Both the position numbers and the translations under genes were made by a program. Positions 1-64,000 of a stretch of 64,000 bases of DNA are shown here, in pieces. Source of the DNA: Amycolatopsis sp. QT-25. GTDB taxonomy: Bacteria; Actinomycetota; Actinomycetes; Mycobacteriales; Pseudonocardiaceae. The stretch covers positions 496,001 to 560,000 of the forward strand of contig NZ_CP120210.1 in NCBI RefSeq assembly GCF_029369745.1, written 5' to 3'. The notes under the pieces are model-generated. The model made no database searches and was not told the origin of the DNA. It worked only from the letters and a program-made list of their open reading frames with translations. How positions within the stretch are numbered: the first letter of the stretch is position 1; each line of letters starts with the position of its first letter.

Positions 1-2
1 AC

Positions 3-1160
3 ATCCCGTTCCGTGAGCCGCTCGTGCCCGACGGCGCCGACGACGAGTGGTACGAGTCACTCGAAGGGCGTCCCGACGGCGCTCGCTGGACCGAGCTGCC
101 CGACTTCGGCGCGCTCCCCTCGTTCGTGGTGCCCTCGGCCCGGTCCGGCCTGGTCATCGCGTGCGACACCGGCGTGCAGGCGGCCAGCGAATGGGCCGAG
201 CTGCACGGCTGGCCGGTCGTCTCCGAGACCGGCGGCATCGGGCTGGCGGGCGCGACGGCGATCTCGTCCGGCGCGTGGCTGCTCGGCGTCGAGGAGTTCA
301 TCTCGCGGCACAAACCCGAGCAGGTCCTCTGCATCGGCCGTCCGACGGTGTTCCGTCAGGTCCAGCGCGTGCTGTCCGATCCCGACGTCGAGGTGCTGCT
401 GGTCCGGCCCGATTCGGATTGGCCCGCGCCCGCGCACAACGTCCGCCAGGTCGGCCAGTGGTTCGACGAGCCGACCAAACCGGCCGATCCCGAGTGGCTC
501 GCCAGCTGGCAGCGCGCGGACAAGGCGGCGTCGGCGGCGGTGACCGAGGCGCTGGCCGCCGAACCGTGGCCGAGCGGGCTGCGGCTGGCCACCGAGCTGG
601 TGGACGCGGTCCCGGAGGGGTCGCTGCTGGTCGTGGGTTCGTCCAACCCGACCCGTGACGTCGCGCTCGCCGGACGGCTGCGGCCGGACGTCCTCGTGCA
701 CCGCAACCGCGGCGTCGCCGGGATCGACGGCCTGGTGTCGACCGCGATCGGCGCCGCGACCGTCCACAGGGGACATTCGTACGCGCTGCTCGGCGACCTG
801 ACGTTCCTGCACGACGCGAGCGGCCTGCTGACCGGCCCCGCCGAACAGCGCCCCGACCTGACGATCGTGGTGCTCAACGACGACGGCGGCGGCATCTTCT
901 CCCTGCTGGAGCAGGGCGCGCCCGAGCACAACGCCAGCTTCGAGCGCGTCTTCGGCACGCCGCACGGCGCCGATCTCGGTGCCCTGTGCGCCGGTTACCG
1001 CGTGCCGCACGTCGTCGCCGAGACACTCACCGAGTTCCGCGCGGCGCTCAAGCCCGCGCCGGGGCTGCGAGTGGTGGAGGTCCGGGTGGATCGAACGCGC
1101 CATCGCGAGTTGCACGCGCGCCTCCGTACGGCGGTTTCCTCCGCCGTACGCGCTGTCTAG
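3..1160 (+). CDS. menD: SEPHCHC synthase MenD, 3' part (5' end cut by window edge)
   Basis: Thiamine-diphosphate enzyme that condenses 2-oxoglutarate with isochorismate in menaquinone synthesis. The open frame enters from the window edge with IPFREPLVPD, the conserved MenD block NvPFrePL, so the N-terminal third is missing. The remaining 385 residues carry the middle domain and the C-terminal TPP-binding domain, seen as GDLTFLHDASGLL and NDDGGGIFSLLEQG. The internal GTG at 24 is not the real start. Family length is about 550 residues, so roughly 165 are outside the window. Neighbours menG and menJ downstream support the assignment. Confidence 0.95.
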   Translation: MPFREPLVPDGADDEWYESLEGRPDGARWTELPDFGALPSFVVPSARSGLVIACDTGVQAASEWAELHGWPVVSETGGIGLAGATAISSGAWLLGVEEFISRHKPEQVLCIGRPTVFRQVQRVLSDPDVEVLLVRPDSDWPAPAHNVRQVGQWFDEPTKPADPEWLASWQRADKAASAAVTEALAAEPWPSGLRLATELVDAVPEGSLLVVGSSNPTRDVALAGRLRPDVLVHRNRGVAGIDGLVSTAIGAATVHRGHSYALLGDLTFLHDASGLLTGPAEQRPDLTIVVLNDDGGGIFSLLEQGAPEHNASFERVFGTPHGADLGALCAGYRVPHVVAETLTEFRAALKPAPGLRVVEVRVDRTRHRELHARLRTAVSSAVRAV

Positions 1161-1269
1161 CCGATTTAGATCTCAGTCCAGCCGCTGGGAACCCCTCCTT
1201 CGGCCGTGTCTGCGCGATGATCGTCTGGCTACGTTCGAGCGCGCTGACAAATCCCTGGGAGGATTCGCA

Positions 1270-2784
1270 ATGCGCTTGAAGACTCGCGCCGGCTTCGCCG
1301 GATTGACCGCGGGCGTCGTAGGGGTGCTGCTCGCGGGCACCGCGTCCGCCGCACCCGCGCCCGGCTCGATCGGCATCGGCGACCCGTACTACCCGCACGC
1401 CGGGAACGGCGGCTACGACGTCGGTCACTACGACCTCCGGCTGACCTATCAGCCGTCCACCGACCTGCTCTCCGGTGCCACGACGATCCTGCTCACCGCC
1501 ACGCAGGATCTCTCGGCGTTCAACCTCGACTTCGGCCTGAAGGTGTCGAGCGTCCGGGTCGGCAACCGGCCCGCGAAGTTCGCGACGTCGACCGACGGCA
1601 CCGGTGAGCTGACCGTCACGCCGCCGACTCCGCTGAAGAAGGGCCAGACGGCCACGGTCGTCGTCGCTTACGCGGACACGCCGTCGAAGGTGAAGATCGA
1701 CGGCTTCACCGCCTGGAAGAAGACCCCGGACGGCGCGCTGGCCGTCGACGAGCCGCAGAGCGCGGCCTGGTGGTTCCCGTCCAACGACCACCCCACCGAC
1801 CTGGCGACCTACGACATCTCGGTCGAGGTCCCGAACGACGTCGCCGCGTTGTCGAACGGCACGCTCGTGCGCAAGACGGTGCAGCGGCCGGGCTGGACGC
1901 GCTGGAACTGGCGCAGCACCAAGCCGCAGGCGACGTACCTCACGTCGCTGGAGGTCGGCAAGTTCGAGGTGCACGAGCAGACCACGCCGGACGGCAAGCC
2001 GTTCATCACCGCCTACGGCGCCGACCTCGGCGAATCGCTCGGCGCGGCCAAGGCCAGCATCGAGCGGACGCCGGAGATCACCGAATTCCTCGCCTCGAAG
2101 TTCGGGCCTTACCCGTTCGAGGCGCAGGGCGGTGTCGTCACCACCGGCATCACCTTCGCGCTGGAGAACCAGACGCGGCCGGTGTACGGCGCCAGGGCCT
2201 TCCGGTCCGGCTCCAACACCTCGATCGTCGCGCACGAGCAGGCGCACCAGTGGTTCGGCGACAGCGTCACGCTCGGCAAGTGGAGCGAAATCTGGCTGAA
2301 CGAGGGCTTCGCCTCCTACGGCGAGTTCCTGTGGTCGGAGGAGACCGGCGAGGGCACGGCCGACGAACTCGCCCAGTACATCTACGACTCCGTACCCGCC
2401 GAGGACCCGTTCTGGCAGGTCCTGCCCGCCGACCCCGGTGCGGACAACCAGTTCGACGCGGCCGTCTACGACCGCGGCGCGCTCGCGGTGCACGCGTTGC
2501 GCAAGGCCGTGGGTGACGACACGTTCTTCCGGATCCTGCGGACCTGGCAGCAGGTGAAGAAGGCCAAGCCGGCGGTCATCGGAGAATTCGTCGCGCTCGC
2601 GGAGAAGATCTCGGGCAAGCCGCTGTACGACCTGTTCCGGACGTGGCTGTACACCAAGGGCAAGCCCGCGGTGAGCCCCAACGGCGCGTCGGCTCTCCGG
2701 GCCGCTGTGGCGCCTGTCGCACCCAAGTCGTACCCGCAGATCAAGGCGAACCACGAATTCCTCGCCGAGCGACACGCCCACTGA
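1270..2784 (+). CDS. Secreted M1-family zinc aminopeptidase
   Basis: Extracellular gluzincin peptidase of the M1 family, 504 residues. ATG 1270 follows a GGGAGG ribosome site and starts a signal peptide: basic MRLKTR, a hydrophobic stretch, then a TASAAPAP cleavage region. The zinc site is HEQAH at about 322-326 with the second glutamate in NEGFA at about 345, giving HExxH-x18-E. FALEN at about 296-300 takes the place of the GAMEN exopeptidase motif. It lacks the long ERAP-type C-terminal domain, so it resembles the short secreted actinobacterial forms. An upstream frame reaches back into menD but has no ribosome site. It probably degrades peptides outside the cell and has no obvious tie to menaquinone. 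Confidence 0.9.
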   Translation: MRLKTRAGFAGLTAGVVGVLLAGTASAAPAPGSIGIGDPYYPHAGNGGYDVGHYDLRLTYQPSTDLLSGATTILLTATQDLSAFNLDFGLKVSSVRVGNRPAKFATSTDGTGELTVTPPTPLKKGQTATVVVAYADTPSKVKIDGFTAWKKTPDGALAVDEPQSAAWWFPSNDHPTDLATYDISVEVPNDVAALSNGTLVRKTVQRPGWTRWNWRSTKPQATYLTSLEVGKFEVHEQTTPDGKPFITAYGADLGESLGAAKASIERTPEITEFLASKFGPYPFEAQGGVVTTGITFALENQTRPVYGARAFRSGSNTSIVAHEQAHQWFGDSVTLGKWSEIWLNEGFASYGEFLWSEETGEGTADELAQYIYDSVPAEDPFWQVLPADPGADNQFDAAVYDRGALAVHALRKAVGDDTFFRILRTWQQVKKAKPAVIGEFVALAEKISGKPLYDLFRTWLYTKGKPAVSPNGASALRAAVAPVAPKSYPQIKANHEFLAERHAH

Positions 2785-2806
2785 CGGGTAGCGCTACGCT
2801 CGCGGC

Positions 2807-3259
2807 GTGACGGCCAAAACGGAGCGGGTGAGGCACATCGGGTGGTATGCCGCCCTCGTTGTCGCCTCACTCGTCACCGTGCTCGGTGTCTCGCTGCTCT
2901 TCGCCGCCATCCGCAACGACAGCGCGATCGAAGCGGAACTCGGGCAGGCGACGGCGCAGGTCGAGTCGGTGGCCTTCGACCGCACGATCATCAACTACGC
3001 CACCCCCGACGGCATCATGCACAGCCCGGCCAACGGCGTGCTCTACCCCTCGGGGCTGGCCGCCGGGCAGCTGGTGAACATCGAGTACCACGTCGGCGAC
3101 CCGGAACTGGCGCGGGTGGCGGGCCGCTCGGCGGCGAACACGCTGCTGCCGCTGGGCAGCATGATCTTCTTCACCTGGCTGATCGCCGGCCCGCTGCTGT
3201 GGTGGCTCCGGCGGCAACGGCCGGCTCACCGGCGCTCGCTCGCCGAGTCGTCCGTCTGA
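2807..3259 (+). CDS. DUF3592-like membrane protein (Rv0556-type)
   Basis: 150-residue protein with two membrane segments, at about 12-33 and 112-132. They flank an extracellular domain of about 80 residues containing YPSGLAAGQLVNIEYHVGDPELARVAGR, close to the DUF3592 pattern of a short beta domain between two helices. GTG 2807 is the natural start and the protein ends just before a repeat array. Mycobacteria carry a small transmembrane gene (Rv0556) at the same place between menD and the mannosyltransferase, which supports homology by position. Function is unknown; I infer only that it is a membrane protein conserved with the men locus. Confidence 0.75.
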   Translation: MTAKTERVRHIGWYAALVVASLVTVLGVSLLFAAIRNDSAIEAELGQATAQVESVAFDRTIINYATPDGIMHSPANGVLYPSGLAAGQLVNIEYHVGDPELARVAGRSAANTLLPLGSMIFFTWLIAGPLLWWLRRQRPAHRRSLAESSV

Positions 3260-3260
3260 C

Positions 3261-3529
3261 CACGCGAGTTCGCCGCCCGATCACGCGAGTTACGCCCTCG
3301 ATCACGCGAGTTCGCCGCCCGATCACGTGAGTGTCGTGTCCAAGCACGCGAGTTACGTCTCTGATCACGCGAGTTCCGTACCGAATCACGCGAGCCTGCT
3401 GTGCGGAACCGGTGAACTCGCGTGATCAGGGGGCGAACTCACGTGCTCAAAGGCGTAACTCGCGTGCTTGAAGGGCGAACTCGCGTGATTAGAGGCGTAA
3501 CTCGCGTGATCAGGGGGCGAACTCGCGTG
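3261..3529. repeat. Inverted pair of 21-bp phased repeat arrays between convergent genes
   Basis: Seven copies of CACGCGAGTT (small variants) begin at 3261, 3282, 3303, 3324, 3345, 3366 and 3387, an exact 21-bp period. After a spacer of about 25 bp, six copies of the inverse AACTCGCGTG follow, their CGTG ending at 3424, 3445, 3466, 3487, 3508 and 3529, again exactly 21 bp apart. The 11-bp linkers also resemble each other across the two arms. A transcript could form a long imperfect hairpin. It fills the gap between two convergent genes, so a bidirectional terminator is the simplest reading. Confidence 0.9.
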
Positions 3530-3543
3530 ATCGGGCGGCGCAC

Positions 3544-4374
3544 TCAGCCGACCGACTCCTGCCACCAGCCCAAGACCTCGTCGGCCACTCCCGGCGCCGC
3601 CACCAGCAGCGCGTCGACCGGCAGGGCCGTGTCTTCCCCGTGCCGGTCCAGCACCACGGCGCCGGCCTCGATGGCCAGCGCGACCGAGCCGGCGACGTCC
3701 CATTCGCGGTAGCTGTGCAGCACCGCCGCGGCCGCGTGTCCCAGTGCGACCTGCGCGATGGCCAGCGCGGCCGAGCCGAGCACCCGGACCCCGGCGTGCG
3801 CGGCGGCGGCCCGTTCGATGAACTGGCCCATCCCCGGCCAGACACCCTTGCGCGTGAGTTCCGTGCAGACGATCGCCCCGGCCGTCCCGCGACGGTCGGT
3901 CAGCGTGATCGGCTTGCCGTTCGCTCTGGCCCCGCGGCCGCGCGCGGCGGCGTAGATCTGGGCGCGGTACGGGTCCGCGACCACGCCCACCACCGGCCCC
4001 GAAGCGTCGATCAGGGCGAGGCTGTACGCGCACCAGGGGACACCGGCGACGTAGTTGGCGGTGCCGTCGACCGGGTCGACCACCCAGCGGTATTCGGCGA
4101 CGTCGGCCCCGTGGTCGGCACCGAATTCGCCACCGACCACGGGGATGCCGGGGAATTCCGCGGTCAGCACCCGGCGGGTGTGACGTTCGAGGATCCGGTC
4201 CGTGTCGGTGACCCAGTCGAAGGGCGAATCCCGCGGATCGGGTTGGGCGCCGCGGCCCGCGGTCGCGGTGATCACGTCGGTCGCGTCGTTGGCCAGCCGC
4301 CCGGCCACTTCGAGGGCCCTCGACACCAGCCCTGGTTCGACGGGCTGAGGCGGCCTTGACGACAGGAGGGTCAT
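3544..4374 (-). CDS. Inositol monophosphatase family phosphatase
   Basis: Magnesium-dependent sugar-phosphate phosphatase, 276 residues. The two signature motifs are present: VDPVDGTANY at about 99-108 and EWDVAG at 224-229, with a further metal ligand in GGEFG near 83. ATG 4374 follows GGAGGG on the minus strand. It converges on the DUF3592 gene across the repeat array and is divergent from the mannosyltransferase. The family includes inositol-1-phosphatase, histidinol-phosphatase (HisN) and PAP phosphatase (CysQ), and sequence alone does not separate these. Next to a mannosyltransferase, a role in inositol supply for phosphatidylinositol glycans is possible but unproven. Confidence 0.85.
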   Translation of the reverse strand: MTLLSSRPPQPVEPGLVSRALEVAGRLANDATDVITATAGRGAQPDPRDSPFDWVTDTDRILERHTRRVLTAEFPGIPVVGGEFGADHGADVAEYRWVVDPVDGTANYVAGVPWCAYSLALIDASGPVVGVVADPYRAQIYAAARGRGARANGKPITLTDRRGTAGAIVCTELTRKGVWPGMGQFIERAAAAHAGVRVLGSAALAIAQVALGHAAAAVLHSYREWDVAGSVALAIEAGAVVLDRHGEDTALPVDALLVAAPGVADEVLGWWQESVG

Positions 4375-4476
4375 GCCTGACTAGTGTGGCCGAGCCTGGT
4401 TTACGGAACACGACCTTGAGATGACATGTCGTCTGTTCCGTTTTTGTTGGCGTGGGCGTCACAACCGGGTGCGACA

Positions 4477-5604
4477 GTGATCCGCGTGCGAGTCGCGATA
4501 GTCACCGAAAGTTTTCTGCCCCAGGTGAACGGCGTGACCAACTCCGTGCTCCGCGTCGTGGAACACCTCCGCGACCGTGCGCACGACGTGCTGATCATCG
4601 CCCCTGGGCCGGGTCCCGTGGAGTATCTCGGCGCTCCGGTCGTGCGCATTCCCGCCCTCGACTTCCCCGGCGTGAACTCCCTGCCGATCGGCGTGCCGAC
4701 GCGGACGGTGCTCACCGCCCTTGCCGATTTCAGCCCGGACGTGGTGCATCTGGCGTCGCCGTTCGTGGTCGGCGCCCGCGGGCTCGCCGCGGCCAGACGG
4801 CTGCGGGTGCCGTGTGTCGCGGTGTATCAGACCGACATCGCCGGTTTCGCCGCCGCGTACGGTTTCGGCATCGCCGCCCGCGCGGCCTGGCGCTGGGTGC
4901 GCCGTCTGCACTCGCGGGCGGACCGCACGCTCGCGCCGTCGACGGATTCGGTGGAACAGCTGAAACTGCATGGGATTCCCCGGGTGCACCGCTGGGCGCG
5001 CGGCGTCGACCTCGAGCGGTTCTCTCCGGTCCACGCCGATCCCGCGTTGCGCGCGGAGCTGGCACCGAACGGGGAACTGCTGGTCGGTTTCGTCGGCAGG
5101 CTCGCGCCCGAGAAGGAGGTCGAACGGCTGACCGCGCTCGCCGGGATCACCGGGATCCGCGTGGTCGTCGTCGGTGACGGGCCGGAGTTGCCGATGCTGC
5201 GCGAACGGATCCCGGGTGCGGCGTTCCTCGGTGCCAGATACGGCGACGAGCTCTCCGCGGCGTACGCGAGCCTCGACGTCTTCGTCCACACAGGACCGCA
5301 CGAGACGTTCTGCCAGACCATCCAGGAAGCGATGGCGTCCGGGCTGCCGGTGCTGGCGCCGAACGCGGGCGGTCCGAAGGATCTGGTCCTGCCCGGCCGC
5401 ACCGGGTATCTGCTGCCCGCGGACCGGGCAGGCTTCGCGACGGCGCTGGTGGACAAGGTGGACGACCTGCGCGACGAAGCACTGCGTGCCAGGCTGGGGG
5501 AGAAGGCGCGCAAGGTCGTTTCGGGCCGGACTTGGCCCGCTGTCTGCCACGAACTGATCGGCCACTACGAGGCCGTCCAGGGCAAGGTCGCGCGCGCGGC
5601 TTGA
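4477..5604 (+). CDS. mgtA: GT4 alpha-mannosyltransferase, MgtA type
   Basis: GT-B fold glycosyltransferase family 4. It opens with [20 protein letters not shown] and has [17 protein letters not shown] and the nucleotide-sugar block [16 protein letters not shown], closely matching mycobacterial MgtA (Rv0557), which transfers mannose from GDP-mannose to a glucuronosyl-diacylglycerol or related lipid acceptor. The frame is open from ATG 4426, but the family begins just before RVAIVTESF, so GTG 4477 (or GTG 4486) is preferred. It sits between menD/DUF3592 and menG, as in mycobacteria. The acceptor in this organism is inferred. Confidence 0.85.
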
Positions 5605-5715
5605 GCGCACCGCACGGGCTGCTCGTGCGACCCGGCCGCGGCGGGGCGGTCGACGATCGTGCTCCCGCTTTCGCCGGTGCGGTCACGGGAATGCTCTCCG
5701 CGTTCACTTGATCAC

Positions 5716-5733
5716 TTTGTATCCATTTTGTAC
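5716..5733 (+). promoter_or_regulatory. Direct heptamer repeat, candidate SARP operator
   Basis: TTTGTAT at 5716-5722 and TTTGTAC at 5727-5733 start exactly 11 bp apart in an AT-rich island 48 bp before the SARP gene. SARP activators bind direct heptamers spaced by 11 (or 22) bp, usually overlapping the -35 region. The geometry fits autoregulation; binding itself is inferred. Confidence 0.5.
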
Positions 5734-5780
5734 ATCGGGCCTTCATCGTCCCCTCACGCCATCGAGCGAGAGGACGGCAC

Positions 5781-6551
5781 GTGAGGTTCGAAGTACTGGG
5801 CACGTTCAGCATCTCTTCCGGTTCGCGGTCGGTCCCGTTGCACGGCCGGATGCGGAGAACACTCCTCGGCGTACTGCTGGTCCGGGCGAACACCTCCGTG
5901 CCGGTGAACGTGCTCACCGAGGCCCTGTGGGAGAGCAGGTGGGAGCCGCGGGCGGTGCCGAAGCTGCACTGGCACGTCCACAAGCTGCGGCAGGTCCTGC
6001 CCGAAGGTGATCGGCTCGGCTTCGACAACGGCGGCTACCGGCTGGAGGTGCACCCCGGCGAGTTCGACGTCGAGACCTTCGAGACGCTGGGGCGCCAGGC
6101 GCTGAAGTCCGAGGACCCCGCGCAGCGCGCCTCGCTGATCCGGCAGGCCCTCACGCACTGGCACGGCGCGCCCTACGACGGCCTGGACGTCCCGCTGCTT
6201 TCGGACGAGACGATGCGCCTCTCCGAGCACCGCCTCGTCCTGCTCGAAGAGCTCTACCAGGCCGAACTCGACCTCGGGCGGCACGCGAGCGCGGCCGTCG
6301 AGCTGGCGGATCTGGTGCGGCGGAACCCGTTGCGGCAGCGTGCCCAGTACCTCCTGATGGACGCTCTTTGGCGGGCCGGGTGCACGTCCGACGCGCTGGC
6401 GGCCTACCGGCGGGCGCGCCGGGTCTCGGTCGATCAGCTCGGCCTCGAACCGGGGCCGGAACTGCGATTGCTGGAGCGGAGGATCCTCGCCGGTGAGATC
6501 GCGGGGGCCGGTGCGCACCGTGCCCCGGCGTTGCTTCACCGGGCCAGGTGA
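5781..6551 (+). CDS. SARP-family transcriptional activator
   Basis: 256-residue regulator of the Streptomyces antibiotic regulatory protein type (DnrI / RedD / AfsR N-terminus). Residues about 1-90 form the OmpR-like winged helix, with VPVNVLTEALWES and AVPKLHWHVHKLRQVL; about 95-240 form the bacterial transcriptional activation domain, with EYDVETF-like FDVETFETLG, LEELYQAELDLGRH and ALAAYRRARRVSVDQLGLEPG. No ATPase or TPR domains follow, so it is a short SARP. GTG 5781 follows GAGAGGA. It lies between mgtA and menG, an unusual place because SARPs normally sit in antibiotic clusters. The gap after it (6552-6620) could hold a promoter for menG. Confidence 0.9.
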   Translation: MRFEVLGTFSISSGSRSVPLHGRMRRTLLGVLLVRANTSVPVNVLTEALWESRWEPRAVPKLHWHVHKLRQVLPEGDRLGFDNGGYRLEVHPGEFDVETFETLGRQALKSEDPAQRASLIRQALTHWHGAPYDGLDVPLLSDETMRLSEHRLVLLEELYQAELDLGRHASAAVELADLVRRNPLRQRAQYLLMDALWRAGCTSDALAAYRRARRVSVDQLGLEPGPELRLLERRILAGEIAGAGAHRAPALLHRAR

Positions 6552-6620
6552 CCCTACGGCGCGTCGCTTTGCTCCCGCTTGGGTGACCTGTCTCAGGACC
6601 TCGGGGTTAGGGTTCGAGGC

Positions 6621-7373
6621 ATGTCCCGAGCGAGTCTTGACAAGGATCCGCACGAAGTCGCCGCCATGTTCGACGACGTCGCGGACGGCTACGACCGCGC
6701 GAATTCGTTCATGACCTTCGGCTTCGACCGCCGCTGGCGCACCATCACCGGCCGGGTGCTGGACGCCAAACGCGGTGAGAAGGTGCTGGACCTCGCGGCG
6801 GGCACCGGCGTGTCCACCGTCGAGTACGCGCGCAACGGCGCCTGGTGTCTCGCGGCGGACTTCTCGGTCGGCATGCTCAGGGCGGGCAAGCACCGCGGCG
6901 TCCCCATGGTGGCGGCCGACGCGATGAAGCTGCCGTTCGCCGACGGAAGCTTCGACGCGGTCACCATCTCGCTCGCGCTCCGGAACTTCGTCGACACCAA
7001 GGCGGCGCTCACCGAGATCGCGCGGGTGGTCAAACCGGGCGGCCGGCTGGTGATCTGTGAGGTGTCGACGCCCACATTCCCGCCGATCCGGTTCCTGCAC
7101 CGGAAGTTCATCGCGAAGCTGCTCACCTGGGTCGGCGCGCGGACCTCGTCGAACCCCGAGGCCTACTCCTACCTGGCCGAATCCATGCTGGCCTGGCCGG
7201 ATCAGCGGACGCTCGGGGAGATCATCGCGAGCGCCGGGTGGACCGAGGTGGAGTGGCTGAACCTCACGTTCGGCGTCGTCGCCATCCACCGCGCCAAAAA
7301 GCCATCCGTAACTTCGCCCTCCTCCCCGCCGCCACCCTCGACGGACGGGCTCCGCCCGACTGTAAATTCATAG
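6621..7373 (+). CDS. menG: Demethylmenaquinone methyltransferase MenG (UbiE family)
   Basis: SAM-dependent C-methyltransferase that performs the final methylation giving menaquinone. ATG 6621 gives the typical actinobacterial start [20 protein letters not shown]. The SAM-binding motif VLDLAAGTG is at about 55-63, followed by [20 protein letters not shown] and [22 protein letters not shown]. Family members end near AIHRAKKP; here a tail of about 20 residues (rich in Pro and Ser) is encoded by a repeated hairpin element described separately. menJ starts 2 bp after the stop, so the two genes are probably co-transcribed. A start at 6579 is possible but poorer. Confidence 0.95.
7320..7362 (+). promoter_or_regulatory. 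Hairpin element before menJ (shared with nuoL leader)
   Basis: A block of about 40 bp ending in a 5-bp stem CGGGC / GCCCG with loop TCC (7346-7358). An almost identical block ends in CGCGC / GCGCG with the same loop at 20037-20049, so the two changed positions compensate. In both places the block ends 13 nt before the start codon. Here it overlaps the last codons of menG. A translational control or RNA-stability role is inferred. Confidence 0.5.
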
Positions 7374-7375
7374 GC

Positions 7376-8662
7376 ATGACCCGTCGCAACGCAGACCACG
7401 ACGCCGAAGTCATCGTCGTCGGTGCCGGACCGGCCGGCTCCACCGCCGCCACGTACCTCGCCCGCGCGGGCGTCGACGTGCTGCTGCTGGAGAAGACCGA
7501 GTTCCCGCGCGAGAAGGTGTGCGGCGACGGCCTGACCCCGCGCGGCGTCAAGCAGCTCATCGACCTGGGGATCGACACCAGCGAGGAGGCGGGCTGGGTG
7601 CACAGCCGCGGCCTGCGGATCCTCACCGGCGAGCTCACGCTGGAACTCGACTGGCCGGATTTGACCAGCTACCCGCCGTACGGCGTTTCGCGGACCCGTC
7701 AGGACTTCGACGACCTGCTCGCGAAGACCGCGGTCAAGGCGGGCGCGCGGCTCTACGAGCGCACCACCGTCACCGGTGCCATCACCGGCCCGAGCGGTCG
7801 CGTGATCGGCGTCGAGGCGAAGGTCGGCCCGGAGAAGACGCCGGTGAATTACCGCGCTCCGCTGGTCCTTGCCTGCGACGGTGTCTCCGCGCGGCTCGCG
7901 CTGAGCGTCGGCATCCAGAAGAACGAGAAGCGCCCGATGGGGGTCGCGGTGCGGCAGTACTACAAGAGCCCGCGCCACGACGACCCGTTCATCGAGGGCC
8001 ACCTGGAGCTGTGGGACCGCTCGGACCCCCGCGACCCGAAGCTGCTGCCCGGCTACGGCTGGGCGTTCCCCCTCGGCGACGGCACGGTGAACGTCGGCCT
8101 CGGCATGCTGTCGACGTCGGCCGCGTTCCGCGGCACCGACTACCGCGCGCTGCTGCGCCAGTGGCTCGACGGAACGCCCGAGGAATGGGGCTACCGCGAG
8201 GAGAACGCCATCGGCAAGGTCGGCGGCGCCGGTCTCCCGATGGGCTTCAACCGCACCCCGCACTACCGCGACGGCCTCCTGCTGCTCGGGGACGCGGGCG
8301 GCATGGTCAGCCCGTTCAACGGCGAGGGCATCTCGGCCGCGATGGAGTCCGCGCAGCTGGCGTCGGAGTTCGTCGTGCAGGCGCTGGCGCGCCGCGAGGG
8401 CCCGTCTCGTGAGCGGGCGCTGGAGGGCTACCCACGCGCCGTCGCTGAGCTGATGGGCGGCTACTACCGCCTCGGCAACGTGTTCGCGAAGCTGATCGGG
8501 AAGCCGAAGATCATGCACGCCGCGACGAAGTACGGACTGCGGATCGACTCGATCCTTCCGTTGGTGTACAAGGGACTTTCGGGCTGCTATGACGCCAAGG
8601 GCGGGGACGGCGTCGACCGGCTGATCGCCGCGCTCGCCCGCGCCACCCCTTCTCCGCGCTGA
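7376..8662 (+). CDS. menJ: Menaquinone isoprenyl-chain reductase MenJ (geranylgeranyl reductase family)
   Basis: FAD-dependent reductase of 428 residues. In Mycobacterium tuberculosis the homologous Rv0561c (MenJ) saturates the beta-isoprene unit of menaquinone-9, and the gene order here supports the same job. The FAD dinucleotide fold is VVGAGPAGSTAA at about 14-25, then EKVCGDGLTPRGV and the second FAD motif GDAGGMVSPFNGEGI. ATG 7376 is chosen because the upstream extension runs inside menG. The protein is expected to be membrane associated through its lipid substrate. Other geranylgeranyl reductase family members act on archaeal lipids or chlorophyll, but context makes menaquinone much more likely. 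Confidence 0.9.
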   Translation: MTRRNADHDAEVIVVGAGPAGSTAATYLARAGVDVLLLEKTEFPREKVCGDGLTPRGVKQLIDLGIDTSEEAGWVHSRGLRILTGELTLELDWPDLTSYPPYGVSRTRQDFDDLLAKTAVKAGARLYERTTVTGAITGPSGRVIGVEAKVGPEKTPVNYRAPLVLACDGVSARLALSVGIQKNEKRPMGVAVRQYYKSPRHDDPFIEGHLELWDRSDPRDPKLLPGYGWAFPLGDGTVNVGLGMLSTSAAFRGTDYRALLRQWLDGTPEEWGYREENAIGKVGGAGLPMGFNRTPHYRDGLLLLGDAGGMVSPFNGEGISAAMESAQLASEFVVQALARREGPSRERALEGYPRAVAELMGGYYRLGNVFAKLIGKPKIMHAATKYGLRIDSILPLVYKGLSGCYDAKGGDGVDRLIAALARATPSPR

Positions 8663-8857
8663 CGCCGGGCAGAGGCCGCAAGTAGGTGACGAATTGCGTG
8701 CAGTCTCCACGTCTGGAGCAGTCACGGGTACTCCGGGCAGTGGTATCGGTCACAGGACAAAAGTGCCCGAACGGGACCGGGAAACCGATCTTGGACGCGA
8801 CGTCGCAGGTCATCGGTACCGCACGCCGGAAGTAACCGTACTGGCCGTGCGGCCAAG

Positions 8858-8876
8858 TTAGGGCAGCCTTATAGCA
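8858..8876. promoter_or_regulatory. Weak iron-box-like site (IdeR/DmdR type)
   Basis: TTAGGGCAGCCTTATAG resembles the actinobacterial iron box TTAGGTTAGGCTAACCTAA at about 11 of 19 positions. Complex I carries many Fe-S clusters, so iron control would make sense, but the match is partial. Confidence 0.25.
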
Positions 8877-8927
8877 CGGGGCCTAGGGACAAGAATGTGA
8901 GTCACGTCCTACACTCCCCCTATGCTT

Positions 8928-8943
8928 TGTGAATCGCTTCACA
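8928..8943. promoter_or_regulatory. Rex operator 1
   Basis: TGTGAATCGCTTCACA is a perfect inverted repeat, TGTGAA-N4-TTCACA, identical in its half-sites to the Rex operator of Streptomyces. Rex senses the NADH/NAD+ ratio and in Streptomyces represses nuo and cytochrome bd genes. It lies just after a possible -10 hexamer TATGCT, where bound repressor would block transcription. Confidence 0.85.
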
Positions 8944-8958
8944 TCCTCGACCGGAGGC

Positions 8959-8976
8959 TTGTGAACTATTTCACAA
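8959..8976. promoter_or_regulatory. Rex operator 2
   Basis: TTGTGAACTATTTCACAA is a perfect 18-bp inverted repeat (TTGTGAA-N4-TTCACAA), 31-32 bp centre to centre from operator 1, close to three helical turns. It supports cooperative or double repression by Rex of the nuo promoter. Confidence 0.88.
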
Positions 8977-8990
8977 GCAAGGAGGCCGTC

Positions 8991-9005
8991 ATGCACGGCC
9001 CGTAA
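8991..9005 (+). CDS. Four-codon leader ORF upstream of nuoA
   Basis: ATG CAC GGC CCG TAA (Met-His-Gly-Pro) follows a very strong AAGGAGG ribosome site at 8979-8985 with 5 nt spacing. No longer frame uses this site, and nuoA has only a weak site further on. The stop codon runs into the palindrome at 9005-9020. It may be a translated leader that affects mRNA structure or stability, or a chance site. Confidence 0.35.
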   Translation: MHGP

Positions 9006-9020
9006 GGGTTGCCTAACCCT
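9005..9020. promoter_or_regulatory. Palindrome AGGGTT-N4-AACCCT, iron-box-like
   Basis: AGGGTTGCCTAACCCT is a perfect 6-bp inverted repeat with a 4-nt centre. In a 19-bp frame it matches the IdeR/DmdR iron box at about 12 positions. It could be an operator in the leader or an RNA hairpin directly after the mini-ORF. Confidence 0.35.
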
Positions 9021-9116
9021 CGGCGGTGTGACCCAGGTGACTTAGGGTGCCGACCGAGAGAAGCGGTGAACCCCGACTCGAAACCGCAGCGGCGCGGAAA
9101 GGATGGCGAAAACCCC

Positions 9117-9539
9117 GTGCTGATGTTGCCCGTGCAGGCCCAGGCCGACACCCCGACGGTGCCCGCAGTGCCGAATCTCGACATGTACCTCCCCCTGGTC
9201 CTCCTGTTCGTCCTCGCGCTCGGCTTCGCAGTGCTCTCGGTGCTGCTCGGCCCGCTCGTCGGCCCGAGCCGGGCCAACAAGGCGAAGACCGCGGCTTACG
9301 AATGCGGGATCGAACCTTCGCCGCAGCCGGTCGTCGGCGGCGGCCGGATGCCGGTCGCGTACTACATCACCGCGATGCTGTTCATCCTGTTCGACATCGA
9401 GATGGTCTTCCTCTACCCGTTCGCGGTCTCCGCGGACGCGCTGGGCATGTTCGGCCTGGTGGAGATCGTGCTGTTCATCGCGACGGTCGGTTTCGCGTAC
9501 GCCTACGTGTGGCGTCGCGGCGGCCTGGATTGGAACTAG
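9117..9539 (+). CDS. nuoA: NADH-quinone oxidoreductase subunit A
   Basis: Membrane subunit A of complex I, with three predicted helices (about 23-47, 82-105 and 112-133) and the conserved [11 protein letters not shown] loop between helices 1 and 2. [13 protein letters not shown] carries the acidic residues typical of the family. Start choice is uncertain: GTG 9117 or ATG 9123 gives about the family length, GTG 9066 and the frame start at 9009 give long tails. nuoB begins 4 bp after the stop. First gene of the nuo operon, under the Rex sites. Confidence 0.93.
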
Positions 9540-9543
9540 AAGC

Positions 9544-10092
9544 ATGGGCCTCGAAGAAAAACTCCCCAACGGCATCCTGCTCGCCAGCCTCGAAGGCCTG
9601 GTCAACTGGGCACGCAAGAACTCGATGTGGCCCGCCACCTTCGGTCTCGCCTGCTGCGCGATCGAGATGATGACCGTCGGCGGTTCCCGCTACGACATCG
9701 CGCGTTTCGGCATGGAGCGCTTCAGCGCGACGCCGCGCCAGGCGGATCTGATGATCGTCGCCGGCCGTGTCACGCAGAAGATGGCGCCGGTGCTCCGCCA
9801 GATCTACGACCAGATGGCCGAGCCGAAGTGGGTGCTGGCGATGGGCGTCTGCGCCTCGTCCGGCGGGATGTTCAACAACTACGCCGTGGTGCAGGGCGTC
9901 GACCACATCGTCCCGGTCGACATGTACCTCCCCGGCTGCCCGCCGCGCCCCGAGATGCTGCTCGACGCGATCTTGAAACTGCACGCCAAGATCCAGGACG
10001 AGCCGATCAACGCCCGCCGGGCCGCGATCCGGGCCGCCAGCGGTGAGCGCACCGAGCTGATCGCCTCCTCGATCAAGTACGCGAAGAAGTGA
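9544..10092 (+). CDS. nuoB: NADH-quinone oxidoreductase subunit B
   Basis: Peripheral-arm subunit that binds the terminal Fe-S cluster N2, which passes electrons to menaquinone. The four ligands are visible: adjacent C37-C38 in [11 protein letters not shown]103 in [10 protein letters not shown] and C132 in YLPGCPPRP. 182 residues, normal length. Its last 4 bp overlap the GTG of nuoC, a sign of coupled translation. Confidence 0.97.
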
Positions 10093-10862
10093 GCGACGTG
10101 CCTGAAGAAACCCCCGAAGAAACCCCCGAACCGGGCGGCGAGCAGTCCAGTGCCGACCGGTCCGAAGGCGGCCTCGAACCGCGGGGCACTCGCCCGGCCG
10201 AACCGGTCGTCACCGGTAGAGAGCGCCAGGGCATGTTCGGCGTACGCGGCAGCGGTGACACCTCCGGTTACGGCGGCGTCCGCCTCCCCGCGTACAGCCC
10301 GCCCCCGGCGGAGCGACCGTACGGCGGTTGGTTCGACGAGTTCGCCGACGAGTTCTACGCGGCCTTGGCGGACAACAAGGTCCCGGCGAACGCGATCCAG
10401 CAGACCACGGTCGACCGCGGCGAGATCACCTTCTACGTCGCCCGCGAGCACCTCGTCGAGATCGCCAAGGTCCTGCGCGACGACACCGGTCTCCGCTTCG
10501 AACTGCTCAGCTCCGTCTCCGGCGTGGACTACGGCGTCGACGTCCCGCAGCGGCTGCACTCGGTCTACCACTTCACGTCGATGACCTACCGCCGCCGCAT
10601 CCGGCTCGAGGTCACCCTCGACATCGAAGACGCGCACGTCCCGTCCCTGGTCGGGGTCTACCCGACGGCGGACTGGCAGGAGCGGGAGACCTGGGACATG
10701 TTCGGCATCGTCTACGACGGTCACCCGGCGCTGACCCGCATCCTCATGCCGGACGACTGGGACGGCCACCCCCAGCGCAAGGACTACCCGCTCGGCGGGA
10801 TCCCGGTCGAATACAAGGGCGCGGAGATCCCGCCGCCGGACCAGCGGAGGTCGTACTCGTGA
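10089..10862 (+). CDS. nuoC: NADH-quinone oxidoreductase subunit C
   Basis: 30-kDa subunit of the peripheral arm, 257 residues. The first 75 residues are an acidic, Pro-rich, probably disordered extension with a doubled EETPEETPE, followed by the conserved domain with [30 protein letters not shown] and [11 protein letters not shown]. The N-terminal extension is common in actinobacterial NuoC. GTG 10089 overlaps the nuoB stop. The stop at 10860-10862 overlaps a GTG with its own ribosome site, the first of two micro-ORFs that separate nuoC from nuoD. Confidence 0.96.
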
Positions 10863-10985
10863 GCAACTTCGTGCGGGCACGGACATCCCGGCCATGTCGA
10901 CACCAGCGGAGGTCGCACTCGTGAGCAACTTCCTGCGGGCACGGATTTCCCGGCCATGTCGACACCAGCGGAGGTCGCACTCGTG
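10842..10985 (+). repeat. 62-bp tandem duplication of the nuoC-nuoD junction
   Basis: The block CAGCGGAGGTCG...CTCGTGAGC starts at 10842, 10904 and 10966, an exact 62-bp period, giving two full units plus a third ribosome site and start. The two full units differ at only a few positions (for example 10871 and the ACA/ATT codon) and have no indels. Each unit repeats GGAGGT, a 7-nt spacer and GTG. Confidence 0.95.
10859..10924 (+). CDS. Micro-ORF 1 between nuoC and nuoD (21 residues)
   Basis: GTG 10859 has a GGAGGT ribosome site 7 nt upstream and overlaps the nuoC stop as GTGA. It reads [10 protein letters not shown], then a basic tail with RPCRHQRR, and stops at 10924, where TGA again overlaps the next GTG. 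Length, basic tail and frame are kept in the second copy. It arose by duplication of the junction; whether the peptide matters or only carries ribosomes forward is unknown. Confidence 0.55.
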
Positions 10986-10986
10986 A
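10921..10986 (+). CDS. Micro-ORF 2 between nuoC and nuoD (21 residues)
   Basis: Second copy of the unit: GTG 10921 with GGAGGT, reading [10 protein letters not shown] and the same basic tail, stopping at 10986 with TGA overlapping the nuoD GTG. It differs from copy 1 at two residues (Val to Leu, Thr to Ile). Translation could pass nuoC, micro-ORF 1, micro-ORF 2, nuoD through three successive GTGA overlaps. Confidence 0.55.
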
Positions 10987-12362
10987 GCACCGAAAACCTC
11001 TCCGACGTCACGACAGGCACCGCCACCGGCCCCCAAGGCGCGGACAGCACCGACGACGTCGACTACGCCGACTCCCGCGAGACCACCGAAGGTCGCGTCT
11101 ACACCGTTTCCGGCGGTGACTGGGAAGACCTCATCGAGGACTCCCGCCACGACGAGCGCATGGTCATCAACATGGGCCCGCAGCATCCGTCGACGCACGG
11201 CGTGCTCCGGCTCGTGCTGGAGATGGAGGGCGAGACCGTCACCCAGCTCCGCTCGGTCATCGGCTATCTGCACACCGGGATCGAGAAGAACTGCGAGTAC
11301 CGCACGTGGACCCAGGGCGTCACGTTCGTGACGCGCATGGACTACCTCGCGCCGCTGTCGACCGAGATGGCGTACTGCCTCGGTGTGGAGAAGCTGCTCG
11401 GCATCCAGGCCCCGCGCCGTGCCGAGCTGCTGCGCGTGATGCTGCTGGAGATCAACCGCATCGGCTCGCATCTGGTCTACATCGCCACCGGCGGGATGGA
11501 ACTCGGTGCCACCACGGCGATGACGCTCGGCTTCCGTGAGCGCGAAGAGGTCCTTCACCTGCTGGAGCACCTCACCGGTCTGCGGATGAACCACGCGTTC
11601 ATCCGCCCCGGCGGCCTCGCCCAGGACATGCCGGACGACTACCAAGAGGTCGTCAGCGCGTTCGTCAAGACGATGGACGAGCGGCTTCCCTTGTACGACA
11701 AGCTCTTCACCGGTCAGCCGATCTGGCGCAACCGGCTCAAGGGCGTCGGGTACCTGCCGGTCGACGCCTGCCTAGCGCTCGGTGTCACCGGCCCGGTGCT
11801 GCGCAGCGCCGGTCTCCCGTGGGACATGCGCAAGACCGAGCCGTACTCCCGCTACGACGAGTTCGAGTTCGACATCCCGACCTCGACCGACGCGGACTGC
11901 TGGGCGCGCTACCTGCTGCGCGTCGAGGAGATGCATCAGAGCCTGCGGATCATCAAGCAGTGCCTGAAGAAGCTCGAGCCGGGCCCGGTCATGGTCGAGG
12001 ACAAGAAGGTCGCCTGGCCGGCACAGCTCTCGATCGGCAGCGACGGCATGGGCAACTCGCTCGAGCACGTCCGCAAGATCATGGGCCAGTCGATGGAATC
12101 GCTGATCCATCACTTCAAGCTGGTCACCGAGGGCTTCAAGGTCCCGCCGGGCCAGACCTACACGTCGGTGGAATCGCCGCGCGGCGAACTCGGCGTGCAC
12201 CTGGTCTCCGACGGCGGCACCCGGCCGCTGCGGGTCCACGTGCGCGAACCGAGTTTCGTGAACCTGCAATCGATGCCCGCGATGGCCGAAGGCGGCCTGG
12301 TGGCGGACGTGATCGCCGCCATCGCCTCGATCGACCCCGTCATGGGGGGAGTGGACCGTTGA
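10983..12362 (+). CDS. nuoD: NADH-quinone oxidoreductase subunit D
   Basis: 49-kDa subunit that forms the quinone pocket with NuoB, 459 residues. Conserved features include [21 protein letters not shown], where the His-Pro-Ser-Thr-His loop lines the quinone site, and the C-terminal [31 protein letters not shown] 10983 has GGAGGT 7 nt upstream. ATG 10956 is in frame and would add nine residues derived from the duplicated junction, but has a poor ribosome site. The stop overlaps the TTG of nuoE. Confidence 0.96.
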
Positions 12363-13231
12363 GCACCCAGCCCGGAACGACACCGACGCCCGAGCCCGGC
12401 ACCAGCCTGGCCGAGCGGACCCACATCGCCGCCGGTGGCGACGTCGACGTGATCGCGATCGCGCCGGATTCCGCCGAGGCGGAGGGGATGCTGGAGCACG
12501 CGAAGCTCGAAGACATCTTCGACGCCGACACCTACGCCAAGGCACAGAACCTGATCTCGCGGTACCCGCAGTCCCGGTCGGCGCTGCTGCCGATGCTGCA
12601 CCTGGTGCAGTCGGTGCAGGGATACGTGAGCCAGGAGGGCATCGCCTTCTGCGCGCGGAACCTGGACCTGTCCGACGCCGAGGTCAGCGCGGTCGCGACG
12701 TTCTACACCATGTACAAGCGCCGCCCGTGCGGCGAGCACCTGGTCAGTGTGTGTACGAACACCCTCTGCGCGGCCATGGGCGGCGACGCGATCTACAAGA
12801 AGCTCCAGACGCATCTCGGCTCCGAAGAGAAGCCGCTGGGGCACAACGAGACCGCGGGAACGCCGAACGAGCCCGGCTCGATCACCCTCGAACACGCCGA
12901 ATGCCTCGCGGCCTGTGACCTCGCCCCGGTCATCCAGGTCGACTACGAGTACTTCGACAACCAGACCGAGGACAAGGCCGTCGCGCTGGTCGACGCGTTG
13001 CGGGCGGGTAAGAAGCCGGCCCCGACGCGCGGCGCGCCGCTGACCAGTTTCAGGGGCGCCGAACTGCAGCTCGCCGGGTTCTTCCCGGAGGACGCGCAGC
13101 AGTACCGGACGGACGTCGACGGTCCTTCACAGGCCGTCGAAACCCTGCGGGGCGCGCAGGTCGCGCAGGACCGCGGCTGGACCGCGCCCGCGATGCAGGA
13201 CGTCCCACTCCCCGAAGTGGAGAAGAAGTGA
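12359..13231 (+). CDS. nuoE: NADH-quinone oxidoreductase subunit E
   Basis: 24-kDa subunit with the [2Fe-2S] cluster N1a, 290 residues. TTG 12359 overlaps the nuoD stop (TTGA) and follows a GGGGGGA ribosome site. Thioredoxin-like domain; cluster cysteines are in [13 protein letters not shown] and [15 protein letters not shown]. The N-terminal 45 residues and the C-terminal 55 residues are extensions beyond the core, the latter with [17 protein letters not shown]. Works with NuoF in the NADH-oxidising tip. Confidence 0.95.
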
Positions 13232-14511
13232 TGGCAGACCCGATCACGCCGGTCCTCACGAAGCGCTGGCTTTCGCCCAACTCCTGGACGATCCAGTCCT
13301 ACGAAGCCCTCGAGGGCTACACCGCGATCCGCAAGGCGCTCAAGGCCACCCCCGAGCAGATCGTCCAGCTGGTCAAGGATTCCGGGCTTCGCGGCCGTGG
13401 CGGCGCGGGCTTCCCGGCCGGCATCAAGTGGTCCTTCATGCCGCCCAACGAGGACAAGCCGCACTACCTCGTCATCAACGCCGACGAGGGCGAGCCGGGC
13501 ACCTGCAAGGACATCCCGCTGATGATGGCGGACCCGCACTCGCTGATCGAGGGCTGCATCATCGCCTCGTACGCGATGCGCTCGCACCACTGCTTCATCT
13601 ACGTCCGCGGCGAGGCATTGCACTGCATCCGCCGTCTCAACGCGGCCGTGCGCGAGGCTTACGAAGCGGGTTACCTCGGCAAGAACATCCTCGACTCCGG
13701 ATTCGACCTCGACATCACCGTGCACGCGGGCGCCGGGGCGTACATCTGCGGTGAGGAGACGGCGCTGCTGGACTCGCTGGAAGGCCGTCGTGGCCAGCCG
13801 CGGCTCAAGCCGCCGTTCCCGGCCGCCGCGGGCCTCTACGCCGCCCCGACCACGGTGAACAACGTCGAGACCATCGCCAGCGCGCCGTACATCGTCAACG
13901 GCGGCTCCGACTGGTTCCGCCAGATGGGCCGCGAGAAGTCGCCCGGCCCGAAGATCTACTCGATCTCCGGCCACGTCGAGAAGCCCGGCCAGTACGAATG
14001 CCCGCTCGGCACCACGCTGCGCGAGCTGCTGGACATGGCGGGCGGCATGAAGGACGGCATCCCGCTGAAGTTCTGGACGCCGGGTGGTTCGTCCACGCCG
14101 ATGTTCACCGAGGAACACCTCGATGTCCCGCTCGACTTCGAAGGCGCGGCGGAAGCCGGGTCGATGCTGGGCACGACGGCCGTCCAGGTCTTCAACGAGA
14201 CCGTTTCCGTGCCGTGGGCCGTGATGAAGTGGACGCAGTTCTACGAGCACGAGTCCTGCGGCAAGTGCACGCCGTGCCGCGAGGGCACGTACTGGCTGGT
14301 GCAGATCCTGGAGCGCATGGTCGAGGGCCACGGCACCGAGGAAGACATCGACACCCTGCTCGACGTCTGCGACAACATCCTCGGCCGCTCGTTCTGCGCC
14401 CTCGGCGACGGCGCGGTCTCGCCGATCCAGAGCGGGATCAAGTACTTCCGCGAGGAATTCCTCGCACTCTGTGAAATAAACAAGCGCGAACTGGTGGGGG
14501 CGCAGGCATGA
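13231..14511 (+). CDS. nuoF: NADH-quinone oxidoreductase subunit F
   Basis: 51-kDa subunit that binds NADH, FMN and cluster N3. [13 protein letters not shown] near residue 50 is the glycine-rich nucleotide loop; [13 protein letters not shown] belongs to the FMN site; [13 protein letters not shown] plus the later RSFCALGD supply the four [4Fe-4S] cysteines. ATG 13231 (TGATG overlap with nuoE) is preferred to GTG 13228 because of ribosome-site spacing. 426 residues, normal. The stop overlaps the nuoG ATG. Confidence 0.97.
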
Positions 14512-16994
14512 CGATCGCACCCGACAAGCCGGGAACGTCCACAGCGGACACCCCCGTTCCCGAGGGCCATGTCAAGCTGGTCATCGACGGTGAAGAGGTC
14601 ATCGCGCCCAAGGGCGAGCTGCTGATCCGCACCGCCGAACGGCTCGGCACGGTCATCCCGCGCTTCTGCGACCACCCCCTGCTCGACCCGGCCGGTGCCT
14701 GCCGCCAGTGCCTGGTCGAGGTCGAAATGGGCGGCCGCCCGATGCCGAAGCCGCAGGCCTCGTGCACCATGACGGTCGCCGACGGCATGGTCGTCAAGAC
14801 CCAGCTGACCTCGGCCGTCGCGGACAAGGCCCAGCAGGGTGTGATGGAGCTGCTGCTCATCAACCACCCGCTGGACTGCCCGGTCTGCGACAAGGGCGGC
14901 GAATGCCCGCTGCAGAACCAGGCGCTCGCGCACGGTCGCGCGGAGTCCCGCTTCGTCGACACGAAGCGGACGTTCCCGAAGCCGCTGCCGATCTCCTCGC
15001 AGGTGCTGCTGGACCGCGAACGCTGCGTGCTCTGCCAGCGCTGCACCCGTTTCTCCCGCGAGATCGCCGGCGACCCGTTCATCGAACTGCTCGAACGCGG
15101 CGCCCACCAGCAGATCGGGACCGCGGAGACGGCGGACGTGCTGGACCTGGCTTCGCGGACCACGTCGGGGCAGCCGTTCCAGTCGTACTTCTCCGGCAAC
15201 GTCATCCAGATCTGCCCGGTCGGCGCGCTGACTTCGGCGGCGTACCGGTTCCGCTCGCGGCCGTTCGACCTGGTGTCGGCGCCGAGTGTGTGCGAGCACT
15301 GCTCGTCCGGCTGCGCCGAGCGGACCGACTTCCGCCGCGGCAAGGTCATGCGGAAGCTGGCGGGCGACGACCCCGAGGTCAACGAAGAGTGGATCTGCGA
15401 CAAGGGTCGCTTCGCCTTCCGTTACTCGACCGCCGACGACCGCATCCGCCGTCCGCTGGTCCGCGACGCCGACGGCGTGCTGGCCGAGGCTTCCTGGACC
15501 GACGCGCTGCGCGCGGCCGCCGAAGGGCTGGCCAAGGCACGCGACGGCAAGGGCGCCGCGGTGCTGACCGGTGGCCGTCTGACCGTCGAGGACGCCTACG
15601 CGTACTCGAAGTTCGCGCGGATCGCCCTGGGCACCAACGACATCGACTTCCGGGCTCGTCCGCACTCCGCCGAGGAGCTGGGCTTCCTCGCCTCGCACGT
15701 CGTCGGGACGACGCCGGAAAGCGGCGTCACCTTCCGCGAGATCGAGCGGGCGCGCACGGTGCTGTGCGTCGCGTTCGAGCCGGAGGACGAAGCGCCGATC
15801 GTGTTCCTGCGGCTGCGCAAGGCGGCTCGCAAGAACCGCACCCGCGTCGTCCACTTGGGACAGTGGACCACCTCGTCGGTCCGCAAGACCTTCGGCGAGC
15901 TGCTGGCCTGCGCTCCGGGCGCCGAGGCGGTGGCGATCGACGGCATCGCGCAGCACGCGCAGGACGTCGACCAGGCGCTTTCGGCCGAAGGTTCGGTGAT
16001 CCTCGTCGGCGAACGCGCCGCCGAGGTGCCCGGCCTGTTCTCGGCCCTGCACCGGCTGGTGGAGCGCACCGGCGCCCGGCTCGCGTGGATCCCGCGTCGC
16101 GCGGGTGAGCGCGGTGCCCTGGCGGCGGGCGCGGCGCCGACGCTGCTGCCGGGTGGCCGTCCGGTCACCGACGACGTGGCCCGCGCCGAGATCGAACGGG
16201 CTTGGGGCGTCACGCTTCCCGCCACGGAAGGCCGCGACACCACCGCCATGCTGAAGGCCGCGTCCCGCAACGAGCTCGACGGCCTGCTGGTCGGCGGCGT
16301 CGACCCCGACGACCTGCCGGACCCGGTGCTGGCCCGTCGCGCGCTCGTGAACGCGAAGTTCGTGGTGAGCCTGGAACTGCGGCACAGCGCGGTCACCGAA
16401 CACGCGGACGTCGTCCTCCCGATCGCCCCGGCGGTCGAGAAGGCGGGCAGCTACCTGAACTGGGAAGGCCGCCGCCGCGAGTTCGCCGTCACCCTCGAAG
16501 GCACCGGCGCCCTGCCGGACTGCCGGGTGCTCGACACCCTCGCCGTCGAGATGGACGCGGACATCTTCACCCAGACCCCGGCCGCTTCCGCCGCCGATCT
16601 CGCGAAGCTGCCCACCCATGAGATGAAGGACGCTTTCATCGCAGATTTCGCAATGAAGGACGCTTTCATCGCACGTCCGGAGGCGGGGAACGGAAAGGCT
16701 CTCCTCGCCACCTGGCGCCAGCTGATCGACAACGGCTCGCTGCAGGACGGCGAACCGCATCTCAAGGGCACGCAGCGCGAGGTCGTCGCCAAGGTCTCGG
16801 CGAAGACCGCCGAAGGTTTGGGCAAGACCGTGAAGGTCTCCAACGAACGCGGTTCCATCACGTTGCCGATCGAGGTCGCGGACCTGCCGGACGGCGTCGT
16901 GTGGCTCCCGGGCAACTCCGACGGCTCGGCCGTCCGCGCCTCTCTCGGCGCGGGGCACGGTTCGGCCGTCACCCTCACCGGAGGTGAGAAGTGA
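14508..16994 (+). CDS. nuoG: NADH-quinone oxidoreductase subunit G
   Basis: 75-kDa Fe-S subunit, 828 residues. N-terminal [2Fe-2S] ferredoxin domain ([16 protein letters not shown] and a later Cys), the His-Cys3 cluster ([17 protein letters not shown]), a [4Fe-4S] site (CVLCQRC, later CPVGALT) and the extra N7-type motif CEHCSSGC...CDKGRF, followed by the molybdopterin-oxidoreductase-like fold without cofactor. Residues about 706-722 contain the heptad MKDAFIA twice, encoded by a 21-bp palindromic repeat that looks inserted in frame between the fold and its C-terminal domain. ATGA overlaps with nuoF and a 4-bp overlap with nuoH indicate coupling. Confidence 0.96.
16623..16673 (+). repeat. Palindromic repeat pair inside nuoG coding sequence
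   Basis: ATGAAGGACGCTTTCATCGC occurs at 16623 and again at 16653, exactly 30 bp (10 codons) apart, with GATTTCGCA between. Each copy folds as ATGAAGG / CTTTCAT with one G-T pair. The spacer plus second copy closely resembles the intergenic palindrome at 35452-35478 (ATTTCGCAAGGAAAGGACC). It is in frame and read as [17 protein letters not shown]. Confidence 0.85.
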
Positions 16995-18328
16995 CTCCGT
17001 TGCTCAGCCAGATGCCGGACGCCGCCGAGCGGGCGGCGCTGCTGGCCGACGACCCGTTGTGGCTGATCCTGATCAAGACGGTCGTCATCCTGCTGATCGG
17101 CCCGATCCTGACGATCTTCCTGATCGTCTGGGAGCGCAAGGCCGTCGGCCGGATGCAGAACCGTCCCGGCCCCAACCGGGTCGGCCCCGGCGGCTACCTG
17201 CAGTCCCTGGCGGACGCGATCAAGCTGCCGTTCAAGGAACAGATCATCCCGGACACCGCCGACCGCAAGGTGTACTTCCTCGCCCCGGTGATCTCCGCGG
17301 TGCCGGCGCTGATCGCGCTGGCGGCGATCCCGTTCGGCCCGGTGGTCTCGATCTTCGGTGAGCGCACCACGCTCCAGCTGGTCGACCTGCCGGTCGGCGT
17401 GCTGGTGATCCTCGCCTGTTCCTCGATCGGCGTGTACGGCCTCGTGCTGGCCGGGTGGTCTTCCGGATCCCCGTATCCGCTGCTCGGTGGACTGCGAAGC
17501 GCGGCTCAGGTGATCTCCTACGAGATCGCGATGGGGCTGTCCATCGTGGGCGTCATCCTCTACGCGGGTTCGATGTCGACGTCGGCGATCGTCGAGTCGC
17601 AGCAGACCGGCTGGTACTTCTACCTGCTGCTGCCGAGCTTCGTGATCTACCTGATCTCCATGGTCGGTGAGACCAACCGCGCGCCGTTCGACCTCCCCGA
17701 GGCCGAATCCGAGCTGGTCGGCGGTTTCCACACCGAGTACAGCTCGATGAAGTTCGCGATGTTCTTCCTCGCCGAGTACGTCAACATGGTGATCGTCTCG
17801 GCGTTCGCGACCACGTTGTTCCTCGGCGGCTGGAAGTTCCCGTTCGTCGGCGCCGACCACGCGCTCAACCAGGGCTGGCTCCCGCTGCTCTGGTTCACCG
17901 CCAAGCTGTTCGTCCTGCTGTTCGGGTTCATCTGGCTGCGTGGCACGCTGCCGCGGCTGCGGTACGACCAGTTCATGCGGCTGGGCTGGAAGGTCCTGGT
18001 GCCGGTCAACCTGGTCTGGATCGTCGTGATCGTCACGGTCCGCGCGATCAAGAACTCGGGCGGGCTGTCCACCCCGCAGATCCTCATCGGCGGCGGCGCG
18101 CTCATTCTCGTCGTCGTCATCCTGAGCCTGCTGCTGCCGGACAAGAAGGTCCCGGACGACGACTACGTCCCGGTGACCGGCGGCGGATTCCCCGTGCCGC
18201 CGCTCGATTTGCAGGTTCCGGACCAGACTCCGCGTCAGAAGGCCCTCGCGAAGGCCGAAGCCCGGGCTGCCAAGCGCAAGCCCGCGGCGGTTTCCAGTGG
18301 AAGGGAGGCCGGCGATGGGGATGTTTGA
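16991..18328 (+). CDS. nuoH: NADH-quinone oxidoreductase subunit H
   Basis: Eight-helix membrane subunit that shapes the entrance of the quinone chamber, 445 residues. Recognised by [20 protein letters not shown], the Glu-rich loop [20 protein letters not shown] and the C-terminal [23 protein letters not shown] cytoplasmic tail of about 70 residues, rich in Lys and Ala, follows the last helix. It overlaps nuoG by 4 bp and the chosen nuoI start by 14 bp. Confidence 0.97.
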
Positions 18329-18860
18329 TCCCATCAAGGGTTTCGGTGTCACCTTCGGGATGATGTTCAAGAAGGTCGCCACCGAGGAGTACCCGGAGGC
18401 AGGCGCTCCCGCCGCTCCGCGTTACCACGGCAGGCACCAGCTGAACCGGCATCCGGACGGGCTGGAGAAATGCGTCGGCTGCGAGCTGTGCGCGTGGGCC
18501 TGCCCGGCGGACGCGATCTTCGTCGAAGGTGGCGACAACACCGAAGAGGCACGGTTCTCGCCCGGTGAGCGCTACGGCGCCGACTACCAGATCAACTACC
18601 TGCGCTGCATCGGCTGCGGGTTGTGCGTCGAGGCCTGCCCGACCCGGTCCCTGACGATGATCAACTTCTACGAGCTGGCCGACGACGACCGGCAGCGGTT
18701 GATCTACACCAAGGAAGACCTCCTCGCGCCGCTCCTGCCCGGGATGGAGCAGCCGCCGCACCCGATGCGGCTGGGCGACAACGAGCAGGACTACTACGTC
18801 AACGGTCCCGAACTCGCGCGCAAGCCCACCGGGGCCACCGAAGCGGAGGCCGTCAAGTGA
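18315..18860 (+). CDS. nuoI: NADH-quinone oxidoreductase subunit I
   Basis: Ferredoxin-like subunit with clusters N6a and N6b. The two motifs are [17 protein letters not shown] and [20 protein letters not shown] 18315 is chosen because GGGAGG lies 6 nt upstream; the frame is also open from GTG 18297 inside nuoH. 181 residues. It passes electrons from the NuoG wire to NuoB. The stop overlaps the GTG of nuoJ. Confidence 0.97.
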
Positions 18861-19705
18861 TCACGGCTTTCCTCGCGCAGACGGACGTCTCCGCCGGGAT
18901 CACCAGCGGCGAGACGATCGCCTTCTGGGTGCTCGGCCCGCTCGCGCTGCTCGGCGGGCTCGGCATGATCTTCTCCCGCAACGCCGTGCACTCGGCGCTG
19001 TGGCTGGTCCTCACCATGCTGTGCCTCGGCGCGCTGTACATGATCCAGCAGGCACCGTTCCTCGGCTTCACGCAGATCATCGTCTACACCGGCGCGATCA
19101 TGATGCTGTTCCTGTTCGTGCTGATGCTGGTCGGCCGGGAGAGTTCCGACTCGGTCGTCGAAGTACTGCGCGGGCAGCGGGTCATGGCGACCCTGCTCGG
19201 CATCGGCGTCGGCGGGCTGCTCGCCGCGGGGCTCGCCCGCGCGATGGTCAACGTGACCCCGGCACTGCCGGTCGACCCGGCGAACGTCGACGGTGGCGGC
19301 CCCGGCGGGCTGGGACGGCTCATCTTCACCGAGTACCTGTTCCCGTTCGAGCTCACCTCGGCGCTGCTGATCACCGCCGCGCTCGGCGCGATGGTGCTCG
19401 CGTTCACCGACCGGCACGCCAAGGGCGGCAAGAAGAACCAGAAGGAACTCGTCGTCGACCGGTTCACCGGAAAACACGACCGGCCTTCGCCGCTGCCCGG
19501 CCCGGGTGTCTTCGCGACCGCCAACTCGGTCGCCACCCCGGCGCTGCTGCCCGACGGTTCGATCGCCCCGGAGTCGCTCTCGGACATCATCGAGTCGACT
19601 TCGGCCTCGCGGTTGGAGAACGAGCGCAGGCAGGTCGCCGGCACGACCGACGACGCCGTAGGCCCGCACGCTCTCGTGGGCAAGCCTGAAGGGGAGAAGG
19701 AATGA
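18857..19705 (+). CDS. nuoJ: NADH-quinone oxidoreductase subunit J
   Basis: Membrane subunit with five helices. Conserved [32 protein letters not shown] is split by the family core [22 protein letters not shown], where the pi-bulge helix TM3 lies. GTG 18857 overlaps the nuoI stop. 282 residues, about 80-100 longer than E. coli NuoJ because of a hydrophilic C-terminal tail, as in other actinobacteria. Four-bp overlap with nuoK. Confidence 0.96.
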
Positions 19706-20001
19706 CCCCGACGTACTACCTGCTCCTGTCCGCGCTGCTGTTCGCCATCGGCGCGGTCGGGGTGCTGGTGCGCCGCAACGCGATCGTCGTGTTCATGTGC
19801 ATCGAGCTGATGCTGAACGCGGCGAACCTGTCCCTGGTCACGTTCGCCCGGATCAACGGGTCGCTCGACGGACAGGTGATGGCGTTCTTCGTGATGGTCG
19901 TGGCCGCCGCGGAGGTCGTGGTGGGGCTGGCGATCATCATGGCGATCTTCCGCACCCGGCGTTCGGCCTCGGTCGACGACACCAACCTGCTGAAGTACTA
20001 G
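19702..20001 (+). CDS. nuoK: NADH-quinone oxidoreductase subunit K
   Basis: Small membrane subunit, 99 residues, three helices, homologous to MrpC antiporter subunits. [15 protein letters not shown] holds the conserved glutamate of helix 2, and [17 protein letters not shown] the second conserved glutamate; both are on the proton path. ATG 19702 overlaps the nuoJ stop and follows GGGGAGAAGG. The 65-bp gap after it is the largest in nuoD-N and contains the shared hairpin element. Confidence 0.97.
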
Positions 20002-20005
20002 GTGC

Positions 20006-20053
20006 CGCCTCATCCCCACCGCCCACCCTTGACGGACGCGCTCCGCGCGACTG
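20006..20053 (+). promoter_or_regulatory. Hairpin element before nuoL (shared with menJ leader)
   Basis: Second copy of the element at 7320-7362. The 5-bp stem CGCGC / GCGCG with loop TCC (20037-20049) replaces CGGGC / GCCCG, preserving pairing. It ends 13 nt before GTG 20067, the same spacing as at menJ. It lies in the only larger gap downstream of nuoD, so it could tune nuoL expression against upstream genes. Confidence 0.5.
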
Positions 20054-20066
20054 ATTGGAATCGAGA

Positions 20067-21965
20067 GTGACCGCATCATCGTGGCTGCTGGTGGCCTTCC
20101 CGGCTCTCGGCGCCCTTGTTCTCCTGCTGGCCGGCAAGCGCGCGCGTCCTTGGGGACACCTGCTCGGCAGTGCGACCGTCTCACTGTCCTTCGTGTACGG
20201 CCTGCTCCTCTTCTTCACGGCCGACACGAAGAACGTCGCGGACGTCAAGTTGTTCTCGTGGATCCCGGTCTCGGCGCTACAGGTCGACTTCGGGCTCCGG
20301 ATCGACGCGCTGTCGCTGACGTTCGTGCTGCTGATCACCGGCGTCGGCATGCTGATCCACTTCTACTCGATCGGCTACATGGCCTCCGACCGTGACCGGT
20401 CGAGGTTCTTCGCCTACCTCAACCTGTTCGTCGCCTCGATGCTGATCCTGGTGCTGGGCAACAGCTTCGTGACGCTGTACCTCGGCTGGGAAGGCGTCGG
20501 CCTCGCTTCGTACCTGCTCATCGGCTGGTACCAGGACCGCCCGTCCGCGGCCACCGCGGCGAAGAAGGCGTTCCTGATGAACCGCGTCGGCGACGTCGGG
20601 CTCGCGCTGGCGATCTTCCTGATGTTCAAGTACGTCGGGAGCACCGGCTACGCCGAGGTCTTCGGCGCCGTCGGCCGGATCCCGACCGGCGCGGTCACCG
20701 CGATCGCGATCCTGCTGCTGCTGGGCGCCTGCGGTAAGTCCGGCCAGTTCCCGTTGCAGGCCTGGCTTCCGGACGCGATGGAGGGCCCGACCCCGGTCTC
20801 GGCCCTCATCCACGCGGCGACGATGGTCACCGCCGGCGTCTACCTGGTCGCCCGCGCGCACGAGATCTTCAACGCCACCCCGGACGGCCGCCTGGTCGTC
20901 ACCCTCGTCGGGACGGTCACGCTGCTGATCGGGTGCGTCATCGGCTGCGCCTACGACGACATCAAAAAGGTCCTGGCGTACTCCACGGTCAGCCAGATCG
21001 GTTACATGATGCTGGCCGTCGGCCTCGGGCCGATCGCCTACGCGCTCGGCATCATGCACCTGGTCGCGCACGGCTTCTTCAAGGCCGGGCTGTTCCTCGG
21101 GGCGGGCTCGGTCATGCACGCCATGAACGACGAGGTCGACATGCGGAAGTTCGGCGGGCTGCGCAAGCACCTGCCGGTCACCTTCTGGACCTTCGCGCTC
21201 GGCTACCTGGCGCTGATCGGCATCCCGCCGCTCTCGGGCTTCTTCACCAAGGACGCGATCATCGAAGCGGCGCTTTCCCAGGGCGGCTGGCGCGGCTGGG
21301 TGATGGGCGGCGCGGCACTGCTCGGCGCCGGGCTCACCGCGTTCTACATGACGCGCCTGATGGTGATGACCTTCTTCGGCAAGGAACGCTGGAAGGAGAT
21401 CAAGAGTTCCGACGGCCGCGACTTCCATCCGCACGAATCGCCCGCGGTGATGAAGTGGCCGATGATCATCCTGGCCGTCGGTTCGGTCGGTGCCGGCGCG
21501 TTCTTCGCCATCGGCGACCGGTTCGCCGCATGGCTCGCCCCGGTGGTCGGACCGCTCGAAGAGGGTGGCCACAGCGTCATCCCGCACGCGCTGGTCCCGT
21601 TCCTCACCGTGGCGCTGTCCGTGCTGGGCGCGGTGGCCGCTTGGCTCTTCGTCGGCCGCAAGGACGTTCCGGTGGAACGCCCCGAGCGGGTCTCGACGGT
21701 GGTCAAGGCCGCGCGCAACGACCTCTACGGCAACACCCTGAACGAGACGCTGGTCGCCCGTCCGGGCACCTGGCTCGCCCGCGCGCTGGTCTACGTGGAC
21801 AACCGCGGGGTCGACGGCGCGGTCAACGGCCTCGCCGCCGCGCTCGGCGGCGGATCCGGGCGCCTGCGCCGCCTGCAGACCGGCTTCGTCCGCTCGTACG
21901 CACTGTCCATGCTGGGCGGCACATTCCTGCTTCTGGCGGCACTTCTGCTGGTGAGGTTCGCATGA
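20067..21965 (+). CDS. nuoL: NADH-quinone oxidoreductase subunit L
   Basis: Distal antiporter-like proton-pumping subunit, 632 residues. GTG 20067 gives the family start [20 protein letters not shown]; a TTG at 20055 is in frame but lies in the hairpin leader. Conserved blocks are [41 protein letters not shown] and the broken-helix region around [17 protein letters not shown]. The C-terminal part contains the lateral helix and the anchor helix near [16 protein letters not shown]. nuoM begins 4 bp before its stop. Confidence 0.97.
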
Positions 21966-23551
21966 CCTGGGTACTCGCAACCATCCTGCTGCCGCTGGCC
22001 GGCGCCGCGGTCGTCGCGGGGATGAAGAAGAACGACAGGCTGGCGACGCTCACCGCGCTCGTGGTCTCGCTCCTGACGTTCCTGCTGGTGATCCCGATGT
22101 GGGCGAGCTACGTGCCCACGGGGGACCGGATCCAGCAGAAGTCCTCGATGGACTGGATCCCGAACTTCGGCATCCACATCTCCTTCGGCATCGACGGCAT
22201 CGCGCTGGTGATGATCGCGGTCATCGGCCTGCTGGTGCCGATCGTGGTCGGCGCGCTGGGCCTCACCGACAAGCTCCCGGCCGGGCGCTCGGCGGGCGGT
22301 TTCCTCTCGCTGATCCTGGTGCAGGAGGCGCTGACCATCGCGGTGTTCGCCGCGACCGACGTCTTCCTGTTCTACGTGCTGTTCGAGATCATGCTGATCC
22401 CGATGTACTTCCTGATCGGCGGCTACGGCGGCGCGAACCGGCAGTACGCGGCGGTCAAGTTCTTCCTGTACTCGTTCCTCGGCGGCCTGATCATGCTGGC
22501 CTCGGCCATCGGGGCGTACTCGATGGCGTCGGACGAACTCGGCAAGGGCACCTTCGACTGGGAAACGCTCGTCACGGTCGTCCGCGACGCCCCGCTGGGG
22601 ACGCAGATCTGGCTGTTCATCGGGTTCTTCCTCGCGTTCGCGATCAAGGCCCCTTTGGTGCCGTTCCACACCTGGCTGCCGGACGCCGCCGGCCAGGCGC
22701 CCATCGGTGTCGCGGTGCTGCTGGTCGGTGTGCTGGACAAGGTCGGCACGTTCGGGTTCCTGCGCTACTGCCTCCCGATGTTCCCGGAGGCCAGCAAGGA
22801 ACTCGCGCCGTGGGTGCTGGTGCTCGCCGTCGCGGGTGTCCTCTACGGCTCGATCCTCGCGGCCGGGCAGCGCGACATGAAGCGATTCATCGCCTACGTG
22901 TCGATCGCCCACTTCGGGTTCATCGCGCTGGGGATCTTCACCTTCAACGAGCAGGCGATGGTCGGCTCGGTGTCGTACATGCTCAACCACAGCCTCGCCA
23001 CCGGCATGCTGATCGTGGTGGTCGGCCTGATCGTGATGCGCGGCGGGTCCACCAGGATCTCCGACTACGGCGGCATGGCGAAGGTGACCCCGCTGCTCGG
23101 CGGGATGCTGCTCATCGCCGGTCTGTCCACTTTGTCCCTGCCCGGCACCAACTCGTTCATCAGCGAGTTCCTGGTGCTGCTGGGGTCCTTTGTGGACTAT
23201 CCGGTGTACACGATCATCGCGACGGTCGGCATGGTGCTGGCCGCGGCGTACGTGCTCTGGCTCTACCAGCGCGTCATGCAGGGACCCGTCCGCGGTGACG
23301 CTTTGACATCGCCGGCCCCGACGGGGCCGCCCGCCCCGACCAGTGATCGTTCGCCGGCTTTGGCCGGTGCGGTGATCGCCCCCGAACTCGGGGCCACCAA
23401 AGCCATCAAGGACCTCGGCGGCAGGGAGATCGCGATCCTGGCGCCGATGGTCGTGCTGATCATCGCGCTCGGGTTCTATCCCAAGCCGGTGCTCGACACG
23501 ATCACCCCGTCGGTGCAGGCGACGATGTCGTCCGTACAGGGAGGCAAGTAA
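21962..23551 (+). CDS. nuoM: NADH-quinone oxidoreductase subunit M
   Basis: Antiporter-like proton-pumping subunit, 529 residues and about 14 helices. [17 protein letters not shown] carries the conserved glutamate, and [20 protein letters not shown] and [17 protein letters not shown] the channel helices. ATG 21962 overlaps the nuoL stop. A hydrophilic insert of about 40 residues rich in Pro and Ala (near 445-480, [16 protein letters not shown]) precedes the last helix. GGGAGG at its 3' end serves nuoN, 2 bp downstream. Confidence 0.97.
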
Positions 23552-23553
23552 CA

Positions 23554-25119
23554 GTGCTCTTCTTGACTCAGGCGCCACCGATCAAGGTGCCGTCGATCGA
23601 CTACTTCGCCGTCACGCCGATCCTGATCATCCTCGGCGCGGCGTGTGTCAGCGTGCTGTTCGAGGCCTTCCTGCCCAAACACATGCGGTGGCCGTCGCAG
23701 GTCTTCCTGTCCCTGGTCGGGATCGGGGCGGCGGGCGTCTTCCTGGTCTGGTACGCCAGTTCGTCCGCGCCGAAGAACGGCGTCACGACCTTCAGCGGCG
23801 CGATCGCCGTCGACCGGCCGTCGCTGTTCCTGTGGGGCACGCTCCTGGCGCTGGCGCTGGGCGCCTTGCTGCTGATCGCGGACCGCTCGGTCGAGCCGGG
23901 CGGCGCGTTCGTCGCGCAGGCCGGTATCCGCCCCGGCACGGTCCAGGACCGCGCGCAGGTCGGCACCACCGGCATGCAGACCGAGGTCTTCCCGCTGACG
24001 CTGTTCGCGCTCGGCGGCATGATGGCCTTCGTCGCGGCCAACGACCTGCTCACCATGTTCATCGCGCTCGAGGTGCTGAGCCTGCCGCTGTACCTGATGT
24101 GCGGTCTCGCGCGGCGGCGTCGCCTGCTCTCGCAGGAAGCGGCGGTCAAGTACTTCCTGCTCGGCGCGTTCTCGTCGGCGTTTTTCCTGTACGGCCTCGC
24201 GCTGCTGTACGGCTACGCGAACTCCGTGAAGCTGTCGGACATCGCCAACGCGGCGGCCGGTTCGGACCGTTCGGACACGCTGCTGTTCGTCGGGCTCGGC
24301 CTGCTCGCGGTCGGCCTGCTGTTCAAGGGTTCGGTCGGCCCGTTCCACACCTGGACCCCGGACGTCTACCAGGGCGCGCCGACCCCGATCACCGCTTTCA
24401 TGGGCGCCTGCACCAAGGTCGCCGCGTTCGGCGGGATCCTGCGGGTGTTCTCGGTGGCCTTCGAGTCGACCAGCTGGGAATGGCGTGGCGTGCTGTGGGG
24501 CGTCGCGATCATCTCGATGCTGATCGGCGCGGTGCTGGGTCTCACGCAGACCGACGTCAAGCGCATGATCGCCTACTCGTCCATCGCGCACGCCGGATTC
24601 CTGCTCATCGGTGCGATCACGATGACCGAGGAAGGGCTGTCGAGCACGCTGTTCTACCTGCTGGCCTACGGCTTCACCACCCTCGCCGCCTTCGGTGTCG
24701 TCTCGCTGGTGCGGGACTCGAACGGCGAGGCGACGCACCTGTCCGCGTGGGCCGGGTTGGCGAAACGCTCTCCGATGCTGGCCGGGGTGTTCACCTTCCT
24801 GCTGCTCGCGCTGGCCGGTATTCCGCTGACTAGTGGGTTCGTCGGCAAGTTCGTGGTGTTCTCGGCGGCCCTGTCCGACGGGATGGCGCCGCTGGTCGTC
24901 GTCGCCCTGGTCTTCAGCGCCGTCGCCGCGTTCTTCTACCTGCGCGTGATCGTGCTGATGTACTTCTCCGAGCCGGCCTCCGACGGCCCGACCGTCACCG
25001 TGCCCGGCGCGTTCACCACCACGGCGATCACGCTCGGCGTCCTCGTCACGCTGGTGCTCGGCCTGATCCCGGCGTTCGCTCTCGACTGGGCGGGCTCCGG
25101 CGGCTTCGCTCTCAAGTAG
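23554..25119 (+). CDS. nuoN: NADH-quinone oxidoreductase subunit N
   Basis: Third antiporter-like subunit, 521 residues, last gene of the operon. Conserved MFIALEVLSLPLYLMCGL with the key glutamate, the channel block VGPFHTWTPDVYQGAPTPI and MIAYSSIAHAGFLLIG. GTG 23554 follows GGGAGG. A terminator-like hairpin begins 11 bp after the stop, fitting the end of transcription here. Confidence 0.97.
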   Translation: MLFLTQAPPIKVPSIDYFAVTPILIILGAACVSVLFEAFLPKHMRWPSQVFLSLVGIGAAGVFLVWYASSSAPKNGVTTFSGAIAVDRPSLFLWGTLLALALGALLLIADRSVEPGGAFVAQAGIRPGTVQDRAQVGTTGMQTEVFPLTLFALGGMMAFVAANDLLTMFIALEVLSLPLYLMCGLARRRRLLSQEAAVKYFLLGAFSSAFFLYGLALLYGYANSVKLSDIANAAAGSDRSDTLLFVGLGLLAVGLLFKGSVGPFHTWTPDVYQGAPTPITAFMGACTKVAAFGGILRVFSVAFESTSWEWRGVLWGVAIISMLIGAVLGLTQTDVKRMIAYSSIAHAGFLLIGAITMTEEGLSSTLFYLLAYGFTTLAAFGVVSLVRDSNGEATHLSAWAGLAKRSPMLAGVFTFLLLALAGIPLTSGFVGKFVVFSAALSDGMAPLVVVALVFSAVAAFFYLRVIVLMYFSEPASDGPTVTVPGAFTTTAITLGVLVTLVLGLIPAFALDWAGSGGFALK

Positions 25120-25130
25120 TTTCTTCGCCG

Positions 25131-25177
25131 GTGAAGGCCCTTTTCCTTCGGCTCAGCCGCGGGAAGGGGGCCTTCAC
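25131..25177. terminator. Bidirectional terminator hairpin after nuoN
   Basis: GTGAAGGCCC...TTTTCC pairs with GGGAAGG...GGGCCTTCAC around a 14-nt loop. It lies between nuoN and the oppositely oriented ESX operon, and resembles the other ATGAAAGG-type palindromes in the window. Confidence 0.75.
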
Positions 25178-25301
25178 GCATTGGCCGACAAACAGGCCTG
25201 GTCCTAGGCGGATCGAAGCGGGCGTTCGCTGAATCGGAACCACGCTGCTCCCGGACCTGCTCGAGACTCCGCCGTGTGCGAAGGCTGTGCGCCTGATCGA
25301 C

Positions 25302-26054
25302 TCAGCGGTCGAGACTCGCTCGCAGCGCCCCGAGCTTCTGGGCCAGTAACGTGGGTTCGCCGGGGAGGACGGTGATGTACCGGTTCCGCGGAGCACCGCT
25401 CACGTGCATGGCCACCCGTCCGGCATCGAGGTCGAGGTACGTCAGGCCGTCCGTGGCCTCCGTGCGCCTTCCCCCGTCAGGACGCATGGCCGCGGCGAAG
25501 AACCCGACGCCGAAATAGGGCTGCTCGAAGACCTCGTCCAGTCGCCGGGCTTCCCGGCTTCGAGACGCGGGCTCGTCGTAGAGCTCGCTCCCGCCAACTC
25601 CGCTGAAGTCGTCCTGTGGAACCGAAAATGGGGAAAATCGCGCGGGCGGGTACTCGGGCAGGTTCATCACGAGTGCCGCCGCGCGATCGGCGGTGCGCAC
25701 GCTTTTCAGCCACACCCGGTTCCCTTCGCAGATCGCGGTGACCGCGGCGCGCCCGCGCACGGCGACGAGCACGCTGTACTGCTCCGCCTCCGTGCGCACG
25801 GTCGCGTAGTACTCGGTGTTCGGCCGGTCGAGTATGTGCAGGACGTCCTCGAAGTCGCTGGTCAGACGGTTGCCCTCGGTGAACCCGAGCCCACCGAGCT
25901 CCTCGAACGCCGCCCGGTCCTCGCCGTTGCGCGACGACGGCGGGATGTAGCGCAGGCCGCCCGCGAAGATCAGATGCGGATCTCCGCAACCGGCGTGACG
26001 GAACGCGGTCAATACGGTGTCGAGTGTGATCTCGACCGGGCGCGCGAGCACCAC
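25302..26054 (-). CDS. EspG-family ESX secretion-associated chaperone
   Basis: 250 residues. EspG proteins are cytosolic chaperones that bind PE/PPE-type substrates of type VII secretion. The start LARPVEITLDTVLTAFRHAG, the middle block EAEQYSVLVAVRGRAAVTAICEGNRVWLKSV and the C-terminal GRVAMHVSGAPRNRYITVLPG fit the Pseudonocardiaceae EspG pattern. GTG 26054 follows GGGAGGGAG. It is the last gene of a four-gene minus-strand operon whose other products look like ESX substrates, supporting the call. No ESX core gene (eccC, eccD) is in the window, so the machine must be elsewhere. Confidence 0.8.
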   Translation of the reverse strand: MVLARPVEITLDTVLTAFRHAGCGDPHLIFAGGLRYIPPSSRNGEDRAAFEELGGLGFTEGNRLTSDFEDVLHILDRPNTEYYATVRTEAEQYSVLVAVRGRAAVTAICEGNRVWLKSVRTADRAAALVMNLPEYPPARFSPFSVPQDDFSGVGGSELYDEPASRSREARRLDEVFEQPYFGVGFFAAAMRPDGGRRTEATDGLTYLDLDAGRVAMHVSGAPRNRYITVLPGEPTLLAQKLGALRASLDR

Positions 26055-26081
26055 GTGTCTCCCTCCCCTGGAGCTGTGGCG

Positions 26082-27365
26082 CTATTTCCTGTTCTCGCCG
26101 ATCACCGGCGGCATCGGCTTCTCCGTATAGCCGCCGAAGGTCTCGTCCGGATCGGGGTTCTGCAGGTACGCCGGCGCCTTCTTCTCCTTGTCCTCCTCGC
26201 CCTTCCCGCGCGCGGCGCCGGGCGCCATCGGCATCCCGTTCGCCCCGCCCCGGCCCGCTGCCCCGGCGGAACCCGCCGTGCCACGGCCACCCACACCTTC
26301 GCCGGGCATCCCAGCACCGCTTCGGCCACCCATACCGGGTTGACCGCCGGGGACACCTCCACGCGAACCGCCGCCGGGCGCTTTACCACCCGTGCCTTGA
26401 CCGGCGCCGCTCGTCCCTGGACCGAACGGGCCGTACCCGGGCGGGAAGGCGCCGGGCGGGTTGTGAGTGGGGCCGGGTTTGCCGGTCGGTCCGAAGTCGA
26501 GGTTCGCCGCCGGCGGCACGACCGGCGTGGTCTGGGGCGGCGTAGACGAATTCGCGAGGGTCCCGTCGTCCGGCTGCTGCCCGCCGGGCTGGTGCTGGTG
26601 CGGGTACGACGGCCCTGGCTGGGGGGCCGAGGATGGTTGACGCGGGCCTGGCTGGGGCTCTTGCCCAGGCCGGGGGCCACTGTCGGCTGCGCCACCCGGT
26701 GGCGGTGTGCTCGGGCCGCTAGGCCCGCTGGGTCCGCTTGGGCCGTTCGGGCCTTGGTAGGGCTCGCCGATACCGGGATCGCGTCCGTCGGAGCCGTCGC
26801 CGAAGCTCTTCACCGCCGGCTTCCCGCCCTCGTCCAAGGTGACGCTGCCGCCGGGATCGGTGAGCTGCGCGTACCGGGCAGGCAGCTCCTCACCGTTGGA
26901 AGTACTGGCCGAGTGGTAGCTCGCGAACGCGTCGATGTTGTGCTGGCTGTCGGCCTGGAATCCCTTGACCTTGTCCGCGTAGGTTCCCCTGCCCGCGAGC
27001 TGGTTCAAGACGTCCATCGCGGTTGGCTCCGGGGGATTCGGCGGAACCGGCTTGACCTTGTTCTTGGCGGTGCCGAACGCGTCCAACTGAGCGCTGATGG
27101 CCGCCTGTGCCACAGTCAGATGCATCACGTCGTCATACGCCGCCTCCACGACGGGCTTCGTCGCGTCGGCAGCCGCGTCGCCGGCGCCACCTTGCCAACC
27201 GGCCATGGTCTTCTGGGTGAGCACGGTGAGCTTCTGCGCCCGTTCGTGATGCCGCTCGATCAGGTCGTAGGCGGCGCGCTGGGCCTCGGACAGCGAGCCG
27301 GTGCCTTCACCCCTGGTGATCTGTTCGTAGATCTGGGCGGCGGTGAGCGGTCCTTCGGCGACCAT
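26082..27365 (-). CDS. PPE-like ESX substrate with Pro/Gly-rich tail
   Basis: 427 residues. Residues about 1-180 are helical and Ala-rich, with AYDLIERHHERAQKL and TQKTMAGWQGGAGDAA, the latter a WxG-type turn of the PPE/WXG100 fold. From about 200 the chain is low complexity: repeated GPSGPSG units, then Gln/Pro-rich and Gly-rich stretches, ending in a charged tail. ATG 27365 follows GAGGAGG and overlaps the upstream stop by 1 bp; TTG 27368 is less likely. The neighbouring EspG and lipoprotein suggest secretion through an ESX system. The low-complexity tail may act at the cell surface; its role is unknown. Confidence 0.75.
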   Translation of the reverse strand: MVAEGPLTAAQIYEQITRGEGTGSLSEAQRAAYDLIERHHERAQKLTVLTQKTMAGWQGGAGDAAADATKPVVEAAYDDVMHLTVAQAAISAQLDAFGTAKNKVKPVPPNPPEPTAMDVLNQLAGRGTYADKVKGFQADSQHNIDAFASYHSASTSNGEELPARYAQLTDPGGSVTLDEGGKPAVKSFGDGSDGRDPGIGEPYQGPNGPSGPSGPSGPSTPPPGGAADSGPRPGQEPQPGPRQPSSAPQPGPSYPHQHQPGGQQPDDGTLANSSTPPQTTPVVPPAANLDFGPTGKPGPTHNPPGAFPPGYGPFGPGTSGAGQGTGGKAPGGGSRGGVPGGQPGMGGRSGAGMPGEGVGGRGTAGSAGAAGRGGANGMPMAPGAARGKGEEDKEKKAPAYLQNPDPDETFGGYTEKPMPPVIGENRK

Positions 27366-27991
27366 CAATTGCCTCCTCGGACGGTGGCCAAGACTCTGAT
27401 CGCGGCTTCACGCGCGGCGCCACAAGGGTCCTTCTTGCCGATGTTGGCCTCGGACAACTCCGTCACGATTCCGATGGTTTCGGTGTCACTGGCGCCGAGC
27501 GCCACAGAGCACTTGCCTGAGGGGCGCTCGTCTGTCGTGCCGTAGGCGGTCAGTGGGTAACCGTCCACTGGTGCAAGGGGCTCGACAAGTTTGTAGGCAC
27601 CGCCCTTGGCGTTGTAGACACTCGCCGTACCTCCGTCGGGGGATCGGCCGAAGATCACGTCCACCAGCGGTCGGGAAGAAGATGGAATGGACCACATGCA
27701 AGAGGGACCGGCCGTGCCATCCAGCCGTTCCTTGGGGACGGCACGGGGACCGAGAAGTTCCCCAGCCTGTTCCTCGGTCAGGGCATTACAGGGTGCTTGT
27801 TTGACCTGTGTCAGGGCAAGGGGGCTGGCGACCTGGGGAACATCAGGGCCAGGCTGCCGAGGGGACGATCTCGAAGGGGCCAGACTGCTCCCGCCATCCG
27901 TAGGAGTCGGAGTGCCATTGGTGATGGAGGGCGAGCACGCGGCAAGCGCAAGCGTGGCGATACCGACGAGAAGGACGGAGCTTCGCATCAC
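27365..27991 (-). CDS. DUF3558-family lipoprotein
   Basis: 208-residue lipoprotein. The signal ends in a lipobox LAAC with Cys at about 19. The mature domain carries the DUF3558 signs: PCNALTEEQAGELLG near the start, PSCMWSIPS in the middle and a last Cys in KKDPCGAAREAA. GTG 27991 overlaps the previous stop (GTGA) after AAAGG; ATG 27988 is an alternative. Many Pseudonocardiaceae encode DUF3558 lipoproteins next to ESX-type genes. Its function is not known; it is presumably anchored outside the membrane and may assist the secreted neighbours. Confidence 0.85.
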   Translation of the reverse strand: MMRSSVLLVGIATLALAACSPSITNGTPTPTDGGSSLAPSRSSPRQPGPDVPQVASPLALTQVKQAPCNALTEEQAGELLGPRAVPKERLDGTAGPSCMWSIPSSSRPLVDVIFGRSPDGGTASVYNAKGGAYKLVEPLAPVDGYPLTAYGTTDERPSGKCSVALGASDTETIGIVTELSEANIGKKDPCGAAREAAIRVLATVRGGN

Positions 27992-28404
27992 AAGATGCCT
28001 TTCGGCTGTTGATTGACGACCGTGGCGGCGTGGTCATCCGTGGTGGCGTACTTGCCGAGTGCGGTCAGGTACTTGCGCGCCATGTCCTCGCAGTAAGCGA
28101 TGCGCTGGTTCAGTGCGTCCATGAGCGCCGCACCGGATTGCTGAGTGAGGTCGGCGTTGTTCCCGCTCGCATACTCCGCCCCAGGTGGCTTCGTCTTGGC
28201 CAGGTAGTCCGCCTGATGCAAATCTGACTTGTACTCCTTGGCCAGGTCGGACCACTCTCGGGCCAGCTCGTGAAGGGTCGCCGCGTCGTACTCGAACCCC
28301 GCGCCTTCCGCGACGGGCACCCCGTAGGAGCCCCCGGTGGGGCGGAAGCGATCGACTTCACTCCACCGCAATCCGGGCTGATAAGCAGGAGATCCCTCAG
28401 CCAC
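27988..28404 (-). CDS. WXG100/ESAT-6-like small ESX protein
   Basis: 138 residues, mostly helical after a 35-residue N-terminal segment. EYDAATLHELAREWSDLAKEYKSDLHQA and LTQQSGAALMDALNQRIAYCEDMARKYLTALGKYA resemble the two helices of Pseudonocardiaceae ESX-type proteins, though the WxG turn itself is not clear. GTG 28404 is the first gene of the operon. The stop overlaps the lipoprotein start. Secretion is inferred from the neighbours. Confidence 0.65.
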   Translation of the reverse strand: MAEGSPAYQPGLRWSEVDRFRPTGGSYGVPVAEGAGFEYDAATLHELAREWSDLAKEYKSDLHQADYLAKTKPPGAEYASGNNADLTQQSGAALMDALNQRIAYCEDMARKYLTALGKYATTDDHAATVVNQQPKGIL

Positions 28405-29060
28405 GGCGGGACACCCCCGCCGTCCCGAGCCGATTCCCGCTGAACGAAGTCACCGTCGTCATACGCCCCTCCCGTGGCTACAGGGCGCGTCTACCGCTGC
28501 ACCCTGCGTAATCCGACGATGGGAAGATTACCAAGGGTTCCCGTGGCAGGGAATCCATCCGCATGAATTTTTTCTTCCTTGCTGAATGGCCCGAGCGAAC
28601 CCGGTGATCATTCGTGAAGACCATTCGTGTGAATGGTCCCGAGAAATTCGGCTGAGGTGGTGGTCGACCCGGTGAACTTGCACACTCTGGGTATGAAGCC
28701 CCGAAGAGTGATTCTCGGCGCTGTACCTCTCGACTCGCTAATGGCTCGTGCGAAATCCGTGGATACCCGTCACCGGCACCGCAGGTTTCGAAATGACAAA
28801 CCAAAACAACCGCTTCCGGCGGAGTTGATCGAGTTGGCCGCCTACGGTCGCTGGAACGGTGGTGACAACCGTCCCATGACGTTCGAGCTAAAGGTGAAGT
28901 ACGAGAAGGACGCCCAGGTGCCTCGAAACCGCCCCGTGACCTCGGTTACCCGTCGTACGGTCAAGAGGAGGACGTCGCCGAGGCGCTCTGTGACGGATTT
29001 CGTGCTGGCGACCCACTTTCGGGTGGCAAGGTGACGTCCACGCCGTCGTAAGCTTTCTCC
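28405..29060. other. Intergenic region between ESX operon and ATPase
   Basis: About 655 bp between divergent transcription units. The stretch 28510-28660 is clearly poorer in GC than its surroundings. A 133-codon frame at 28633-29034 is open on the plus strand, but it is Arg-rich with no recognisable domain, no good ribosome site, and its composition looks like a chance frame. Promoters for both flanking units are expected here. I see no tRNA, repeat or attachment site. Confidence 0.5.
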
Positions 29061-30248
29061 ATGTACATCGAGCGGGTCCGGCTGGAGAACATCCGCGGCT
29101 TCAGTGGCGCCCGCGCCGTCGACCTCAAGTTGCCCGGACCCGGCTGGGTGGTGCTCGCCGGGCGCAACGGCTCGGGCAAGACCTCGCTGCTGCGGGCCAT
29201 CGCGGTCGCGGCGGCGCCGGACGTGGCCTGGGGGTTGTTGTCGGACGCCGGCAGCTGGATTTCGACGAATCAGACGTCGGGGTCGATCGAGTTGTCGGTG
29301 ATGCGCGAGGGGGGACCGGCGCCCGTCGAGGTCCGCTGGCTCGACTCCGGTCTGCTGCCGATCTCCGGGCTCCCGCCGGGTCAGCCGTTCTGCGCGGCGT
29401 ATGGGCCTTTCCGGCGGCTCGCGGGCGGGAGCGGGGAGGCCGAGTCGTGGATGCGCGGGGCGGGATCGCTGGCGCGGATGGCCAGCCTGTTCCACGAAGA
29501 CGCCTCGCTCGCCGAGGGGGTCACCTGGCTGATCAATCAGCATCTCCGTGCGCTGGAAGGGAAAGCGGGCGCGCGTGAGCTGAAGGACACGGCGCTGGGA
29601 ATCCTTGGCGATGGTCTTCTGCCTGGCGGTTACCGGATTCGGGACGTGGATTCGGACGGGCTCTGGGTCGAATACCGCGGTGACCGGTTCCCGCTGCGTG
29701 AGATGAGTGACGGCTACCGCACGGTGACGGCACTGGTGGTCGACCTGCTCAAGCAACTGAACGGCGCCGGGCTCGATCACGAGAGCCCCGGTGTCGTGAT
29801 CATCGACGAGGTCGACGCGCATCTTCACGTGTCGTGGCAGAAACGCATGGGGCCGTGGTTCAAGGCGCATTTCCCGCGCATCCAGTTCATCGTCACCACG
29901 CACAGCCCTTACGTCTGTCAGGCCGCCGATCCCGGTGGTCTCGTCCGCCTTTCCGGGCCCGACGAGGAAGTGCCGCCGCGCGTGGTCTCCGAGGAGTTGT
30001 ACGAGCGGGTCGTGTTCGGCTCCGGGGACGACGCCGTGCTGTCCGACCTTTTCGGCTTGGACACGCCTTATTCACCGCAGGCGGTCGAATTGCGGGAGCA
30101 TCTCGCCGAGCTCGAATTCCAGGTGGCTTCCGGCCGGGCGGACGCGAACGGCGTCCGGGAATGGGAGCGCCTCCGGGACATGTTGAGCAGTTCGCCGCCG
30201 AGCCGGGTCGACGAGGTGGCCAAGCGGTTCGAGGCCGAAGATCGGTGA
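29061..30248 (+). CDS. AAA/SMC-type ATPase, PtuA-like
   Basis: 395-residue ABC-type ATPase of the RecF/OLD-like group. It begins MYIERVRLENIRGFSG, has Walker A GRNGSGKTS at about 34-42, Walker B with VVIIDEVDAHLH near 245-256 and the H-loop FIVTTHSPYV. The signature region is MSDGYRTVTALVVDLL. There is no TOPRIM nuclease domain; instead the next gene, overlapping by 4 bp (GTGA), is an HNH nuclease. This ATPase plus HNH pairing is the architecture of Septu (PtuA/PtuB) antiphage systems and of retron-linked PtuAB. It is shorter than typical PtuA (about 500 or more), so the family assignment is inference. Confidence 0.75.
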   Translation: MYIERVRLENIRGFSGARAVDLKLPGPGWVVLAGRNGSGKTSLLRAIAVAAAPDVAWGLLSDAGSWISTNQTSGSIELSVMREGGPAPVEVRWLDSGLLPISGLPPGQPFCAAYGPFRRLAGGSGEAESWMRGAGSLARMASLFHEDASLAEGVTWLINQHLRALEGKAGARELKDTALGILGDGLLPGGYRIRDVDSDGLWVEYRGDRFPLREMSDGYRTVTALVVDLLKQLNGAGLDHESPGVVIIDEVDAHLHVSWQKRMGPWFKAHFPRIQFIVTTHSPYVCQAADPGGLVRLSGPDEEVPPRVVSEELYERVVFGSGDDAVLSDLFGLDTPYSPQAVELREHLAELEFQVASGRADANGVREWERLRDMLSSSPPSRVDEVAKRFEAEDR

Positions 30249-30985
30249 TCGGGCTTCGCCGGATCGCGCTGCCGGGGCGGGTGGTGGCCGATCTCGAAGA
30301 GCTGACCGCGCGGATCCCTGCCGGTGACAGCAGAGAAGCGCGACGGCTCTGGCGGGTTTCCCGCGCGGTGCGGCGTTCTTTGCGGGCGGCACTGGACGTC
30401 ATGGCCGCCGGCCGCGGCTACTGCATGTACTGCGGCGACGGCCTCGGGTCCACTGTGGACCATTTCGAGCCGATCGCCCGGAATCCGGGGCGCGCGTTCG
30501 ACTGGCTCAATCACGTGCTCGCCTGCGAGTACTGCAACAGCCACCACAAACGCGACCTGTTCCCGGTGGACGAAGACGGCAACAGTCTGCTGATCGACCC
30601 GACCGCCGAAGACCCGCTGGACCACCTGTTCCTGGTGCTGTCGATCGGGACCTATCGCGCGTTGACCGCGAAGGGCGAGCAGACCATCGAGGTGTGCGGG
30701 CTGAACCGCGCGCAACTGGCGCGCGGGCGGGAAACGGCGGTCACCCAGGTGAGCGCGCTCGTCCGGGGCTGGTGGACCGCGCGCGAACGCGGGGACGACC
30801 GGAGGCGGCGCGCGATGGTGTGGACGCTGCTCGACCAGCCGCACGCCGATGTCCTCCACGCGATGGTCCGGCAGGCGGGGATGCCGGGAGCCCGTGCCGT
30901 GTTCCGGGCGGACGACGAGCTCATCGACCTGCTTCGCGCACCGGAACTCACCGAAGACCTTCAGCTCTCCGGCGGGGCGGTATAG
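30245..30985 (+). CDS. HNH endonuclease, PtuB-like
   Basis: 246 residues. The HNH core is CMYCGDGLGSTVDHFEP at about 60-76 (zinc Cys60 and Cys63, catalytic Asp72-His73), then FDWLNHVLACEYCNSHHKRD with Asn89 and zinc Cys94 and Cys97, followed by LFP. This spacing matches the TIGR02646-type HNH proteins seen with PtuA ATPases. The remaining C-terminal 130 residues are helical, possibly for substrate or ATPase contact. GTG 30245 overlaps the ATPase stop. Its 3' end overlaps the convergent SRPBCC gene by 25 bp. Confidence 0.8.
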   Translation: MIGLRRIALPGRVVADLEELTARIPAGDSREARRLWRVSRAVRRSLRAALDVMAAGRGYCMYCGDGLGSTVDHFEPIARNPGRAFDWLNHVLACEYCNSHHKRDLFPVDEDGNSLLIDPTAEDPLDHLFLVLSIGTYRALTAKGEQTIEVCGLNRAQLARGRETAVTQVSALVRGWWTARERGDDRRRRAMVWTLLDQPHADVLHAMVRQAGMPGARAVFRADDELIDLLRAPELTEDLQLSGGAV

Positions 30986-31596
30986 GCGGCCAAGGTGGCG
31001 TCGGCGCGCGTGCGGGCGGTGGCCGCGTCCGTCCCGTTGGCGACATCGGCCTCGTACCAGGCCTCGTTGCTCAGGGTCATGAACCGCACCCCTGCTTCGC
31101 TGGTCATCCAGGCCACGGCCGCCTCGGGGTCGGTGGCCTCACCGGATCCGAGGTGCAGCGCGAGCCCGTTCAGCAGCATGTCCCAGCCGATGCCCACCGC
31201 ACCCGGCCCGAACTGGTTCCAGTGCTCGTTCGGGACGGCGGTGTGGTCGAGTTCGAATCGCGTGCGCCCGTCGGCCTCGGGGCTCAGCCGGAGCTCGATC
31301 CAGCTGACGTCGCCGCCGTACTCCCACGTCGCGGCGAAGCTCGTCGGCGGATCGCAGCGCTCGACGGTCCCGCTCGCGTTGCCTTCGAGCTGGTACTTGC
31401 CGCCGACGCGCAGCTCACCGCTGATCGGCAGGAACCAGCGCGGGATGCGCTCGGGATTGGTGCAGGCGTCCCAGAGATCGTCGAGGCCGGTGTCGTAGAC
31501 CTGACCGACCGTGGCCGTCACCGCCTCGCCCGCTTCCACCACACGTTTACCCAGCTTGCGCTGGACGGAGTTGATCTGCGTGGTCACGTCGACCAA
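30961..31596 (-). CDS. SRPBCC (AHSA1-type) domain protein
   Basis: About 211 residues. The AHSA1/START fold is seen in VYDTGLDDLWDACTNPERIPRWFLPISGELRVGGKYQLEGNASG, split across helix-grip strands, and TSFAATWEYGG with the later WIELRLSPEADGRTRFELDHTA. TTG 31596 has AAGGAG 6 nt before it; GTG 31611 is an in-frame alternative without such a site. The family binds small hydrophobic ligands or acts as stress proteins and often pairs with ArsR regulators; none is present here. A perfect palindrome lies about 45 bp upstream. Confidence 0.85.
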   Translation of the reverse strand: MVDVTTQINSVQRKLGKRVVEAGEAVTATVGQVYDTGLDDLWDACTNPERIPRWFLPISGELRVGGKYQLEGNASGTVERCDPPTSFAATWEYGGDVSWIELRLSPEADGRTRFELDHTAVPNEHWNQFGPGAVGIGWDMLLNGLALHLGSGEATDPEAAVAWMTSEAGVRFMTLSNEAWYEADVANGTDAATARTRADATLAAYTAPPES

Positions 31597-31638
31597 GGGT
31601 GTCTCCTTCACACGACTTCCGCCAAAGTATCAGTAGAA

Positions 31639-31650
31639 GCTTATATAAGC
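31639..31650. promoter_or_regulatory. 12-bp palindrome upstream of the SRPBCC gene
   Basis: GCTTATATAAGC is a perfect 12-bp palindrome in an AT-rich spot about 43 bp before TTG 31596 (minus strand). AHSA1 genes are often controlled by ArsR-type repressors that bind such AT-rich palindromes, so it is a candidate operator. Confidence 0.4.
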
Positions 31651-31656
31651 CAGAAT

Positions 31657-31687
31657 GAAAAGGGCGCCCGGTTCGGCCCGGACGCCC
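31657..31687 (-). terminator. Intrinsic terminator of the secreted-protein gene
   Basis: Read on the minus strand, GGGCG-t-CCGG pairs with CCGG-g-CGCCC around a short loop and is followed by TTTT. It lies about 20 bp past the stop of the gene at 31705-32364. Confidence 0.7.
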
Positions 31688-31704
31688 CTTCCCGGCGGGT
31701 TGGC

Positions 31705-32364
31705 TTACCGAATGGGGGAGCAGGCCGTGCGTCCGACGACCACTTCGCCGGTGATGTCCGACGCCGGGGCGAACTCGATGCGCAGCATGGTCAGCGCGAT
31801 GCTGCCGTCACCCGGCGACGTCTGCTCGTTGAAGATCGCCTCGGCGAGCAGGGTCCCGTCGGACTTGGTGATCGGCTTGACGTAGCCGACCGGCACGGGG
31901 GACGGCAGGGTGCCGAGTCCGCTCGCGCCACCGTAGGTCCAGCTCGCGTTCGTGCCGGCCCGCGTGGCCGTGCAGGTGACCGAGTAGGACCCGACCTCGA
32001 TCCGCGGGCCGCTCGACGAGACGAGCGCCGACAGCTCGAAGTTCTGCCCCTTGGCCTCCGATTTCGTCGAGGTCACGTCGTTTTCGGGAGCGACGACGGT
32101 GGTCGTGCACGTCGACGTGCCGCCACCGAACGTGACCCCGGTTCTGGTCACGACCCCGGACGAGTTGCTCGTCGGCCCCTCGACCGCGCAGTCGGCGAGC
32201 GACGAGATCGAGATCGGCGCCGAGGTGCCCTGGGTGAAGCCGGCGGAGCCGAGCGAGGCCACGCCCGCCGGGTTCGACGCGGCGGCCGGTGTCACCCCGG
32301 CGCCGAGACCCGCCAGCAGCAGCGCGCCGACCAGGGCTGCCCGGCCGGCGATGGTGCTACGCAA
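31705..32364 (-). CDS. Small secreted protein of unknown function
   Basis: 219 residues with a clear signal peptide: RSTIAGRAALVGALLLAGLGAG then AAASN. The mature part is rich in Ser, Thr and Gly, with paired cysteines (ADCAVEGPT and TSTCTTTVV; YSVTCTATRAG and GRTACSPIR), suggesting a disulfide-bonded beta-sandwich. TTG 32364 is chosen because GAGGAGG lies upstream and no other in-frame start fits. I do not recognise the family. It may be a surface or extracellular structural protein. Confidence 0.75.
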   Translation of the reverse strand: MRSTIAGRAALVGALLLAGLGAGVTPAAASNPAGVASLGSAGFTQGTSAPISISSLADCAVEGPTSNSSGVVTRTGVTFGGGTSTCTTTVVAPENDVTSTKSEAKGQNFELSALVSSSGPRIEVGSYSVTCTATRAGTNASWTYGGASGLGTLPSPVPVGYVKPITKSDGTLLAEAIFNEQTSPGDGSIALTMLRIEFAPASDITGEVVVGRTACSPIR

Positions 32365-32511
32365 TTCACGTCCTCCTCATGTGCGGGAGAGCGAGCCGAG
32401 TCGGCCGCTCTTCCTTTGGCATCACTATCTGCGGTCGGATTCGCCCGTTGCGCGCGTGACGGTCGTTTCACTCGGCCGTGGCGCAGGGGCACCCGTTGGA
32501 TATTCGGATTC

Positions 32512-32523
32512 GTATTCGAATAC
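32512..32523. promoter_or_regulatory. Palindrome GTATTCGAATAC in a divergent promoter region
   Basis: Perfect 12-bp palindrome, overlapped by a second imperfect inverted repeat GAATACAG-GT-CTGTATATTC (32518-32537). It ends 20 bp before ATG 32544 and lies in the 179-bp gap between divergent genes. A regulator site overlapping the promoter of the DUF6204-like gene is likely; the regulator is unknown. Confidence 0.45.
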
Positions 32524-32543
32524 AGGTCTGTATATTCAGCGTC

Positions 32544-32849
32544 ATGCCGACCTATCGCGTTCTTGTCAGCGGCAAGTTCGACCATCCCGACACCGCCACC
32601 CGGGCCCGGCTCCTCGCCGAGCTGGATGAGCACCAGGCGATGGGGTTCACGGAGGACGGCCTGCTCACCTACAGCGCGCACCTCGGCGCGTTCACCTTCC
32701 GCGTCACGCTTCGCGGCGAAGAGGAACGCGACGTGCTCGACGAAGCCGAGCTGAAGGTCATGGAGCTGCTGGACGCCAAGGGGTATCCGTACCGGGACGT
32801 CGTGGGGAAGGCGACCTGCATGGACGACATCAAGATCCGCCGCCGCTGA
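32544..32849 (+). CDS. DUF6204-like small protein
   Basis: 101 residues. ATG 32544 gives MPTYRVLVSGKFDHPDTATR; the upstream extension in the same frame would run through the operator palindrome and is rejected. Motifs LLAELDEHQAMGFTEDGLLTYSAHLGAFTFRV are typical of the actinobacterial DUF6204 group, small alpha/beta proteins of unknown role. Many such genes sit under TetR-type regulators; here only the operator-like palindrome is visible. Confidence 0.7.
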   Translation: MPTYRVLVSGKFDHPDTATRARLLAELDEHQAMGFTEDGLLTYSAHLGAFTFRVTLRGEEERDVLDEAELKVMELLDAKGYPYRDVVGKATCMDDIKIRRR

Positions 32850-33055
32850 GACGTCAGACGCCGACCACGAGCACGACCACGCCGGAATCGTCCGTACTTC
32901 CCCCTGGGTCCCCGGTCCGCCCCGAAGCGGGAGGGATACTCGGCGGGGGTGTCATCTTCGTCACCGTTTCCCCTGGACAGCACGTCAACAGGCCTCAGCG
33001 GCTAGCCACTACGCTGGAAGCAACCCCGAACGGTGTCAAAGAGAGCGGAGCCGAC

Positions 33056-34087
33056 GTGTCTGTGTCTTCACCTGCCCCAGGTGGTGCCATCGAGGACCTG
33101 CGCGCGTCCGTGGGGCTCCAGCTCGCCGACGAGCAGCTCCTGCGCACCCTCGCGACCGGTCTCGCCGACGTCGAGACCCTGCTCCGCGAGGTCGTCCGCA
33201 GTGACGTCAAGGCCGTCGAGGACGCCGCTTCACATCTGGTCGAGGCGGGGGGCAAGCGTTTCCGCCCGCTGTTCACGCTGCTGGCCTCGCAGTTCGGGCC
33301 GAAGCAGGGCGACCAGGTGGTCATCGCCGCCGCGGCCGTCGAGCTGGTGCACCTCGCGACGCTGTACCACGACGACGTGATGGACGAGGCGACGATGCGC
33401 CGCGGCGCGGAGAGCGTCAACGCCCGCTGGGACAACACCATCGCCATCCTGACCGGCGACTTCCTGTTCGCGCACGCCTCGCGCCTGGTCGCCGACCTCG
33501 GCACCGACGCGGCCCGGATCATCGCCGAGACCTTCGGTGAGCTGGTCACCGGCCAGATGCGCGAGACGGTCGGCCCGGCCGACGGCGACGACGCGGTCGA
33601 GCACTACCTCACGGTCATCGCCCAGAAGACCGGTTCGCTGATCGCCACCTCCGGCCGGTTCGGCGGGATGATGTCCGGCGCGCCCGACCACTACATCGAC
33701 GCGCTCCGCCGCTTCGGCGACATCATCGGGACGGCGTTCCAGATCTCCGACGACGTCATCGACATCGCGTCCGCTTCGGACGAGCTCGGCAAGGCGCAAG
33801 GCACAGATCTGCGCGAAGGCGTCCGTACGCTTCCGATGCTGTACGCGCTGGCCGACCCGGCCACCGACCCGCGTCTGGTCGAGCTGCTGTCGGGGCCGAT
33901 CTCCGACGACAAGCTCGTCGCGGAGGCCTTGGACCTGCTGCGGGCCTCGTCCGGCCTCGAACGCGCACGCGAAACTCTTTCCGACTACGCTCGTCGGGCG
34001 CGTGCCGAACTCGCGGCGCTGCCCGCGTCGCCCGCCCGGGACGCCTGCGAATCGGTCGCCGACTACCTGGTCGCACGAACGCATTGA
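33056..34087 (+). CDS. grcC: Polyprenyl diphosphate synthase (menaquinone side chain)
   Basis: Trans-isoprenyl diphosphate synthase, 343 residues, expected to build the long prenyl chain of menaquinone. The first Asp-rich motif is DDVMDEATMRRG, the second SDDVIDI, with GGKRFRPLFTLL at the isopentenyl-diphosphate site. GTG 33056 is the first good start. In mycobacteria grcC1 (Rv0562) directly follows menJ; here it is about 24 kb away, on the same strand. Chain length cannot be read with confidence from the sequence. Confidence 0.92.
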   Translation: MSVSSPAPGGAIEDLRASVGLQLADEQLLRTLATGLADVETLLREVVRSDVKAVEDAASHLVEAGGKRFRPLFTLLASQFGPKQGDQVVIAAAAVELVHLATLYHDDVMDEATMRRGAESVNARWDNTIAILTGDFLFAHASRLVADLGTDAARIIAETFGELVTGQMRETVGPADGDDAVEHYLTVIAQKTGSLIATSGRFGGMMSGAPDHYIDALRRFGDIIGTAFQISDDVIDIASASDELGKAQGTDLREGVRTLPMLYALADPATDPRLVELLSGPISDDKLVAEALDLLRASSGLERARETLSDYARRARAELAALPASPARDACESVADYLVARTH

Positions 34088-34102
34088 CAAAGGGCAGGTT
34101 AG

Positions 34103-35419
34103 ATGTCCATTTTCGGACAGGTTTGGCTGTGGAGTCTGCTGGCGTTCGTCGTCGGCGCGCTGCTCACCTGGCTGGTGCTGGTGGTCCCGGCGCGCAAGCG
34201 CATCCGTGAGCTGGAAAGTTCGCTGGCCACCGCGCACGCCGAGACGTCCCGGCTGCCCGCCGGGGTGAGCGTCGGCGCGGGCGCCGCGGCCGTCGCCGGC
34301 GGCACCGCGTACCTCGCGAAGCCGTCGCACGACGAGCTGGACGAGGAGTTCGCGGCGGTCGAGGAGCCGAAGCACGCGTACCCCGAGACGCTCACCGAGC
34401 AGGAACCCGCGCAGCAGTGGACCGAACCTGCCGAAGAGCCTGCCCAGGACGCCGTCGAGGAACCCGTCGAGGAACCCGTCGCCACCACGACGCAGACCTT
34501 CGAGCCCGAAGAAGAGTACGAGGCCGAGTACCGTACGGCGCCCCAGACCGACCGGGAGCCGGACCCGGAGCCCGAACCGGAACACCCGGCCGAGCGGACG
34601 CAGTACATCCCGGCGGCCCAGCAACCGGAACCCGAGCCGGAGCCGGAACCCGAGCCCGAGCCGGGGAACCCGTACGTCACCGCGGCCACCGAGTACCTCC
34701 AGCCCGCGTCGAAGCTGGACGTCGAGCCCGAACCTCAGCGGCCTTCGCCGAACGAAGCGCCGTACCGGTCCCGCCTGGAGATGCAGCTCGACCCGGAAGG
34801 CGTCGAGACGCAGCCGGAACCGGTGTCGCTGTTCAGCCCCGCGTCACGCGTGGAGACGGAGCAGGCGCCCGTCGAGACCAACTGGTTCGAGCGCGAAGAA
34901 GAGCTGCACGATCCACCCGAGTACGCCTTCGGTTCCGGCGAAGAAGCGCGGGCAGGTCTCCACGACTCGGAGCCCGAGACACCCGCCGAGGCCACCCAGG
35001 TGCTGCCCAAGCGCACGCCCCGGGGCGCGGTCCGCGGTGGTTTCGAGCCGCCGCAGCCGATCCAGCCGTCCATGCGGGCGATCGAACGTCGTGAGCCGGA
35101 ACTGTCCGGCGGGCAGAGCGGTTCGCTGTTCGAGCCCGCCGTCCACCCCGGCGACGCGATGCCGGCGCCGGAGCCGCCGCCCGCGCGGCAGGTCGCCGCT
35201 CCCGTGGCCGAGTCCGTTCCGCCCGGCCCGTTCGGTCCCGGATCGGCGATGCCGCGGCCGGGTGGCGGTCGCCCCGCCGACGACTTCGCGGTCAAGGCCA
35301 GCGTGACGGCCCTGCGGTACTGCGCCGAGGACTCGCCGCAGTTCCCGAAGATGGTCGCGGAGGTCTGGTTCCGCACGGCCGCCGACGCGGAGCGCGTGGG
35401 CTTCCGTCCTCTCAGCTGA
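34103..35419 (+). CDS. Membrane-anchored acidic protein with C-terminal small conserved domain
   Basis: 438 residues, 15 bp after the prenyl synthase and so probably co-transcribed. One N-terminal helix (about 7-29), then a long acidic, Pro/Glu-rich disordered region containing the run of EP dipeptides near 170-192. The last 45 residues, VKASVTALRYC through PKMVAEVWFRTAADAERVGF, look like the short Trp-Phe-containing domain that ends several actinobacterial envelope proteins (similar to the 'sunset' domain). I do not know its function. The layout suggests a tether holding a small binding domain away from the membrane. Confidence 0.7.
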   Translation: MSIFGQVWLWSLLAFVVGALLTWLVLVVPARKRIRELESSLATAHAETSRLPAGVSVGAGAAAVAGGTAYLAKPSHDELDEEFAAVEEPKHAYPETLTEQEPAQQWTEPAEEPAQDAVEEPVEEPVATTTQTFEPEEEYEAEYRTAPQTDREPDPEPEPEHPAERTQYIPAAQQPEPEPEPEPEPEPGNPYVTAATEYLQPASKLDVEPEPQRPSPNEAPYRSRLEMQLDPEGVETQPEPVSLFSPASRVETEQAPVETNWFEREEELHDPPEYAFGSGEEARAGLHDSEPETPAEATQVLPKRTPRGAVRGGFEPPQPIQPSMRAIERREPELSGGQSGSLFEPAVHPGDAMPAPEPPPARQVAAPVAESVPPGPFGPGSAMPRPGGGRPADDFAVKASVTALRYCAEDSPQFPKMVAEVWFRTAADAERVGFRPLS

Positions 35420-35421
35420 CA

Positions 35422-35480
35422 AACGCCATGAAAGGTCCTTTCCTTGCAAATTTCGCAAGGAAAGGACCTTTCATGGCGTT
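35422..35480. terminator. 26-bp perfect hairpin between convergent genes
   Basis: AACGCCATGAAAGG... pairs without mismatch with ...CCTTTCATGGCGTT over 26 bp around the loop AAATTTC. It separates the acidic membrane protein from the convergent korB stop. Likely a bidirectional terminator, and clearly related in sequence to the repeat inside nuoG. Confidence 0.85.
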
Positions 35481-35490
35481 CGGGACGGGA

Positions 35491-36558
35491 CTAGCTGAGG
35501 ACGGTCCAGGTGTCCTTGCCGCGCAGCAGGCCCTGCAGATCGGGCTTGCGGGTGGCCTGGGCCTCCGCGACCTGGGCACGCGCCTGGTCGTCGTAGGTGG
35601 GCCGCTCGACCTGCCGCAGGATGCCCGTCGGCACGTGGTTCAGGTTCTGGTCGCCGATCCGCGACAGCGCGAACGCGTACGACGTGTCCTCGATCGCCGG
35701 ATCGTGCACGACGAGGTTCTCCTCGCCGATGTTGGCGACCTTCCCCACTTCCAGTCCGGCCCAGCCGCCGCGCGTGACCCCGTATTCACCCTGCGGGCCG
35801 AATTTGATCGGCTCGCCCGCCTTCAGCGGGATGAGCCTGCTCGCGGCCTCGTCCTTGTCCTTGAGGACGTCGAAGGCGCCGTCGTTGAAGATCGGGCAGT
35901 TCTGGTAGATCTCCACCAGTGCCGATCCGCGGTGCTTCGCGGCGGCCTCCAGCACCTCGGTCAGGCCCTTGCGGTCCGAGTCGAGCGCGCGGCCCACGAA
36001 CGACGCCTCGGCGCCGATCGCCAGCGAAAGCGGGTTGAACGGGGTGTCGACCGAGCCCATCGGGGTGGACTTCGTGACCATGCCCGGCCCGGACGTCGGC
36101 GAGTACTGACCCTTGGTGAGGCCGTAGATCCGGTTGTTGAACAGCAGGATCTTGATGTTCACGTTGCGCCGCAACGCGTGGATCAGGTGGTTGCCGCCGA
36201 TGGACAACGCGTCGCCGTCCCCGGTGACGACCCACACCGACAGATCCGGCCGGGCGGTCGCGAGCCCGGTCGCGATCGACGGCGCGCGGCCGTGGATCGA
36301 GTGCATGCCGTAGGTGTTCAGGTAGTACGGGAACCGGGACGAGCAGCCGATACCCGAGATGAACACGATGTTCTCGCGCTTGAGCCCCAGCGTCGGCAGG
36401 AACGACTGCACGGCGTTGAGCACGACGTAGTCCCCGCAGCCGGGACACCAGCGGACCTCCTGGTCCGACTTGTAGTCCTTCGCCTTCTGCGGTTCGGTCT
36501 CGGTCGGCACCAGGTCCAGGCCGCCGAGGGTGGGGATCCCCAGGTCGATCGCGGTCAC
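35491..36558 (-). CDS. korB: 2-oxoglutarate:ferredoxin oxidoreductase, beta subunit
   Basis: TPP-binding subunit, 355 residues. VRWCPGCGDYVVL carries cluster-ligand cysteines, with a further one in GIGCSSRFPYY. The TPP motif is GDGDALSIGGNHLIHALRRN. Together with KorA it converts 2-oxoglutarate and CoA to succinyl-CoA with reduction of ferredoxin, an oxidative TCA step used by mycobacteria and relatives in parallel to the dehydrogenase complex. GTG 36558 overlaps the korA stop by 4 bp. Confidence 0.95.
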   Translation of the reverse strand: MTAIDLGIPTLGGLDLVPTETEPQKAKDYKSDQEVRWCPGCGDYVVLNAVQSFLPTLGLKRENIVFISGIGCSSRFPYYLNTYGMHSIHGRAPSIATGLATARPDLSVWVVTGDGDALSIGGNHLIHALRRNVNIKILLFNNRIYGLTKGQYSPTSGPGMVTKSTPMGSVDTPFNPLSLAIGAEASFVGRALDSDRKGLTEVLEAAAKHRGSALVEIYQNCPIFNDGAFDVLKDKDEAASRLIPLKAGEPIKFGPQGEYGVTRGGWAGLEVGKVANIGEENLVVHDPAIEDTSYAFALSRIGDQNLNHVPTGILRQVERPTYDDQARAQVAEAQATRKPDLQGLLRGKDTWTVLS

Positions 36559-38462
36559 TTCGTCCCCTCCGTACTGGTGATGATCTCCGTGAAGACGCCT
36601 TGCAGCTCCTCGGCCTTGAACGGCAGCCCGGCGACCTTCGTGTACGACTTCACGTCGACGAGGTACTTGGCCCTCAAGAGCATCGAAAGCTGGCCGAGGT
36701 TCATTTCAGGGACGACGACGGTGTCGTACGAACGGAGTACGTCACCGAGGTTGCCGGGGAACGGGTTGAGATGCCGGAGATGCGCCTGCGCGATCGGCAT
36801 CCCGTCCTTGCGGACGCGGCGGCACGCGGCGCCGATCGGGCCGTAGGACGAGCCCCAGCCGAGCGCCAGCACCCGTGCCTTGCCGCCGCTCGGGTCGTCG
36901 ACGACGAGGCCGGGCACGTCGATGCCGTCGATCTTGGCCTGGCGCAGGCGGACCATCTTGTCGTGGTTGTCGGGCTCGTAGGAGATGTGGCCGGTCTTGT
37001 CGGCCTTCTCCAGCCCGCCGATGCGGTGCTGCAGACCGGCCACGCCCGGCACCGCCCACGCGCGGGCGAGGGTCTCGGGATCGCGTACATACGGCCAGAA
37101 TTCCCCGGAATCGTCCTCGGCATTCGGCTCGGTGGCGAATTCCACCCGCAGATCCGGCAGCTCCTCGACGTCCGGGATCAGCCACGGCTCGGAGCCGTTC
37201 GCGATCGCGCCGTCCGAGAGCAGGAAGACCGGCGTGCGGTACTTCAGCGCGATCCGGGTGGCCTCCAGCGCCGCGTCGAAACAGTCGGCGGGCGACAGCG
37301 GCGCGACGATCGGCACCGGGGATTCGCCGTTGCGGCCGAACATCGCCTGCAGCAGGTCGGCCTGCTCGGTCTTGGTCGGCAGCCCGGTCGACGGGCCGCC
37401 GCGCTGGACGTCGACGACGACCAGCGGCAGTTCGGTCATCACCGCGAGACCGATGGCCTCGGACTTCAGCGCGACACCGGGCCCGGAGGTCGAGGTGACG
37501 CCCAGCGCACCGCCGTAGGAGGCGCCGAGTGCCGCGCCGATGCCGGCGATCTCGTCCTCGGCCTGGAAGGTGAGGATGCCGTAGTTCTTGTGTCTGGACA
37601 GCTCGTGGAGGATGTCCGACGCCGGGGTGATGGGATACGTGCCCAGCAGGATCTGCAGGCCGGACTGCTGCCCGGCGGCGACCAGCCCGTACGCCAGGGC
37701 GGTGTTCCCGGTGATCTGGCGGTACGTGCCCTGGTTGAGCTTCGCGGGCGCGACCTCGTACGTCGTCGCGAACGACTCCGTCGTCTCGCCGTAGTTCCAA
37801 CCGGCGCGGAAGGCCAGGATGTTGGCCTCGGCGATGTCGGCCTTCTTCGCGAACTTCTCGCGCAGGAAGCGTTCCGTGCCCTCGGTCGGCCGGTGGTACA
37901 TCCAGGAGAGCAACCCGAGCGCGAACATGTTCTTCGCGCGTTCGGCGTCCTTTTTGGACAGTCCGGTCGCTTCGAGCGCGCCCCTGGTCAACGTCGACAT
38001 GGCCACCCGGTGGACTTGATAGGCCGAAAGGGTGTCGTCGTCGAGAGGGTCGTTGTCGTACCCGACCTTGACCAGGTTCCGCTTCGTGAACTCGTCGGTG
38101 TTGAGGATGATCGTCCCGCCCGACGGAACGTCGGCGACGTTCGCCTTCAGCGCGGCGGGGTTCATGGCGACCAGGACGTCCGGCCGGTCGCCCGGCGTCA
38201 GAATGTCATAGTCGGCGAAGTGCACCTGGAAGCTCGAGACACCCGGGATCGTGCCCTGTGGCGCGCGGATCTCCGCGGGGAAGTTCGGCATGGTCGACAG
38301 GTCGTTGCCGAACGCGGCCGCTTCCGAGGTGAACCTGTCGCCCGTCAGCTGCATGCCGTCACCGGAGTCGCCGGCGAACCGGATGACCACCCGGTCCAGC
38401 TTGGCGACCTCGGTGGGCCGGACGGCCGACAAGGAGCCGTTGCCGTTCGCACTCGTGCTCAT
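36555..38462 (-). CDS. korA: 2-oxoglutarate:ferredoxin oxidoreductase, alpha subunit (gamma-alpha fusion)
   Basis: 635 residues. The N-terminal third is the gamma domain (RFAGDSGDGMQLTGDRFT, MPNFPAEIRAPQGTIPGVSS). The alpha domain follows with GTYPITPASDILHELSRHKN and AEDEIAGIGAALGASYGG, where the glutamate activates TPP, then TSTSGPGVALKSEAIG. The fused gamma-alpha layout and an absent delta ferredoxin subunit match mycobacterial KorA (Rv2455c). First gene of the korAB operon on the minus strand; ATG 38462. Confidence 0.95.
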   Translation of the reverse strand: MSTSANGNGSLSAVRPTEVAKLDRVVIRFAGDSGDGMQLTGDRFTSEAAAFGNDLSTMPNFPAEIRAPQGTIPGVSSFQVHFADYDILTPGDRPDVLVAMNPAALKANVADVPSGGTIILNTDEFTKRNLVKVGYDNDPLDDDTLSAYQVHRVAMSTLTRGALEATGLSKKDAERAKNMFALGLLSWMYHRPTEGTERFLREKFAKKADIAEANILAFRAGWNYGETTESFATTYEVAPAKLNQGTYRQITGNTALAYGLVAAGQQSGLQILLGTYPITPASDILHELSRHKNYGILTFQAEDEIAGIGAALGASYGGALGVTSTSGPGVALKSEAIGLAVMTELPLVVVDVQRGGPSTGLPTKTEQADLLQAMFGRNGESPVPIVAPLSPADCFDAALEATRIALKYRTPVFLLSDGAIANGSEPWLIPDVEELPDLRVEFATEPNAEDDSGEFWPYVRDPETLARAWAVPGVAGLQHRIGGLEKADKTGHISYEPDNHDKMVRLRQAKIDGIDVPGLVVDDPSGGKARVLALGWGSSYGPIGAACRRVRKDGMPIAQAHLRHLNPFPGNLGDVLRSYDTVVVPEMNLGQLSMLLRAKYLVDVKSYTKVAGLPFKAEELQGVFTEIITSTEGTK

Positions 38463-38668
38463 AGGTCAGGGATTCCCTCTCTCCCGACGTGCGTCGTCCC
38501 CGGCCGTGCCGGAGATCCGGTGCCTCGCCCGGCGATGTCGGCCAGGTCACAGGTGCCATGTCCCGAGGTTAGTCCCCGGCACACCTTCCAGGTTGCCGCA
38601 AAAACGGTCCGGACCTACTTCTCGCGTGTCCTGAGCTCGTCGTCGAGCGGGGATTTCCCGATTTATCT

Positions 38669-38683
38669 GTTACCGATGGTAAC
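38669..38683. promoter_or_regulatory. Inverted repeat GTTACC-GAT-GGTAAC
   Basis: Perfect 6-bp inverted repeat with 3-bp centre in the 289-bp gap between korA (upstream side) and the 3' end of the enoyl-CoA hydratase gene. Palindromes with TTACC/GGTAA halves are common TetR-family operators near fatty-acid genes in actinobacteria. It could control korAB; the regulator is not in view. Confidence 0.4.
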
Positions 38684-38751
38684 GGTTAGTTGTGCGGCTC
38701 GATTGTGAGCCGTATCTCCTTCAAGGGTAGTGAAGTCCCGTTGGGGAACGG

Positions 38752-39504
38752 TCATCGGCCGGTGATGGCGGCGCGCAGCTCGGTGAGCCGTTCGGCGAAC
38801 GCGGGCCCGGTGAGCGACGCGATCTGCGGCTCGATCTCGGCGTCGACGGCGGCCGGATGGTCGGTCAATGACGCGGTGTGCCGAAGCGTGCGCTTCGTCG
38901 CCAAAAGGATGTCGCGGGGAGCTTCGACGGCGGGTTTCGCCAGTTCACGGGCGGCCTCGACCAGATCTCCGTCGACGAGCCGGAGCGCTAGTCCGCATTC
39001 CACAGCCGCTTCGGCACCGACGACCTCCCCGAAGAGGGTCATTGCCGCGGCCTTCTGCGGACCGACGAGCCGCTGGATCATCCACGTCATCCCGCCGCCG
39101 GGATGGATGCCGAGATCGAGAAATCTGGCCACGAACTTCGCCTTCGGTCCCACGATGCGGACGTCCGCGGCGAGCGCGAGGTTCAGACCGGCCCCCACGG
39201 CGGCACCGCCGACCGCGGCGATCGTCGGCAGGGAACACCGCGCAACCGAGAGGAATCCGGCGTAAATGGCGCGGAGGCCGTCCTCCCTGGCCTCGGCGAG
39301 GGTGTCCAGGTCCGCGCCCGCGCAGAAGGCCGGAGGTGCGCCGGTGACGACCAAGGCGTGGACGCTTTCGTCGGCTTCGGCGCGCGAAACGGCCTCGGCC
39401 AGCCGCGCGGACAGGTCGAGGGTCAGGGCGTTGCGGGTCGCGGGCGCGTCGATGGTGAGCACGGCGACGCCACCGTCGTGGCTGGAGCGGATTCGATCGG
39501 TCAC
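38752..39504 (-). CDS. Enoyl-CoA hydratase/isomerase family protein
   Basis: Crotonase-fold protein, 250 residues. Oxyanion-hole elements are PAFCAGADLDTLAEA and IAAVGGAAVGAGLNLALAADVRI. The region FLDLGIHPGGGMTWMIQRLVG takes the place of the usual catalytic-glutamate block, and I do not see the standard second glutamate in register, so hydratase activity is not assured. Substrate unknown. Its start faces the 44-bp tandem repeat that separates it from the lrp gene on the same strand. Confidence 0.88.
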   Translation of the reverse strand: MTDRIRSSHDGGVAVLTIDAPATRNALTLDLSARLAEAVSRAEADESVHALVVTGAPPAFCAGADLDTLAEAREDGLRAIYAGFLSVARCSLPTIAAVGGAAVGAGLNLALAADVRIVGPKAKFVARFLDLGIHPGGGMTWMIQRLVGPQKAAAMTLFGEVVGAEAAVECGLALRLVDGDLVEAARELAKPAVEAPRDILLATKRTLRHTASLTDHPAAVDAEIEPQIASLTGPAFAERLTELRAAITGR

Positions 39505-39517
39505 GGGACCGAGGGTG

Positions 39518-39652
39518 TCATGCCTCGGGGGTCGGCGGGTGTTCCGCCAACCAGGAAAGGTTCATGCCTCGGGGGTCGGCGGGCGTTCCACCAACCAGGA
39601 AAGGTTCATGCCTCGGGGGTCGGCGGGCGTTCCACCAATCAGGAAAGGTTCA
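39518..39652. repeat. 44-bp tandem repeat of the 3' end of the lrp gene
   Basis: TCATGCCTCGGGGGTCGG begins at 39518, 39562, 39606 and 39650, an exact 44-bp period. The copy at 39650 is the real end of the downstream-read lrp gene (minus strand: ERPPTPEA and stop). The other three repeat the same coding end with its TGA past the true stop, nearly identical to each other. The period is not a multiple of 3. Confidence 0.95.
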
Positions 39653-40102
39653 TGCCTCGGGGGTCGGCGGGCGTTCCAACAGCCGGGAAAGAACGACGGT
39701 GGAGACCGTGCGGTCGACGATCTCCAATCCGCGCAGCCGTTCCAGCGCCGTCTCCAGATGGTGGATGTCCGACGCGCGGAGGTGGACGATCGCGTCGGCC
39801 GCGCCGGACACCGTGTAGGCGGCGACGACCTCGGGCAACGGCTCCAGCCGGGCGCGGATGCGGGCCGGGGTGATGTTGCCGTTGCAGGTCATCTCGACGA
39901 ACGCCTCCGTGCCCCAGCCCAGTGCCTCAGGGTCCACGACCGCGGTGAAACCGCGCAGGACCCCGGTTTCGAGCAGTCTGTCGACCCTTCGTTTCACCGC
40001 GGGCGCGGACAGGCCGACGACCTTGCCGATGTCGGCGTAGCTGGACCTCGCGTTGGCCATCAGACAGGAAACGATTCGCTGGTCGATGGTGTTCACACGC
40101 AA
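39650..40102 (-). CDS. Lrp/AsnC-family transcriptional regulator
   Basis: 150 residues. N-terminal helix-turn-helix (IDQRIVSCLMANARSSYADIGKVVGLSAPAVKRRVDRLLE split at about residues 6-46) and C-terminal RAM ligand-binding domain (VVAAYTVSGAADAIVHLRAS, IHHLETALERLRGL). TTG 40102. Divergent from a DDAH-like gene with a 67-bp gap, the same pair as Rv2324 / Rv2323c in Mycobacterium tuberculosis, so it probably senses an amino acid such as arginine or ornithine and controls that gene. Its 3' end has been tandemly copied. Confidence 0.93.
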   Translation of the reverse strand: MRVNTIDQRIVSCLMANARSSYADIGKVVGLSAPAVKRRVDRLLETGVLRGFTAVVDPEALGWGTEAFVEMTCNGNITPARIRARLEPLPEVVAAYTVSGAADAIVHLRASDIHHLETALERLRGLEIVDRTVSTVVLSRLLERPPTPEA

Positions 40103-40169
40103 TGTTTAGCAGGGATGTGCGCAGCGAACAGCGATTGCTTGCGAATTAGGGGAGACTTACCCTTCGGAT

Positions 40170-41012
40170 ATGCCGGAACTGGAGCAGCCCCGTGTACCCA
40201 CGACGCGCCGCTACCTCATGTGTCCGCCGCGGTATTTCGCGGTGGATTACGTCATCAACCCTTGGATGGACCCGTCCGTCCCGGTCAGCGTCGACACCGC
40301 GATGGCGCAATGGACCGAACTCCGTGACACCTACCGACGCCTCGGCCACACCGTCGAGGAGATCGACGCGCAGCCCGGCCTGCCCGACATGGTGTTCGCC
40401 GCGAACTCCGGCACCGTCGTCGACGGCCGTCTCCTCGGTTCCCGGTTCCGCGCCCCGCAGCGCACCGCCGAGGCCGAGCACTTCCGCCGCTGGTTCGTCG
40501 AGCACGGCTACCGCGACATCACCATGCCCGAGAAGATCAACGAGGCCGAAGGCGACTTCGCCTGGACCGGCAAGGTCCTGCTCGCCGGCACCGGCTTCCG
40601 GACCGACCCGGCCGCGCACGCCGAAGCGCAGGAAGTCCTCGGCGTCCCGGTCGTCTCGCTGCGGCTGATCGACCCCAGCTACTACCACCTCGACACCGCG
40701 CTGTTCGTGCTCACCGAGGCCACCGACGCCACGCCCGCCCAGATCGCCTACTTCCCGGAAGCGTTCTCGGCCGGATCGCGGAAGGTGCTGGAGCGGATGT
40801 TCCCGGACGCGGTAATCGCGGACCGGGCCGACGCGGAGTGCTTCGGGCTGAACGGGGTGTCCGACGGCCGCAACGTCGTCCTGCCGGTCGAGGCGACCGG
40901 CTTGGCGGCGCGGCTGACCGGACGCGGCTACGAAGTCGTCTTCCTGGACATCTCCGAACTCCGGAAGGCCGGCGGCGGCCCGAAGTGCTGCACCCTGGAG
41001 ATCCGCAAGTAA
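40170..41012 (+). CDS. ddaH: Dimethylargininase / arginine-deiminase superfamily amidinohydrolase
   Basis: 280 residues of the guanidino-group modifying superfamily. Conserved CPPRYFAVDYVINPWMD start, LPDMVFAANSGTVV, EGDFAWTG, SYYHLDTALFVL with the catalytic His, and PKCCTLEIRK with the nucleophile Cys at 273 or 274. Homologues (Rv2323c type) sit beside ornithine aminotransferase rocD genes; none follows here. Possible substrates are dimethylarginine, arginine or a related guanidine. ATG 40170; the Lrp regulator is divergent and probably controls it. Confidence 0.85.
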   Translation: MPELEQPRVPTTRRYLMCPPRYFAVDYVINPWMDPSVPVSVDTAMAQWTELRDTYRRLGHTVEEIDAQPGLPDMVFAANSGTVVDGRLLGSRFRAPQRTAEAEHFRRWFVEHGYRDITMPEKINEAEGDFAWTGKVLLAGTGFRTDPAAHAEAQEVLGVPVVSLRLIDPSYYHLDTALFVLTEATDATPAQIAYFPEAFSAGSRKVLERMFPDAVIADRADAECFGLNGVSDGRNVVLPVEATGLAARLTGRGYEVVFLDISELRKAGGGPKCCTLEIRK

Positions 41013-41080
41013 TCCTTTCGTGGACACCTTGCGGGATCATGTAACTACTCCGTTCGCCAACTCGATTAATCGGGAAACAC

Positions 41081-41108
41081 ACTGAGTCCCGAATACTGAG
41101 TCCCGAAC
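41081..41108 (+). repeat. 14-bp tandem repeat before the deacetylase gene
   Basis: ACTGAGTCCCGAAT (41081) is followed at once by ACTGAGTCCCGAAC (41095), 9 bp before ATG 41118. A 10-bp palindrome CGATTAATCG lies at 41063-41072. They could form part of a promoter or operator for the polysaccharide locus. Confidence 0.5.
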
Positions 41109-41117
41109 GAGGCGCGG

Positions 41118-41774
41118 ATGGTGATCCTGGCGATAGGCGGCGTGGGCAGGCCCGTGCGCGCGCTGGATCCCGGCGAAAACGAATCATGGGTGACCGTCGA
41201 ACAGTTCGAACGCGTGCTCGACACGGTGGCCGGCCGGGAGGACGTCGGGCTCACCTTCGACGACGGCAACTCCTCGGACGTCGAGATCGCGCTCCCCAGA
41301 CTGGTGGAGCGCGAGCTCACGGCGGAGTTCTTCCCGCTGGCCGGCCGGATCGGGCAATGGGGTTTCCTCGACGCCGAGGGGCTTCGGAAGCTGGTCGACG
41401 CGGGGATGTCGATCGGCTCGCACGGCTGGGCACATCGCGACTGGCGGCGGCTCGACGGCAGCCAGGCCCGGCGCGAGTTCGAAACCGCGCCGAAACTGCT
41501 CGCCGATCTGAGCGGCGCACCCGTGCGCGCGTACGCGCCGCCGTTCGGCGCCTACGACCGGCGCGTGCTCGGCAGGCTCCGGCGTTCCGGCGCGACGAAG
41601 GTCTACACGACCGAAGGCGGCGCGGCGTCGCGCGACGGCTGGCTGCGGCCGCGGGTCGAGGTCCGGCACGACGTCGACCAGGAGTGGATCGACAACGTCC
41701 TCGCTGACCGGGAGGGCCTGTACCGCCGAGCGGGGCGGGCCATCGCGCGGGTCGCCAGGCTCGCCCGATTTTGA
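41118..41774 (+). CDS. Polysaccharide deacetylase (NodB domain)
   Basis: Carbohydrate esterase family 4 fold, 218 residues. The catalytic base and metal site are LTFDDGNSSDVEIAL (Asp48-Asp49), and GSHGWAHRD gives metal-binding His102 and His106. A later block is YAPPFGAYDRRVLGRLRRSG. There is no signal peptide, so the protein appears cytoplasmic or acts on a lipid-linked precursor, unlike secreted chitin or peptidoglycan deacetylases. ATG 41118 follows GAGGCGCGG. First gene of the exopolysaccharide region; it may N-deacetylate a sugar unit. Confidence 0.85.
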   Translation: MVILAIGGVGRPVRALDPGENESWVTVEQFERVLDTVAGREDVGLTFDDGNSSDVEIALPRLVERELTAEFFPLAGRIGQWGFLDAEGLRKLVDAGMSIGSHGWAHRDWRRLDGSQARREFETAPKLLADLSGAPVRAYAPPFGAYDRRVLGRLRRSGATKVYTTEGGAASRDGWLRPRVEVRHDVDQEWIDNVLADREGLYRRAGRAIARVARLARF

Positions 41775-42068
41775 CCGGTTTTCTTTTTGTGGTGGGAAAG
41801 TCTTGTCGACCAAGCCGAATCGGTGACCCGCTCCGTGGCGCTCACGGGCCCGGTGCCGCTGGAACGTCGACGGTGTCGTCCTCGAGACCGCCCTCGATCG
41901 AGACGAAACCCTTACGCGGCCCCTGTAGCGTTTCGCACCCGTCGAACGATGAGTGATTCCCTTGCCGCACAGGTATTCCGCCAAACGCAGGCGAACCGCG
42001 GACGGTGGTAACGAACCCGGTCCTCCGGCCGACCAACGGGCAGCGGAACGCGGCTGGAGGAATTCGTC

Positions 42069-43385
42069 ATGAAGATCAGTGTCTTCGGGCTCGGTTACGT
42101 CGGTTGTGTGTCGGCGGCGTGCCTGGCCGGACGTGGGCACGAGGTCGTCGGGGTGGACGTGAACCCGGTGAAGATCGACCTCGTCTCCAGCGGCAAGGCG
42201 CCGGTGGTCGAGGAGCGGATCGGGGAACTGACCGCCGAGGTGGTGGCCCAAGGCAGGCTCAGAGCCACCACCGACGTCGGACAGGCGATCGCGGACAGCG
42301 AAGTCTCCCTGATCTGTGTCGGTACCCCGTCGGCGCCGAACGGCAGCCTTTCGACGGCCTTCCTGGAGCGCGTGGCCGAGGAGATCGGCGAGGCGCTCAA
42401 GACCAAGACCGAGCGGCACACCGTCGTCTTCCGCAGCACCATGTTGCCGGGCACCTGCCTGGACCTGCTCGTCCCCATCCTCGAGAAGTCGTCCGGTCGC
42501 ACCGCCGGTGTCGACTTCGGGGTCGCGGTGAACCCCGAGTTCCTGCGCGAGGGCAGCAGCGTCCGGGACTTCTTCGACCCGCCCAAGACCGTCATCGGCG
42601 AACTCGACGCGGCCAGCGGCGACGTCGTCGCGGCGCTGTACGAAGGGCTCCCCGGCGAGGTCTTCCGCGTCGCGATCCCGGTCGCCGAGATGACGAAGTA
42701 CGCCGACAACTCCTTCCACGGCCTCAAGATCGGCTTCGCGAACGAGCTCGGTGCCATTTGCCGCGCACTCGGGCTCGACTCGCATCAGGTGATCGACGTC
42801 TTCCTCGCCGACCGCAAGCTCAACATCAGTCCCGCCTACCTTCGCCCCGGGTTCGCTTTCGGCGGCTCGTGCCTCCCCAAGGATCTGCGCGGCCTGGTCT
42901 ACGCCGCGCACCGCGCGGACGTCGCCGTCCCGATCCTGTCGCACGTGCTGCCCTCGAACGACGAACACCTCCAGCGCGCCTTCGACCTGGTCGCGCGCAC
43001 CGGAAAACGCAAGGTCGGGCTGTTCGGCCTGTCCTTCAAACCCGGCACCGACGACCTCCGCGAGAGCCCGCTCGTCGAGCTGGCGGAGCGGTTGCTCGGC
43101 AAGGGGTACGACCTCCGCATCTACGACGCCAACGTCAGCCTTTCCCGGCTGATGGGCGCGAACCGCGAGTACATCGAGGGCAGGCTGCCGCATCTCGGCC
43201 AGCTGCTGGCCGGCTCCATCGACGAGGTCGTCGACCACGCCGAGGTCTGTCTCGTCGGCTGCACCGATCCGGAGGTCCTCGCGGCCCTCCCGGCGGGCGG
43301 CGGCCACACCATCATCGATCTCGTCCGCGTACCCGACGCCGACCGGCGCCGGACTGAAGAGGGATATGTCGGTCTTGCCTGGTAA
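42069..43385 (+). CDS. GDP-mannose/UDP-sugar 6-dehydrogenase, AlgD type
   Basis: Nucleotide-sugar dehydrogenase, 438 residues, four-electron oxidation of a sugar C6 to a uronate. NAD site FGLGYVGCVSAACLAGRGHE; catalytic Cys268 in FGGSCLPKDLRG; C-terminal LGLSFKPGTDDLRESPLVELAE read here as LFGLSFKPGTDDLRE and SPLVELAERLL. From memory of the families, the start ISVFGLGYVG, the block VDFGVAVNPEFLREG and the block GANREYIEG fit GDP-mannose dehydrogenase (AlgD) better than UDP-glucose dehydrogenase. ATG 42069 follows GGAGGAA. It would supply the uronic acid for the polymer. The 294-bp gap before it probably contains its promoter. Confidence 0.85.
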   Translation: MKISVFGLGYVGCVSAACLAGRGHEVVGVDVNPVKIDLVSSGKAPVVEERIGELTAEVVAQGRLRATTDVGQAIADSEVSLICVGTPSAPNGSLSTAFLERVAEEIGEALKTKTERHTVVFRSTMLPGTCLDLLVPILEKSSGRTAGVDFGVAVNPEFLREGSSVRDFFDPPKTVIGELDAASGDVVAALYEGLPGEVFRVAIPVAEMTKYADNSFHGLKIGFANELGAICRALGLDSHQVIDVFLADRKLNISPAYLRPGFAFGGSCLPKDLRGLVYAAHRADVAVPILSHVLPSNDEHLQRAFDLVARTGKRKVGLFGLSFKPGTDDLRESPLVELAERLLGKGYDLRIYDANVSLSRLMGANREYIEGRLPHLGQLLAGSIDEVVDHAEVCLVGCTDPEVLAALPAGGGHTIIDLVRVPDADRRRTEEGYVGLAW

Positions 43386-44553
43386 AGCTCTCATCCTCGT
43401 CGAGAACCTTTCCGTCCCCTTCGATCGCCGCGTGTGGCAGGAGTGCCAGACACTTCGTGACGCCGGCTGGGACGTCCACGTCATCTGTCCACAGGGGACG
43501 AAACGGGACACCGAAGCCGAAGTCACCATCGACGGCGTCCACATCCTGCGGTACCCGCTGACGGCCGCCACCGGTGGCCCGGCGGGGTACGTCCAGGAGT
43601 ACGGCTCCGCGCTGTGGCACACGCTCCGGCTCGCCCGCGAGGTCGGCCGGGTGGACGTCGTGCACGCCTGCAACCCACCGGACCTGCTGTTCCTGGTCGC
43701 GCTGTACCTCAAGCGCCAGGGCGCGAAGTTCATCTTCGACCAGCACGACCTGTGCCCCGAGCTCTACCTTTCGCGGTTCGACCGCGGCGAGGACTTCCTG
43801 TACCGCGCGGTCTGCGCGCTGGAGCGCCGCACGTACAAGACGGCCGACGTCGTCATCGCGACCAACGAGAGCTACAAGGACGTCGCCGTGAAGCGCGGCG
43901 GCAAGTCGCCGGAGGACGTCTTCGTCGTGCGAAGCGCGCCTGTGGTCGAGCGGTTCCATCAGGTCCCGGTCGAACCCGAGTTGAAGAAGGGCAAGCCGTA
44001 TCTGCTCGCGTACCTCGGTGTGATGGGCCCGCAGGACGGTGTCGACTACGCCTTGCGGGCGCTCGCGTCCCTGCGTGACGAGGTCGGCCGCACCGACTGG
44101 CACGCCGTGTTCATCGGGTCCGGTGACGCCTTCGACGACATGGTGGCGTTGTCGAAGGAACTGAAGCTCGACGACCAGGTCGAGTTCACCGGCCGGATCT
44201 CCGACGAAGACCTGCTGCGTCACCTGTCCGCGGCCGACGTCTGCCTCTCGCCGGACCCGCTCAATCCGCTCAACGACGTGTCGACCATGAACAAGATCAT
44301 GGAGTACATGGCGATGAGCCGTCCGATCGTCTCCTTCGAACTGCGGGAGGCCCGGGTTTCGGCCGGGGAGGCCGCGCTGTACGCGCCGGCGAACGACGAG
44401 CCGGAGTTCGCGAAGCTGATCGCGCATCTGCTCGACTCGCCGGAGCAGCGGGCCGCGATGGGCGAGCTGGGACGGGCGCGCGTCGCCGGTCCGCTTTCTT
44501 GGGAGAACTCCCAGAAAGCCCTGCTCGCGGCCTACGAGGCCGCGACCCGTTGA
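43366..44553 (+). CDS. GT4 glycosyltransferase
   Basis: GT-B glycosyltransferase, 395 residues, starting inside the last 20 bp of the dehydrogenase gene. LVENLSVPFDRRVWQECQTLR is the acceptor domain start; HACNPPDLLFLVAL, FDQHDLCPELY and the C-terminal block PDPLNPLNDVSTMNKIMEYMA with the donor-site glutamate follow in order. The FDRRVWQE start is common in exopolysaccharide-type GT4 enzymes. Sugar specificity unknown. Translational coupling with the dehydrogenase suggests the two act in one pathway. Confidence 0.88.
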   Translation: MSVLPGKALILVENLSVPFDRRVWQECQTLRDAGWDVHVICPQGTKRDTEAEVTIDGVHILRYPLTAATGGPAGYVQEYGSALWHTLRLAREVGRVDVVHACNPPDLLFLVALYLKRQGAKFIFDQHDLCPELYLSRFDRGEDFLYRAVCALERRTYKTADVVIATNESYKDVAVKRGGKSPEDVFVVRSAPVVERFHQVPVEPELKKGKPYLLAYLGVMGPQDGVDYALRALASLRDEVGRTDWHAVFIGSGDAFDDMVALSKELKLDDQVEFTGRISDEDLLRHLSAADVCLSPDPLNPLNDVSTMNKIMEYMAMSRPIVSFELREARVSAGEAALYAPANDEPEFAKLIAHLLDSPEQRAAMGELGRARVAGPLSWENSQKALLAAYEAATR

Positions 44554-44665
44554 TCGACATCCCGGTCGCGTTTCGAACAAGACTCGGGAAATCCTGTAAC
44601 CAACGCCGTGGTCGGTCCGACGGGATTCATGCCACATCCGACCGCGCCGATGGGAGATCCCGGCT

Positions 44666-45973
44666 TTGAGTGACGACACGGTGCGCCTGTCCATGATCGG
44701 ACAGGTTCTGCGCGGGAGGTGTCGGACCCTGGTGGTCCTCGCCCTCCTCGGCGCCTTGGTCGGCGCGGGATCGTCGGTGATCCTTTCCCCCGGCTACCGG
44801 ACCACCTCCAGCGTGCTGCTGCAGGGCCCGCGGGAGGCGGACGAACTGCTCACCCAGGCCGAGGTGGCGACCAGTTCGGTGGTGCTCGACCGGGCCGCCG
44901 CCGTGCTCGGGGACGGCGAGACCGGCGCCGACCTGCGGGACAAGGTGACCACGTCGGTCGCGCAGGGCAATGTCATCACCATCGAGGCCACCGGTGACAC
45001 CGCCGAACAGACGCAGCGGCTCGCGGACCAGATCGCCCAGGAGTTCGTGAAGTACTCCACCCAGATCATCGCCGGTTCCGGTGACGCCGCCGTGCAGCTG
45101 GCACAGGAGCGCCGCGAGACGTTGCGGCAGCAGGTCGCGCAGACCAACCAGCGGATCAGCGAACTTTCGGCGAAGGTCAACGACGGCAAGACGACCGTGG
45201 AGAGCGTCCAGCTCCGCACCGAACTGCAGGGGCTGCGCTCGACGATCGAGTCGGCGATGTCCACGTTGAACGCGGCCGACACGGCGAGTGGTCTCGGCAA
45301 CATGGTCGTGCTGGGTTCGGCCGAGCTGCCGTCCTCGGCGGCCGCGCCCACGTGGGCGCAGCTCGCCCTCGGCGGCGCGGCGTTGTTCTTCCTGATCGGC
45401 CTGTTCGGGCATCTCTTCACCGCCCGCACCGACCGGCGGCTGCGCGACGACGAGGAGATCGCCGCGGCGATCGGCGGCCCGGTGCTGGCCACCTTCGACG
45501 CCGTGGATCGGCGCCCGGCCGGAACCACCCTGCGCGCCAGGATCCTCCGTGACGACCGGCCGTGGAACATCCCGCGGGTCGACGTCTTCGCCGACGAGAT
45601 CGACGCCGACATCCAGTACCGGCGCCTGGTTTCCCGGCTCCCGCATCGGCGGCTGTTCGTCCTCGCGGTGGACGGTGACCACGCCGGGCAGGCGGCCGCC
45701 GAGCGGATCGCCCGCCTTTCCGGCCGGTGGTTCGCGCCGGTGACGGTGTCCCCGGTGCGGCCCGTCGTCGAAGACACCGACGCCGACGGGGTCCTCGTCG
45801 TGACGAGCCTCGGTTCCCGGTCCGCGTGGGAACTGGTCGGGATCGCCGAAGCCGTCGCCGACGCCGGGCTCACCGTGGTGGGCACCGTGCTGCTCCGTCC
45901 CGTCTCCCCGACCCGAACCCGGCCCGGCGCGTCCACCCCCGCCGGCCACGAAGCACTGGCAGGTACCGCGTGA
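44666..45973 (+). CDS. Wzz/polysaccharide co-polymerase-like protein 1
   Basis: 435 residues. Membrane helix 1 at about 22-42 and helix 2 at about 229-250 flank a periplasm-side coiled-coil domain (about 130-200), the Wzz layout for chain-length control. The C-terminal cytoplasmic domain, with LPHRRLFVLAVDGDHAGQAAAERIA, sits where bacterial tyrosine kinases carry Walker A, but the GxxGxGK[ST] loop is absent. TTG 44666 follows GGGAG. Overlaps the next Wzz-like gene by 4 bp. Confidence 0.75.
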   Translation: MSDDTVRLSMIGQVLRGRCRTLVVLALLGALVGAGSSVILSPGYRTTSSVLLQGPREADELLTQAEVATSSVVLDRAAAVLGDGETGADLRDKVTTSVAQGNVITIEATGDTAEQTQRLADQIAQEFVKYSTQIIAGSGDAAVQLAQERRETLRQQVAQTNQRISELSAKVNDGKTTVESVQLRTELQGLRSTIESAMSTLNAADTASGLGNMVVLGSAELPSSAAAPTWAQLALGGAALFFLIGLFGHLFTARTDRRLRDDEEIAAAIGGPVLATFDAVDRRPAGTTLRARILRDDRPWNIPRVDVFADEIDADIQYRRLVSRLPHRRLFVLAVDGDHAGQAAAERIARLSGRWFAPVTVSPVRPVVEDTDADGVLVVTSLGSRSAWELVGIAEAVADAGLTVVGTVLLRPVSPTRTRPGASTPAGHEALAGTA

Positions 45974-47520
45974 CCAGCGCCGACAAAGCGAAGTCCGAAC
46001 CGCTCATCGACCTGCAGCGCCTGGTCGTCTCGGTGCGGAGACGGCGTCGCCTGTGGCTGTCGATGGCCCTGCTCGGCCTGCTCCTCGGCGGGCTGGTCGC
46101 GGTGTTCCTGCCGTCGCCGCCCACCGCCGTCGCGCAGATCCTGGTCGTCCACCCCGACGACTCGCCGACCGACAGCGGAACGCTGATGCGGACCGACGTC
46201 GCCGTGCTCCAGACGACCAAGACCGCCACCGAGGCGCTCAAGAAGTTGAACAGCACCCAGGCACCGGAGGAATTCCTCAAAGACTACGAGGGGCTGGGCC
46301 TGACGAACAACGTCCTCCAGCTCACGGTCAAGGGCAAGACCGACGAAGAGGCCGTGGCCCGCGCGCAGGCGATCTCCGACGCCTTCATCACGGAGTACAT
46401 CTCCCGTAACCAGGCGGCCGCGGCGGCCGAGCAGAAGGCCCTGCTCGACCAGCGCAACCAGGCACAGAACGAACTCGGTTCCATCGAGTCGGCGATCGGC
46501 GCCGAAGAGGCCAAGAACCGCAACGCCAACCCCGCCCAGCTGGAGCGGCTGTACTCGCGCCGCGCGGAGCTGACGTCCAAGATCTCCGACTACGACGGCC
46601 GCGCGCAGGAGGCGGGCATCGGCACGCCGAAGGTCGCCGCCGGGACGCAGATCGTCGACGCGCCGCGGATCCTGCCGCATTCCTTCCTCAAGACGCTCGC
46701 CACCGACGCCGGGATCGGCTTCGCGCTGGGACTGCTCGCCGGGCTGGGGCTCGCGGCCGTCACGAGCGTGGTGAAGGACCGGCCGGTGCTGCGCCGCGAG
46801 ATCTCGCGGCACCTCGGCGCCTCCGTGCTCGCGCAGCTGCCAGAGCCGCCGCGTTTCCTGCACCGCTCGCGGGCGGTGTCCAGGCGGCAGCGGGTCGCGG
46901 CGACGCTGGTCCGCGCCGTCCGGCAGGAAGGCGGTCCGGTGTCGCTGCTCGACCTCGGCGCCCGGCAGCTCACCGCCGCGCTCGCCGTCGACATGGCGCG
47001 CGAACTGGCGGAGAAGGGGCCGGCCTCGCTCGTCGACGACCTGCCGAAGACGAATCTCCGGGAGCTGGCCGGTCAAGGCCCGATCCCGGTGCTGGACCGG
47101 GCGGACACGCCGTTGGCGGCCAGGGAACGCCGGATCGGCGTCGGCTCGGTCGAGCCGGGCACGTCGTGGACCGACCTCGAATTCCTCGGCGAGGAGACGA
47201 TCCTCGTCGTCCGCGCCGGGCACGCGAACACCGAATGGCTGCACACGGTCGCCCGTCAGCTGGCCGACCGGCACATCCCGATCATCGGGGTCGTCGTGGT
47301 GGATCCGGATCCGCGCGACCACACCGACGGGACGCTGTGGGACGGCCTGCACACGGCGTTGCGCGGCCGGGCCGCCCGGCCGATGCCGAAGCCGGTGGAG
47401 ATGTTCCCGAAGAAGAACGGGCACCCGACTCCGTACAAACGCGTCAAGGAACTCGGCAACGCCGATCAGCCGACGAAACGGTTCGCGCCCGTGTCACCGG
47501 ACAACGCCGAAGCGCTTTAG
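45970..47520 (+). CDS. Wzz/polysaccharide co-polymerase-like protein 2
   Basis: 516 residues. Helix 1 at about 25-46, a coiled-coil-rich outer region (about 130-215: ISRNQAAAAAEQKALLDQ, LERLYSRRAELTSKISDYD) and helix 2 at about 247-268, then a cytoplasmic domain with VSLLDLGARQLTAALAVDMARELAE, resembling a BY-kinase fold without a P-loop. GTG 45970 overlaps the first Wzz stop (GTGA). Two such proteins in tandem could form a hetero-oligomer. The Tyr-rich kinase tail is not seen. Confidence 0.78.
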   Translation: MTSADKAKSEPLIDLQRLVVSVRRRRRLWLSMALLGLLLGGLVAVFLPSPPTAVAQILVVHPDDSPTDSGTLMRTDVAVLQTTKTATEALKKLNSTQAPEEFLKDYEGLGLTNNVLQLTVKGKTDEEAVARAQAISDAFITEYISRNQAAAAAEQKALLDQRNQAQNELGSIESAIGAEEAKNRNANPAQLERLYSRRAELTSKISDYDGRAQEAGIGTPKVAAGTQIVDAPRILPHSFLKTLATDAGIGFALGLLAGLGLAAVTSVVKDRPVLRREISRHLGASVLAQLPEPPRFLHRSRAVSRRQRVAATLVRAVRQEGGPVSLLDLGARQLTAALAVDMARELAEKGPASLVDDLPKTNLRELAGQGPIPVLDRADTPLAARERRIGVGSVEPGTSWTDLEFLGEETILVVRAGHANTEWLHTVARQLADRHIPIIGVVVVDPDPRDHTDGTLWDGLHTALRGRAARPMPKPVEMFPKKNGHPTPYKRVKELGNADQPTKRFAPVSPDNAEAL

Positions 47521-47535
47521 GGGGAGTAAGAGCAG

Positions 47536-49470
47536 ATGTGCGGCATCGCAGGGGCCTGCTACTGGCCGGACGGGGGCCCGCTCACCGATCGGCTCACCAA
47601 GACCCTCGCCCATCGCGGACCGGACGGTTCCGGCCGGTACGACCACGGCGAAGTCCACTTGGGACACCGAAGGCTGTCGATCGTCGACCTGACCGAGACC
47701 GGCGCGCAGCCGATGGTCAAGGACGGGCTGGCGCTGACCTACAACGGCGAGCTGTACAACGCGCCGGAGCTGCGGAAGGAACTCGAAGCCACCGGGGTGC
47801 GGTTCCGGGGGACGTCCGACACCGAGGTGCTGCTGGAGGCGTGGCGCGAGTGGGGCACCGACGGTCTGCACCGGCTGCGCGGCATGTTCGCGTTCGGTGT
47901 CTTCGACGAGCGCACCGGCGCCTTGACCCTGGTGCGGGACCAGCTCGGCATCAAACCGCTGTTCCTGGTACGCCGCGGCAAGGGGGTCGCGTTCGCCTCG
48001 GAGCTGAAGGCGCTGGCCGCCGAACTCGGCGGTTCCCTGACCGTCGACGACACCGCGCTCGTCGCCTCCCTGCTCTACTACTGGGTCCCGGACGGCCGCT
48101 GCGCGTTCCGCGAGGCCGAGAAGCTGCCGCCGGGCAGCTGGGCGCGGTTCCGGCCGAACGGCGACGTCGAGCGCGGCACGTTCTGGTCGCTGCGCCAGGT
48201 CGCCGAAGAGGGAGCGGCGATGGGGGGTGGGTACCTCGGAGAGGGGGGTGGGAAGAACACCGAGGGCGAGTTCGACCTCGGCGCCGTCATCGAGGACTCC
48301 ACGCGCAAGCACCTGATGGCCGACGTGCCGGTCGCGACGTTCCTTTCCGGTGGGCTCGACTCCAGCTACCTGACCGCGATCGCCGCCCGTGAACAGCCGG
48401 GGATCTCCGCGTACACCATCGGCTTCCGGGCCGAAGACGCGAAGTTCGAGGCGATGCCGGACGACCTGATGTACGCGAAGAAGGTCGCCGCGAAGTTCGG
48501 CGTCGACCTGCACGAGATCGAGATCGCGCCGCGGGTGCTCGATCTGCTGCCGCGGATGACGTACCACCTCGACGAGCCGATCGGCGATCCGGCGGCGATC
48601 AACAGCTACCTGATCTGCACCGCCGCCCGCGAGGCCGGGGTCAAGGTGATGCTGTCCGGTATGGGCGCCGACGAGCTGTTCGCCGGGTACCGCAAACATC
48701 TCGCGAACAAGATCGCCGTGCGGTACCAGCGGGTTCCCGGTCTCGTGCGGCGTCCGGTGGAGTCCCTTGTGGACAGACTGCCGGTGGCGACGTCGAAACG
48801 CGGGTTCCGTTCGGTGCGGTTCGCCAAGCGGTTCCTCTCGTTCGCGGAACTGCCGGAGGAGACCGCGTTCCGGCGCAGCTACACGATGTACGACCAGGCC
48901 GAGCTCGTCGCGCTGCTGAACCCGGACCTCGCGGGCGCGGTGGACGACGTGCTCACCGAGCACGCGGACACCTATCACGACAACACGCTGACCGATTTCG
49001 TGAACCGCATGTGCCTCGCCGATTCGCGGCTGTTCTTGCCAGGGCTCAACCTCGCCTACACCGACCGGTCCAGCATGGCCGCCTCCACCGAGGTGCGGAC
49101 GCCGTTCGTCGACATCGAGGTCGTGAAGGCCGCGTTCCGGATCCCCGGTGACAAGAAGATCGTGAAGCGTCAAGGGAAGATGGCGCTGAAGGAAGCGGCG
49201 CTCTCGATCCTGCCCGCCGAGATCGTGCACCGGCCGAAGGGCCTGTTCAGCGCACCACTGCGGGCTTGGATGAGCCGCGACCTCGCGCCACTGGTGCGCG
49301 AGGTGACCAACGATGGCGAATTGGTGAAGGCCGGGTTCCTCCGACGTGAGGCCCTGCAACGGCTCGTCGACGAAGACGCGTCCGGGCAGCAGGACCGGTC
49401 CAAGCACCTCTGGCACATCTTGACCCTCGAGTACTGGTACCGCGGTGCCGTTTCGGCCCGAAGCGCTTAG
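47536..49470 (+). CDS. Asparagine synthase-type glutamine amidotransferase
   Basis: 644 residues. N-terminal class II glutaminase domain with nucleophile Cys2 (MCGIAGACYWPDGG) and YNGELYN; C-terminal ATP-PPi synthetase domain with the PP-loop FLSGGLDSSYL at about 269-279. Family members in polysaccharide clusters are thought to amidate uronic acids or a carrier rather than make asparagine, and the AlgD-type dehydrogenase upstream supplies such a substrate, so a sugar-amide role is inferred. A Gly-rich insert (GGGYLGEGGGK) lies near 235. GGGGAG precedes ATG 47536. Confidence 0.88.
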   Translation: MCGIAGACYWPDGGPLTDRLTKTLAHRGPDGSGRYDHGEVHLGHRRLSIVDLTETGAQPMVKDGLALTYNGELYNAPELRKELEATGVRFRGTSDTEVLLEAWREWGTDGLHRLRGMFAFGVFDERTGALTLVRDQLGIKPLFLVRRGKGVAFASELKALAAELGGSLTVDDTALVASLLYYWVPDGRCAFREAEKLPPGSWARFRPNGDVERGTFWSLRQVAEEGAAMGGGYLGEGGGKNTEGEFDLGAVIEDSTRKHLMADVPVATFLSGGLDSSYLTAIAAREQPGISAYTIGFRAEDAKFEAMPDDLMYAKKVAAKFGVDLHEIEIAPRVLDLLPRMTYHLDEPIGDPAAINSYLICTAAREAGVKVMLSGMGADELFAGYRKHLANKIAVRYQRVPGLVRRPVESLVDRLPVATSKRGFRSVRFAKRFLSFAELPEETAFRRSYTMYDQAELVALLNPDLAGAVDDVLTEHADTYHDNTLTDFVNRMCLADSRLFLPGLNLAYTDRSSMAASTEVRTPFVDIEVVKAAFRIPGDKKIVKRQGKMALKEAALSILPAEIVHRPKGLFSAPLRAWMSRDLAPLVREVTNDGELVKAGFLRREALQRLVDEDASGQQDRSKHLWHILTLEYWYRGAVSARSA

Positions 49471-49477
49471 GAGCGAC

Positions 49478-51649
49478 GTGAAGCAGGTAGTGCAGAACTA
49501 CAAGAGCGGGGAGCTGGCACTCCTCGACGTCGAAGTGCCCGCGTGCAAACCGGGGGGTGTGCTGGTCCGCACCGCCTACTCGCTGATCTCCACCGGCACC
49601 GAGATGATGAAGGTGTCCGAGGCGAGCCTTTCCCTGGTGGGCAAGGCGAAGGCGCGGCCGGACCAGGTCGCGAAGGTGATGCAGAGCGTCGCGACGAACG
49701 GCCTGGGCGCGACCTACCGCAAGGCGATGAACAAACTCGACTCGTACACGCCGCTCGGATACTCCCTGTGCGGCGTGGTCGAGGAGGTCGGCGCGGGCAT
49801 CGACGACGTCACCGTCGGGGATCTCGTGGCGTGCGCGGGGAACGAACACGCGCTGCACGCGGAACTGAACTGGGTGCCCAAGAACCTGTACTCCAAGGTG
49901 CCCGACGGCGTCGACCCGCGGCACGCCGCGTTCGGCACCGTCGGCGCGATCGCGATGCAGGGCGTCCGCCAGGGCGAGCCGCAGATCGGTGACATCGCGC
50001 TGGTCATCGGCCTCGGCTTGATCGGTCAGCTGGTCGTGCAGCTGCTGGTCGCCTCCGGGGTCCGCGTGGTCGGCGTCGACCCGGATCCGACGCGGTGCGC
50101 GCTCGCCGAACAGCTCGGCGCGCTCAACTGCGGTCACCCCGGCTCCGGTGTCGTCGACACCGCGGTCGCGGAGATCAGCTCCGGGCACGGCGTCGACCAG
50201 GTGTACCTCGCCGCGGGCGGCAGCACGAACGAGCCGGTGGAGCTGGCCGCGAAGCTGAGCCGCGACCGCGGCCGGGTCGTCGACATCGGCAAATGCTCGC
50301 TGAACCTGCCGTGGAACGCCTACTACGAAAAGGAACTCGATGTCCGATTCTCCCGCTCGTACGGCCCCGGCCGCTACGACCCGGAGTACGAACTCGAGGG
50401 CCGCGACTACCCGATCGGCCAGGTCCGCTGGACCGAGCGCCGCAACCTGGAATGCGTCGTCGACCTGATGGGCCGCGGCCGTCTCGACGTCGAGCCGCTG
50501 ATCTCGCACGTTTCGGACTTCTCCGACGCCGTCGAGACGTACCGGAGGCTGAACGAGGGCGAGCTCAAGGCCGTCGCCGTGCTGTTCGAGTACGACAAGC
50601 GTCCGGCGGCCGCGGCCGGGCAGGCCGTCACCGCGGTTTCCGTGCCGAAGCCCTCGGCGGTCCGCGCGGCACCGAAGCCCGGTGGCGTGCGGATCGGGTT
50701 CGTCGGCGCGGGCAACTACGCGTCCTCCATGCTCCTGCCGCATCTCGCGGAGATGGAGAAGGTCGACCTCGCCGAGGTCGTCACCACCTCGGCGCTCTCG
50801 GGCGCGAACGCCAAGCGCAAGTTCGGGTTCGGCCGCGCCACCACCGATCTCGACGCGTTGCTCGAAGACTCCTCGATCGACGCCGTGTTCATCGTGACCC
50901 GGCACAGCTCGCACGCCGAGCTGACCCGGCGCGCGCTGCTCGCGGGCAAGGCCGTCTTCGTCGAGAAGCCGCTCGCATTGTCCGAAAAGGAACTGGAGAT
51001 CGTGCTCGGCGCGATCGAGGAGTCCGGCAACGACCGGCTGCAGGTCGGTTTCAACCGCCGGTTCGCCCCGCTGCTCAACGAATCGGTGCTCCACTTCGGG
51101 CCGCGGATCGGTCCGGCTTCCGTGCGGTACCTGGTCAACGCCGGGCAGCTCGACGCGAACAGCTGGTACAACCAGGCCGACAGCGAGGGCTCGCGGTTCG
51201 CCGGCGAGGGCGGGCACTTCATCGACACGGTCGGCTGGCTGCTCGGCGCCGACCCGGTCTCGGTGTACGCCACCGCGACGCCGGGCCACCAGGACCTGCA
51301 GATCCTGCTGCGCTACCCGGACGGCTCGACCGCGTCGATCGCGTACACCACGAGCGGTGCGTCGTCGTTCCCCAAGGAGACGATCGACGTCACCACCGAC
51401 GGCAAGGTGCTGAAGTTCGACGACTTCGCGCGCGCGTCGGTGTTCGGCCGCAAGAAGTGGGCCAGCTCCCGGATCCCCAAGGGCCGGGACAAGGGCCAGG
51501 CCGCCGAACTCGAAGCGTTCGTCACCGCGCTGACCACCGGGGTCGCGATGCCGGTGTCCGTCGACTCGCTCGTCGCGACGACACTGGCCACGCTCGCGGT
51601 CAACCGCAGCCTGGAGACCGGGGCGCCGGTGCGGATCGGACTCGGCTGA
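49478..51649 (+). CDS. MDR dehydrogenase / Gfo-Idh-MocA fusion
   Basis: 723 residues in two enzymes. Residues about 1-370 are a zinc-type medium-chain dehydrogenase (YSLISTGTEMMKVSE, Rossmann VIGLGLIGQLVVQLLVASGVRV). After a linker of about 30 residues rich in Ala and Pro, a Gfo/Idh/MocA oxidoreductase begins with IGFVGAGNYASSMLLPHL and carries VFVEKPLALSEKEL (EKP motif) and GEGGHFIDTVGWLLGA. GTG 49478 follows AGGAG. Such fusions occur in bacterial O-antigen or exopolysaccharide clusters, where they presumably oxidise or epimerise a sugar. The stop overlaps the next ATG. Confidence 0.88.
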   Translation: MKQVVQNYKSGELALLDVEVPACKPGGVLVRTAYSLISTGTEMMKVSEASLSLVGKAKARPDQVAKVMQSVATNGLGATYRKAMNKLDSYTPLGYSLCGVVEEVGAGIDDVTVGDLVACAGNEHALHAELNWVPKNLYSKVPDGVDPRHAAFGTVGAIAMQGVRQGEPQIGDIALVIGLGLIGQLVVQLLVASGVRVVGVDPDPTRCALAEQLGALNCGHPGSGVVDTAVAEISSGHGVDQVYLAAGGSTNEPVELAAKLSRDRGRVVDIGKCSLNLPWNAYYEKELDVRFSRSYGPGRYDPEYELEGRDYPIGQVRWTERRNLECVVDLMGRGRLDVEPLISHVSDFSDAVETYRRLNEGELKAVAVLFEYDKRPAAAAGQAVTAVSVPKPSAVRAAPKPGGVRIGFVGAGNYASSMLLPHLAEMEKVDLAEVVTTSALSGANAKRKFGFGRATTDLDALLEDSSIDAVFIVTRHSSHAELTRRALLAGKAVFVEKPLALSEKELEIVLGAIEESGNDRLQVGFNRRFAPLLNESVLHFGPRIGPASVRYLVNAGQLDANSWYNQADSEGSRFAGEGGHFIDTVGWLLGADPVSVYATATPGHQDLQILLRYPDGSTASIAYTTSGASSFPKETIDVTTDGKVLKFDDFARASVFGRKKWASSRIPKGRDKGQAAELEAFVTALTTGVAMPVSVDSLVATTLATLAVNRSLETGAPVRIGLG

Positions 51650-53604
51650 TGGATCCCTCCTGGTACCTGCGAAGACTGTCGCGGATGGGGCCCGCCGAGA
51701 TCGCGGGCCGCGTCACCGACGTCGTGCGCAAACGCCAGTGGCGCGCCGTCGCGAGCGAGCAGGCGGCTTGGCTGCCGCACCGGCGTTTCGCGTCGGTGCC
51801 CGGTGACGAGGTCCTCGCCGCCGTCTCCGGTGAGGCGGTGAAGGACCTGCTCGTCAAGGCGGACCGGCTGATGGACGGGCGTGCCGAGTACTTCGGCGTC
51901 GAGCGGGACGACCTCGTCGACCCGGACTGGTCGTACGACCCGAAGACCGGTCGCCGCGCACCGTCCGATGTGTACTCCTTCGACATCCCGTATCGGAGCG
52001 AGGAGACCGTCGGCGACATCAAGCAGATCTGGGAGCCGTCGCGGCACCAGCATCTCACCGTGCTGGCCGCCGCGTACGCCCTCACCGGCGAGGACAGGTA
52101 CGCCGAACGTGTGGCCGCGCACCTGAAGTCCTGGTGGGCGGCCAACCCGCCGCTGCGCGGGGTGCACTGGGTCAGCGGGATCGAACTCGGCATCCGGCTG
52201 CTGTCGTGGGTGTGGGTCCGGCGGCTGCTCGACGGCTGGGCCCCGGCCCCGGCGCTGTTCGAGGACAACCCGGTGGCGCTCGGCCAGATCTGGCACCACC
52301 AGCGCTGGCTGGCCGCGTTCCCGAGCCGTGGTTCGTCGGCGAACAACCACGTGATCGCCGAGGACGCCGGACAGCTCGCCGCCGCCTGCGCGTTCGCCTG
52401 GTTCCCCGAATCCCCGCGGTGGCGGGACGCGGCGCTGGCGTCGCTGGACAGGATGCTGCGGCACAACACCTTCGAGTCCGGTCTCAACCGCGAGCTCGCC
52501 ACCGAGTACCACGGGCTCGTCCTGGAGCTGGGGCTCGCCGGGACGTTGGAGGCGAAGGCCGCCGGTGTCGCGGTGCCCGAGTCGACCTGGCTCGTCCTGC
52601 GGCGGATGACCGACGCACTGGCGTCCATGGTGGACCATCGACTGCGGCCGCCGCGGCAGGGCGACGCCGACGACGGCTTCGGGCTGATCGTCGACGGCGA
52701 CGGAACGAGCCGCTGGGCGTCGCTCATCGACACCGGTTCCGTCCTTTTCGGACGGTTGGCCTGGTGGCCGGAGACGCCGGGCGGTGATGTCCGCACGCCG
52801 TTCTTCTCCGCATTGGGCAAGGACATTCAGCTCCGATCGGAGCGTCCAGTGCGGCGGCGGGACGACTTCGCCGACGCCGGGATGACCGTCCTGCGCGACG
52901 GAAGGATCTGGTGCCGCTGCGACGGCGGGCCGCACGGCTTCCTGTCCATCGCGGCGCACGCGCACGCGGACGCGCTTTCGGTGGAGGTCCGGCACGACGG
53001 CGTCGACATCCTCGCCGATCCCGGAACCTACTGCTACCACGGCGAACCGAAGTGGCGGTCGTACTTCCGGTCCACGGCGGGACACAACACGCTCGAACTC
53101 TCCCGCGCCGACCAGTCCGTCTCGGGTGGTCCGTTCCTGTGGACGAAACACGCCGTGACCACCGTGATCGCGGCGGGAACGCCATCGCGCTGGAGCGCGG
53201 AACACGACGGCTACGCGCCGTCCGTCCACCGGCGTTCGGTGCGGCTGGAAGGCATGGACGGCACTGTGCTCAGGATCCTCGACGAGATTCGCGGTGGCGA
53301 GGCACGACACTGCCGTCTCGCGTTCCACTTCGGCCCGCTCGTCGAGGTCTCGCTTTCCGGCGCGACCGCGACCCTGTCCTGGACCGCCGACGGCGAGGCT
53401 CGGACGGCTTCGGTCGAGCTGCCGCCGGAACTGGACTGGTCGGCACATCGCGGCGAGACCACCCCGCCGATGGGCTGGTACTCGGCCGGGTTCGGCCGCC
53501 GCGAGCCGTCGTGGACCCTGCTCGGCAGCGGAACCGCCGCCGACGGAACCACGTTCACCAGCGTGCTCACCTTCGAAAAAGGCAACGAGGATCCCCCATT
53601 GTGA
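51649..53604 (+). CDS. Heparinase II/III-family protein (polysaccharide lyase-like)
   Basis: 651 residues. An N-terminal alpha/alpha toroid (about 1-370, containing GSSANNHVIAEDAGQLAAACAF with the catalytic-type Asn/His) is followed by the Heparinase II/III beta-sandwich domain with HAHADALSVEVRHDGVDILADPG near 434. No signal peptide, so it may act in the cytoplasm or be exported by another route. Related proteins degrade heparin or alginate; in polysaccharide biosynthesis clusters they may trim or modify uronate polymers. Translationally coupled (TGATG) to the fusion gene and to the next gene (4-bp overlap). Confidence 0.85.
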   Translation: MDPSWYLRRLSRMGPAEIAGRVTDVVRKRQWRAVASEQAAWLPHRRFASVPGDEVLAAVSGEAVKDLLVKADRLMDGRAEYFGVERDDLVDPDWSYDPKTGRRAPSDVYSFDIPYRSEETVGDIKQIWEPSRHQHLTVLAAAYALTGEDRYAERVAAHLKSWWAANPPLRGVHWVSGIELGIRLLSWVWVRRLLDGWAPAPALFEDNPVALGQIWHHQRWLAAFPSRGSSANNHVIAEDAGQLAAACAFAWFPESPRWRDAALASLDRMLRHNTFESGLNRELATEYHGLVLELGLAGTLEAKAAGVAVPESTWLVLRRMTDALASMVDHRLRPPRQGDADDGFGLIVDGDGTSRWASLIDTGSVLFGRLAWWPETPGGDVRTPFFSALGKDIQLRSERPVRRRDDFADAGMTVLRDGRIWCRCDGGPHGFLSIAAHAHADALSVEVRHDGVDILADPGTYCYHGEPKWRSYFRSTAGHNTLELSRADQSVSGGPFLWTKHAVTTVIAAGTPSRWSAEHDGYAPSVHRRSVRLEGMDGTVLRILDEIRGGEARHCRLAFHFGPLVEVSLSGATATLSWTADGEARTASVELPPELDWSAHRGETTPPMGWYSAGFGRREPSWTLLGSGTAADGTTFTSVLTFEKGNEDPPL

Positions 53605-55124
53605 TCGCACGACCGCACCGCCTCCGCCGGGCAGCGCTTCTGGTGCTGCTCGGCTCGCTGACGCTGACCGCCTGCACCACCCCGGCCGAAGAACCTGGAC
53701 CGGATCCGGCCGAGGCGCCGCCCGGCGCGCTCGCGCAGGTGTGCGACAAGCTGCCGGAGGGGCCGGCGGAAGCACCGGCGGGGGCGGTGAAGATCGATCC
53801 GGCGGTGCCGGGCGACCTCGCGGCGAAGACGCGATCGAGCCCGGCGGGGACGACGTTCTGGCTGGCACCGGGGACGCACAAGCTCGGCGACGACCGCTAC
53901 GACCAGGTCAACCCGAAGCCGGGGAACGTCTACGTGGGCGGCCCGAAGGCCGTCCTCGACGGCCGGAAGATCAACCAGTACGCCTTCGCGGGCGACGCCG
54001 CCGACGTCAAGATCCGGAATCTGACCGTGCAGGGCTTCGCCGCGCCGCACGACGAAGGTGTGGTCAACCACGATTCCGCCGACGGATGGATCATCGAGCA
54101 CAGCGCCGTCCAGGACAACGACGGCGCGGCGCTGATGGCGGGCGCGCGGCAGCAGGTCCGGGGCAACTGCCTGCGGCGCAACGGCCAGTACGGGATGAAC
54201 GCTTACGCGCGGGACAGCGGCATCACCGGCCTCGTCGTCGAGGGCAACGAGATCACCGGCAACAACACCGGCGACTGGGAAAGCAAAATCGAGGGCTGCG
54301 GCTGCTCCGGCGGGATCAAGTTCTGGGCGGTCGACGGGGCGGACATCGTCGGCAACAGGGTGCACGACAACCGCGGTGTCGGGCTGTGGGCCGACACGAA
54401 CAACAACGACTTCCGCATCGCGGGCAACGTCGTCGAGAACAACGACGGCTCCGCGCTGATGTACGAGACCAGCTACAACGCCGTGATCAGCGGCAACACC
54501 TTCCGCCGCAACAACTGGGTGGACGGCAAGCGGTACATCGACCGCGGCGACAGCTTCCCGGTGGCGTCGATCTACGTGTCCGAATCCGGCGGCGAGCCGA
54601 GGGTGAAGGCGCGCACGGACAAACTGGAGATCTCCGGGAACACGTTCGAGAACAACTGGAACGGCGTCACCCTGTGGGAGAACTCCGACCGGTTCTGCAA
54701 CAGCCCGGCCAACACCTCGTCCGGCTCCTGCACGCGGCTGGTGCCCGAGCAGGCGAACTGCGCGCTGCCCGGGATCGCGGGCGGGCCGCTGAACGGCGAC
54801 TGCCGATGGAAGACCCAGCGCGTCGAGATCCACCACAACCGGTTCGTGCTCGACCCGGCCGTCGCCGGTTGCGAGGAAAGCTGCGCGCGGATGGCGATGC
54901 TCGCGAACTTCGGCACCTTCCCGGACTGGTCGCCGTACAAGGGTGAGGTCGTCCAGCACGCGATCACCTTCGCCCAGGGCAACCGGCACTACGACAACAC
55001 CTACTCCGGACCGTGGAACTTCATCGCCTTCGAGCCGAGCCGGGTACTGGGTTTCGGTGAATGGCAAGGCGCGCCGTACCGGCAGGACCAGGGCAGCAAA
55101 CTCACCCGTGCGGGAGGTGGCTGA
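53601..55124 (+). CDS. Right-handed beta-helix lipoprotein (paralogue 1)
   Basis: 507 residues. Lipobox LTAC with Cys25 anchors it outside the membrane. After about 50 flexible residues, repeating short strands with NxxxxN turns (NLTVQGFAAPHDEGVVNHDS, EGNEITGNNTGDW, VGNRVHDNRGVGLWADTNNN, SGNTFRRNN) form a right-handed parallel beta-helix, the fold of pectate lyases and AlgG C5-epimerases. C-terminal conserved cysteines include GCGCSGG and DRFCNSPANTSSGSC. Two paralogues lie at 59503 and 60996. GTG 53601 overlaps the heparinase stop by 4 bp. Lyase, epimerase or binding function cannot be decided. Confidence 0.85.
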   Translation: MIARPHRLRRAALLVLLGSLTLTACTTPAEEPGPDPAEAPPGALAQVCDKLPEGPAEAPAGAVKIDPAVPGDLAAKTRSSPAGTTFWLAPGTHKLGDDRYDQVNPKPGNVYVGGPKAVLDGRKINQYAFAGDAADVKIRNLTVQGFAAPHDEGVVNHDSADGWIIEHSAVQDNDGAALMAGARQQVRGNCLRRNGQYGMNAYARDSGITGLVVEGNEITGNNTGDWESKIEGCGCSGGIKFWAVDGADIVGNRVHDNRGVGLWADTNNNDFRIAGNVVENNDGSALMYETSYNAVISGNTFRRNNWVDGKRYIDRGDSFPVASIYVSESGGEPRVKARTDKLEISGNTFENNWNGVTLWENSDRFCNSPANTSSGSCTRLVPEQANCALPGIAGGPLNGDCRWKTQRVEIHHNRFVLDPAVAGCEESCARMAMLANFGTFPDWSPYKGEVVQHAITFAQGNRHYDNTYSGPWNFIAFEPSRVLGFGEWQGAPYRQDQGSKLTRAGGG

Positions 55125-55125
55125 C

Positions 55126-56352
55126 ATGCTCGATCCCGCGGTCCGGGCCGAACCGTCGATCCGCACGGGCATGCCCAAGGCGGTCGGCGTCGCCTGGACG
55201 CTGCTGATCATCAACACGCTGGGCTCGACCGGGGCGAAGACGCTCATCCCGTTGCCGCGTTCGGTCAGCCAGCTGATCACCATGGGGGCGCTGGGCGCCG
55301 CGTTCGTGATCGCGCTCGCCCTGAACGCCCGGCTGCGCATCCGGCCGAGCGCCTATCTCTTCCTGCTCACGCTGTTGCTGGTGCTGAGCGTGGTCTCCAG
55401 CCTGAACCTGGAGGGCGGGTTCGGCGCGCTGTTCCGCTGCTTCCGGTTCGCCCTCTTCCTCAGCACCCTGTGGCTGCTGACCCGCTGGTGGAACGGCGGT
55501 CTCGACCTCGTCCGCACGCATGTCCGCGCCTACGGCATGGTGCTGGTGACGGTGGTGATCGGGCTCGCGCTCGGCCCGGGCAACGCGCTGCCGTTCGAGT
55601 ACGGCGGACGGCTCACCGGGACGCTGTGGCCGCTGACCCCGCCGCAGGTCGGCCAGTACGCGGCCGTCGTCATCGGGCTCACGACGTTGTTGTGGCTCGG
55701 GGGGAAACTGGAGCGGAAACACGCGCTGGTGGTCATCGTCCCGGCGTTCGGCATCCTGCTGCTGACCCACACCCGCACCGCGATGCTCGGCCTGGTGGCC
55801 GGCACCGTGGTGGCGCTGATGTCGCAGTGGATGTCCAGCGCCCGCGCGCGCAAGGTGTTCACCTGGCTCGTGTTCGGCGGCCTGTTCGCGGTGGTGGCCT
55901 TGGGCGGGTTGCTGCAAGCCTGGTTCCTGCGGGGGCAGTCCGAGGAGAACTTCTCCAGCCTCACCGGCCGCGCGAAGGTGTGGGACGCGCTGCTCGACGC
56001 GCCGCGTACGACGCTCGAATACCTGTTCGGCGTCGGGCTGACCGACAAGTCCTACGACGGTCTCCCGATCGACAGCAGCTGGCTCGCCGTCTACCACGAG
56101 CAGGGTTACGTCGGGATCGCGATCGTGGCCGCGTTCCTGCTCGTTCTGGTCGTGGTCGCGGTGCTGCGCCCGCCGTCCCCCGCCAGAGCGTGCGCGATCT
56201 TCCTGATCACGTACTGTCTTTCCGCCTCCTACACCGAGGCCGGCCTCGGCGACGCGTCGCCGTACCTGCTGCACCTGGCCCTGGCCGCGTCGCTGCTGGT
56301 GCGTGCGCCCGCCGAAGAACCCGAGTTCGTCACGGATGACAGGCGGAGCTGA
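55126..56352 (+). CDS. O-antigen ligase/polymerase-like membrane protein
   Basis: 408 residues, about 10-12 predicted helices. The longer extracytoplasmic loop with WFLRGQSEENFSSLTGRAKVW and LDAPRTTLEYLFGVGL carries the Arg typical of the Wzy/WaaL (RFaL) C-terminal motif. LLLTHTRTAMLGL is the usual H-x-R-T-A block. ATG 55126 follows GGGAGGT; GTG 55108 is a weaker alternative. It may polymerise or ligate lipid-linked repeat units, fitting with the Wzz-like proteins upstream. A flippase is not in the window. Confidence 0.83.
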   Translation: MLDPAVRAEPSIRTGMPKAVGVAWTLLIINTLGSTGAKTLIPLPRSVSQLITMGALGAAFVIALALNARLRIRPSAYLFLLTLLLVLSVVSSLNLEGGFGALFRCFRFALFLSTLWLLTRWWNGGLDLVRTHVRAYGMVLVTVVIGLALGPGNALPFEYGGRLTGTLWPLTPPQVGQYAAVVIGLTTLLWLGGKLERKHALVVIVPAFGILLLTHTRTAMLGLVAGTVVALMSQWMSSARARKVFTWLVFGGLFAVVALGGLLQAWFLRGQSEENFSSLTGRAKVWDALLDAPRTTLEYLFGVGLTDKSYDGLPIDSSWLAVYHEQGYVGIAIVAAFLLVLVVVAVLRPPSPARACAIFLITYCLSASYTEAGLGDASPYLLHLALAASLLVRAPAEEPEFVTDDRRS

Positions 56353-56517
56353 AGATGTGCAGCGAAGTGGGACCACACGCGTGAACCCGACCGGCCGAAG
56401 GCTTCCGCTGTCGCGGTGGCAGGGTGCCATGCCCGCCACCGCGAGGTCGATGACCGGGCAGCGTCCTGCCGACGTCGATCGCGGCCACGGGTTCACCACA
56501 GACACGAAGGAGCCCGC

Positions 56518-57699
56518 GTGAAGGTTCTCGTGATCCACAATCGGTACCGATCCGAGCAGCCGAGCGGCGAGAACACCGTCGTCGACCAGGAGACCGCGTT
56601 GCTCGCCGAGGCCGGGCACGACGTCGGCCTGTTCGAGCGGCGCAGCGACGACATCGCGGAGATGTCGCTGCCGCGCAAGGCCGTCGTCCCACTGCAGGTG
56701 CCGTGGAACCGGGCCGTGCGCGCGGAACTGGCGCGGCGCCTCGCCGACGACCGGCCGGACGTCGTCCACATCCACAACACGTTCCCGCTGCTGTCGCCGT
56801 CGGTACTGGCCGCCTGCGCCGACGCGGGGGTCCCGGCGGTCGCCACCGTGCACAACTACACGCTGATCTGCCCGCCCGGCACGCTGTACCGCGAGGGCTA
56901 CATCTGCACCGATTGCGTGGGCCGCAAGCCGGTCCCGGCGGTGCGGCACGGGTGCTACCGCGGTTCGGGGCTGGCCACCGTGCCGATGGCGGCGAGCATG
57001 ATGCTGAATCGAAACCGCTGGTGGAACGGGGTTTCGCGGTTCTTCTGCATCTCGAAGGCGCAGCGCGAGATCCTCATTGCCGCCGGGATGCCCGCCGAGC
57101 GGCTCGCGGTGAAGTACAACTACGTCACCGATCCGGGCAAGACGCGCCAGGGGGCGGGGGAGCACCTGCTGTTCCTCGGCCGCATCACCGCGGAAAAGGG
57201 CGTCGGTCTGCTGATGAAGGCGTGGGACCAGCTCGCCGCCGCGGGCGGTTCGCTGCCGCCGCTGGTGATCGCCGGCACCGGCCCGATGCAGGACGAGGTC
57301 GCGCGCTGGGCACACGGCCGTGACGACGTCCGCTACGTCGGGCTTCAATCCAAAGAGGAGTGTCAAGACCTGATCGTCCGCTCGAACGCCGTCATCGCCC
57401 CGTCGGAATGGCTGGAGGCGTTCGGCCTGGTCGTGGTCGAGGCGATGGCCGCCGGTGTCCCGACGGTCGCCGCCGCCCACGGCGCCTTCCGCGAGTTGGT
57501 GGAAGAGGGCGTCACCGGCCTGCTGCACGAACCAGGGAACGCCGGCTCGCTCGCGGCGCGGCTGCGGGAGATCGTCGGCGACGCCGAACGGAACCAGGAA
57601 ATGGGCTGGGCGGCACGGCTGGTGTACGAACAGGAGTTCACCCCGAAGGTCGGCCTCGACCGGCTCGTCGGTGGCTACCAGGCAGCGATCGACGCGTGA
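56518..57699 (+). CDS. GT4 glycosyltransferase
   Basis: GT-B glycosyltransferase, 393 residues. KVLVIHNRYRSEQPSGENTVV and HIHNTFPLLSPSVL start the acceptor domain, with paired cysteines in LICPPGTLYREGYICTDC; the donor domain has LLFLGRITAEKGVGLL and EAFGLVVVEAMAAGVPTVAA. GTG 56518 follows GAAGGAG. The 165-bp gap before it may hold a separate promoter. Sugar specificity unknown. Four-bp overlap with the PAP2 gene. Confidence 0.88.
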   Translation: MKVLVIHNRYRSEQPSGENTVVDQETALLAEAGHDVGLFERRSDDIAEMSLPRKAVVPLQVPWNRAVRAELARRLADDRPDVVHIHNTFPLLSPSVLAACADAGVPAVATVHNYTLICPPGTLYREGYICTDCVGRKPVPAVRHGCYRGSGLATVPMAASMMLNRNRWWNGVSRFFCISKAQREILIAAGMPAERLAVKYNYVTDPGKTRQGAGEHLLFLGRITAEKGVGLLMKAWDQLAAAGGSLPPLVIAGTGPMQDEVARWAHGRDDVRYVGLQSKEECQDLIVRSNAVIAPSEWLEAFGLVVVEAMAAGVPTVAAAHGAFRELVEEGVTGLLHEPGNAGSLAARLREIVGDAERNQEMGWAARLVYEQEFTPKVGLDRLVGGYQAAIDA

Positions 57700-58331
57700 T
57701 CGGCGGTCCGCCCGCGTTCCCGCCGCGGGCGCGGATCCCGCTCTGGGCGCTGGGCGCCTTCGGCTTCGTCGTCGCTCTCGTCCTCGGCCTCCGCTACGCC
57801 GGGACTTCCCACACCGCCGGCCTCGACGCCCTGGTGTTGCCGGTGGTCGACCGGGTCCAAGGCCCGCTCTGGTACCTGGCGACCGCCATCGACTTCGCGG
57901 GCGAACCGGTGGGCGCGATCGTGGTGATGGCGCTGTTCGGCTGGGTGTGCGTGCGGCACCGGCGGCCGCGGACAGCGCTCCTGCTGGTGGCCGCCTCCGG
58001 GGTGACGGTCGCGCTGACCACCGGCCTGAAACCCCTGACCGGCAGGCTGATCCACGGCGAGTTCCTCTCCTACCCCAGCGGTCACACGGCTTTCGCGGTC
58101 ACCGTGGCGACCGTCGTCGCGCTGCTGGTGATCGACGTGCGGGGTCTCGGAGCCGTCGGGGCGGCCTGGGTGCTGGTGGGGTCGGTCGCGTTCTCGGGGC
58201 TCGCGATGGGATGGGCGGAGGTGGCGCTGGGGGCGCACTATCCGACGGACACCTTCGGGGGGTTCGGGGTCGCTGTCGCGGTGGTGCCCGTGGTGGCGTG
58301 GGCGGTGGACCGGCTCACGCGGCGGGCTTGA
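57696..58331 (+). CDS. PAP2-family lipid phosphatase
   Basis: 211 residues with about five membrane helices. The three-part phosphatase motif is visible: KPLTGRLIHG, then YPSGHTAF, then ALGAHYPTDTFGG. Such enzymes remove phosphate from undecaprenyl or other lipid diphosphates, which would recycle the carrier used by this locus. GTG 57696 overlaps the glycosyltransferase stop. Its last 94 bp overlap the convergent gene. Confidence 0.88.
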   Translation: MIGGPPAFPPRARIPLWALGAFGFVVALVLGLRYAGTSHTAGLDALVLPVVDRVQGPLWYLATAIDFAGEPVGAIVVMALFGWVCVRHRRPRTALLLVAASGVTVALTTGLKPLTGRLIHGEFLSYPSGHTAFAVTVATVVALLVIDVRGLGAVGAAWVLVGSVAFSGLAMGWAEVALGAHYPTDTFGGFGVAVAVVPVVAWAVDRLTRRA

Positions 58332-59269
58332 GCACGACGTCCGGCCGCGGGCGGGCTTGTGCCGTCCGGAACGGCGTGCAGCTCGCGCTGGACCTCGTCC
58401 GGCTCGGTGCGCAGGCGGGACGGCGGCGTCTGCAACACGACGATCCCCGCGGCGGCGTACCGGGCGTTGCGGGCGACGGTGGCGCGATGGCCGTCGAGAT
58501 CCGCGTGGTGGCGAAGCGAATCGATCTCCCAAGCGAAAGCGACCTCGTCGCACCAGAAGTCGGGCGTGGCGATGTAGGTGCCGTTCGCGTCGAAAATCGG
58601 GACGTTCCAGTGGCCCGGCGGGAGACCGGATCTTCGCCAAAGACGCCCTGCGTCGGCTTCGGCGACGGATCTCGCCCCGGCCAGGAGCGGGGCGAGGGCC
58701 TTCCTGGGCAGGGCCGTTCCGTTCCGGCCTGCTTGGTCGAGTTCGCGGGTGAGCAGGTCGGTGGTGCAGAAGCGGCGTTGGACGGACTCGGCCATCATCG
58801 CCTGGATCTCGTCTTCGTCGGTGAGCCTGCGGGCGGCGTCGATGACGGCTCGGGGGACGGGTGCCACGGGGAGATCTCCTCGGAGATGAGGGCGGGGTAG
58901 TCGTGTGGTGCGCTCGACGTGGACGAAGCCGACGTCGGCCACACCTCGATATGCAGGGATGAGCACGTGGACGTCCTCCTGCCGTGGAACCCGTTCCAAG
59001 CCATGGCGGCGGAGCGCCCACGTGCCGGTGAGTACCGCGTCTTGCCTGGCATGGAGTAACCCGGCGCGGACACGGTGCTCGTCTGTCGGCGTACCGCTGC
59101 TCAGTAATACGATGCCGGGCAGCAGTTTTCGCCAAGGGCCGCCTGCCGCACATCGACGGGAGATGGTCCGGCGCGGCACACCGATCTGTTCGAGATCGGC
59201 CGCGCGGATCACTTCCGGGTGGCCCGGAGCGGTGAGCAGAGCGTTCGTTGGCCAGTTTCCTCGTCGCAC
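58238..59269 (-). CDS. DUF559-type protein with N-terminal winged helix
   Basis: 343 residues, convergent with the PAP2 gene and overlapping it by 94 bp. The N-terminus (IRAADLEQIGVPRRTISRRC, GPWRKLLPGIVLLSSG) is the AbiEi-like antitoxin winged helix; about 215-290 has TPDFWCDEVAFAWEIDSLRHHADLDGH split as DFWCDE and EIDSLRHH, resembling the DUF559/Vsr endonuclease-like fold. The family is widespread in actinobacteria as an orphan. The last ~45 residues are low complexity and probably the product of the overlap. GTG 59269 is a weak start; an internal GTG is possible. It interrupts the polysaccharide locus. Confidence 0.7.
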   Translation of the reverse strand: MRRGNWPTNALLTAPGHPEVIRAADLEQIGVPRRTISRRCAAGGPWRKLLPGIVLLSSGTPTDEHRVRAGLLHARQDAVLTGTWALRRHGLERVPRQEDVHVLIPAYRGVADVGFVHVERTTRLPRPHLRGDLPVAPVPRAVIDAARRLTDEDEIQAMMAESVQRRFCTTDLLTRELDQAGRNGTALPRKALAPLLAGARSVAEADAGRLWRRSGLPPGHWNVPIFDANGTYIATPDFWCDEVAFAWEIDSLRHHADLDGHRATVARNARYAAAGIVVLQTPPSRLRTEPDEVQRELHAVPDGTSPPAAGRRAQARRVSRSTAHATTGTTATATPNPPKVSVG

Positions 59270-59317
59270 TGGATCATGGTGCGACGGAGTACCGACAATT
59301 TTCGCTCTTCGGCCGCA

Positions 59318-59332
59318 TGAAAGTACCTTTCA
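59318..59332. repeat. TGAAAG-TAC-CTTTCA palindrome
   Basis: Perfect 6-bp inverted repeat with a 3-nt centre, of the same style as the ATGAAAGG/CCTTTCAT repeats at 16623 and 35422. Confidence 0.55.
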
Positions 59333-59348
59333 CGAAAAAGAGGGCCAA

Positions 59349-59391
59349 CGATGTAGGAATTGGGACACTCAACGTCCCGATTCCTACATCG
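59349..59391. terminator. 18-bp hairpin past the beta-helix operon
   Basis: CGATGTAGGAAT-T-GGGAC pairs with GTCCC-G-ATTCCTACATCG (one T-G pair) around ACTCAAC. On the minus strand it is followed within about 12 nt by a run of T. It lies 110 bp past the stop of the gene at 59503 and can end that operon. Confidence 0.65.
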
Positions 59392-59502
59392 TCGCGACAC
59401 TCTTCCCCTTCGCGCTCGCGTCACACGAAAGGTCCGGTCACGTCGACCTTCCCACCCGGGCAACTCAAGCCGCTCAAACAACTCAAGCCGCGAAAGGTCC
59501 GC

Positions 59503-60981
59503 TCAGCACCCGCCATCCCCAAAAGAACTACAAGCATCCTGCGAGTAAGGAGCCCCCTGCCACCCCGAAACCCCCACGGTCCGCGAAGTGTCCTGAACGA
59601 CGAACCGCCACTCACCGGAGTAAGCGTTGTCGTACCACCGATTTTCCTGCCGGAAGGTCACCGCCTCCGAAACGGAGGTTCCCCGATAAGGCGACCAGTC
59701 CGGATAGGTCCCGTAGTTCGCCAAAAGAGCCATCCGCCCGCAAAGGTCCGAGCACGCGGAGCCGTGAGAGAACTTGTTGCCGTGGATGGAAACCCGCTGC
59801 GTCTTCCACCGGCAGTCGTCGTACAACGGAGCAGAAGCGATCCCGGGCGAAGAACACGAAGAGACCGAAGGGACGAGCAATGTGCACGACCCGGAGGACG
59901 TGTTCGCCGGGCTGTTGCAGAAGCGGTCCGCGTTCTCCCACAGGGTGATTCCGGCCCAGTTGTCCTGGAAGACGTTGTCGACGATCTCCACCGAAGAAGT
60001 CCGGGCGCGAACGCGTGGCTCACCGCCGGACTCGGAGATGTAGATCGTCCCGATCGGGAAGTTGTCGCCGCGCGCGGCGAAGGCGTGACCCTGCACGAGG
60101 GTGTTGCGCCGGAAGGTGTTCCCGCGGACCACGGCGTTGTAGGAGATCTCGTAGAACAACGCCTCCGCCTCGTTGTCCTCGATCAGGTTGTCCTCGATCA
60201 GGAAGTCGTTGTTGTTCGTGTCCGCCCACAGGCCGGCGCCGTGGTTGTGGTGGACCCAGTTGCCGCGGATGTCGGCGCCGTTCACGGCCCAGAATTTCGC
60301 GCCGCCGGTGCACCCGCAGCCGGGTTCCTTCGTCTCCCAGTCGTCGGTGTTGTTGCCGGTGATCTCGTTGCCCTCGACGAGCAGTCCGGTGATCCCGTCG
60401 CCCGCCCGGTAGGCGTTGATGCCGTACTGCCCGTTGTTCCGCAGGCAGTTCCGCAGCACCTTCTGACCGGGCCCCGCCATCATCGCGGCGCCTCCGTTGT
60501 CCTCGATGGTGTTGCCTTCGATGGTCCAGCGTTCGCCGGAGTCGTGGTTGACCACGCCCTGATCCCGCGGCGCCGCGAAACCGCGGATCGTGAGGCCGCG
60601 GAGGACGACGTCGCGCGCCTGTTGGGTGAACGCGTAGCGGTTGACGCCACCTCCGTCCAGGACGGCGCCGGGCGCGCCGAGGTAGGCGTTGCCGTCCTTC
60701 GGGATGACCTGGCCGAATTCGTCCGAGCCCAGGGTGTGCTTGCCTTCGGTGAGCCAGAACGTCGTACCGGCCGGGAGTTCGCGCGTCTTCGCGGAAAGAT
60801 CGGTTCCCGGGGAGACGACCACGGCGTCGGCCGGCTTCCCCGGGCTCACCGGTCCCGCGGCGCAGGCCGCGACAGGAGCCGCCGAAGCCGTGACGACTCC
60901 TGTCGCGATGAGCAGCAGAACAATCAGGAACGCGGGCACAACGGCAACGGTAAGCCAGTATGGACGGTCCCGGACGGACAC
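59503..60981 (-). CDS. Secreted right-handed beta-helix protein (paralogue 2)
   Basis: 492 residues. A single N-terminal hydrophobic segment (about 8-34) looks like a signal peptide or anchor. The beta-helix has the same conserved turns as its paralogues: VVNHDSGERWTIEGNTIEDN, GCGCTGGAKFWAVNGADI, DTNNNDFLIEDN, ESGGEPRVRA and TLWENADRFCNSPAN. The cysteine positions match those in the other two copies. GTG 60981. Last gene of the minus-strand operon, 14 bp after paralogue 3. An alginate-epimerase-like or lyase-like role on a surface polysaccharide is inferred from fold and location only. Confidence 0.85.
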   Translation of the reverse strand: MSVRDRPYWLTVAVVPAFLIVLLLIATGVVTASAAPVAACAAGPVSPGKPADAVVVSPGTDLSAKTRELPAGTTFWLTEGKHTLGSDEFGQVIPKDGNAYLGAPGAVLDGGGVNRYAFTQQARDVVLRGLTIRGFAAPRDQGVVNHDSGERWTIEGNTIEDNGGAAMMAGPGQKVLRNCLRNNGQYGINAYRAGDGITGLLVEGNEITGNNTDDWETKEPGCGCTGGAKFWAVNGADIRGNWVHHNHGAGLWADTNNNDFLIEDNLIEDNEAEALFYEISYNAVVRGNTFRRNTLVQGHAFAARGDNFPIGTIYISESGGEPRVRARTSSVEIVDNVFQDNWAGITLWENADRFCNSPANTSSGSCTLLVPSVSSCSSPGIASAPLYDDCRWKTQRVSIHGNKFSHGSACSDLCGRMALLANYGTYPDWSPYRGTSVSEAVTFRQENRWYDNAYSGEWRFVVQDTSRTVGVSGWQGAPYSQDACSSFGDGGC

Positions 60982-60995
60982 TTACAGGTGAAACT

Positions 60996-62495
60996 TCAGC
61001 AGGTCGTCGCCTCCCCGAAACCGCTGCAAACGTCCTGCCCGTAGGGCTCGGCCCGCCATTGTGCCGCGGTCAGCTTCCGTGACGTGTCGTGGGCGACGAA
61101 CGTCCAGGGCCCGTAGTACTGGTTGTCGTACCACCGGTTGTCCTGCCGGAAGGTGATCGACTCCGAGATCACGGCACCCCGATACGGCGACCAGGCCGGG
61201 AAGGTCCCGTAGTTCGAGAGCACCGCCATCCGCCCACAGAGGCCGAGACAGCCTTCCAACGACGAATCGATCTCGAACGTGTTCTCGTGCACCGAAACGC
61301 GCTGGGTCTTCCAGCGGCAGTCGCCGTACAGCGGTTCGGTCTTGATGCCCGGATCGGAGCAGGCGGACGTCGGCGACACCAACGGCGTACAGGACAGCGT
61401 CGACGTGTTGGCCGGGCTGTTGCAGAACCGGTCGGCGTTCTCCCACAACGTGATCCCCGACCAGTTGTCGGAGAACATGTTGCCCCGGATGTCGATCCGG
61501 CTGGTCCGGGCGGGCAGTCTGGGCTCGCCGCCGGATTCGCTGAGGTACACCGCCGCGACCGGGAAGTTGTCTCCCTTGGCGGCCCGGTTCCGGCCTTGCA
61601 CCAGCGCGTTCCGGTTGAAGGTGTTCCCGATCAGCTCCAGGTTGTAGGAGATCTCGTAGAACAGCCCCTCGGACGCGTTGTCCTCGATCAGGTTCTCCTG
61701 GATGAGGAAGTCGTTGTTGTTCGTGTCGGCCCAAAGCCCGACACCGTGGTTGTGGTGGACCCAGTTGCCGACGACGTCGGCCCCGTTCACGGCCCAGAAC
61801 TTCGCACCACCGCTGCAACCGCAGCCGGGTATCCTGGTCTCCCAATCATCGGTGTTGTTCCCGGTGATCTCGTTGCCCTCGATCACCAGATCGGTCAGCC
61901 CGCCACCGAAACGGTAGGCGTTGATCCCGTACTGGCCGTTGTCGCGCAGGCAGTTCCCGATCACCCGCTGGCCGGCCCCGGTCATCATCCCGGCCCCGTC
62001 GTTGTCCTCGATGACGTTGCCTTCGATGGTCCAGCGTTCGCCGGAGTCGTGGTTGACCACGCCCTGGTCCCGTTCGGCGACGAAACCGCGGATGGTCAGC
62101 CCGCGGATCACCACGTCCTTGGCCGGCGTGGTGAAGGCCGCGCGGTTGATCCCGCGTCCGTCGAGCACGGCGCCGGGTGCGCCGAGGTAGACGTTGCCGT
62201 CCTTGGGCATCACCTGGCCGAACTGGTCGGAACTGAGCGTATGCGTGCCCGGCGCCAGCCAGAACGTGCTCCCCGGCGGGCTGAACCGGGTCCGGTCGGT
62301 CAGATCGGTGCCCGGTTCGACGATCTGGGCGCCCGCCGGGGCGGAGGGGACGCCGACGGTCGTGCCGCACACCCCTCGAGCCGGCTCTTCGGTTGCCTCC
62401 GCTGTGGTTTCAACGGCGACCAGGAGCAGTAACACCGACAACGCCACGCGAAGCGTGCGCGAGCCGGCCGAGCGAGCTGCGATCCTTGAACTCAT
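60996..62495 (-). CDS. Secreted right-handed beta-helix protein (paralogue 3)
   Basis: 499 residues. ATG 62495 follows GGAGAAGGG and overlaps the aminotransferase stop (ATGA); the longer frame to 62540 is rejected. Signal peptide SRTLRVALSVLLLLVAVETT then mature protein. Same beta-helix repeats as paralogues 1 and 2 (GVVNHDSGERWTIEGNVI, CGCSGGAKFWAVNGAD, DTNNNDFLIQEN, TLWENADRFCNSPANTS). Closest to paralogue 2 by eye. The pair probably came from a local duplication. The function is likely shared with the lipoprotein copy but at a different location. Confidence 0.85.
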   Translation of the reverse strand: MSSRIAARSAGSRTLRVALSVLLLLVAVETTAEATEEPARGVCGTTVGVPSAPAGAQIVEPGTDLTDRTRFSPPGSTFWLAPGTHTLSSDQFGQVMPKDGNVYLGAPGAVLDGRGINRAAFTTPAKDVVIRGLTIRGFVAERDQGVVNHDSGERWTIEGNVIEDNDGAGMMTGAGQRVIGNCLRDNGQYGINAYRFGGGLTDLVIEGNEITGNNTDDWETRIPGCGCSGGAKFWAVNGADVVGNWVHHNHGVGLWADTNNNDFLIQENLIEDNASEGLFYEISYNLELIGNTFNRNALVQGRNRAAKGDNFPVAAVYLSESGGEPRLPARTSRIDIRGNMFSDNWSGITLWENADRFCNSPANTSTLSCTPLVSPTSACSDPGIKTEPLYGDCRWKTQRVSVHENTFEIDSSLEGCLGLCGRMAVLSNYGTFPAWSPYRGAVISESITFRQDNRWYDNQYYGPWTFVAHDTSRKLTAAQWRAEPYGQDVCSGFGEATTC

Positions 62496-63808
62496 ACCCT
62501 TCTCCGAAAAACCGGCTTCACCGGACGGCCACCCAGCCACGGCGCCGGATCATCCGCGTCGAGCGCTTTGCGGTACACGAGGCAGGCCTGCGAGACCACT
62601 TCGACCGTCCGGTCGATGTCTTCTTCGGACAACGCGCTGCTGACCACGAACGACGGCCCGAGGACCCCGCCGGTGACCAGTTGCCGCAGGAACAACGTTC
62701 GGTAGTCCTGCGACGGTTTCTTCCCGGCGTCGAGCGTGCCGAAGACGAGGTTGCTCGCCCGGCCGCGCACGACGACGTGTTCCCCGACCCCTGCCGAGGC
62801 CGCGACTTCGCGGACTCCGGCGGCGAGCCGGTCGCCGAGCGAGTGCAGCCGCGCGGCGATGCCTTCTTCGGTGTAGGTCTCCATGACCGCGATGGCGGCG
62901 GCCAGTGAATGCGTTTCGGCGCCGTGCGTGGTGGACAGCAGGAAGACGCGCTCCTCGGCGGTGCGCAGTCCGCCGAGTTCCATCAGTTCGCGTTTACCCG
63001 CCAGCGCCGAGACGGCGAACCCGTTCCCGAGTGCCTTGCCGAACGTCGAAAGGTCCGGCGTGACCCCGTAGAGACCCTGCGCTCCCGCCTCCGACCAGCG
63101 AAAGCCGGTGATCATCTCGTCGAAGACGAGGACGCAGCCGTACCGGTCGGCGAGTTCCCGCAGGCCGACGAGGTACCCGGCGGGCGGTTCGAGTTGCGTG
63201 GACGCCTCGAGGATCAGGCAGGCGACCTGGCCCGCGTTCTCCCGCAGCAGCCGCTCGGTCGCCGGGAGGTCGCCGTAGGGGAACGACACCGTCAGGTCGG
63301 TGATCCCCGCCGGGATGCCCGACGACATCGGGGTGGTGCCGATGAACCAGTCGTCGATGGAGAAGAACGCGTGGTCGCGGCAGATCGCCACCAACGGCCT
63401 GCCGGTGGCCGCCCTGGCGAGTTTGACCGCGGCCGTGGTGGCGTCCGAGCCGTTCTTCGCGAACTTGACCATCTCCGCGGTGGGTACGGTTTCGAGGAAC
63501 TTCGTCGCCGCGCGTTCCTCCACGATGGATGGACGGGCGAAGTTGGCGCCCCGGTCGATCTCCCGGTGGGCCGCTTCGCTGACCCGCGGGTGCACGTGCC
63601 CGAGGCTGACCGCGCGCAGGCCCGAGCCGTACTCGATGTAGGAGTTCCCGTCGACGTCCCAGACGTGCGCGCCGAGCCCGTGCGAAATGACCGGCGCCAG
63701 GTTCTCCGGGTACTGGTCGTCCCCCTTGGCGTAGGTGTGCGCGCCGCCGGGGATCATCGCGTGGAGGCGTTCGTTGGCCCGCATGGATCGGGGAAGACGA
63801 CGGGTCAT
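62492..63808 (-). CDS. Glutamate-1-semialdehyde aminotransferase-like (class III)
   Basis: 438 residues, PLP fold type I class III. The Schiff-base lysine is K258 in DLSTFGKALGNGFAVSAL; cofactor site KNGSDATTAAVKLARAATGR; FDEMITGFRWSEAG. Overall it resembles glutamate-1-semialdehyde 2,1-aminomutase, but heme genes are absent and the operon is a polysaccharide one, where GSA-like aminotransferases probably make an amino sugar or aminated side group. ATG 63808 follows GAGGTGA. Coupled (ATGA) to the beta-helix gene downstream and 4 bp after the epimerase-like gene. Confidence 0.85.
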   Translation of the reverse strand: MTRRLPRSMRANERLHAMIPGGAHTYAKGDDQYPENLAPVISHGLGAHVWDVDGNSYIEYGSGLRAVSLGHVHPRVSEAAHREIDRGANFARPSIVEERAATKFLETVPTAEMVKFAKNGSDATTAAVKLARAATGRPLVAICRDHAFFSIDDWFIGTTPMSSGIPAGITDLTVSFPYGDLPATERLLRENAGQVACLILEASTQLEPPAGYLVGLRELADRYGCVLVFDEMITGFRWSEAGAQGLYGVTPDLSTFGKALGNGFAVSALAGKRELMELGGLRTAEERVFLLSTTHGAETHSLAAAIAVMETYTEEGIAARLHSLGDRLAAGVREVAASAGVGEHVVVRGRASNLVFGTLDAGKKPSQDYRTLFLRQLVTGGVLGPSFVVSSALSEEDIDRTVEVVSQACLVYRKALDADDPAPWLGGRPVKPVFRRRV

Positions 63809-63812
63809 GATC

Positions 63813-64000
63813 TCACCTCGTGTTCTGTAGTGCCTCGGAAAGAGAGAGGGCCGCGCGGTCCCGCTCCGACATCAGCGCCACCGGCAGCGGCCACGAGATC
63901 GCCAGTTCCGGGTCGTCGTGGGCGATCGCGACGTCCTCGCTCGCGTCGTGGGCGCGGTCGATCCGGTAGGAGACGTCGGCGTACTCGGTGAGCGCCTGGA
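63813..64000 (-). CDS. RmlC-like epimerase, C-terminal end (cut by window edge)
   Basis: Only the last 61 residues are in the window. On the minus strand they read YADVSYRIDRAHDASEDVAI then HDDPELAISWPLPVALMSER, the pattern that closes dTDP-4-dehydrorhamnose 3,5-epimerases (RmlC: ...GIRWDDPALGIDWPL...LSEKD). The stop at 63813 is 4 bp before the aminotransferase start. The operon therefore also deals with deoxysugar epimerisation; the rest of the gene and possibly further sugar genes lie beyond the edge. Confidence 0.75.
   Translation of the reverse strand, partial: QALTEYADVSYRIDRAHDASEDVAIAHDDPELAISWPLPVALMSERDRAALSLSEALQNTR

Follow-up and report, generated by a model that had tools for sequence, protein, structure and literature searches.

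Micro-ORFs between nuoC and nuoD of an Amycolatopsis as probable translational relays derived from a duplicated gene-junction cassette

We suggest that the two micro-ORFs lying between nuoC and nuoD in Amycolatopsis sp. QT-25, a soil actinobacterium, are probably translational relays, left behind when a gene-junction cassette was duplicated in tandem. The window, that is, the whole stretch of 64,000 nucleotides that was analysed, contains the cassette and an unbroken chain of stop-start overlaps, and in relatives this chain persists across inserts that differ in sequence and length. The duplicated cassette would consist of the 3′ tail of nuoC, which carries a Shine-Dalgarno-like site, and the opening bases of nuoD; after terminating on nuoC, a ribosome would restart at the GTG that overlaps its stop, translate micro-ORF 1, and do the same again at micro-ORF 2 and at nuoD. 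The elements of the junction are these:

10089-10862, + strand: nuoC, 257 aa (NCBIfam NF005856, E 7.8e-114)
10817-10832, + strand: GGGCGCGGAGATCCCG, a segment of the nuoC tail that recurs altered within the insert
10840-10989, + strand: 62-bp tandem repeat, 2.4 copies (TRF score 272)
10840-10901, + strand: repeat copy 1, with the nuoC end, GGAGGT, the GTGA start and the core
10846-10851, + strand: GGAGGT, Shine-Dalgarno-like, for micro-ORF 1
10859-10924, + strand: micro-ORF 1, GTG start, 21 aa plus stop, 4-nt overlap with the nuoC stop
10902-10963, + strand: repeat copy 2, 94% identical to copy 1
10908-10913, + strand: GGAGGT for micro-ORF 2
10921-10986, + strand: micro-ORF 2, GTG start, 21 aa plus stop
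10964-10989, + strand: partial copy 3, the junction alone, running into nuoD
10970-10975, + strand: GGAGGT for nuoD, within micro-ORF 2
10983-12362, + strand: nuoD from GTG 10983, 459 aa (NCBIfam NF004739, E 2.6e-172)

The initial annotation had described a junction occurring three times at 62-bp spacing, and this is borne out, the third copy being partial. Each repeat does carry GGAGGT, a GTG start and a 22-codon frame (21 residues and a stop), and GTGA links at 10859, 10921 and 10983 run from nuoC through micro-ORF 1 and micro-ORF 2, which overlaps its neighbours on both sides by 4 nt, into nuoD. The tail of nuoC contains the Shine-Dalgarno-like site for the next ORF, and GGAGG ends 8 nt upstream of the start codon at each of the three starts. 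The four ORFs occupy three frames, as had been claimed, with the qualification that nuoC and nuoD share one. Copies 1 and 2 differ by substitutions only (four, at copy 1 positions 10854, 10871, 10884 and 10885, with no indels). The statement that two of these change residues is right as to codons, V5L and T9I being altered, while three base differences fall inside the micro-ORFs; both changed codons are nonsynonymous with no synonymous change, and the fourth difference, at 10854, lies in the nuoC tail. The correspondence between tail and insert in the window runs from GGGCGCGGAGATCCCG to CAGCGGAGG.

The GTG at 10983 is the counterpart of the nuoD start at the single junction of relatives that have no insert. 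The mechanical ORF list begins nuoD at an in-frame ATG, 10956, which lies 27 nt upstream of the likely GTG and arose inside the repeat, and automatic annotation choosing this longer form may hide the array. NuoB to NuoF were identified by NCBIfam models, and the best named match of nuoC, with records very near the window possibly excluded, is from A. keratiniphila (94% identity). Two NuoD models above cut-off begin at residues 58 and 60; the poor conservation of the NuoD N-terminus may account for the tolerance of inserts at this border. Synonymous sites in the last 40 codons of nuoC (10743-10862) are more conserved than those in the preceding 50. The mean frequency of the top codon there is 0.95-0.97 versus 0.83-0.86 before in 80 genomes of the genus, a trend that is weaker in 118 other genomes (0.79-0.86 versus 0.71-0.79), and all 80 genus genomes have AGG as the Arg codon forming the site.

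Within the genus, a direct NTGA overlap joins nuoC to nuoD in 71 out of 80 genomes, including one (L069) with an N-terminal extension, and micro-ORFs occur in the other nine; 70 out of 80 have neither insert nor extension. The closest relatives have the single overlap that had been called the usual state. Homologues of the window insert were found in six out of 80 genomes, counting the window itself (L001 to L006), with two units each in the window (L001) and in A. rubida (L002). The homologous units measure 62, 62, 65, 68, 68, 68 and 71 nt, all 2 mod 3, and there is one of 70 nt in A. rubida. This last unit is the one case among relatives of the frame-breaking difference that had been named as counter-evidence, and by hand reading its stop still overlaps the following start, by 11 nt; the two units of this genome are likewise a hand reading, the survey script having taken a different path beginning 6 nt past the nuoC stop. 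The nearest relative by tree, L064, is 97% identical in the region and has no insert.

Across the family, we read 198 Pseudonocardiaceae nuoC/nuoD junctions, accepting links from -14 to +10 nt: 153 are direct NTGA overlaps, one is TGATG (L201) and 44 hold one to four micro-ORFs. The latter make up 9 out of 80 junctions in Amycolatopsis, 19 out of 74 in other genera (a non-random sample, taken from the best nuoD matches listed, with a nuoD match in 382 out of 386 genomes) and 16 out of 44 in further Pseudonocardia (genus g30, of which 50 out of 60 matching genomes were included, five already among the 74). One junction, L210 (G321), was excluded; it otherwise resembles the direct L217, and its nuoC tail is shifted, apparently because one base is missing next to a run of C, possibly through a sequencing error. 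None of the 44 insert junctions is unlinked within -14 to +10 nt, and 39 have NTGA at every link, the other five being L221 (with a TGATG link), the group L017, L158 and L162 (with an 11-nt overlap), and L002. Arrays consist of four units in L200, three in L224, three tiny ones in L197 and two each in the window, L002 and L242, and the relaying ORFs span 6-74 aa. The reading of the junction as coupled, which the initial annotation had offered, is therefore supported, since insert-bearing junctions retain the chain and the nearest relatives have one NTGA overlap.

The lengths of the inserts point the same way. Start-to-start distance is 2 mod 3 in 35 out of the 39 scored junctions with one micro-ORF, and in 23 out of 27 distinct combinations of type and length, against an expected one third (p = 4e-8, with types grouped by hand and the tree ignored). 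When inserts were shuffled at fixed length, 26 out of 44 still gave strict chains compared with 39 out of 44 observed, so that most of the signal resides in length modulo 3. A Shine-Dalgarno match precedes nuoD in 43 out of 44 insert genomes and 152 out of 153 direct ones, and it precedes 37 out of 53 micro-ORF starts; the background is 503 out of 4304 NTG triplets in coding DNA.

No one sequence is common to the inserts, which comprise altered copies of the nuoC tail, another type seen repeatedly, and singletons. Type A duplicates the 3′ tail of nuoC and has four extra bases, by which its first half is shifted to another frame; its peptides, ARRSRLC.DQRRSYS-like, are patchy in some Amycolatopsis and Pseudonocardia (tail alignment by eye), and the 15-mer GGGCGCGGAAATCCC is present both in nuoC and in the insert of the relatives G022, G046 and G073. 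Type B peptides (..PKYVFPLEA. or.DVLFP.EAA., grouped by eye) occur in Prauserella, A. acidicola, genus g6 and Pseudonocardia, and several inserts resemble neither type. A type B consensus pattern with up to three mismatches, applied to 12 genomes, matched nuoC/nuoD in G164, G261 and G264, with one weak match elsewhere in each of G000 and G264; because it failed to pick up the related inserts in G067, G119 and G258, this search for dispersal is insensitive. On a "quick" tree of the same locus, built from the flanking nuo genes, the type A insert requires five changes, a number equally low in 62 out of 500 shuffles, and the alternative is one gain with 20 losses. The shared four extra nucleotides and a CTCTGC-like core favour common ancestry of type A; lateral exchange is possible. 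Loss of the DNA between two direct repeats, each about 25 bp long, would recreate the single junction scarlessly and may be the reason for the patchy distribution.

Micro-ORFs are also found at other borders, less often than at nuoC/nuoD. At seven other overlapping nuo junctions (D/E, E/F, F/G, G/H, I/J, J/K and L/M) in 20 genomes they number 5 out of 140 versus 44 out of 198 (Fisher p = 5e-7), where the control set is small, non-random (17 out of the 20 genomes were picked for their nuoC/nuoD micro-ORFs) and different from the 198-junction sample. The A/B, B/C, H/I and K/L junctions were excluded from this count, B/C giving one trivial VR* frame. In the control script six nuoC/nuoD junctions came out as unlinked; four of these were read as micro-ORF junctions in the family survey and one in the survey beyond the family, and the sixth (G400) is truly unlinked. 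At nuoB/nuoC in the same 80 genus genomes, nuoC starts -1 to +9 nt from the nuoB stop in all 80, with NTGA in 35, and no long insert was found there. The nuoL/nuoM border of L394 (G264) has two chained micro-ORFs with the common segment ITVPSAGARSR.

Outside the family, 40 junctions from 71 genomes were taken, of which 38 were readable. The tally, which also counts the Pseudonocardiaceae L343 and L344 and the excluded L210, is 27 direct, one direct but loose, eight micro, two micro but loose, three with none and two unreadable. Plain gaps of 11 nt (L345) and 13 nt (L359) occur, L346 and L376 are loosely linked, and in L370 the gap is bridged solely by a trivial MT* frame. In another family, L378 has what looks like an independent duplication of the nuoC tail, ending PPPDERRARK*.

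A second array of the same design lies elsewhere in the window, copying the tail of an AsnC-type gene:

38752-39504, - strand: enoyl-CoA hydratase/isomerase gene, downstream of the second array (Pfam PF00378)
39501-39653, - strand: second array, copying the AsnC-type gene tail, 44-bp repeats
39650-40102, - strand: AsnC/Lrp-type regulator gene, upstream of the second array (Pfam PF13404, PF01037)

Its 44-bp repeats (39518-39691, - strand), whose length is again 2 mod 3, copy the tail LLERPPTPEA* and hold the frames MNLS*, LVERPPTPEA* (from TTG), MNLSWLVERPPTPEA*, MNLSWLAEHPPTPEA* and MTPSVP*. Copy 1 ends early, at a TGA with a TTG immediately after it; the chain uses ATGA and GTGA, and MTPSVP* is joined by GTGA to the enoyl-CoA hydratase gene. 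We compared 30 loci, the window included, out of 80 genomes matched. Thirteen loci of the close clade show its usual state, a single micro-ORF of 6 residues (VTPSxx* or similar) flanked by NTGA links; there is one extra unit in each of L422 and L423, and there are two in L421 and three in the window. In total, 23 loci have micro-ORFs (including loose links and the long, doubtful ORFs of L441 and L446), three are direct and four are unlinked, L431 and L437 by a one-base length change and L447 and L448 with long spacers. Repeats of another kind, 21/42-bp arrays around a CGCGAGTT/AACTCGCG motif, occupy 3261-3545 of the window, in one orientation at 3261-3394 and in the opposite one at 3414-3545.

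On our preferred reading, duplications would persist at nuoC/nuoD when stop-start coupling is kept, and the micro-ORFs would act as ribosome relays. We infer that ribosomes translate them and that nuoD depends on this hand-over; inserts that break the chain would be eliminated by purifying selection for the coupling, not for the peptides. Reporter studies in E. coli and H. volcanii (PMC10666635) found reinitiation to be strongly dependent on the distance between stop and start, and short overlaps are described there as enriched among subunits of complexes; overlaps of -4 and -1 are the commonest distances according to that paper and to PMC6728339. In PMC10666635, Huber and colleagues saw reinitiation nearly abolished by gaps of about 20 nt in native E. 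coli and H. volcanii pairs; with a 14-nt gap two E. coli pairs retained anything between <20% and 60%, a variable outcome, and a 38-nt gap brought two pairs down by 80-90% and abolished a third. On a strict view of distance, the 124-nt insert would uncouple nuoD unless bridged, and the micro-ORFs would be the bridge. This rule is contested, for a study quoted in PMC10666635 reports coupling across 150-850 nt, and whether a terminating ribosome crosses gaps or needs an overlapping start is still argued, with contrasting models set out in that paper; this makes us slightly less confident of the relay. The gaps of L345, L359 and L370, the unlinked junctions of the second locus and the 70-nt unit of A. 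rubida fit the relay reading poorly. So do the pN/pS values of 0.40-0.54 within Amycolatopsis and the scattered persistence of type A, which would take 20 losses if gained once.

It would be tempting to see the array as a dosage device, in which each step passes only part of the ribosomes and the number of micro-ORFs, set by selection, fixes NuoD relative to NuoC. Tandem copies do recur, from two to four per junction, and copy number at the second locus varies among close relatives; however, NuoC and NuoD are expected at 1:1 in complex I and the nearest relative lacks the insert altogether, and we find this idea doubtful. Slightly harder to accept is a neutral duplication after which nuoD initiates alone from the copied Shine-Dalgarno site, the chain being accidental. 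Duplicating the junction brings site and start along, shuffled inserts of the given length often stay open, and the match before each nuoD makes independent initiation possible. Yet step lengths of 2 mod 3 are far above one third, and inserts other than copies of the nuoC tail are chained as well, which makes this account unlikely.

The initial annotation had also raised the possibility that the short basic peptides are active. Related type A peptides (ARRSRLC.DQRRSYS-like) in Amycolatopsis and Pseudonocardia share, by eye, the 4-nt difference from the nuoC tail, and within Amycolatopsis pN/pS is 0.40 or 0.54, depending on the stretch chosen, below the other two frames, which leaves room for weak constraint. 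Over both genera, however, the core value is 0.74 or 1.01 by stretch chosen, no lower than another frame (0.70 or 0.85). The two copies in the window differ by nonsynonymous changes alone, 74 out of 80 genus genomes do not have the peptide, and unrelated peptides, varying widely between genomes, stand at the same place; Pfam gave no match to either window peptide. A functional peptide is poorly supported and, in our view, quite improbable. An RNA structure or processing element between the two genes is more improbable still. A GTCGGG/CCCGAC-like hairpin is common to the Amycolatopsis units, and some of its changes are paired (alifold -10.3, seven units), but folding z-scores of 17 units span -0.84 to +1.41 and the consensus is about 0 when both genera are pooled; there was no Rfam match at E <= 1 and no promoter-like or terminator-like site in 10600-11200. 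Neither folding nor the Rfam and site searches supported a structured RNA, an Rfam family, a promoter or a terminator.

MIRUs, the mycobacterial interspersed repetitive units, measure about 40-100 bp, and the 62-bp unit in 2.4 copies is likewise a short tandem unit. Tandem copies, an internal ORF and coupling by 4-nt overlaps all fit the description of MIRUs in a 2025 review (PMC12548453), which gives them, with short ribosome-delivering ORFs, as precedents. Compared by this description, MIRUs are mobile and dispersed and sit at start codons, whereas our unit derives from the adjacent nuoC tail, and unrelated insert types at nuoC/nuoD keep the same architecture. A search of its own genome gave no second significant copy of the insert (other matches cover 15-37 bases, the best with E 0.037 over 21), and plasmid and phage collections gave no match at E <= 1e-5; a mobile or dispersed repeat was rejected, and insertion of a MIRU-type element is most improbable. 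Among the matches listed, the core 15-mer gave 60 in 47 out of 80 genomes, and the contexts of 30 of these were a few recurring unrelated sequences, nuoC or the insert itself.

Enterobacteria carry a NuoCD fusion, which likewise ties the production of NuoC and NuoD; here the genes are separate, the subunit C/D model NF008728 matches below its cut-off, and translation would have to read through the nuoC stop to give a fusion. In the window the frame is open from 10863 into nuoD, but only because two 62-bp copies restore it, and we set readthrough fusion aside, treating the open frame as a by-product. Closer to the relay are termination-reinitiation pairs, in which the same NTGA and TGATG links join subunit genes of one complex (PMC6728339, PMC10666635); these pairs overlap directly, while one to four ORFs relay at nuoC/nuoD. 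As in other coupled chains, a -4 overlap stands at each link in the window, and NuoC and NuoD are subunits of one complex, a feature that is enriched in such chains and not required. Short upstream ORFs and bicistronic designs also hand the ribosome to the next gene (PMC12548453), and a micro-ORF of the array, like them, delivers a ribosome and also contains the next Shine-Dalgarno-like site; unlike bicistronic design, the array is natural, tandem, located within an operon and apparently derived from junction duplication. A literature search, with most subscription journals outside its coverage, listed no paper on micro-ORFs at nuoC/nuoD.

The nuoC/nuoD junction can be regarded as a repeated natural insertion experiment, in which the surviving inserts in the family are bridged by micro-ORFs, and the arrays offer a natural series of one, two, three and four copies for measuring the hand-over per step. 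There is also a warning for annotation, as a very short ORF at an operon border may be a relay rather than a gene for a peptide. We further speculate, with little confidence, that tandem cassettes form an evolvable relay of variable copy number, in which slippage would add or remove micro-ORFs at gene borders of this family and shift the subunit ratio stepwise while the overlap rule protects the operon. If so, this genome would provide two independent examples, the nuoC/nuoD array and the asnC/enoyl-CoA hydratase array.
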